DNA from: Gammaproteobacteria bacterium
GTDB taxonomy: Bacteria > Pseudomonadota > Gammaproteobacteria > GCA-002705445 > GCA-002716945
Length of the DNA: 36,214 nucleotides
Reading direction: 5' to 3'
NCBI GenBank assembly: GCA_018670435.1
Contig: JABHRC010000041.1
Coordinates: forward strand, 1 to 36,214
The translations under genes and the position numbers were made by a program. The notes beneath the pieces are model-generated. The model worked only from the letters and a program-made list of their open reading frames with translations. It had not been told where the DNA came from and did not search any database. Position 1 is the stretch's first letter. Each line of letters begins with the position of its first letter. This document shows, one piece after another, positions 1-36,214 of this stretch.

Positions 1-66
1 AAAGTTAAAAATATAGAAAATATTATTGATGAATAACTATTTATCAATTATGATGATTGAACTTAT

Positions 67-139
67 TCCTTGGTAGCTCAGTTGGTAGAGCGAGTGACTG
101 TTAATCACCAGGTCGGCGGTTCGAGTCCGTCCCGAGGAG
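67..139 (+). tRNA. tRNA-Asn (anticodon GTT)
   Basis: Cloverleaf: acceptor TCCTTGG/CCGAGGA, D-arm TAGCTCAGTTGGTAGAGC, anticodon loop CTGTTAA, GGTTCGAGTCC T-arm; discriminator G, CCA not encoded. Confidence 0.96.
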
Positions 140-175
140 TATTTTATTATCTGATATCTCTGCTAATATAATAAT

Positions 176-277
176 ATGTCTGACAAAATCTATTTGCTGG
201 TAGGATTTTTATTAATAGTATTAACTTTGCTTTTAATAACTTATAGCGGAATGTATTTAATATCTATTTTAATTTAA
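176..277 (+). CDS. putative single-TM micropeptide (33 aa, MSDKIYLLVGFLLIVLTLLLITYSGMYLISILI)
   Basis: Short ATG-TAA ORF with one hydrophobic segment; below the ORF track cutoff; no family recognised. Confidence 0.3.
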   Translation: MSDKIYLLVGFLLIVLTLLLITYSGMYLISILI

Positions 278-283
278 ATATTG

Positions 284-1459
284 CTAGAGAGAGTCAGATA
301 TTCTTCTCATAGCTTCTTTTAGTGAGCTTATATCAATTGCTATTGATATTCTGATGTGTCCTTCGGTACCAAACGCACTTCCCGGAACTGCAGCAACTTT
401 AGCTATATTAAGTAAATGAAGAGCCAAGTCCTTATCATTACTCATTGTTTTACAGTTTTCTATATACTCAATGAAAGACGGAAATACATAAAATGTCCCA
501 TCAGTTTCTTTGCAAGTAACTCCTGGTATTTTATTAAGCTCAGAAACAACATAATCATGCCTCTTTTTATATTCTGCCGTCATGGTTGATAATTCTTTGC
601 ATTCAGAAGATAAAGCCGCACATGCAGCAGCTTGAGAAATAGAGCTAGCACATGAAGTAGACTGAGACTGTAGTGTTTTCATTTTTTTAATGACTTCATT
701 GGGTCCTGCGGCATAGCCTATACGCCATCCAGTCATTGAATATGCTTTAGATACCCCATTTAGTACGATTGTTCTATCTCTGAGATTTGGACAAACATTA
801 GCAATATTCTGAAACTTTTCTTTATGCCAATGGATATGCTCATAAATATCATCAGAAGAAATAAATACTTGTTTGTGTTTTTCTAGAACTTTCCCTAGCT
901 GCGCTAGTAGTTTTGAATCAAAGTATTTCCCACTTGGATTATTCGGACTATTTAACATAAAAAGTTTTGTTTTTTCATTGATTAGCTCGTCTAATTTTTC
1001 TGGATCAATATCAAAATTTTTATCATATTCTGTTTCCAGAAGTATTGGTTTGCCACCTGAATACACCACCATATCTGCATATGAGACCCAATATGGTTGG
1101 GGAATAATGACTTCATCTCCTTCATCTATTAACACTTGTAGTAAATTAAAGATTGATTGTTTGCAGCCAGAAGAGACAATTACTTCATCCATTGTGTAGT
1201 CTAGATTATTTTCTTGTTTAAACTTGTTGATAATAGCTTTCTTAAGAGGAATGGTCCCGTCTACAGATGTATACTTAGTTAGTCCTTGATCAATAGCAAT
1301 CTTAGCAGAATCTTTGATATATTGAGGAGTATCGAAATCAGGCTCACCAACTGTTAAGACAATAACATCCTCTCCATTTTGACGCATTTCATTCGCCTTG
1401 GATGTCAGTGCCATTGTTGAAGATGGTTTAATTAATTTTATTCTATTTGAGAACGTCAA
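284..1459 (-). CDS. pyridoxal-phosphate aminotransferase, class I/II (aspartate aminotransferase-like)
   Basis: 391 aa; SPNNPSG, LNGVSKAYSMTGWRIGY PLP-lysine region; divergent from uvrB. Confidence 0.93.
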   Translation of the reverse strand: MTFSNRIKLIKPSSTMALTSKANEMRQNGEDVIVLTVGEPDFDTPQYIKDSAKIAIDQGLTKYTSVDGTIPLKKAIINKFKQENNLDYTMDEVIVSSGCKQSIFNLLQVLIDEGDEVIIPQPYWVSYADMVVYSGGKPILLETEYDKNFDIDPEKLDELINEKTKLFMLNSPNNPSGKYFDSKLLAQLGKVLEKHKQVFISSDDIYEHIHWHKEKFQNIANVCPNLRDRTIVLNGVSKAYSMTGWRIGYAAGPNEVIKKMKTLQSQSTSCASSISQAAACAALSSECKELSTMTAEYKKRHDYVVSELNKIPGVTCKETDGTFYVFPSFIEYIENCKTMSNDKDLALHLLNIAKVAAVPGSAFGTEGHIRISIAIDISSLKEAMRRISDSL

Positions 1460-1532
1460 CGTATTTCCTTAGATAAAGTAATAGTAGCTTAAATCAGTGT
1501 TTTAAGTCAACTTCGTGTTAAAATATTTATTG

Positions 1533-3566
1533 ATGAAGAAGTTTAATCTTAAATCGCACTACAGTCCAGCTGGTGATCAGCCTCTAGCTATAAAATCTCT
1601 TATTAAAGGCATTAACGCTGGAGAACAACATCAAACTCTACTTGGTGTCACAGGATCTGGAAAAACTTATACAATGGCAGAGGTAATTAAAGAGACTGGC
1701 AAGACTACTCTTGTCATGGCTCCTAATAAAACACTGGCTGCCCAATTATATTCTGAGATGAGAGATTTTTTTCCAGATAATTCAGTTGAGTACTTTGTTT
1801 CTTATTATGATTACTATCAGCCTGAAGCCTATGTTCCTGTTTCCGATACGTATATAGAGAAAGACGCATCTTTAAATGAACATATTGAGCAAATGAGGTT
1901 ATCGGCTACTAAATCATTGACTGAGAGAAAAGATGCAATTGTAGTGGCAAGTGTTTCGGCAATCTATGGATTAGGAGACCCGAAGCAATACTTAAAAATG
2001 AAATTACATCTTGTTGCGGGCGATATAATTGATCAAAGACAGATATTGAAACGGTTAATAGAACTTCAGTATAGTAGAAATGATCTTGAGTTAAGACGCG
2101 GGACTTATCAGGTTAAAGGAGAAATTATAGATATATTTCCTGCCGATTCTGAAAAAGAAGCTTTAAGAGTAGAATTATTTGATAAAGAAATCGAGAATTT
2201 ATATATATTTGATCCTTTGACTGGAGAAGTACACAAAAAAATTAACAGGTTTACAGTCTATCCAAAAACACACTATGTAACACCAAAAGAGATTATGGAT
2301 GATGCGTCAGTTAAGATAAAAGAAGAGCTTAAAGAACGGTTAACTTTCTTTTCAAACGAAAACAAACTTTTAGAGGCACAAAGGCTAAAAGAGAGGACGA
2401 ATTATGATCTAGAAATGATTGCCGAGATGGGATATTGCTCAGGTATTGAGAATTATTCTAGATATATATCCGGAGGAAAAGCAGGCGAACATCCTCCATG
2501 TCTTTTAGATTACCTCCCGAGTGATGGACTAATTATTTTAGATGAGAGTCATGTTACTGTTCCTCAAATTGGAGGAATGTATAAAGGAGATAGATCAAGA
2601 AAACAAACTTTAGTTGACTACGGGTTTAGATTACCATCAGCAATGGATAACAGGCCTCTAAAGTTTGAAGAATTTTCTGGTTATAACTTCCAAACTATTT
2701 ATGTCTCTGCTACCCCAGGCCCTTATGAGCTAGAGTTTTCACGTAATATTATCGAGCAAGTCATAAGACCAACAGGGCTCATTGACCCAGTTGTGACTAT
2801 TCGACCTTCTTCAAATCAAGTTGAAGATGCTTTGTCTGAAATTAATAAAGTCATTAAAAATGGAAATAGGGTTCTTGTAACAACCTTAACAAAAAAAATG
2901 GCTGAAAACTTAACTGAATATCTTGAAGAGTTTAATATTAAAGTTAACTATTTACATTCTGATATCAATACCGTTGAGAGAGTTGAAATTATTAGAGATT
3001 TACGCAAAGGCGTTTATGATGTGATAGTCGGAATAAATTTACTAAGAGAAGGATTGGATATTCCCGAGGTAGAACTTGTCTGCATATTAGATGCAGATAA
3101 AGAAGGGTTCCTTAGATCGGATAAGTCATTAATTCAAACTATCGGTAGAGCTGCAAGAAATATTGATGGGCATGTAATTTTATATGGAGATGTAATTACG
3201 AAATCTATGGAGAGAGCTATCAATGAGACAGAAAGAAGGCGTAATATACAGGTAGCACATAATAAAAAGCATAATATAAAACCAGAGGGTATAAAAAAGG
3301 CTATAAAAGAAGCTTTAGATGAGGACATATATGTGTCTTCTAAAAAACTAGATAAATTAACATTGATATCTAATGTTAAGAAAAAATATCCTAAGGTAGA
3401 TGGTAATAATGTTGTATCTGTGATTAAAGAGTTAGAGAAGCATATGTTCGTCCATGCTAGAGATTTAGAATTTGAAAAAGCAGCACAGATAAGAGATCAG
3501 ATTGCCACAATTCAAGAAAACTTCCTTGATATACCAAATAAAAATAAAAAGAGTAGAGGGCAATAA
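1533..3566 (+). CDS. uvrB: excinuclease ABC subunit B
   Basis: [15 protein letters not shown] Walker [13 protein letters not shown] beta-hairpin, C-terminal UVR motif. Start chosen at [17 protein letters not shown] rather than the extended 1515 start. Confidence 0.97.
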
Positions 3567-3632
3567 TATAAACTATTAATAAATATAATTAGCTTGAGAA
3601 TCGCCTATTAGCATGTTAATTTTACATGACTT

Positions 3633-3706
3633 AGGCGCGTAGCTCAGCTGGTTAGAGCGCCACCTTGACATGGTGGAGGTCGTTGGTTCGAGTCCAATCG
3701 TGCCTA
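3633..3706 (+). tRNA. tRNA-Val (anticodon GAC)
   Basis: Acceptor AGGCGCG/CGTGCCT, anticodon stem CCACC/GGTGG with loop TTGACAT, T-arm GGTTCGAGTCC; CCA not encoded. Confidence 0.96.
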
Positions 3707-3719
3707 AAATTATAAGATT

Positions 3720-5633
3720 ATGTATAAAGTTACTATAGAAAATAAAGTTATCGAAACTGATGAAAATCTATCAGTAGACGACCTTGTCAAAAATAATTTT
3801 ACTAATATTAAACCAGTTGCAGCCAAAATTAATGGTGCATTAGTAGATATGAGTGAGATTATAAACAAGGATTCGTCAATCGAACTTATTAATTCTTCTG
3901 ATGAGCAAGGTTTAGAGATAATTCGCCATACATGTGCGCATGTCTTTGGACATGCTATTAAGCAATTATATCCTGATACAAAGATGGTAATCGGACCAAC
4001 AATTGATAATGGATTTTATTATGATATTTATGCAAAAGAAAGTATCTCTGAAAAAGACTTAGCCTCTATTGAGTCTTTAATGAAGAAACTTGCAAAAAAG
4101 AATTACAAGATTATAAGAGAAGTTGTGACAAAAAAAAGAGCTCAAAGTGTTTTCAGGGAAAGAAAAGAAGATTATAAGTTAAAGCTAATAGAAGACATAA
4201 CTGATAATGAAGTGATAGCTATCTATCATCATGAAGAATATATAGATATGTGCAGAGGACCTCATCTTACAAGTACAAGAGAACTAAATTATTTCAAGTT
4301 GATGAAAATTTCTGGTTCTTACTGGAAGGGAGACTCAAACAATGAACAGCTCCAGCGTATATATGGGACTGCATGGGATACGAAAGATAATTTAAAAGCA
4401 TATTTACATAAGCTAGAAGAAGCCGAAAAAAGGGATCATAGAAAAATAGGCCAGAAATTAGACCTCTTCCATTTTCAGGAAGAATCTCCTGGTATGGTTT
4501 TTTGGCATGATAATGGTTGGAAAATTTTTAATATTGTCAAAGATTTTATTACTTCTTATTTAAGAAACTATAATTATAAGATTATTAATACACCTCAGAT
4601 TTTAGATAAATCATTGTGGAAAAAATCTGGACACTTAGATAAGTTTTCAGATTTAATTTTTGATGTTTCATCCGAAAATAAAGAATATGCAATCAAGCCA
4701 ATGAGTTGCCCGGGTCATATACAGGTCTATAATCAAGGTTTAAAAAGTTATAGAGATTTACCCCTCAAATTTGCTGAATTTGGAATCGTGCACAGAAATG
4801 AACCGTCAGGAACACTGCATGGTTTGATGCGTATAAGAGCATTTACTCAGGATGACGCTCATATTTTCTGTACTCCAGGTCAGATTGAAAATGAAATTAA
4901 AATTTTAATAAAAACGATTTATGATATTTATAAACAATTTGGATTCCACGAGATAAAAGTAGAGTTATCTACTAGACCTGAAAAAAGAGTCGGCAGCGAA
5001 GAAATTTGGGATAAGTCTGAAGATGCTCTGAAAAAAGCCTTGGACTCTAGTAATATTGAATGGCAGTTGAATAACGGCGATGGAGCTTTTTATGGCCCTA
5101 AAATTGATTTCTCTTTGAAAGACTCACTTGAAAGAGTATGGCAATTAGGAACTATACAGTTAGATTTTTCTATGCCTACAAGATTAAATGCTAATTATGT
5201 TGATGAAAATGGTGATAAAGTTGCACCCGTAATGATACACCGCGCGATACTAGGTTCTTTAGAGAGATTTGTTGGTATTCTTATCGAAGAATATGCTGGA
5301 GATTTACCATTATGGTTATCGCCAACTCATGTGGTAGTAATGAATATATCTGAAAATCAAGAAGTACACTGTCAAAAGTTATCTAAAAAATTGAATAATA
5401 TGGGCATAATATCTATTCCAGACCTTAGAAATGAAAAGATCAGTTATAAAATTCGCGAGCATAGTATGAAAAGAGTTCCATATTTGGTTGTTATTGGCGA
5501 TAAAGAAGTTGAGAGTAATCAAATATCACTTCGAACTAGGACTGGAGATGATCTAGGGGTGATGGATGTTGATAAATTTGTTAAAATGGTGGAAACTCTT
5601 GTAGAAAGCAAGAGTGTTGTTCTAAAAAACTAG
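3720..5633 (+). CDS. thrS: threonyl-tRNA synthetase
   Basis: TGS domain, [10 protein letters not shown] editing motif, class II motifs, C-terminal anticodon-binding domain; followed by infC. Confidence 0.98.
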
Positions 5634-5643
5634 CAGGAGAAAT

Positions 5644-6162
5644 ATTATAGCGATTAATAGAAGACCAAGGATGAATTCAAGGATTAGCGTCTTAGAAGTT
5701 AGATTGATAGCGTCAAATGGAGATCAAATAGGCGTGGTTGAAACCACAAAGGCTATAGAATTAGCCAAAGAAGAAGAATTAGATTTAGTAGAAATTGTGC
5801 CTAATCAAACACCACCTGTTTGCAGAATTATGGACTATGGTAAGTTTAGATTCGATAATCAGAAGAAAGCCCATGCTGCCAAGAAAAAGCAGAAGCAAAC
5901 ACAAGTTAAAGAAATTAAATTTAGACCTAATACTGAAGAAGCTGATTATCAGGTTAAGCTAAAAAGTATAACTAAGTTTTTAAATGGTGGAGATAAAGCT
6001 AAAATAACTATGCGTTTCAGAGGAAGAGAGATTGCTCACCAGGTAATCGGACGAGAAGTTCTAGATAGAGTACAGAAAGATTTAGATGAAATTGGAATTG
6101 TAGAACAAATACCGCTATTTGAGGGCAGACAAATGGTAATGGTTATAGCACCGAAGAAATAA
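5644..6162 (+). CDS. infC: translation initiation factor IF-3, probable AUU start
   Basis: [33 protein letters not shown]. Reading frame is open upstream of the track start (5671): ATT ATA GCG ATT AAT AGA AGA CCA AGG ATG, with AGGAGA just upstream of ATT. Confidence 0.95.
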
Positions 6163-6206
6163 TTACTGTATACTTAACACGTTTTTAGCCAAATAAGAGG
6201 AAGATG

Positions 6207-6401
6207 ATGCCAAAAATGAAAAGCCATAGTGGAGCTGCAAAGAGATTTTCAAAGACTCCTTCAGATGAAATGAAGAGAGCTCAGTCTCATCGTAGACACA
6301 TATTGACAAAAAAGAGCACAAAAAGAAAGAGACATCTTAGGGATGATTTGTTAGTCAGTAAAGCTGATAAAGCATTGGTTAAGAGGATGTTACCATATTA
6401 A
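6207..6401 (+). CDS. rpmI: 50S ribosomal protein L35
   Basis: [17 protein letters not shown]. Confidence 0.97.
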
Positions 6402-6414
6402 CTAGGAGAAAATT

Positions 6415-6768
6415 ATGGCACGCGTAAAACGTGGTGTAGTTGCACATGCAAGACACAAAAAAGTATTAAAACTGGCAAAAGGCTATAAAGGTGCTAGGAG
6501 CAAAGTATTTAGAGTCGCTAAACAAGCGGTTATAAAAGCTGGGCAATATGCATATATTGGTAGAAAACAGAGAAAAAGACAGTTTAGGTCTTTATGGATA
6601 ACTAAAATTAATGCTGCTGCAAGATTAAATAACATGTCTTATAGTCAATTGATGAACCAATTGAAAAAATCAGATATTACAATTAACAGAAAAATGTTAG
6701 CTGACTTGGCAGTAAATAATGCCGAAAACTTTGCAGCTATCGTGAACTCTATAGCTAGTCAAAAATAG
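6415..6768 (+). CDS. rplT: 50S ribosomal protein L20
   Basis: [39 protein letters not shown]. Confidence 0.98.
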
Positions 6769-6781
6769 CTACTCTTAACTT

Positions 6782-7759
6782 GTGCCAAAAGATCATACTT
6801 CACTAATTTCAGACCTTGAAGAGAAATTAAAAGAGTGTAGTTCATCTCATGATATAGCTAATATTAAATCACAGTATCTTGGGAAAAGCGGAATTATCAC
6901 AAATAAATTTGGTAGTCTAAAGGATGCTGCTCTTGATGAGAGAAAGGAGCTAGGTAGATCTTTAAATATTTTAAAAACTCAGATACAGAACTTAATCGCT
7001 GCAAAGCTCATTGAAATTCAAGATGTCAAAAATGATAATAAAGTTGATATTACATTACCTGGTAAAAATATATCAACAGGTTCCAAGCATCCAGTCTCAA
7101 TTACTATAAATGGAATTACATCAATATTAGCTAAATATGGTTTTACATCAGTGAGTGGAGTTGAGGTGGAAGACGAGTTTCATAACTTTGAGGCACTGAA
7201 TATTCCAGAAACTCATCCAGCTCGTGATATGCATGATACCTTTTATGTTTCTGATGATAAGCTCCTGAGAACACATACGTCATCTGTTCAAATTAGATCA
7301 ATGTTGTCAAATAAAGCGCCGCTTAAAATTATGACACCCGGAAAGGTGTATAGATGTGATTCAGATCCTACTCACTCTCCCATGTTTCATCAAATAGAAG
7401 GGCTTTATATTGATAAGAATGTAAATTTTTGTCATTTAAAAGGAGTATTGATAAGTTTTATAACTGAGTTCTTTGGAAAGGATATGGAGATACGGTTCAG
7501 ACCCTCGTATTTCCCATTTACAGAACCATCAGCTGAATTAGATATAAAGTTCAAGGGTAAATGGTTAGAAGTCCTTGGCTGCGGCATGGTCCATCCTAAT
7601 GTATTGTCGAATGTTAAAATTGATACCAAGAAATATTCAGGATTTGCTTTTGGTTTAGGTATCGAAAGATTAGCTATGCTTAAATATGATATAGTCGACT
7701 TAAGAATGTTTTATGAAAATGATATTTCGTTTTTATCTCAATTCAAAGGATTAAAGTAA
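6782..7759 (+). CDS. pheS: phenylalanyl-tRNA synthetase alpha subunit (GTG start)
   Basis: HPARDMHDTFYV, LLRTHTSSVQIR, FGLGIERLAMLKY; adjacent to pheT. Confidence 0.97.
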   Translation: MPKDHTSLISDLEEKLKECSSSHDIANIKSQYLGKSGIITNKFGSLKDAALDERKELGRSLNILKTQIQNLIAAKLIEIQDVKNDNKVDITLPGKNISTGSKHPVSITINGITSILAKYGFTSVSGVEVEDEFHNFEALNIPETHPARDMHDTFYVSDDKLLRTHTSSVQIRSMLSNKAPLKIMTPGKVYRCDSDPTHSPMFHQIEGLYIDKNVNFCHLKGVLISFITEFFGKDMEIRFRPSYFPFTEPSAELDIKFKGKWLEVLGCGMVHPNVLSNVKIDTKKYSGFAFGLGIERLAMLKYDIVDLRMFYENDISFLSQFKGLK

Positions 7760-7761
7760 TT

Positions 7762-9780
7762 ATGAAAATTAGTTTGAACTGGCTGAAAGAGTACATTCCA
7801 AATATCAAAAAAAATGATATTTTCATAGAAGAACTTACCTCTCTAGGGTTAGAGGTTTCTTCTGAGGTTAAAGTTAAAAAAGATACAGTTATAGATATTG
7901 ATATGACTCCTAATAGGGCTGACTGTTTGTCAATAATAGGCATTGCTAGAGACTTAAGTGCAATTTATAAAAACAAAATAGCATATCCAAAAGCCATTAA
8001 ATTTTTAAAATTAAAGCATAGTAATATTTTAGCTATAGACAAGAAGATCAGTTCATCTTATAGCGCGCTTATAATTAAAAATATTGACAACTCATTGAAA
8101 ACTCCTTTTTTTATAAAGAATCGTCTTGATATGTGCGGATTAAAGACAATTAACTTTGTAGTTGATGTTCTAAATTATGTAATGTTAGAAAATGGACAAC
8201 CTATGCATGCATTTGACCATGATAAATTTAATGGAAATATTAAAGTACGCTTTGCTAAGAATAATGAAAAGATGACTGCTTTGGATGGTCAAAATTATAC
8301 TTTAATGAAAGATATACCAGTTATTGCTGACGATAAAAAACCTCAAGCTATTGCTGGTGTTATTGGATCCGAAGAATCATCAGTTACTGATAAGACTAAG
8401 AATATTATTATTGAATCAGCTTATTTTACTCCAAATCTTATCAGAAGATCTTCTAAGCACTTCCGTTTACAAACTGATGCATCTTATAGATTTGAGAGAG
8501 GAGTTGACCCGCTTATAAATAAATATGCGATTGGCAGAGTTTTAGCAATTCTAACAGAGCATACGAGCATTGAAGATTTTTCTTTTAATCATTTGTCTGC
8601 ACCTAAAGTTGCAAAACATATAAATAGAAGTATTCTAGTTAAACCTAATTTGTTTGAGTCATCTTTAGGCATAAAGATATCTGATAAATTTATCCTACAG
8701 ACACTTAGTTACCTCGGTTTTAATCCAAAAAAAAGCAAGAAAGGGTTTAGCGTGACCATTCCAAGCCATAGGTTTGATATTGGAATTGCACAAGATCTAG
8801 TCGAAGAAGTTGCAAGAGTCTATGGTTATAATAATTTTAAACCAATTTTAGCAACAAACTCTTTGAATAATATAAAGGACAGCACTAATCAATTTGATGG
8901 ATATTCAGATTTATTAGTAGCACGAGGCTACAATGAAATAATCTCATTCAGCTTTATCCCAAAAGGTGACCAGTCAAATCATGTACCAAAAACAAAAATA
9001 GCGAGTCTTGTAAATCCAATATCTGAAGATAAAGCAGAATTAAGGGGGTCTATGATAAATAGTATACTTAATACATGCGCATATAACTTCAGTAGAAAAA
9101 ATAACAACTTAAGGATTTTTGAATCTGGAAAAACATATATAAAACATAGAGATAAGAGTATTATCGAAGAAAATATACTAGCAGGTGCTATTTCTGGAAT
9201 CAATTCAGAATCAAATCTTAAAAATGAGCAAGTAAAACTATCCTTTTTTGATATAAAAGGCGATTTACTTTCTATATTGCCCGATGTAAGTTTCGAAGTT
9301 AATGCTGACATTAAATATATTGGGAAAGCTTGCCAGGCAGTTATTAAACAAAATAATAAAATAATAGGTTACTGTGGAGAGCCTGAAAAATCTCTATATT
9401 CTCAGTATTCGATCAAAAATCAGATATTTTATTTTGAATTAATGATCGATAAGATAACTCCAATTAGTAGTCTTAAGTATAAAAAAATCTCTATTTTCCC
9501 TAAGATTAGGAGAGATTTGACTATTTTGATCGATGACGAGGTTATTGCAAGTGATATAATAGATGCAGTACAAAGAAAATCATTTAACTATATGATAACT
9601 AGTAAAATAAGTGATATATTCTATAATAAGAGTAACTTAGATATCGGAAACAAAAGCATGACTATTGAGTTTGTATTTCAAGATAAGTCGAGCACGTTAA
9701 GGGATGAGCAGGTTAATGATGAAATGGAAAAAATAGTTCTCCTTTTAAAAAATAAGTTTAAAGCAATAGTTAGAAGTTAA
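7762..9780 (+). CDS. pheT: phenylalanyl-tRNA synthetase beta subunit, short form
   Basis: [42 protein letters not shown]-terminal FDX-ACB-like region; 672 aa with the N-terminal OB-fold segment absent. Confidence 0.96.
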
Positions 9781-9782
9781 TA

Positions 9783-10082
9783 ATGACAATTACCAAGAAT
9801 TCACTGGTTGAAGTAATACATAATGAGGTAGGTCTCAATAAAAGAGAAGCTAAAGAATTCATCGAGGAGTTCTTTGAGATGATTAAGGGTGCTCTCGAAG
9901 AAGGTAATGATATTAAATTTTCTGGTTTTGGTAATTTTATTCTTAGAGATAAAGTGGCAAGACCTGGTAGAAATCCAAAAACTGGTGAAGATGTTATGAT
10001 TTCAGAAAGAAGAGTGGTTACTTTTAAATCTGGTCTCAAGCTAAAGAATAAATTGGAAGCATATGATGGAAAACCAGAGTAA
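9783..10082 (+). CDS. ihfA: integration host factor alpha subunit
   Basis: HU/IHF family: [26 protein letters not shown]; located downstream of pheT. Confidence 0.95.
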
Positions 10083-10416
10083 CAATACACCTGTTATACC
10101 AAATAAAAGATACTTCACTATCGGAGAAGTTTCCAAAATTTGTGATGTGAAAGCTCATGTGCTTAGATATTGGGAACAAGAATTTAAAGAACTAGAACCT
10201 ATTAAAAGAAAGGGCAATAGAAGGTATTACCAGCAAAAAGACCTCGCTATGATATTGAAAATCAAAGAATTGCTGCAAAATAAAGGCTTTACGATAGAGG
10301 GTGCCAAAAATATGATAAACGTCGATGAAGTAAAATCTGAGCCTTCATCAAGCAAACATATGTTAGCTCAAATCAAATCGGATCTTGAAAATATATTGTC
10401 GATTCTTAAAAGATAA
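10066..10416 (+). CDS. MerR family transcriptional regulator
   Basis: [25 protein letters not shown]...RRYYQQKDL; overlaps the ihfA 3' end. Confidence 0.93.
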
Positions 10417-10418
10417 AG

Positions 10419-11084
10419 ATGATAAGTTCTTTCAGAGAAAAATATAGTTATCCTGTCTATAGTGTTAATAAAGTTGATAATATTAGATTTTATTCTGTTT
10501 CAGAAAATCTTATAGTTCCTAGTGTTACAAGTATTCTAAGACTGACAAATCCAACTCAAACAGTTGACTTCAATATTAGTCATAAAACTGATTCTATGGA
10601 AATTGGCAATTATATGCATAAATACTTAGAACATTATGTCTCAAAAGATAATGCTTTTCATGATGATTCAAAAAACTTTATTATTGCTAAAAAATTAGCT
10701 CAAACTGTTATTGATAATTTCATTAATCATTTGGATGAGGTTTGGGGTACAGAAGTTTCAGTAGTATATAAAAACTTGTACGCTGGAACAATAGATCTCA
10801 TAGGTGTTCAAGATAAGCAATTATCTGTAATTGATTACAAGTCATCATATAGAAAAAAAACTGAAGAGGAGATGAGGGAACATATCTTACAATTGGCAGC
10901 TTATGCTGTTGCACATGATTGGCAGTATAAAACCAATATTAATTCTTTGATAGTTTTTTTAGCTATACGAAATGGAGAATTTAAAAAGACAGTTATCTCT
11001 GACCAAGAACTCGACTCATATAAGCAGATGTGGTTTAAGAGACTAGGCATGTATACCAAACTAACCGAGAAAATTAATGCTTAA
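10419..11084 (+). CDS. PD-(D/E)XK exonuclease-like protein (MGME1/phage exonuclease type)
   Basis: AGTIDLIGVQDKQLSVIDYKSS nuclease core followed by QLAAYAVA (QxxxY motif). Confidence 0.7.
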   Translation: MISSFREKYSYPVYSVNKVDNIRFYSVSENLIVPSVTSILRLTNPTQTVDFNISHKTDSMEIGNYMHKYLEHYVSKDNAFHDDSKNFIIAKKLAQTVIDNFINHLDEVWGTEVSVVYKNLYAGTIDLIGVQDKQLSVIDYKSSYRKKTEEEMREHILQLAAYAVAHDWQYKTNINSLIVFLAIRNGEFKKTVISDQELDSYKQMWFKRLGMYTKLTEKINA

Positions 11085-12187
11085 TACGGACGAAATATTA
11101 GAGAAAAATAAAGATTTTGTGAAAAGACTAGCTGAAGTCCGGAGGTTAGTTTGACTATAACTCTATTCAAGAAAAATTAGATTATTTAGCATCTCAATTG
11201 GCCCTCCAAGAAAATTGGTCTGACAAAGAAAAGTTATTAGCTCTTCAGAAAGATCAGAAACAAAAGCAAGATTTATTGCAAAATCTTATTAAAATTCAGG
11301 ATGATATTGAAATTATAGAATATACAATAACATCGCTAGTTGACGACGGCATTGTTTCAGACAACAAAGATATGATAGATGAGATGAGCGCCATATCCAT
11401 TGTCCTGGAAAAACAGATAGGTTCGCTAGAAACAACGTTAATGTTCAAGCAAAAAGAAGATCAATATGATGCATATATAGACATACAATCAGGGTCCGGA
11501 GGAACCGAGGCACAAGATTGGGTAGCAATGCTTTTGAGAATGTATTTAAGATGGCTAGAATCTAAGGACTTTAGTCATGAGGTAGTAGAATTATCTGAAG
11601 GAGAAGTTGCAGGCTATAAAAGCGCAACAATCAAAGTTAATGGTCTATTTGTATATGGATGGCTAAGGACTGAAACTGGTGTGCATAGATTGGTAAGAAA
11701 ATCACCTTTTGATTCTGGAAATCGAAGACATACGTCATTTGCATCAGTATTTGTATACCCACAAATTAATGAAGATATAAAAATAAACCTTAACCCTACT
11801 GATTTACGTATCGATGTATACAGGGCAAGTGGAGCAGGTGGCCAGCATGTAAACACAACAGAGTCGGCCGTTAGAATTACACATTTACCTAGTAAAATTG
11901 TAACTCAGTGTCAAAATGGAAGATCGCAACACAAGAACAAAGAAAGTGCAATGAAACAACTACGTGCTAAACTATATTTATTTGAAATGAATAAAAAAAA
12001 TGAAATTAAAAATAAAGTTGAGTCAGAAAAATCTGACATTTCATGGGGTAGCCAGATTAGATCTTATGTCTTAGATGACTGCAGGATTAAAGATTTGAGA
12101 ACAAAACATGAGACCGGCAATGTACAAGCAGTATTAGATGGAGATTTAGATGCTTTTATTGAAAAAAGCTTAAAGGAAGGACTTTAA
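11077..12187 (+). CDS. prfB: peptide chain release factor 2, programmed +1 frameshift at 11149-11155
   Basis: ATG 11077, 25 codons then in-frame TGA 11152-11154 preceded by CGGAGG TTA GTT; +1 frame continues DYNSIQEKLDYLASQLALQENW. SPF motif (KSPFDSGNRRHTSFAS) and GGQ (SGAGGQHVN). The track shows only the downstream part from 11198. Confidence 0.96.
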
Positions 12188-12188
12188 A

Positions 12189-13661
12189 ATGACAGAAGAA
12201 AATAAACTAATTACTGAAAGAAAAAAGAAACTTGAAACTATAAAGTTGACAGATAAAGCATATCCAAATACTTTCAGAAAAAAAGATTATACAGATAAGA
12301 TCACAGATGAATATAAAGATATTGAAAAAGAAAATTTATCTGAAAAAAATGTTAGTGTTTCTATCGCAGGTAGATTATTAACTATAAGGAACATGGGTAA
12401 TTCATCATTTGCGAATTTACATGATGACAGTGGAAACATACAAATATATCTTCAGAAGAAACAGGTTGGAGAAGAAAATTATTCTTTATTCAATAATTTA
12501 GACTTGGGAGATATTGTTGGGATTAATGGTGTCTTATTCAAGACAAAAACTGGTGAATTGACAGTAAATACAACCTCGATAATGCTCTTATCTAAATCTT
12601 TACGACCGCTGCCTGAGAAGTTTCATGGAATTGCAGATATTGAGATCAAATATAGACAGCGATATTTAGATTTAATGATAAACCCGGAAACTAAAAATTT
12701 ATTTAAGACTCGATCAAGAATCATATCATTAATTAGAGATTTTTTTATTAAGGATGACTACTTGGAAGTTGAAACTCCTATGATGCATATGATACCAGGA
12801 GGAGCTGCTGCAAAACCATTTGTTACACATCATAATTCCTTGGATCTTGATTTGTACTTAAGGATTGCTCCTGAGTTATTTTTAAAACGTTGTATCATTG
12901 GTGGATATGAGAAGGTATTTGAGATAAATAGAAGTTTTCGAAATGAAGGACTCTCTGTTAAACATAATCCTGAGTTCACAATGATAGAATTTTATTGTGC
13001 TTACCAGGATCATGTATACCTTATGTTACTAATTGAGAATTTATTTGATAACATTATTAGTTCATTAAATTTAGGCTCTAAATTCAAATACCAAGATTAT
13101 GAAATAAATTTTAAAGCACCTTTTTTGAAAATAAAGTTTTATGATGCAATAGAAAAATATGCGGCAAATATTGATATTTCTAAACTTGATGACAAAGACT
13201 ATGTTGAAGCATATTGCTCCGAAAATGGTATAACTGTTACAGACAAAGGATGTCTGGTTAAAACACATCTTGATATATTTGAAAAAACAGTGGAAAAACA
13301 ACTAATAGATCCAACATTTGTAACGCATTACCCAACAGAAGTATCACCTTTATCTAGAAGTTTTGATGATGATTCAAGTTTAGTTGAACGTTTTGAGCTA
13401 TTTATAGCTGGCAGAGAAATAGCTAATGGTTTTTCTGAGCTTAATGATCCTGTAGAACAATCAAATCGTTTTAAAGCTCAAGTTAACTCTAATGATGATG
13501 AAAAGATGAGCTATGATGATGATTTTGTTACTGCTCTTGAGTATGGGATGCCACCTACAGCAGGCGCAGGTATTGGAATAGACAGACTTATAATGTTATT
13601 CACTAATTCTGCCTCCATAAGAGATGTTTTGCTATTTCCTCATATGAAGCCTAAGAAGTAA
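12189..13661 (+). CDS. lysS: lysyl-tRNA synthetase, class II
   Basis: NTFRKKDYT, FEINRSFRNEGLSVKHNPEFTMIEFY, GAGIGIDRLIML; downstream of prfB. Confidence 0.98.
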   Translation: MTEENKLITERKKKLETIKLTDKAYPNTFRKKDYTDKITDEYKDIEKENLSEKNVSVSIAGRLLTIRNMGNSSFANLHDDSGNIQIYLQKKQVGEENYSLFNNLDLGDIVGINGVLFKTKTGELTVNTTSIMLLSKSLRPLPEKFHGIADIEIKYRQRYLDLMINPETKNLFKTRSRIISLIRDFFIKDDYLEVETPMMHMIPGGAAAKPFVTHHNSLDLDLYLRIAPELFLKRCIIGGYEKVFEINRSFRNEGLSVKHNPEFTMIEFYCAYQDHVYLMLLIENLFDNIISSLNLGSKFKYQDYEINFKAPFLKIKFYDAIEKYAANIDISKLDDKDYVEAYCSENGITVTDKGCLVKTHLDIFEKTVEKQLIDPTFVTHYPTEVSPLSRSFDDDSSLVERFELFIAGREIANGFSELNDPVEQSNRFKAQVNSNDDEKMSYDDDFVTALEYGMPPTAGAGIGIDRLIMLFTNSASIRDVLLFPHMKPKK

Positions 13662-13893
13662 TGAAGCGATTAAGTATATTTTTTGCTTCTATTATATTTT
13701 CTAAGGAATACTTGTGATTGGCGTTTACAATATTATGTGTGAAGATTTCAATAGTTTTATCAACAATTATATGTATCTCACTATCGTCTAACAAGTATAT
13801 CTTTATCTCTTTACCTATGGCCTGATACTCATGTCCAGATGATTGTATAAAATTCTCAAGCTCAACGATATTATTAGTATCAATATTTTTCAT
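13651..13893 (-). CDS. hypothetical protein (80 aa), probably coupled to purB
   Basis: ATG lies inside the last codons of purB (14-nt overlap); ends overlapping the lysS 3' end. Confidence 0.6.
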   Translation of the reverse strand: MKNIDTNNIVELENFIQSSGHEYQAIGKEIKIYLLDDSEIHIIVDKTIEIFTHNIVNANHKYSLENIIEAKNILNRFITS

Positions 13894-15259
13894 TACATAG
13901 CTTTACAGCATATCCAATATATTTTTTTGGCGTGAGATCAAAAAGTTGTTTTTTTTCAACATCGGGTATTTTAAGTGATTTAATTAGATTGTGGATTACA
14001 TCTTTGGTTACTGCCTTTCCTCGAGTATTTTTTTTTAATAATTCATATGAATTAGAAATATTATGTTTTCTAGCAACCATTTGAATAGGTTCTGCTAATA
14101 TTTCCCACGCATTAATAATATCTTCATCAATCTTATACTTATTAATAGATAATTTATTCAGTCCTGCCATTAAATTTTCATATGCAAGATAAGAATAACC
14201 AAAAGAAATGCCAAGATTTCTGAGTACTGTTGAGTCTGATAAATCTCTTTGCAATCTTGATATAGTTAACTTTTCTGACAAGAATCTAAAAATACTATTA
14301 GCTATGCCTAAATTTCCTTCAGCATTTTCAAAATTTATAGGATTAATTTTATGGGGCATAGTTGAAGATCCAATTTCTCCAGCAATATTTTTTTGTATGA
14401 AATAGTTCTTAGAAATATATGACCACATATCTTGAGAAAAACCAATGAGAATTGAGTTTACATGAGCTATCTTATTGGATATTTCAGAAATATAATCATG
14501 TGGTTCAATCTGTGTTGTATATTTATTCTCTTTTATACCTATACTATTAATAAACCTTTTATTAGTAGCCAGCCAATCAATATTTGGAAATGTAATACTA
14601 TGCGCAGAGTAGTTTCCAGTAGCTCCATTAAATTTTCCCATAATCTCAAGTTCTTTTAAGTGTTTTTGTAAAATATTTATCCTTGAATAAAAATTTAGAA
14701 ATTCTTTTCCCATTGACGTAGGTGTAGCTGGCTGACCATGAGTATGTGACAACATTATGTTATTTGAATATTTTCTTATATTGCTTTTTATTAACTTACT
14801 TAGACCGTTGATTTTTGCACTAAGTAGTGTCTTACCAGTCTTTAACATTAAGGCATAGGATAAGTTATTTATATCTTCAGAAGTACAGCATATATGGATA
14901 TATTCTTTATACCTCTTTAAATTTTTATTTGTATCAAATTTTAGTTTTAAGAAATATTCAATCGCTTTTACATCATGTTTGGTTGTGCTTTCAAGTTTCT
15001 TAACGGATCTAGCATCACTAAGACTAAAGTCGTTATAAATATCTAGTAAAAACTTTTCATCTTTAGGTTTTAATTTAGGAAGTCCTTTAATTTTGTCAAT
15101 TTTTGACAAAAATATGAACCATTTAATCTCTACATATACTCTATGTTTAATTAAACTGTATTCTGAAAAGACATCACCTATGTCTTTGCATACATCTGAA
15201 TATCTTCCATCTAGAGGAGAGATTGAGAGTAAATCATCTTTTTTCATAACAACATTCAT
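13880..15259 (-). CDS. purB: adenylosuccinate lyase
   Basis: SPLDGRYSDVC, CTSEDINNLSYALMLK, GEIGSSTMPHKINPINFENAEGNLG. Confidence 0.97.
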   Translation of the reverse strand: MNVVMKKDDLLSISPLDGRYSDVCKDIGDVFSEYSLIKHRVYVEIKWFIFLSKIDKIKGLPKLKPKDEKFLLDIYNDFSLSDARSVKKLESTTKHDVKAIEYFLKLKFDTNKNLKRYKEYIHICCTSEDINNLSYALMLKTGKTLLSAKINGLSKLIKSNIRKYSNNIMLSHTHGQPATPTSMGKEFLNFYSRINILQKHLKELEIMGKFNGATGNYSAHSITFPNIDWLATNKRFINSIGIKENKYTTQIEPHDYISEISNKIAHVNSILIGFSQDMWSYISKNYFIQKNIAGEIGSSTMPHKINPINFENAEGNLGIANSIFRFLSEKLTISRLQRDLSDSTVLRNLGISFGYSYLAYENLMAGLNKLSINKYKIDEDIINAWEILAEPIQMVARKHNISNSYELLKKNTRGKAVTKDVIHNLIKSLKIPDVEKKQLFDLTPKKYIGYAVKLCNEKY

Positions 15260-15266
15260 CTCAAAG

Positions 15267-15281
15267 ATGATATTATATCAT
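15267..15281. repeat. perfect 15-bp palindrome ATGATAT-T-ATATCAT in the purB/fumC divergent intergenic region
   Basis: Direct reading; 7-bp arms around one central base. Function unknown. Confidence 0.6.
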
Positions 15282-15305
15282 AATAATAATAAACTTAGAA
15301 ATCAT

Positions 15306-16685
15306 ATGAAAAAAATTACTTGTCGAACTGAAGAAGATTCTCTTGGAAAGGTCAAAGTCCCAAGATCTGCTCTATATGGCGCCCAAACTCAAAGAGCTAT
15401 AGACAACTTTAAAATTAGTAGAGATGTTTTCCCTCCAGAATTTATTGAATCGTTGGCTGCATTAAAAGCTGCCTGCGCAAAGGCAAACCATAAGTCAAAA
15501 TTGATGCCAGCGAGCATAGCTAATGCAATAAGTAGTTGCGCGCTAGATATACATAAAAACATTGAGAAATACTACGATCAATTTCCTATAGATATATACC
15601 AAACCGGATCTGGCACAAGTACTAATATGAATATGAATGAAGTCTTATCTACAATTGTATCTAAGAAGCTTAAGAAAAATATTCATCCTAATGATGATAT
15701 TAATAAATCTCAGAGTTCCAATGATATTATTCCTACAACAATAAATATTTGTTCAGTACTTTTAGCTTTAGAGCTAAATGATGCGCTAGATTACTTTACA
15801 ATGAAATTAATAGATAAAGAATTTGAAGTCAAAGATGTAATTAAATCGGGTAGAACTCACCTCATGGATGCAGTGCCTTTATCATTTGGTTATGAGATAG
15901 AAGCATGGAGAGAGCAGGTGGTGCATTGCAATCAACCATTATTACAAAGCGCAGAAGAATTACAATACCTACCGATTGGGGGAACCGCTATTGGGACAGG
16001 ACTCAATGCTCCAAAAAACTTTGGCCAATCAGTAACAAAAGAATTAAATAAAATACTCGGTAAGACAGGAGCAAAGTTCACTTCAAATCCTAATAAATCT
16101 GAAATGATTAGTTCTCAGAATCATATATTAACAATGTGCGGAGCTTTACTTCGAGTATCTTCATGTTTGACAAAAATTTCAAATGATTTGCGATGGATGA
16201 ATAGCGGCCCTATTTCTGGGCTGTCAGAAATTACATTAAAACCATTGCAACCCGGAAGCAGTATAATGCCAGGAAAGATTAACCCAGTAATTCCTGAAGC
16301 AGTCTTAATGGCAATGGCGCAAGTATCTGGATATCATAATGCAATCAATATAGCTTGTATCTCAGGAAGTTTTCAGCTTAATACAATGCTTCCTTTGATA
16401 GCTAAGAATATTATTGAATCTTTTAACTTATTAATAAACTCTGTTTACTCTCTAGCAGATACGGTTGATTCATTTAAAGTTAATGATGAAAATATCAGAT
16501 TGAATTTAGAAAGAAACCCAATAATTGCAACTAAGCTAAATGAAATAATTGGATATGATCTTGCTTCCAAGATAGTAAAAGAGGCCTATAAGACGAATCA
16601 ATCTATAGTCGATATTACTGAGAAAAAAACTGATTTATCAAGATCTCAGATATTGAAATTATTAGATCCAAAAAAATTAATCTAA
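15306..16685 (+). CDS. fumC: fumarate hydratase class II
   Basis: TEEDSLGKVKVPRSALYGAQTQRA, SGTSTNMNMNEV, PGSSIMPGKINPVIPEA. Start set at 15306; the 15093 extension lies antisense inside purB. Confidence 0.96.
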   Translation: MKKITCRTEEDSLGKVKVPRSALYGAQTQRAIDNFKISRDVFPPEFIESLAALKAACAKANHKSKLMPASIANAISSCALDIHKNIEKYYDQFPIDIYQTGSGTSTNMNMNEVLSTIVSKKLKKNIHPNDDINKSQSSNDIIPTTINICSVLLALELNDALDYFTMKLIDKEFEVKDVIKSGRTHLMDAVPLSFGYEIEAWREQVVHCNQPLLQSAEELQYLPIGGTAIGTGLNAPKNFGQSVTKELNKILGKTGAKFTSNPNKSEMISSQNHILTMCGALLRVSSCLTKISNDLRWMNSGPISGLSEITLKPLQPGSSIMPGKINPVIPEAVLMAMAQVSGYHNAINIACISGSFQLNTMLPLIAKNIIESFNLLINSVYSLADTVDSFKVNDENIRLNLERNPIIATKLNEIIGYDLASKIVKEAYKTNQSIVDITEKKTDLSRSQILKLLDPKKLI

Positions 16686-16692
16686 CTTAACT

Positions 16693-17436
16693 ATGTTAAA
16701 TAAACATATAACTGACTTAATTTTTATAAAATGGCTTTTATTTTTTTTGAGTTTAATTATTATTCTGTTATCAGCAGAGCAATATAATCTCTTGTCATCT
16801 ATGCTTATAAACGATGTCAGCTATATATCATCTGTCATATTATGCATCTTCTTTTTCTCCACAATCAAAGTTGGTTTTGAATTATATTATCTTAAGGATA
16901 GACATTTAAATATTATATTATTGTTAGCTAATTTATCATCTAATTCAAAAGCTAATGCATTGGAAAATATTAATTATTTCAAGAGATCTACTAATGTTGA
17001 TAATATCATTATAATGAAATATATTTCATCAATTGTTTCTTTGCAAAGTTCCAATAAAAATACAGAAGAGACGAAAAAAAGTTTTGAAAACGATATAACA
17101 ACTAAATTAGAAACCGGATGGTTCATTGCTGATCTATTGTTAAAGTTAGGATTGATTGGTACTGTTATTGGTTTCATCATAATGCTATCTGCTATCACAG
17201 AGATTGAAAACTTTGACCTGACTTTGATGAATGCATTATTACAAAGTATGAGCGGTGGAATGAAGGTTGCTTTGTATACAACACTGACAGGTTTGGTGAC
17301 TTCTATCTTATTATCAATGCAATATAAATATTTAGAGTCACTAGTTTATAAAATATTTCACACATGTAATTCTCTAATCCCCTACATTGATGAGGAATTA
17401 GGCGATGTTCTAAAAAATGAAACGACGCTACTCTAA
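16693..17436 (+). CDS. MotA/TolQ/ExbB proton channel family protein
   Basis: Several TM segments; LLLKLGLIGTVIGFIIML...MSGGMKVALYTTLTGLVTSILLSMQY matches the TolQ/ExbB/MotA core pattern. Confidence 0.8.
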   Translation: MLNKHITDLIFIKWLLFFLSLIIILLSAEQYNLLSSMLINDVSYISSVILCIFFFSTIKVGFELYYLKDRHLNIILLLANLSSNSKANALENINYFKRSTNVDNIIIMKYISSIVSLQSSNKNTEETKKSFENDITTKLETGWFIADLLLKLGLIGTVIGFIIMLSAITEIENFDLTLMNALLQSMSGGMKVALYTTLTGLVTSILLSMQYKYLESLVYKIFHTCNSLIPYIDEELGDVLKNETTLL

Positions 17437-18019
17437 ATTCGATCCATTTACAGATTTATTGTTTAATATACTCTTGGGTTTTACATTTCTTTTTTTCATC
17501 ACGATTCTGTTTATAAATCCTATTACTCAGCTTGGTAATGTTAATATGAAGGCTGAATATATAATTACAGTTGATTGGGACGATAGTCTTGAGGATGATG
17601 TTGACCTCTGGGTAAAGGACCCAAATGGTGAAATTGTTTCTTACTTAAAAAAGGATGCTGGGTGGTTACACCTAGATAGAGACGATAGAGGCGTTATTAA
17701 CGATACGGTTATAATTGATAATAAAGAAGTAATTTATCCTATAAACCGTGAAGTAGTCACACTGCGAGGAATTATACCTGGAGAGTATACTGTAAACTTA
17801 TATTTATATGAGCATAAGAGTATGAGTCCTGTTGATGTAAAAATAATCATTGAAAAGGTTAACCCTTCTTTAAAATTAGTTTTTGTAAATGATGCTGTTA
17901 TGAAGACAAAAGATACAGAGCTGACAATCACTAAATTCCGTCTCGACTCAGAGGGAAATTTTAAATCAATCTTCTCCAAGAATGAGACCCTGACTCCTTA
18001 TGAGTTAAAAGGGTACTGA
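17417..18019 (+). CDS. single-TM protein with ExbD/MotB-like N-terminus and a DUF2135-like C-terminal domain
   Basis: FDPFTDLLFNILLGFTFLFFITILF N-terminal TM with Asp; VDWDDSLEDDVDLWVKDPNGE resembles DUF2135-type sequences; overlaps the upstream channel gene by 20 nt. Confidence 0.65.
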   Translation: MKRRYSKFDPFTDLLFNILLGFTFLFFITILFINPITQLGNVNMKAEYIITVDWDDSLEDDVDLWVKDPNGEIVSYLKKDAGWLHLDRDDRGVINDTVIIDNKEVIYPINREVVTLRGIIPGEYTVNLYLYEHKSMSPVDVKIIIEKVNPSLKLVFVNDAVMKTKDTELTITKFRLDSEGNFKSIFSKNETLTPYELKGY

Positions 18020-18022
18020 GCA

Positions 18023-18457
18023 ATGAATATTCTACTAATTATTATATCTTTAACAATAATTTATGGGCTATTGATTTATATCATTTTAAAAAATGTAAAT
18101 TTTAAAAAGATGATATATTTATCTATATCAATTCTAGTATTTTTTATATTTTTGCAGATTAAAATATTCGATAGTTTGGGATACCCTGTGATATCAGATT
18201 TACCAAAAAGTTTTGATATTTTATATGTCGAGAAATCAGAAAGTCAATTTATTATTTTAATAAAAGACTTTTCTGAGGAAGATATTCCTAGATTATACAA
18301 ATTAGAATATAGCAAGGATTTAGAGGATACTCTGAATGATGCCATGACAGATATAAGTAATGGTAAAAGGGTCATTGGTGTCATAGATGACTCAAATGAT
18401 GATAATCACTATGGAATCTCTATCAAACATATTAAAAAATTAGTACCTGATAAATAA
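18023..18457 (+). CDS. membrane protein of unknown function (third gene of the channel module)
   Basis: Two hydrophobic N-terminal segments and a soluble tail; starts 3 nt after the upstream stop. Confidence 0.65.
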   Translation: MNILLIIISLTIIYGLLIYIILKNVNFKKMIYLSISILVFFIFLQIKIFDSLGYPVISDLPKSFDILYVEKSESQFIILIKDFSEEDIPRLYKLEYSKDLEDTLNDAMTDISNGKRVIGVIDDSNDDNHYGISIKHIKKLVPDK

Positions 18458-18518
18458 AGTGCAGTTTTTATCAGATTTTATGATAGAATGTTGACAATTT
18501 TTTGAGAGATAAGAAAAT

Positions 18519-21110
18519 ATGGATTTTAAAGATAAAGTTAAGCAGTCAAACGAAGAATATGATATTTATAATATTAATAAAGCAGATATCAAACACTTAC
18601 CATATTCGCTAAGAGTCTTATTTGAAAATTATATAAGAAATAATAAGTCAAATACAGAAGAGGTAGTGAACAAATTCTTGTCTTGGAATGGCAGTATTCA
18701 GGATCAAACAGAAATTACATTTTATCCTAGCAGGGTAATCATGCAAGACTTTACAGGTGTGCCTGCAGTAGTTGACTTAGCGTCTATGCGTGATGCCGTT
18801 AAGAAATTAAATGGCGATCCAAACTTAATTAATCCTCAGTGCCAAACTGATTTAGTTATTGACCATTCTGTTATGGTGGATCACTATGGAACTGATGATT
18901 CTAAAGATTTGAATACGCAGCTGGAATATAAAAGAAATATTGAAAGATATAGGCTATTAAAATGGGGACAAGGTGCATTTCATAATCTTAGAATTGTTCC
19001 GCCGAATAATGGCATTATTCATCAAATTAATATTGAATATATTTCTCAGGTAATTTTTAATAAAGACAGTTTACTGTATCCAGATACGGTTGTTGGAACT
19101 GACTCTCATACCACAATGGTAAACGGTTTGGGTGTGCTTGGATGGGGTGTTGGAGGAATTGAAGCCGAAGCTGCTATGTTAGGACAACCTATTCCTATGT
19201 TGTTGCCGGAAGTTATTGGTTTTAACTTAAAAGGGAAGCTGTCAAAATCTACTACTGCTACTGACTTAGTTTTAACTATAGTTGAACAACTAAGAAAAGC
19301 TAATGTTGTTGGAAAGTTTGTAGAATTTTATGGTGATGCATTAGATCAATTATCTATTGCAGACCGTTGCACTATAGCTAATATGGCACCGGAGTATGGA
19401 GCAACATGTGGATTTTTTCCAATAGATGATATGACGTTGGGATATATGGAGACAACTGGTAAAGATCAAGCTCATATTAAAATTATTGAAGAATACTCAA
19501 AAAAAGTTGGCTTGTTTAGAGATACTTCTGATGAGATTATTTATAGTGATAATTTAAGCCTTGACATTTCATCAGTACAACCATGTTTGTCTGGACCAAA
19601 GAGACCAGAAGATAGAGTGAATTTAAGAGATGTTGAAAAAGTCGTAACAGATGAAATTAAAAAACAAAAAAAATCAAAGGTTGAGGAAAACTCCGGGATA
19701 GTAGATGGAGCAATAATGATTGCCGCTATTACAAGCTGTACTAATACATCAAACCCTAGTGTAATTATTGGAGCAGGTTTATTAGCTAAAAAAGCAGTAG
19801 AAAAGGGATTGAAAGTTAAAGACTGGGTCAAAACATCTCTAGCCCCCGGCTCAAGAGTGGTTAAAAATTATTTAGAAAAAGCAAAGCTAAGTCAATATTT
19901 TGATAAACTTGGTTTTAATATAATTGGATATGGTTGCACAACATGTATTGGTAATTCTGGCCCACTAAAAGACAAGTATATCCAAGAGATTGCTGATAAA
20001 GATCTTATAGTAAGCTCAATACTTTCTGGAAATAGAAACTTTGAAGGACGTATCCATCCTGAAATCAAAATGAATTTTTTAGCGTCACCAATGCTAGTAA
20101 TCGCTTATTCTCTAGTAGGACAAATTGGTCTTGATATATCAACTGAAAGCCTTGGAAAAGACGCTAGCGGGAAAGATGTCTATCTGGATGATATTTGGCC
20201 TTCTTCAGAAGAGATAGCTTCAATTGTAAAAGATAACATTGATAGAAAAATGTTTACTGACTCATATTCAGATCTATTTGATGGAGACTCAAACTGGAAA
20301 GATATAAGTACTGCAGATTCAGAATATTTTGATTGGCAAGACGACTCTACTTACATACAGCCTTCTCCTTTTTTTGAAAATATTAATGATGAACTGCATA
20401 AACTAGATTCAATAAAAAAAGCTTACCCATTATTAATCCTCGGAGATAGTGTTACAACTGATCATATTTCTCCAGCTGGTTCTTTTAAAGATACAACTCC
20501 TGCTGGAAAGTTTTTGGTAAGCAATGGAACTCAAGTTGCAGATTTTAATTCATATGGCTCAAGGAGAGGTAATTACAAGATTATGCAGAGAGGAACTTTT
20601 GCTAATATTAGAATAGCTAATAAACTTGTGCCTGAGACTACAGGTGGGTTTACTATACATATGCCATCAAATGAAGAGATGTCAATATTTGATGCTGCTG
20701 AGAAATATAGAAATTCAAATGATAGCCTTATTATTTTTGCTGGTAAAAATTATGGTTGTGGTTCTTCAAGAGACTGGGCTGCTAAAGGGACAAAGCTACT
20801 GGGAGTAAGAGCAGTAATAGCTGAAAGTTTTGAACGTATCCACCGCTCGAATCTCGTAGGCATGGGAGTTTTACCTTTAGAATATTTGGACGGTCAAACT
20901 TTTGAATCCTTAGATTTAGATAAAAACTCACAGTTCACTATTGATAAAATAAATATTAGCGACAAGTCTGTAAAAGTTACATCAACTAAAGATAGTATAC
21001 CATTCATCTTTACTGTCAAAATCAGAATAGATACCGCTATGGAATGGAATTATTTCATGAATGATGGAATTCTTAATTATGTATTAAAGAATATTGCTAG
21101 TTCTTCATAG
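18519..21110 (+). CDS. acnA: aconitate hydratase A
   Basis: AITSCTNTSNPSV, GYGCTTCIGNSGPL, LSGNRNFEGRIHP, NYGCGSSRDWAAKG. Confidence 0.98.
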   Translation: MDFKDKVKQSNEEYDIYNINKADIKHLPYSLRVLFENYIRNNKSNTEEVVNKFLSWNGSIQDQTEITFYPSRVIMQDFTGVPAVVDLASMRDAVKKLNGDPNLINPQCQTDLVIDHSVMVDHYGTDDSKDLNTQLEYKRNIERYRLLKWGQGAFHNLRIVPPNNGIIHQINIEYISQVIFNKDSLLYPDTVVGTDSHTTMVNGLGVLGWGVGGIEAEAAMLGQPIPMLLPEVIGFNLKGKLSKSTTATDLVLTIVEQLRKANVVGKFVEFYGDALDQLSIADRCTIANMAPEYGATCGFFPIDDMTLGYMETTGKDQAHIKIIEEYSKKVGLFRDTSDEIIYSDNLSLDISSVQPCLSGPKRPEDRVNLRDVEKVVTDEIKKQKKSKVEENSGIVDGAIMIAAITSCTNTSNPSVIIGAGLLAKKAVEKGLKVKDWVKTSLAPGSRVVKNYLEKAKLSQYFDKLGFNIIGYGCTTCIGNSGPLKDKYIQEIADKDLIVSSILSGNRNFEGRIHPEIKMNFLASPMLVIAYSLVGQIGLDISTESLGKDASGKDVYLDDIWPSSEEIASIVKDNIDRKMFTDSYSDLFDGDSNWKDISTADSEYFDWQDDSTYIQPSPFFENINDELHKLDSIKKAYPLLILGDSVTTDHISPAGSFKDTTPAGKFLVSNGTQVADFNSYGSRRGNYKIMQRGTFANIRIANKLVPETTGGFTIHMPSNEEMSIFDAAEKYRNSNDSLIIFAGKNYGCGSSRDWAAKGTKLLGVRAVIAESFERIHRSNLVGMGVLPLEYLDGQTFESLDLDKNSQFTIDKINISDKSVKVTSTKDSIPFIFTVKIRIDTAMEWNYFMNDGILNYVLKNIASSS

Positions 21111-21723
21111 AGTTCATGTGACTATCTATCATTCTTGCAAATGAAGGCTTAAATAGAAATAGTTTCCAACTAGATCCTCCAAGTTGTTGCCATAATAGTG
21201 TCGCTCTTACTCCAGCAAACAAAGCAGTTCTTATTCTTGATGCTTGCAAAGGATCTGTAAGATGAATATTTTCACCATTTACAATTATTCTTGGTTCAAA
21301 CTTGCTTAATGTCTGTTGATATATTTTTGATAACTGTTCTGTTTTTTCATCGACGGTAAGTCCCTCAATATTTCCATTTAACTCTTTTAATAATTTTTGC
21401 ATTAAACTTATTGTTTCTGGTTTCTCCATAAGAGTATTAGCTAATATTTTTAACGAGACTATATATCTTCTTGTTTCGCTACTTCTTGTAAAGATATCAC
21501 CAATAATTTGTTTTCTTAAGTACTCAAAACCTGGCTTTATTTGATTAATGTTAATATAGATATCTTTCGCGCTAGATGAGTCGAGCTTTAAAATGCTATT
21601 AATCAGAGGAATAAAGTCTTCTTGATTATATTTACCACTCCATGCTATTTCTGATACAGCATGACAACATTGGTATAATCCAGCCAACGCAATAGTCTGT
21701 TCATCTATATTTTTTATTAACAT
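21097..21723 (-). CDS. hflD: lysogenization regulator HflD homolog
   Basis: 208 aa HflD-like (QTIALAGLYQCCHAV; RTALFAGVRATLLWQQLGGSSWKLFLFKP), next to mnmA. Confidence 0.93.
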   Translation of the reverse strand: MLIKNIDEQTIALAGLYQCCHAVSEIAWSGKYNQEDFIPLINSILKLDSSSAKDIYININQIKPGFEYLRKQIIGDIFTRSSETRRYIVSLKILANTLMEKPETISLMQKLLKELNGNIEGLTVDEKTEQLSKIYQQTLSKFEPRIIVNGENIHLTDPLQASRIRTALFAGVRATLLWQQLGGSSWKLFLFKPSFARMIDSHMNSMKN

Positions 21724-22796
21724 ACGTAGCTAATTATACCTCCACCAATACATTCGTCTTCATTATATAAAACAGCTGATTGTCCTGGTGTTACGGCTCT
21801 TTCTCCCTCGAGCATATCCATATAATATTTATCATTATCCTGGATAATAGTAATAGATATTAATTTACCCCCATGTCTAAATCTCGCCTTAAGATTTTTA
21901 TTTATAATTGGCTGACCTTGAATCCAATTAATACTTTCTAAACCTACTTTTCCAGAGGAAACTAACGCGCATTCATCTTGACTTACAATTAATTTATTAT
22001 TATTCATATCTTTTTTTAAAACAAACCAGGGTTTTTCACTATAATTTTTATGACCTCCAATCTTAATACCTTTACGTTGACCAATCGTATAGTTAAAAAG
22101 ACCATTATGTTCACCTAGTATATAACCATCTTGATCACATATATTCCCATGATTATTTTTTATATATTTTTTGATAAAGCTAGAAAAATCCTTTTTTCCT
22201 ATAAAGCATATACCCATACTTTCTTTTTTTTGATAAATAGATAAGTCAAAGTCCTTGGCAATATCCTTGACTTGATCCTTGTCAATGTTTTCTAATGGAA
22301 AAATTAAATCTTTCATAATATTTTGAGTAAGCATATAGAGAAAATATGTTTGGTCTTTAGATTTATCCTTGGGGATATTTAACGTGAAACCATCATTCTT
22401 TTCTTTCAACATAGCATAATGACCTGTCGCAACTTTATCGCACCCGAGTGATAATGCATACTTCATGAAGTAATTAAACTTAATTTCTTGATTACAATAG
22501 ATATCTGGGTTGGGAGTAAGACCAAGATTTAATTCATCAATAAATCTTTTAAAGACTAGATCCCAGTATTTATCTGAAAAATTTACTGTAGATAGTTTGA
22601 TACCCAACTTTTTAGATACTCGGAGAGCATCTTCATAGTCTTTTTTTGAATTACATGTGTCGCTTGAATCATCTTCTTCCCAGTTTTTCATAAATATACC
22701 GGATATATCATAACCGGATTCTTTGAGTAGGACAGCTGATATTGATGAATCAACACCCCCTGACATACCAACTATGATTTTTTTATTAGAATTCAT
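21717..22796 (-). CDS. mnmA: tRNA-specific 2-thiouridylase MnmA
   Basis: GMSGGVDSSISA, PDIYCNQEIKF, ATGHYA, GICFIGKKDFSSFI, YTIGQRKG. Confidence 0.97.
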   Translation of the reverse strand: MNSNKKIIVGMSGGVDSSISAVLLKESGYDISGIFMKNWEEDDSSDTCNSKKDYEDALRVSKKLGIKLSTVNFSDKYWDLVFKRFIDELNLGLTPNPDIYCNQEIKFNYFMKYALSLGCDKVATGHYAMLKEKNDGFTLNIPKDKSKDQTYFLYMLTQNIMKDLIFPLENIDKDQVKDIAKDFDLSIYQKKESMGICFIGKKDFSSFIKKYIKNNHGNICDQDGYILGEHNGLFNYTIGQRKGIKIGGHKNYSEKPWFVLKKDMNNNKLIVSQDECALVSSGKVGLESINWIQGQPIINKNLKARFRHGGKLISITIIQDNDKYYMDMLEGERAVTPGQSAVLYNEDECIGGGIISYVC

Positions 22797-22874
22797 TATT
22801 TATATTTGTTAATTACACTACTTAATAGTATCATCTACGCTAAATTATAATATATCGATGTTCAAGAGGTAACA

Positions 22875-24158
22875 ATGAATAAAATTAGATCTGCAAATGA
22901 AATTCAAAAAGATTGGGATACTAACCCTAGATGGAAAAATGTTAAAAGAGACTACACGGCTGAAGAAGTTGCAAGATGTAGTGGTAGCGTAAGAATTGAG
23001 CATAGTTTGGCCAAAAATGGTGCTGAGAAACTATGGGATCTGATTAACAAAGAAGATTTTGTAAATGCCTTGGGAGCCTTGACTGGAAATCAAGCAATGC
23101 AACAGGCAAAAGCAGGCTTAAAAGCGGTTTATTTGTCAGGTTGGCAAGTAGCTGGAGATGCTAATAGCTCAGGTCAAATGTATCCTGATCAATCATTATA
23201 TCCAGTTGACAGTGTACCAGCTGTTATAAGAAGAATTAATAATTCACTTAGACGCGCAGATCAGTTAAATGTTGCTGAAGGGAATGAGGTTATAGATTAT
23301 ATGTTGCCTATAGTTGCTGATGCAGAAGCTGGTTTTGGTGGCGTTTTGAATGCTTTTGAACTTATGAAGGCTATGATCGAGGCAGGTGCTGCCGGTGTTC
23401 ATTTTGAAGATCAACTAGCGTCAGCAAAAAAATGTGGTCATATGGGTGGAAAAGTACTTGTGCCAACACAAGAAGCTGTTCAAAAATTAGCTGCTGCAAG
23501 ATTGGCAGCAGATGTTTCGGAAACACCAACAGTTCTTTTAGCAAGAACAGACGCAGAAGCAGCAAACTTGATTACAAGTGATATTGATCCAAGAGACAAA
23601 GAATTCTGCACAGGAGAAAGAACTCCGGAAGGTTTCTACAGAGTGAATAATGGAATAGATCAAGCTATATCACGTGGATTAGCCTATGCTCCATACGCAG
23701 ACTTAGTTTGGTGCGAAACTGGTGTTCCAGATTTAGCATTTGCTAAAAAATTCGCAGAAGCTTTAAAGAAAGAGCATCCGGAGCAACTATTAGCTTATAA
23801 TTGCTCACCATCTTTTAACTGGAAGAAAAAATTAGATGATTCGCAAATAGCTAAATTCCAAAAAGAATTAGGTGCTATGGGATATAAATTCCAGTTTATT
23901 ACATTAGCTGGCTTCCATGCTTTAAATTACAGTATGTTCGAATTAGCAAAAGGTTATAACGAGAGTCAAATGACAGCATATGTTAAATTACAGGAAGCAG
24001 AATTCGCTGCGGAAAAAGATGGATATACTGCTACTAAACATCAAAGAGAAGTAGGTACTGGTTATTTTGACACTGTCACTCAGGTCATTCAGGGTGGTAC
24101 ATCTTCAACTACAGCTCTTTCGGGGTCAACTGAAGAAGAACAGTTTGATAAAAAGTAA
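22875..24158 (+). CDS. aceA: isocitrate lyase
   Basis: [49 protein letters not shown]. Confidence 0.97.
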
Positions 24159-24193
24159 ATCAATATACTTTTTTTTCAGAATAAGTAGGCTAT

Positions 24194-25513
24194 ATGATTA
24201 AATATAACGTACCTAATGGTGGAGAGGTAATAGCATTCCAAGAAGGAGTGGTAAAAACTCCTGACAAGCCAATCATACCTTATATAATTGGAGATGGCAT
24301 CGGAATGGATGTTACACCAGTTATGAAGAGAGTCCTAAATTATGCAATAGGAAAAGCATACGGTGTCTCCAAAGAAATAAAATGGATGGAGATATACGCT
24401 GGGCAGCAAGCAAAAGAAAGTAATAATGAATTGCTTCCCCAAGAAACTATCGATGCTATGAAGAAGTACAGAGTGTCTATCAAGGGCCCTCTAACCACAC
24501 CGGTTGGCAATGGATTTAAATCTCTGAATGTTACTATACGGCAAAAACTTGATTTATATGCATGCGTCAGACCAATTAGATATTTTCCAGGAACAAGTAG
24601 TCCGATGGTTGAGTCAAATTTAACTGATATGACTGTATTTAGAGAAAATACAGAAGATCTTTATACTGGAATTGAGTGGAAGCCTGATTCAGATGGAGCA
24701 AAAAAAATAATAAAGTTTATTAAGGAAGAACTTGGAGAGTCACCATTTCGTTTTGAAGATAACTGCGGCATTGGAATCAAGCCGGTTTCTAAAGAGGGAT
24801 CAGAAAGACTCATTAATATGGCCATTGATCATGCGCTGAATGAAAACAAGGATTTCTTAACTATTGTCCATAAAGGCAATATTATGAAATACACGGAAGG
24901 TGCTTTTAGGGATTGGGCATACGGTCTAGTAAAGGGTAAGTATCATGGTTCCTTAAATGACGATGGAACATATTCAATTCTAAATCCTAAAACTAATCAT
25001 GTCCTTACAGTTAAGGACTGTATAGCTGATAATTTTCTCCAACAAATAATTTTAGTACCAGAGCAGCATGAAGTTATTGCAACACTTAATTTGAATGGTG
25101 ACTATATATCTGACGCCTTAGCCGCACAAGTAGGTGGAATAGGAATAGCTCCAGGTGCAAATATAGGTGAGGGTGTGGCAGTTTTCGAAGCTACTCATGG
25201 ATCAGCAGAATCTTTTGCGGGAAAGAACCGAGTTAATCCTAGTTCGATTATCTTGTCTGGTGAAATGATGCTTAGGTATATTGGCTGGGATGAAGCTGCA
25301 GATTTTGTACTTAAAGGAGTGAAAGGGGCAATTCAAAAAAAACAACTTACATTTGACTTAGCTCGAGCAAGGGCTGGAAGAAAGTTTATAAGACCAAAAT
25401 CTAAAGAGAAACATACGGAAGAGGAAATCCAAAAAGAATTAATGACATTAGTCCCGGGAGCAACTTTAGTTAGTACTGAAGGGTTTGGTGATGCAGTTAT
25501 AGATAATATGTAA
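24194..25513 (+). CDS. icd: isocitrate dehydrogenase (NADP-type)
   Basis: IKGPLTTPVGNGFKSLNVTIRQ, FRENTEDLYTGIEW, ATHGSAESFAGKNRVNPSSIILSG. Confidence 0.96.
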   Translation: MIKYNVPNGGEVIAFQEGVVKTPDKPIIPYIIGDGIGMDVTPVMKRVLNYAIGKAYGVSKEIKWMEIYAGQQAKESNNELLPQETIDAMKKYRVSIKGPLTTPVGNGFKSLNVTIRQKLDLYACVRPIRYFPGTSSPMVESNLTDMTVFRENTEDLYTGIEWKPDSDGAKKIIKFIKEELGESPFRFEDNCGIGIKPVSKEGSERLINMAIDHALNENKDFLTIVHKGNIMKYTEGAFRDWAYGLVKGKYHGSLNDDGTYSILNPKTNHVLTVKDCIADNFLQQIILVPEQHEVIATLNLNGDYISDALAAQVGGIGIAPGANIGEGVAVFEATHGSAESFAGKNRVNPSSIILSGEMMLRYIGWDEAADFVLKGVKGAIQKKQLTFDLARARAGRKFIRPKSKEKHTEEEIQKELMTLVPGATLVSTEGFGDAVIDNM

Positions 25514-25515
25514 TC

Positions 25516-25734
25516 TTATTTATCTCTGAAGATAATTCTACCCTTAGATAGATCATATGGAGTTAAGGCAACCATGACTTTGTCTCCCCTAAGAATTCGT
25601 ATATAGTGTTTTCTTATTTTTCCAGAAATATGTGCAGTGACAACATGACCATTCTCTAGTTCAACTTTAAACATAGTATTAGGCAAAGTTTCAATTACTT
25701 TGCCGCCCATTTCTATCTGCTCATCTTTTGACAT
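25516..25734 (-). CDS. infA: translation initiation factor IF-1
   Basis: 72 aa; [55 protein letters not shown]. Confidence 0.97.
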
Positions 25735-25796
25735 AATTTATTTTAAACTGTAAATTAGAAGTTGTTCTAGTATAACAAGATTTAGGTTAATAGTGT

Positions 25797-26225
25797 ATGA
25801 ATATCAGTATTGGTTCTAGACAAGCAGATGATTTTAGAATTATGAACTTTGATCATCTCATGAAGATCTATGAAAATAATTATTATCTTTTCAAGAAGGT
25901 AATAGCAACTTTGAGTGATAGTAGTTCCGTTTCTACAATTGTATTTAATAATAATGTTATGCAATATGAACCTATCACGATTAGCAAATATACAGATATA
26001 TTTAAGTTTTATTACAAATATAAATCCCCCTTTTATCCGGGTAACAGCTATTCCATTAAATCTCATCTAGTGTTTACACTATATAAAGACGCAAGATTGC
26101 TTGAGGTTAAGTCTTTAGGTCAAAATAAAGATTTTGATGAGAATATTGATAATAAGATTAGAATTAATCTAAATATTTATTTCTGGCTAAAGAGTATATT
26201 AATGAATAACGATATATATCAATAA
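25797..26225 (+). CDS. DUF1249 (YqiB-like) protein
   Basis: FDHLMKIYENNYYLFKKVI...LYKDARLLEV...KIRINLNIYFWLKSIL fits the YqiB layout. Confidence 0.65.
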   Translation: MNISIGSRQADDFRIMNFDHLMKIYENNYYLFKKVIATLSDSSSVSTIVFNNNVMQYEPITISKYTDIFKFYYKYKSPFYPGNSYSIKSHLVFTLYKDARLLEVKSLGQNKDFDENIDNKIRINLNIYFWLKSILMNNDIYQ

Positions 26226-26346
26226 TATATATAATTAAGTTAATATATATTTAACACCTAGTTTTTATTCAAAGTCTTGTAAATCATAAATTAATGCCAT
26301 AACATATTGATAAAGGGGTAATTGAAAACTTAAAAGGAGAGTTAAG

Positions 26347-26793
26347 ATGAAATTATCAGCAAAAGGACGATATGCGATCAAGGCTATGATCAATATCGCA
26401 TTAAATACTTCAAAAGAGCCAAAAACATTATTGCAAATAGCAAAGCATCAAGGTATTTCTTTATCATATCTTGAGCAATTATTTGCTCTACTGAGAAAGA
26501 ATAACCTAGTGTCCGGTATACGTGGCCCAGGTGGTGGTTATAAACTTTCAGATGAACCAGATAATATTACAATAGCTCAGATAATAAATGCAATAAACAG
26601 TGATAAGATCAGAAAAGAGCCCGTTGAGAGAAAAGATGAGGTGATTTGGTCTAAATTCAATGCTAAGCTATGTAATTACTTAGAAACTGTTACGCTAGGC
26701 AGTCTAATATCAGAGAATAACTCTGCAAGCATGCCAGAATCAGCTCAAACTGACGTAATCGTAGAAGATGTAATGATAAATGGTGGAATATAA
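26347..26793 (+). CDS. iscR: IscR/Rrf2 family regulator lacking the Fe-S cysteine motif
   Basis: MKLSAKGRYAIKAMINIAL, ISLSYLEQLFALLRKNNLVSGIRGPGGGYKLS, YLETVTLGSLI; adjacent to iscU. Confidence 0.9.
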   Translation: MKLSAKGRYAIKAMINIALNTSKEPKTLLQIAKHQGISLSYLEQLFALLRKNNLVSGIRGPGGGYKLSDEPDNITIAQIINAINSDKIRKEPVERKDEVIWSKFNAKLCNYLETVTLGSLISENNSASMPESAQTDVIVEDVMINGGI

Positions 26794-26821
26794 CGCATAT
26801 AGCGTAAACCGGAGGATATAG

Positions 26822-27202
26822 ATGGCTTACAGCGACAAAGTGTTGGATCATTATGAGAATCCTCGTAATGTAGGTACATTCGACAAGGAAGATACTACTG
26901 TTGGAACAGGTATGGTTGGTGCTCCAGCGTGCGGCGATGTAATGAGACTTCAGATCAAAGTTAATGGTGAAGGTGTAATTGAGGATGCAAAATTTAAAAC
27001 ATATGGTTGCGGATCTGCAATAGCATCAAGTTCATTGTTGACTGAGTGGGTTAAAGGAAAATCTTTGACTGAAGCTTCTCTAATAAAGAATTCTGACATT
27101 GCTGAAGAATTAGCTCTTCCGCCTGTCAAAATACATTGCTCAGTTCTTGCGGAAGATGCAATAACGGCTGCAATCGAGGACTATAAAAATAAAGCTAAAT
27201 AA
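26822..27202 (+). CDS. iscU: Fe-S cluster assembly scaffold IscU
   Basis: GAPACGDVM, KTYGCGSAIASSS, LPPVKIHCSVLAEDAI. Confidence 0.97.
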   Translation: MAYSDKVLDHYENPRNVGTFDKEDTTVGTGMVGAPACGDVMRLQIKVNGEGVIEDAKFKTYGCGSAIASSSLLTEWVKGKSLTEASLIKNSDIAEELALPPVKIHCSVLAEDAITAAIEDYKNKAK

Positions 27203-27273
27203 GTAGTTATATATTGAATATATGATTATTATTTGCTTATAATGTTATTAAGTTAATTAGAGGAGACAATGTA

Positions 27274-27486
27274 ATGGGAACAACACCTAAAACAATGACT
27301 ACAAATGTAGGCGGAATGGAACGTATGTTAAGAGTTGTAGCAGGAATAGCTATTCTATACTTTACAATGGCTGGCATGATTCCAATGCCTTGGGGATTAA
27401 TTGGGATAGTACCAATTCTTACTGGATCTTTGGGTTGGTGCCCACTGTATATTCCGTTTGGAATTAGTACAATGAAAAATCAATAA
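27274..27486 (+). CDS. DUF2892 (YgaP-like TM) protein
   Basis: NVGGMERMLRVVAGIAIL...IGIVPILTGSLGWCPLYIPFGI. Confidence 0.85.
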   Translation: MGTTPKTMTTNVGGMERMLRVVAGIAILYFTMAGMIPMPWGLIGIVPILTGSLGWCPLYIPFGISTMKNQ

Positions 27487-27507
27487 TCACTTAGTATTTA
27501 CTAAATT

Positions 27508-27536
27508 AAGAGACGCTATAAGCGTCTCTTTTTTTA
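27508..27536 (+). terminator. intrinsic terminator
   Basis: AAGAGACGCT-ATA-AGCGTCTCTT, 10-bp perfect stem followed by a T run. Confidence 0.9.
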
Positions 27537-27549
27537 TGGAAAGACTTCT

Positions 27550-28185
27550 ATGAATAATAAATACAATACCAAACCAATATATTGGGAAAGGGCAAAAAAA
27601 TATTTAATCAAAAACGATCATATATTAAAGAAAGTTATACAAGATGTTGATAATAAACATTATTTAACTAGGAATTCTACGCCATTTCAAACACTAGCAA
27701 ATGCCATTATAGGTCAGCAAATATCTGTAGCTGCCGCTTCAAGTGTTCTAAAAAAATTGAAATCAAATATCAATGGGTTCACACCTAGAAAAGTACATAT
27801 GGCTAATAGTGCCACACTTAAAAGCTCAGGTTTATCTAGGCAGAAAATTGAGTATTTAAGTATTCTGGCCTCTAAATTTGTTACAAAACCCAACTATTTT
27901 TATGGTTTTAAAGATATGTCGGATAAAGTCATAATAGACAGATTATGTAAATTAAAAGGGATAGGGGAATGGACGGCACAAATGTATCTAATATTTCAAT
28001 TAAATAGACCAGATATTATGCCGCTAGCTGATATTGGCTTTGTGAATAGTGCAGTCAGAATATATGATATCAAAGAGCCAAAATTAGAGAATCTCATGAA
28101 AGTTTCTGAGAAATGGGGTCATTATAAAACAGTCGCTGTATGGTATATTTGGAGAATAATTGATCCTGAAGTTGTACAATATTGA
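27550..28185 (+). CDS. DNA-3-methyladenine glycosylase II family (HhH-GPD)
   Basis: NAIIGQQISVAAASSVLKKL, LCKLKGIGEWTAQMYLIF...DIMPLADIGF HhH-GPD. Confidence 0.9.
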   Translation: MNNKYNTKPIYWERAKKYLIKNDHILKKVIQDVDNKHYLTRNSTPFQTLANAIIGQQISVAAASSVLKKLKSNINGFTPRKVHMANSATLKSSGLSRQKIEYLSILASKFVTKPNYFYGFKDMSDKVIIDRLCKLKGIGEWTAQMYLIFQLNRPDIMPLADIGFVNSAVRIYDIKEPKLENLMKVSEKWGHYKTVAVWYIWRIIDPEVVQY

Positions 28186-28197
28186 CATAAATTTTTT

Positions 28198-28338
28198 ATG
28201 AAAAAAATAATTAAAAATATAAAAACAAACAAAGTAATTAAGAAAAAAAAGAAGGATAAGAAGCCAGTTTTTGATAAATATGGCGACAAGATAGAAGAAG
28301 GAATTGATTATAATAAAGATAAACCACCTCATTGGTAG
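28198..28338 (+). CDS. small Lys-rich protein (46 aa), MKKIIKNIKTNKVIKKKKKDKKPVFDKYGDKIEEGIDYNKDKPPHW
   Basis: Complete ATG-TAG ORF below the track cutoff; fills the alkA-like to sigma-1.1-like gap. Confidence 0.5.
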   Translation: MKKIIKNIKTNKVIKKKKKDKKPVFDKYGDKIEEGIDYNKDKPPHW

Positions 28339-28359
28339 TATCATTGTATAAATTTTTAT

Positions 28360-28656
28360 TTGATGGAAAATGTTATGAATAACCAGGAAGGGATAAAGAA
28401 ATTAATTCGCCAAGGTAAAGAGATTGGGTATATTCTTAAAGAAACTTTGAATAAATCTCTTAGAGGCCTTTCAATGGTTGATAGACAATATATTATTGAA
28501 ACATTGGAAGGAATGGAAATACAGATCGTTGACTCTCCAAAGGAATATGATGAGTACAAATACTTATCTGGCGAAGAAGCAATAAAGATTTTGCAGAGTT
28601 TGAGTGATGGAAATCACGAGGCTTTCGTAAAACCTCCTGATGAGGATAATGAGTAA
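28360..28656 (+). CDS. stand-alone sigma-70 region 1.1-like protein (98 aa)
   Basis: IKKLIRQGKEIGYILKETLNKSL...IIETLEGMEIQIVDSPKEYDEY parallels RpoD region 1.1 (LKLLVTRGKEQGYLTYAEVNDHLP...IEDIIQMINDMGIQVMEEAPDADD). Confidence 0.7.
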   Translation: MMENVMNNQEGIKKLIRQGKEIGYILKETLNKSLRGLSMVDRQYIIETLEGMEIQIVDSPKEYDEYKYLSGEEAIKILQSLSDGNHEAFVKPPDEDNE

Positions 28657-28698
28657 TTTGTAAAAATAATTAATTTTGATATAATTTTCACAAGTTGG

Positions 28699-29022
28699 AT
28701 GAAATTTATGTATAAAAAATTTTATAATATAATCATACTCTTAATATGCGTAGGAGCATTTCCAGTTCAAGTTTTAGCATTGAGTAATATCAATAATATT
28801 GATTCCTCTATATGTTATTTCAACGAGAATAACTCCGATGATAATAATAAACAAATTATCAAGTGTGACCATTGCGATTACTACTATGATATTGATTCCA
28901 ATCAAAATTCTAAATATATTTTTCCGACTAATGAAAACATTCTAGTAACTAGGCATGTATTCAAGAAAAACTTTTTAAACTACATATTTTCTTCAAACCC
29001 CAGATCTCCTCCATTAGTTTAG
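28699..29022 (+). CDS. small exported protein, DUF2946-like, probably copper-related
   Basis: N-terminal hydrophobic signal, CDHCD motif, C-terminal NPRSPP; immediately upstream of the copper receptor gene. Confidence 0.5.
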   Translation: MKFMYKKFYNIIILLICVGAFPVQVLALSNINNIDSSICYFNENNSDDNNKQIIKCDHCDYYYDIDSNQNSKYIFPTNENILVTRHVFKKNFLNYIFSSNPRSPPLV

Positions 29023-29077
29023 TTTTATTAACTTCAATAAATTTAACTAATTCAACTAATATATAGCGGAGGAAGCT

Positions 29078-31147
29078 ATGAAAAAAATTTATATTTTTTG
29101 TCTTACGACATTAATCATTTCAACAAACATATATGCTGAAGATCTTACAGATATTCAAATTACTGCACCTGTCCTAAACTCTCAAGATTTAACTAAACAG
29201 GCTATCGAAGACATAAATACAAAAAATGCTATTGATGGTGGAGATCTTTTAAGGTCAATCAATGGTATAAACACTATTAGAAGAGGAGGACATGGTCTAG
29301 ATCCTGTAATAAGAGGACAGAGTGATCAGCGTCTTAATTCATTTTTGAATGGGGCCATAGTTTATGGTGCTTGTTCATCTAAAATGGACCCTGCCTCAAC
29401 ATATGTAAATATAGAAAACTATGACTCGATAAGTGTCATTAAAGGATCTCAATCTGTGTTATATGGTCCAGGTGGACCCGGTGGAGTCATTAGATATGAA
29501 ACTATCACAGAACCTCTTTACCAATCGACAAAAGATGGCAGCAAGCAAGGACAAACATATAAACTTAAAATTGGCCAAACATTTGATTCGAATGCAGAAG
29601 CTAAAACTACTATCGGTGATTTTACTTTAGGTTTAGGGCAAGCTTACTTTAGAGTTAATGGTTCTTACTCTGAAGCAGGTAACTACGAAACAGGTACAGG
29701 CTTAAAGCCACTCACTGAATATCAAACCAGTAACTACTCGACAATACTTGGGAAAAGACTTGATGATGGTTCTAAATTAGAATTTACCTATACCGATAAT
29801 TCTCAGGAAAATATTGGTTTTGCTGGTCTGCCCATGGATATAGTATATAGTTATACAGATATTTATAATTTAAAATATCACCGTGTTACACCACTAGGTT
29901 TATTCACTTCGATGAAAATTGAAATGTTTAATTCTGACATGGATCATTTGATGGATAACTATACAATGAGAAGTGCTAATTCAATGAGAACTCCTGCTGC
30001 TTCAGACACATATGGTGGAAGAATCATAGGGGCTACGAACAGTGGCATGAAGATTGGTGTAGATTACGAGCACAACACTAGAGATGCTGAACAAAATATG
30101 GTTATTTCTGGGACAGAAAGACATCTTGCATATCTATGGCCTGGCGCAGAGATAGCTAAGTTAGGCTTATTTTTAGAAAAAGATAATAAAGTCTCAGATC
30201 AAACTACAATGTCATATGGTTTAAGACTTGATAGAGTTGAAACAGATGCGACTAGAGCAGCAGATGATCCTGGTTCCGCACATATGGCACAAGTAACAGC
30301 AAATAGTTTGTACACAGCTCATTATTCTGGAACAGTTACAGCGGGCAAAAGAGATTTTAGTAATTTCAGTGGATTCTTAAGATTTAAAAAAGATTATGGT
30401 CCAATGACTAGCGCTTATATCTCTCTCAGTAGAAATGAAAGAACACCTGATGCAACAGAGTTATTTAATGCTAAAACCTCTATGGCTATGGGTGGAAAAT
30501 ATAGATTGAGACATATCGGTAATCCAAATCTTAACTCTGAAGTACATACTACATTGGAGATAGGTTTTGAAAATATGTTTATGGGAAGTCATGTAAACGG
30601 ATCTTTGTATCTTAATGATATCAGTGATTATATTACAACGTATAGAGCTTCTGATGGAACATATGATAATACCGTTAATGATGCGAGAATATATAAAAAT
30701 GTAGATGCAACTATTTGGGGGTACGAGCTTACCGCTCAAAAAGATATCACCTCTAATGTAAAAACTATATTTAATTTAAATTATACTCATGGAGATGACG
30801 ATACTCAAAATAGGCCATTAGCACAAATGATGCCTTTGTCTGGTGATATTTCATTGGAATATCAGACTGGTTCAGTCAATTATGGAATAAGAGCTAATTT
30901 TGCTGATACCCAAGATCGTTTTGACTCAAGAGTTCTTGACACCGGCAGAACAGGTGGTTATACCGTTTATGATCTATATGCAGGTTTTGAACCAACTCCA
31001 AATATTAGATTTACAATGGGTATAAGTAATTTAACTGATAAACGATATGCTACACATTTAAATAGTACTAACTCTTTAAATGCAACAGCTGATCGTGTTG
31101 ACGAACCAGGAAGAAGTTTCTGGGGATCACTAATTTATGATTTCTAG
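29078..31147 (+). CDS. TonB-dependent copper receptor (OprC/NosA type)
   Basis: Signal peptide, plug domain (INTIRRGGHGLDPVIRGQSDQRLN, GACSSKMDP, SVIKGSQSVLYGPGGPGG), beta-barrel ending in F; CxxxM motif typical of OprC. Confidence 0.88.
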   Translation: MKKIYIFCLTTLIISTNIYAEDLTDIQITAPVLNSQDLTKQAIEDINTKNAIDGGDLLRSINGINTIRRGGHGLDPVIRGQSDQRLNSFLNGAIVYGACSSKMDPASTYVNIENYDSISVIKGSQSVLYGPGGPGGVIRYETITEPLYQSTKDGSKQGQTYKLKIGQTFDSNAEAKTTIGDFTLGLGQAYFRVNGSYSEAGNYETGTGLKPLTEYQTSNYSTILGKRLDDGSKLEFTYTDNSQENIGFAGLPMDIVYSYTDIYNLKYHRVTPLGLFTSMKIEMFNSDMDHLMDNYTMRSANSMRTPAASDTYGGRIIGATNSGMKIGVDYEHNTRDAEQNMVISGTERHLAYLWPGAEIAKLGLFLEKDNKVSDQTTMSYGLRLDRVETDATRAADDPGSAHMAQVTANSLYTAHYSGTVTAGKRDFSNFSGFLRFKKDYGPMTSAYISLSRNERTPDATELFNAKTSMAMGGKYRLRHIGNPNLNSEVHTTLEIGFENMFMGSHVNGSLYLNDISDYITTYRASDGTYDNTVNDARIYKNVDATIWGYELTAQKDITSNVKTIFNLNYTHGDDDTQNRPLAQMMPLSGDISLEYQTGSVNYGIRANFADTQDRFDSRVLDTGRTGGYTVYDLYAGFEPTPNIRFTMGISNLTDKRYATHLNSTNSLNATADRVDEPGRSFWGSLIYDF

Positions 31148-31157
31148 TTGACATGTT

Positions 31158-31206
31158 GCCCGTCCCTATAGCGCTCTTTATAAGGGGCGGGCGATTTATT
31201 TTATTT
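31158..31206 (+). terminator. intrinsic terminator after the TonB receptor
   Basis: GCCCGTCCC...GGGGCGGGC stem (one G-T pair) followed by T-rich GATTTATTTTATTT. Confidence 0.8.
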
Positions 31207-31309
31207 AAATGTTTTAATGACTTATAATATTTGTGTATCACCTATCTCAAACTTCTTTTCAACAATATATGTATATAATATAATTTATTACATAATTAGG
31301 AGTATAAGG

Positions 31310-32308
31310 ATGGATCCATTATCACAGGGTGTTGTCGGTGTAGTTGCTGCTCAGCAAACTGCTGATCGTAAACATCTCATAATCGCTAGTCTTTTAGGAT
31401 TTTTTGCAGGTATGTCTGCTGATTTAGATATATTTATTAAGTCTTCCCAAGACCCATTGTTCTCATTAGAGTTTCATAGGCAGTTTACACATTCAATATT
31501 TTTTATGCCTTTTGGTGGTTTAATATGCGCATCTTTTTTTTACAATCTCTTTTTAAAAAATAAAGATATATCATTTAAACAAACTTACATCTATTCAACA
31601 CTTGGTTATGCCACACATGGCTTGCTTGATGCATGCACAACTTATGGTACTCAATTATTTTGGCCATTCACAAATGATAGAGTTGCTTGGAATACGATTT
31701 CTATCATTGACCCATTATTTACTTTACCTATACTTTTTTTAATATTATTTGCAGTTATAAATAATAATAAAAAGTATTCATATGGAGCCTTGATGTGGAT
31801 TTTAATGTATAGCTCATTAGGATTTATTCAAAAATATAGAGCTGAAGAAATGGGGAGAAAACTTGCTGACTTACGTGGACATATGGTTATAAATATTGAG
31901 GCTAAACCCAGCTTTGCAAATATTATAGTTTGGAAAACTATTTATACGACAAAAACACATTATCATATAGATGCGGCAAGAGTTGGAATCAATACTAGAG
32001 TTATAGAGGGTGTAAAGATAGAGAAGCTTAATCTTGAAAAATCTTTTCCTTGGCTAGATTCTAAATCACAGCAAGCAAAAGATATTGAAAGGTTTCGATG
32101 GTTTTCAAATGGTTATATTGCATTGTCCCTTAATAATCCAAATCAGATAATAGATATTCGGTATTCTATGCTTCCAAATGAAGGACATGGATTATGGGGC
32201 ATAGAGTTAAATCCAGATGCAGAAGATGATGCTTATATAAAAAGAATTTTTAATAGACGTAGCGATATGTCTACATATATTAAACTTTGGAATATGATCA
32301 AAAGCTAA
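31310..32308 (+). CDS. membrane-bound metal-dependent hydrolase (YdjM/DUF457 family)
   Basis: MDPLSQGVVGVVAAQ...ADLDIF...FHRQFTHSIFFMP...GYATHGLLDACTTYGTQLFWPF. Start set at ATG 31310, preceded by TTAGGAGTATAAGG. Confidence 0.85.
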   Translation: MDPLSQGVVGVVAAQQTADRKHLIIASLLGFFAGMSADLDIFIKSSQDPLFSLEFHRQFTHSIFFMPFGGLICASFFYNLFLKNKDISFKQTYIYSTLGYATHGLLDACTTYGTQLFWPFTNDRVAWNTISIIDPLFTLPILFLILFAVINNNKKYSYGALMWILMYSSLGFIQKYRAEEMGRKLADLRGHMVINIEAKPSFANIIVWKTIYTTKTHYHIDAARVGINTRVIEGVKIEKLNLEKSFPWLDSKSQQAKDIERFRWFSNGYIALSLNNPNQIIDIRYSMLPNEGHGLWGIELNPDAEDDAYIKRIFNRRSDMSTYIKLWNMIKS

Positions 32309-32358
32309 TTTAACATAAGTTTTAATATATATGATATAAATGGACGAATAATCACTTT

Positions 32359-32379
32359 AGCATTATATCTTATAGTGCT
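32359..32379. other. hairpin AGCATTATA-TCT-TATAGTGCT
   Basis: 9-bp stem with one G-T pair in the intergenic region upstream of the porin-like gene; no T tract follows. Confidence 0.4.
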
Positions 32380-32442
32380 ATACCTATAGTATGTATGATT
32401 ATTTTAATATGACTAGGCTTGAATTATTTAATAAATTAGCTG

Positions 32443-33138
32443 GTGATAGATATGTATTGTAGAGCATTATTCTTTTTAATTATTTTTTTTACCAATCTAT
32501 CTTATGTGCATTCAGGTGGAAAGAGCGAGGATTTGATTAATACTAAAAATATTCATTACACTATTGGTTATATGTCAGAGTATTGGATAAGAGGATCATT
32601 CCAAGCCGCATCTGTGCTTTATGGCAATGCTTCCTATACTTCAGGACCAGTGTATTTAAGTGCAGGATATGCAGATTTAAGAGACAGAAAGGGTGGAGCT
32701 ACTTATAATGAAGGTGAAGCTTTTATAAGTTTATATGGAAGTTATAATTTTGAGCTACTAGCAATACCCACGTATGTAGGTTTAGCGGCTTATCGATATA
32801 CTGATGGCATTGATCAACATTACAATGAAGTTAGTATTGGTGCCGAGTTTGATTTCTTCTCTATTGATGCTGTAGTCTTAGGTGACTATGATACATCACC
32901 AAGCTCTGATTATTGGCATTTTCAAGTTACGGTTCCAATGGGCCCAATCAACTATACCTATGGAACATATTCAGGAGCATGGCAATATGTCGTCCATGAA
33001 GTATCAACAGGATTTTCTGTAAATGATATAAATTTCGGTATGAAACTAGGTATAAATAATGATAATGCCATGGGTGCCGCTGCTAATTCAAATCAAGATA
33101 CAACTTACGGGGCATTCTCTGTTAGTTATAGTTTTTAA
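32443..33138 (+). CDS. TorF-family putative porin
   Basis: Signal peptide; alternating beta-strand pattern (IHYTIGYMSEYWIRG...DYWHFQVTVPMGPINYTYGTYSG...YGAFSVSYSF). ATG alternative at 32452. Confidence 0.7.
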   Translation: MIDMYCRALFFLIIFFTNLSYVHSGGKSEDLINTKNIHYTIGYMSEYWIRGSFQAASVLYGNASYTSGPVYLSAGYADLRDRKGGATYNEGEAFISLYGSYNFELLAIPTYVGLAAYRYTDGIDQHYNEVSIGAEFDFFSIDAVVLGDYDTSPSSDYWHFQVTVPMGPINYTYGTYSGAWQYVVHEVSTGFSVNDINFGMKLGINNDNAMGAAANSNQDTTYGAFSVSYSF

Positions 33139-33159
33139 AAAATTTTGAATTCTTAGATT

Positions 33160-33276
33160 ATGATTGAGAAATATAAATCATTTAAAGTTTTAACTTTAGA
33201 AGCTATAAAAATAATTCTAATAGGAATATCCATGATTTCTTTCGCCATTTATTTACTATTAAACATATTTTTATGA
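33160..33276 (+). CDS. single-TM micropeptide (38 aa, MIEKYKSFKVLTLEAIKIILIGISMISFAIYLLLNIFL)
   Basis: ATG-TGA ORF, stop overlaps the next start (ATGA). Confidence 0.45.
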   Translation: MIEKYKSFKVLTLEAIKIILIGISMISFAIYLLLNIFL

Positions 33277-33413
33277 TTGAAAAATTTATTAAGTCGGAGT
33301 GTGGTTTGTCTGAATACAGGAGGCTGAGAGAGCTCTCTAAAGATAAGCCTTTTTTTAAACTAAGATTATATTTCTTTGTTATAACAGCAACTATAAGAGA
33401 CTTATTTAAATAG
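33273..33413 (+). CDS. basic micropeptide (46 aa, MIEKFIKSECGLSEYRRLRELSKDKPFFKLRLYFFVITATIRDLFK)
   Basis: ATGA overlap with the upstream micropeptide; ends at TAG 33411-33413. Confidence 0.45.
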   Translation: MIEKFIKSECGLSEYRRLRELSKDKPFFKLRLYFFVITATIRDLFK

Positions 33414-33424
33414 CCAAATAAATA

Positions 33425-34006
33425 TCAATCATTCTTAGCCTTCATTTTTTTAAATTTTTCTATAGCAGCTTTTCTTTTTTCATCACCATTCTTATCAAGT
33501 AAATTAATAGTATCTGAATTTATTTTTATCATAGATTTAAGACTAGAGCATACAAGACCTATCTCAAATGGAGACAATGATTTCATATTTAATACTAAAT
33601 AATAGTTTAACCCATGCTCCCAATGTTTGAAAAATCCGTTCTCTATATATTTTTTTTCAACATCATATTTCTTAGCTACGATTTCAAATGCGTTTACTTT
33701 GGTTTTTTCATCAAATATTTGATCCCATACATCATTGATTACCATTGACATCGCCAGATTATCAGTCACTCTGACATTTTTGCTTAATTCCAAGGCTTTA
33801 TCTAGAGATCTAGATTTATCTCTAAGTTCAATAGAAGTATTATTACACCAGTCGCTTAATTCTTCTGGAATAAGTTTAGGAACAGCATTGTATGCATGCA
33901 TTATTTCAAAAAGCTCAGCAATTTCTGTGCTTGCTATTTTGGCTTGAGATAATATTTTCTTAATACGTGACTCATATGAGATCCATGGATTAACTTCAGT
34001 AGACAT
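33425..34006 (-). CDS. hypothetical protein
   Basis: Long ORF (track 33425..34033); start at MSTEVNPW preferred because GAGGGG precedes it. No family recognised. Confidence 0.7.
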   Translation of the reverse strand: MSTEVNPWISYESRIKKILSQAKIASTEIAELFEIMHAYNAVPKLIPEELSDWCNNTSIELRDKSRSLDKALELSKNVRVTDNLAMSMVINDVWDQIFDEKTKVNAFEIVAKKYDVEKKYIENGFFKHWEHGLNYYLVLNMKSLSPFEIGLVCSSLKSMIKINSDTINLLDKNGDEKRKAAIEKFKKMKAKND

Positions 34007-34063
34007 TTGCCCCTCATTTGTAAAATAGTTCAATAAAATAATAACATTTAATTATAATAAAGC

Positions 34064-35746
34064 ATGAGAAATATGTTTTTATTTATTTATGTCGGATTAT
34101 TTTCATCTTTAAGTTATGCCTTTGATTTGCATAGAGCTTCACCTGAAAAATACATTGGCAAATCTACGACGATTAAGATGAACATTGGTCATGAATATAT
34201 GGCTGTTACATCTGATCCTCAGGCAACTAAAGCTGCATACGACATATTATCAGATGGAGGAACCGCGGCAGATGCTGCTATAGCTGCACAACTTGTACTA
34301 GGCTTAACAGAGCCACAATCTTCTGGTTTAGGTGGCGGCGCCTTTATTTTGTATTTTGATGCTCTTAATAATATCCTCACTACTTTTGATGGTCGTGAAA
34401 CAGCTCCTTTAGCTAGCATGCCAAATTATTTCCTAAAGAAAAATATGGAGCCAATGAATTTCTTTGAAGCTGTGCTTAATGGCCGTTCTGTAGGTGTTCC
34501 AGGGACACCTGCGCTTCTAGGTAAGCTTCATGAGAGATTTGGTAAAACAAATATGCAAAAATTAATTGAACCAGCTTTTAATTTAGCTTTAAATGGATTT
34601 TCACCTTCCAAGGGTTTGTTGAAATCATTGAAGAATGATGTTGGTAGACTTGATCAGAATATTATAAGTAAAGAATATTTTTATAATAAACAAATCATCA
34701 AAAATAATAAGTATGCTTCTGTTTTAAAAAATTTTGCTGACAAAGGCTCTTCTATATTTTATAAAAGTCCACTTTCAACTAATATTATAAATTCTGTAAA
34801 TAAAAAAAATGGAATACTTATACAAAAAGATTTTGATAGCTATAGCGTTATAGAAAGAAAGCCAGTTTGTGATATATTTCAAAAGTATAAAGTATGCTCG
34901 ATGGGTGAACCCTCATCGGGCGCACTTACCATGCTACAGATATTAAAACTTATTGACCATGATCCAACATGGCATAATTATATAGAGGCTTCAAAACTTG
35001 CTTTTTCTGATAGAAATTATTATATGGCTGATCCTGATTTTGTTAAAACCCCAGGAGAGCTTCTATTAGAAAATGACTATATTGTAAAAAGACGTTCTAT
35101 GATTTCTGATAATAATATTATGATTAATGTAAAACATGGAATTCCATTTGGCTGGAAAGAAATTAATCAAACTGAATATAGTGGTCTTAATGAATCAGGA
35201 ACAACACATATTTCCATCATTGATAAATATGGAAATGCAATTTCAATGACATCAACAATTGAAAACTCTTTTGGATCACGAATTATGGCTAATGGTTATC
35301 TTTTAAACAATGAGCTAACTGATTTTTCATTCACTCCTGAAAAAAATAATAGTTTAATAGCTAATAGAGTTGAAGCTGGGAAAAGACCACGATCATCAAT
35401 GACGCCAACTATTGTTTTTTCTACATTAACTGATAAGCCTGTGCTTATTATTGGTTCTGCAGGTGGAAGTAGGATAATAGGCTATGTTACGCAAAGAATA
35501 ATTGATGTTTTATATAATAATATATCTTTAGAAGATGCAATCAACGCTCCTCATATTCTAAATCGTGGCGGTAACATTGAGGCTGAAGAGGAAACTAAGA
35601 TAACAAATAGTCTAATACAAAAAGGACATTTGCTTGATATAACACCTTTAGCAAGCGGACTCACTGCTATACATCTTGATATTGATAAAAATATCATAAA
35701 AGGTGTTTCAGATCCTAGGCGTATTGGAACTGCGTTAGGTCGATAA
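34064..35746 (+). CDS. ggt: gamma-glutamyltransferase
   Basis: Signal peptide; GGTAADAAIAAQLVLGLTEPQSSGLGGGAFI; catalytic-Thr region ESGTTHISIIDKYGNAISMTSTIE. Confidence 0.95.
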   Translation: MRNMFLFIYVGLFSSLSYAFDLHRASPEKYIGKSTTIKMNIGHEYMAVTSDPQATKAAYDILSDGGTAADAAIAAQLVLGLTEPQSSGLGGGAFILYFDALNNILTTFDGRETAPLASMPNYFLKKNMEPMNFFEAVLNGRSVGVPGTPALLGKLHERFGKTNMQKLIEPAFNLALNGFSPSKGLLKSLKNDVGRLDQNIISKEYFYNKQIIKNNKYASVLKNFADKGSSIFYKSPLSTNIINSVNKKNGILIQKDFDSYSVIERKPVCDIFQKYKVCSMGEPSSGALTMLQILKLIDHDPTWHNYIEASKLAFSDRNYYMADPDFVKTPGELLLENDYIVKRRSMISDNNIMINVKHGIPFGWKEINQTEYSGLNESGTTHISIIDKYGNAISMTSTIENSFGSRIMANGYLLNNELTDFSFTPEKNNSLIANRVEAGKRPRSSMTPTIVFSTLTDKPVLIIGSAGGSRIIGYVTQRIIDVLYNNISLEDAINAPHILNRGGNIEAEEETKITNSLIQKGHLLDITPLASGLTAIHLDIDKNIIKGVSDPRRIGTALGR

Positions 35747-35817
35747 TCTATATTAATAGCTTTTAAAACATCCATAAGTATGCATATCATTTAAATATAA
35801 ATAAAATATTTCCAGTG

Positions 35818-35991
35818 ATGCTTACTAAAGAAATTAAAGATCAATTAAAAGAAGGACTGATTAAAAATAATCATGACTGGGAAATATTTTACAAACCCTA
35901 TTTAAATGGCCATAGACCAAACATCATTGCCTTTAATAAAAATTATGGTATTAAATTTATAGAATATATAGTGGAGCCAAAACAAAAATAA
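35818..35991 (+). CDS. 57-aa ORF resembling a partial or degenerate NERD/PD-(D/E)XK nuclease domain
   Basis: WEIFYKPYLNGHRPNIIAFNKNYGIKFIEY resembles the W-x-P-x-x-x-G-x-RPD-x(n)-G-x-x-x-IEVK pattern with the acidic and Lys residues replaced. Confidence 0.35.
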   Translation: MLTKEIKDQLKEGLIKNNHDWEIFYKPYLNGHRPNIIAFNKNYGIKFIEYIVEPKQK

Positions 35992-36098
35992 TGAAAGCAT
36001 TCGTGTCAATGTCTAGAATTAGAAAAAGTATTTCAGGATCTCATCTCATTATTATTAGTGATGATCCAGTATTAGAAAAAATCATCTTGAATAGTTAA
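35991..36098 (+). CDS. 35-aa ORF overlapping the previous stop (TAATG)
   Basis: MKAFVSMSRIRKSISGSHLIIISDDPVLEKIILNS; coupled start. Confidence 0.3.
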   Translation: MKAFVSMSRIRKSISGSHLIIISDDPVLEKIILNS

Positions 36099-36117
36099 AT
36101 TGTACTATCTAATTTTA

Positions 36118-36214
36118 TGGAGACGGCGGGAATCGAACCCGCGTCCGCAGCAATTTCCAATTCAAGTCATCCACAGGCTTGTTTGGTTTTTCGAAACCAA
36201 TAAAATTTGTTTGT
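36118..36214 (-). ncRNA. ssrA: tmRNA (3' part; 5' part beyond the window)
   Basis: Reverse complement ends GCGGACGCGGGTTCGATTCCCGCCGTCTCCA, the typical tmRNA T-arm/acceptor; pseudoknot-like TTGGTTTCGAAAAACCAA upstream. CCA not encoded. Confidence 0.93.

Follow-up and report, generated by a model that had tools for sequence, protein, structure and literature searches.

Comparative analyses of a gammaproteobacterial genome of 0.97 Mb revealed a module of three packed genes, located between a lyase gene and acnA, that is widely conserved and apparently undescribed; we consider it rather likely that its products make up a new family of inner-membrane machines, stator-like and driven by ions, that act in the Gram-negative periplasm. 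The ion-driven stators described so far are used for motility, secretion, the import of nutrients, the upkeep of the outer membrane or defence. The genes (hereafter genes 1, 2 and 3, or the trio) lie within the window, i.e., the whole stretch of 36,214 nt that was analysed, and their coordinates, overlap and short gaps (Table 1) had been given exactly to the base in a previous sequence-only reading. Both flanks of the trio in the window are metabolic genes. The name fumC given in that reading to the upstream one is not borne out: its product stays under the curated cut-off of the FumC model (418 bits; cut-off 665) and also under that of the aspartase-subfamily model (448 bits; cut-off 510). 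The three frames are open and conserved in related genomes, with dN far below dS as expected under purifying selection (dN/dS of about 0.03-0.04 for gene 2, 0.11-0.2 for gene 1 and 0.13-0.3 for gene 3, all rough ratios because dS is near saturation), and therefore do not occur by chance.

Table 1. Coordinates of the trio, its flanking genes and the main protein features in the window.
Feature	Coordinates	Strand	Description
Upstream lyase gene ("fumC")	15306-16682 (scored region); gene end 16685		7-nt gap to gene 1
Gene 1	16693..17436	+	247 aa; A-subunit-like protein of the MotA/TolQ/ExbB superfamily
Gene 1, MotA_ExbB region	17047-17361	+	Pfam
Gene 1, Thr157 codon	17161..17163	+	TM3, GLIGTVIG; T in 200/203 full trios
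Gene 1, Thr197 codon	17281..17283	+	TM4, ALYTTLTGL; T in 203/203 full trios
Gene 2	17417..18019	+	200 aa; B-subunit-like; 20-nt overlap with gene 1
Gene 2, TM helix (residues 10-33)	17444..17515	+	Predicted model
Gene 2, Asp13 codon	17453..17455	+	Start of TM helix; D in 189/203 trios and 74/74 phage rows
Gene 2, beta-sandwich (residues 46-185)	17552..17971	+	Model and conservation
Gene 3	18023..18457	+	144 aa; third subunit; 3-nt gap after gene 2
acnA, start	18519		Downstream of gene 3

The product of gene 1 is a genuine member of the MotA/TolQ/ExbB superfamily, bearing out the core of this type recognized earlier from the letters: it matches Pfam MotA_ExbB (PF01618) well above the curated cut-off (E=1.4e-11, 44.7 bits; cut-off 22.9), and its profile matches the solved chains of MotA, ZorA, TolQ, PomA and ExbB. 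As with the MotA/MotB and PomA/PomB stators, to which it is likened by a MotA-type chain being its best match in PDB, it probably has four transmembrane (TM) helices, about this number being apparent by reading the sequence. Residues Thr157 and Thr197 are almost perfectly conserved (Table 1), and we take them to correspond by position to the channel threonines of ExbB, TolQ and MotA; likewise, D41, G153 and G156 are conserved in every sequence reaching those positions. Conversely, the trio differs from flagellar stators in its short cytoplasmic loop, in the lack of an OmpA-like peptidoglycan-binding domain and of a long plug or linker, and in that there are no flagellar genes at the locus. The channel core is also shared with ZorA/ZorB, and a Zorya-like anti-phage defence built on a stator could be envisaged, since the best PADLOC matches of gene 1 are ZorA models (E=5e-6) and its PDB matches include ZorA-type chains. 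Such a role is nevertheless very improbable: the shared core alone matches, with no long ZorA tail, no ZorB-type domain and neither ZorC/D/E nor other effector genes alongside; genes 2 and 3 have no PADLOC match, in agreement with the previous observation that Zorya partners are missing from this locus; and the locus is conserved in one bacterial family, while phages themselves carry the trio.

Gene 2 would provide the B subunit of the proposed stator. Its AlphaFold2 model (pLDDT 89.6) predicts a short basic N-terminus, a single TM helix with Asp13 at its start, a linker of about 12 residues and a beta-sandwich to which all the predicted strands belong, so that the N-terminal TM segment with an Asp read from the sequence is recovered, as is the replacement of a TolR or OmpA domain by something else. 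For the window protein, we found no match above the curated cut-offs of Pfam or NCBIfam, none of note in PADLOC or PHROGs, and no PDB fold matching the model at E<=0.001. The beta-sandwich contains ten invariant residues (W54, D61, D63, L86, D89, D90, G92, E112, R117, and P150), within which the invariant DxD and LDRDDxG-like motifs suggest a possible metal site. The window translation contains the peptides FDPFTDLLFNILLGF and VDWDD...DDVDLWVKDPNGE, the latter previously described as DUF2135-like. This likeness is weakly supported, by a motif of the DxD...LDxD type seen in the beta-sandwich domains of DUF2135 (PF09906) and PPC and by weak profile matches in a few members (5 of 57 at E<=1, the best 0.001; one trio member reached 22.3 bits for a cut-off of 22); most members, including the window protein, have no match, and the gene 2 profile did not match a true DUF2135 protein.

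Similarly, the ExbD/TolR family PF02472 did not match gene 2 of the window and was absent among the families listed for 57 members. In a comparison of the gene 2 TM segment with the ExbD profile, 7 of 200 shuffled sequences scored equally high and the reversed control was equal; we therefore make no claim of homology to ExbD, and the assignment of gene 2 as a B subunit rests on its position, the membrane Asp and its adjacency to gene 1. In favour of the stator reading, gene 2 lies immediately downstream of gene 1, as B subunits do; against it, Asp13 is replaced by A or V in fourteen bacterial members from two groups. In these same two groups (L132, L135-L137, and L222-L231), Asn17 is replaced by Lys. 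The Bradyrhizobium members are among those without Asp13.

Gene 3 encodes a small membrane protein of no known family, as had been proposed: neither Pfam nor NCBIfam gave a match above a curated cut-off, and PADLOC and PHROGs gave nothing noteworthy. Its model (pLDDT 87.6) predicts a hairpin of two TM helices with a basic loop, followed by a small alpha/beta domain without PDB fold matches at E<=0.001; residue G53 is kept in 203 of the 203 full trios. Because the N-terminus of gene 2 and the loop of gene 3 are basic in most rows, the positive-inside rule would place the soluble domains of both proteins in the periplasm. Several genomes of one of the bacterial groups lacking Asp13 contain a tandem pair of gene 3.

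The trio resembles ExbB/ExbD and TolQ/TolR in its superfamily, in its small cytoplasmic part and in having an adjacent one-TM partner with a membrane Asp, but departs from them in that gene 2 has neither an ExbD/TolR domain nor detectable homology, in its obligatory third gene of a new family, and in the lack of TonB, TolA or Pal. The window genome contains a separate locus with ExbB, a TonB-dependent receptor, two ExbD and TonB, and its sole two ExbD/TolR-type genes adjoin tonB. The trio is therefore not the Ton system, and this separate locus, together with the lack of an ExbD/TolR match in gene 2, rules out that genes 1 and 2 are ordinary ExbB/ExbD or TolQ/TolR orthologs, one of the two findings that would have overturned the earlier reading. 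In turn, TolB_N was found in 0 of 12 genomes of the bacterial family of the window (among G000-G018) vs. 8 of 8 comparison genomes, three of them of 0.9-1.4 Mb, indicating a possible loss of Tol-Pal in this diderm lineage. Since these genomes also have at most one canonical ExbB-type gene besides the trio, a Tol-like role is thinkable in the family. In its full form, this explanation holds that TolB was lost and that the trio, as the only other stator, replaces Tol-Pal and energises outer-membrane upkeep; we find it improbable, because TolB coexists with the trio in five other carriers, the trio is apparently missing from some family members (e.g., G014, 92% complete), and phages carry it as well.

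The other such finding, a trio not conserved as a unit, was not obtained either: the three genes form a conserved unit across gammaproteobacteria and beyond, with the same order in bacteria and phages. The order 1-2-3 was found in 131 of the 138 loci with gene 2, with median gaps of -5 and +2 nt, and a gene 3 profile, searched independently, retrieved 39 of 369 gammaproteobacterial genomes, all of them within the 42 containing gene 2 and at neighbouring coordinates. Gene 2 occurs in 21 of the 25 genomes searched from the family of the window, and in the loci examined there the trio is situated between the lyase gene and acnA; in other families the order is preserved at different chromosomal places. 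This fixed chromosomal position in a streamlined lineage suggests a housekeeping role. Gene 2 was also present in 19 of 399 genomes drawn from the phylum, including a Bradyrhizobium-like group with genomes of 6-9 Mb, and at least 539 genomes of the GTDB collection contain the trio; a plasmid search with gene 2 found none. Among the matches listed, all the hosts are Pseudomonadota except for one metagenome-assembled genome labelled Flavobacteriaceae (L146), whose contig contains a trio of the window family between the same flanking genes; its sequence groups with that family, and the label is probably a binning error.

The analysis extended the sequence-only reading in three respects: the carriage of the trio by phages, the conservation of gene 3 as a third subunit, and the presence of envelope proteins among the neighbours. 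Using tblastn, we found gene 2 in 21 Rhizobium phage records (36-42% identity), flanked by genes 1 and 3 in the usual order; gene 1 itself, too diverged, retrieved no phage matches. Isolated Rhizobium and Sinorhizobium phages with the trio include N34, AF3 and 16-3, and the annotation of one phage cites Bll5685. One scan of IMG/VR yielded 283 contigs (more than 280 viral contigs overall) and a further scan found 21 of a diverged, temperate type; a diverged trio was confirmed by profile in the temperate phages 16-3, NV1.1.1, TM3_3_14B and X2_25, and gene order was kept in all 19 complete temperate-type loci. An unrooted tree of 118 gene 2 proteins, from a sample that favours sequences close to the window, separated 60 bacterial from 58 phage rows by a single branch with support 100/100, from which the split appears to be old and without recent exchange within this sample.

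In 17 of the 19 complete temperate-type loci, gene 1 is preceded by a gene whose product is a secreted protease of the trypsin-like type (Trypsin_2). Varied inserts, such as homing endonucleases and small ORFs, occur between members of the protease-trio group (L241 7247-10135, and L277-L293); the persistence of the protease and the trio despite these unrelated inserts indicates that the four genes are kept together. Apart from the protease, phage trios are surrounded by replication, sigma, metabolic and uncharacterised genes. No partner recurred across the phage neighbourhoods except for a phage-encoded SbmA/BacA-like peptide transporter, found near the trio in nine related loci (L095 7815-8792 and eight other phage loci). 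A phage lysis cassette was considered and rejected, with endolysin families amounting to only 2 of 125 neighbours. This scarcity, together with the predominance of replication, sigma and metabolic genes, also weighs against an explanation in which the trio is a gated ion channel with no mechanical output. In it, the pore made by genes 1 and 2 would lower or sense the membrane potential and would open on a periplasmic signal detected by the domains of genes 2 and 3, and phages would use it to exclude other phages or to time lysis. Two observations agree with such a channel: its carriage by large lytic as well as temperate phages, and the minimal phage gene 1, with hardly any cytoplasmic loop and a median of 156 aa vs. 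244 aa in bacteria, where most of the extra length falls between TM helices 2 and 3. The fixed position of the trio in a streamlined chromosome argues in the opposite direction, and we deem this channel unlikely.

In bacteria, the neighbours of the trio include several envelope proteins, none of which is universal. In one gammaproteobacterial group, a YkuD L,D-transpeptidase and a DUF302 lipoprotein precede the trio and a vWA-TM-FHA protein follows it (L210 10152-11642, L187, L214, L217, and L198); a DUF3108-like lipoprotein is located downstream in alphaproteobacteria and some others, and a secreted DsbH-like protein upstream elsewhere. Of 24 bacterial clusters, 5 have a lipobox gene next to the trio, vs. 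6 of 288 background genes, which are small numbers. Within the family of the window, no envelope neighbour is adjacent to the trio, and a search of the window genome for the DUF3108-like lipoprotein, run without a positive control, did not find it. Two recent surveys of the motor superfamily cover non-flagellar stators with varied extra domains. One treats generic ion transporters (GIT) to which DUFs have been added (PMC12505986); the other describes force transducers with a vWA domain beside tolQR-like genes (PMC12204202), to which the vWA protein adjoining the trio in one gammaproteobacterial group can be compared. A term search for DUF2135 gave nothing in either paper, and in the passages found in them neither a B subunit of this kind nor gene 3 nor a stator carried by phages is described. 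We found no paper on the trio, on bll5685 or on DUF2135 with a proton channel in a search of open-access journals.

Returning to the stator reading, the superfamily of gene 1, the conservation of the unit, the conserved residues and the predicted folds support the stator-like machine first proposed from the sequence, while ion-driven motion remains an inference. Gene 1 would form an ion-conducting ring, a pentamer by homology, enclosing two copies of gene 2 (5:2), each of which would contribute a protonatable Asp at the membrane. As ions flow, the ring would rotate or shift relative to gene 2, the beta-sandwich of which would be kept close above the membrane by its short linker. Gene 3, with its periplasmic domain, would be an obligatory third part that couples or gates this movement. 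In bacteria, envelope partners would receive the force or gating, and the copies found in many phages would presumably serve to modify the envelope of the host while they infect or lysogenise it.

If this is true, the trio would be a separate stator family, distinguished by the fold of its B subunit and by a third protein that is obligatory; found in marine bacteria that are uncultured, in Bradyrhizobium-like genomes and in numerous phages, it would widen the uses of the motor design. More boldly, and only as a tentative proposal that may well prove wrong, these would be undescribed periplasmic machines of three subunits, powered by ions and built on a new type of B subunit. Their phage copies, coupled in temperate rhizobial phages to a secreted protease, would constitute a real class of phage force-generating motors, and in the lineage of the window the machine may have assumed some of the functions of Tol-Pal. 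Phage 16-3 offers a genetically workable, non-pathogenic system for the trio, and the carriage of the trio by phages suggests an as yet undescribed way in which viruses act on the energised envelope of the cell.
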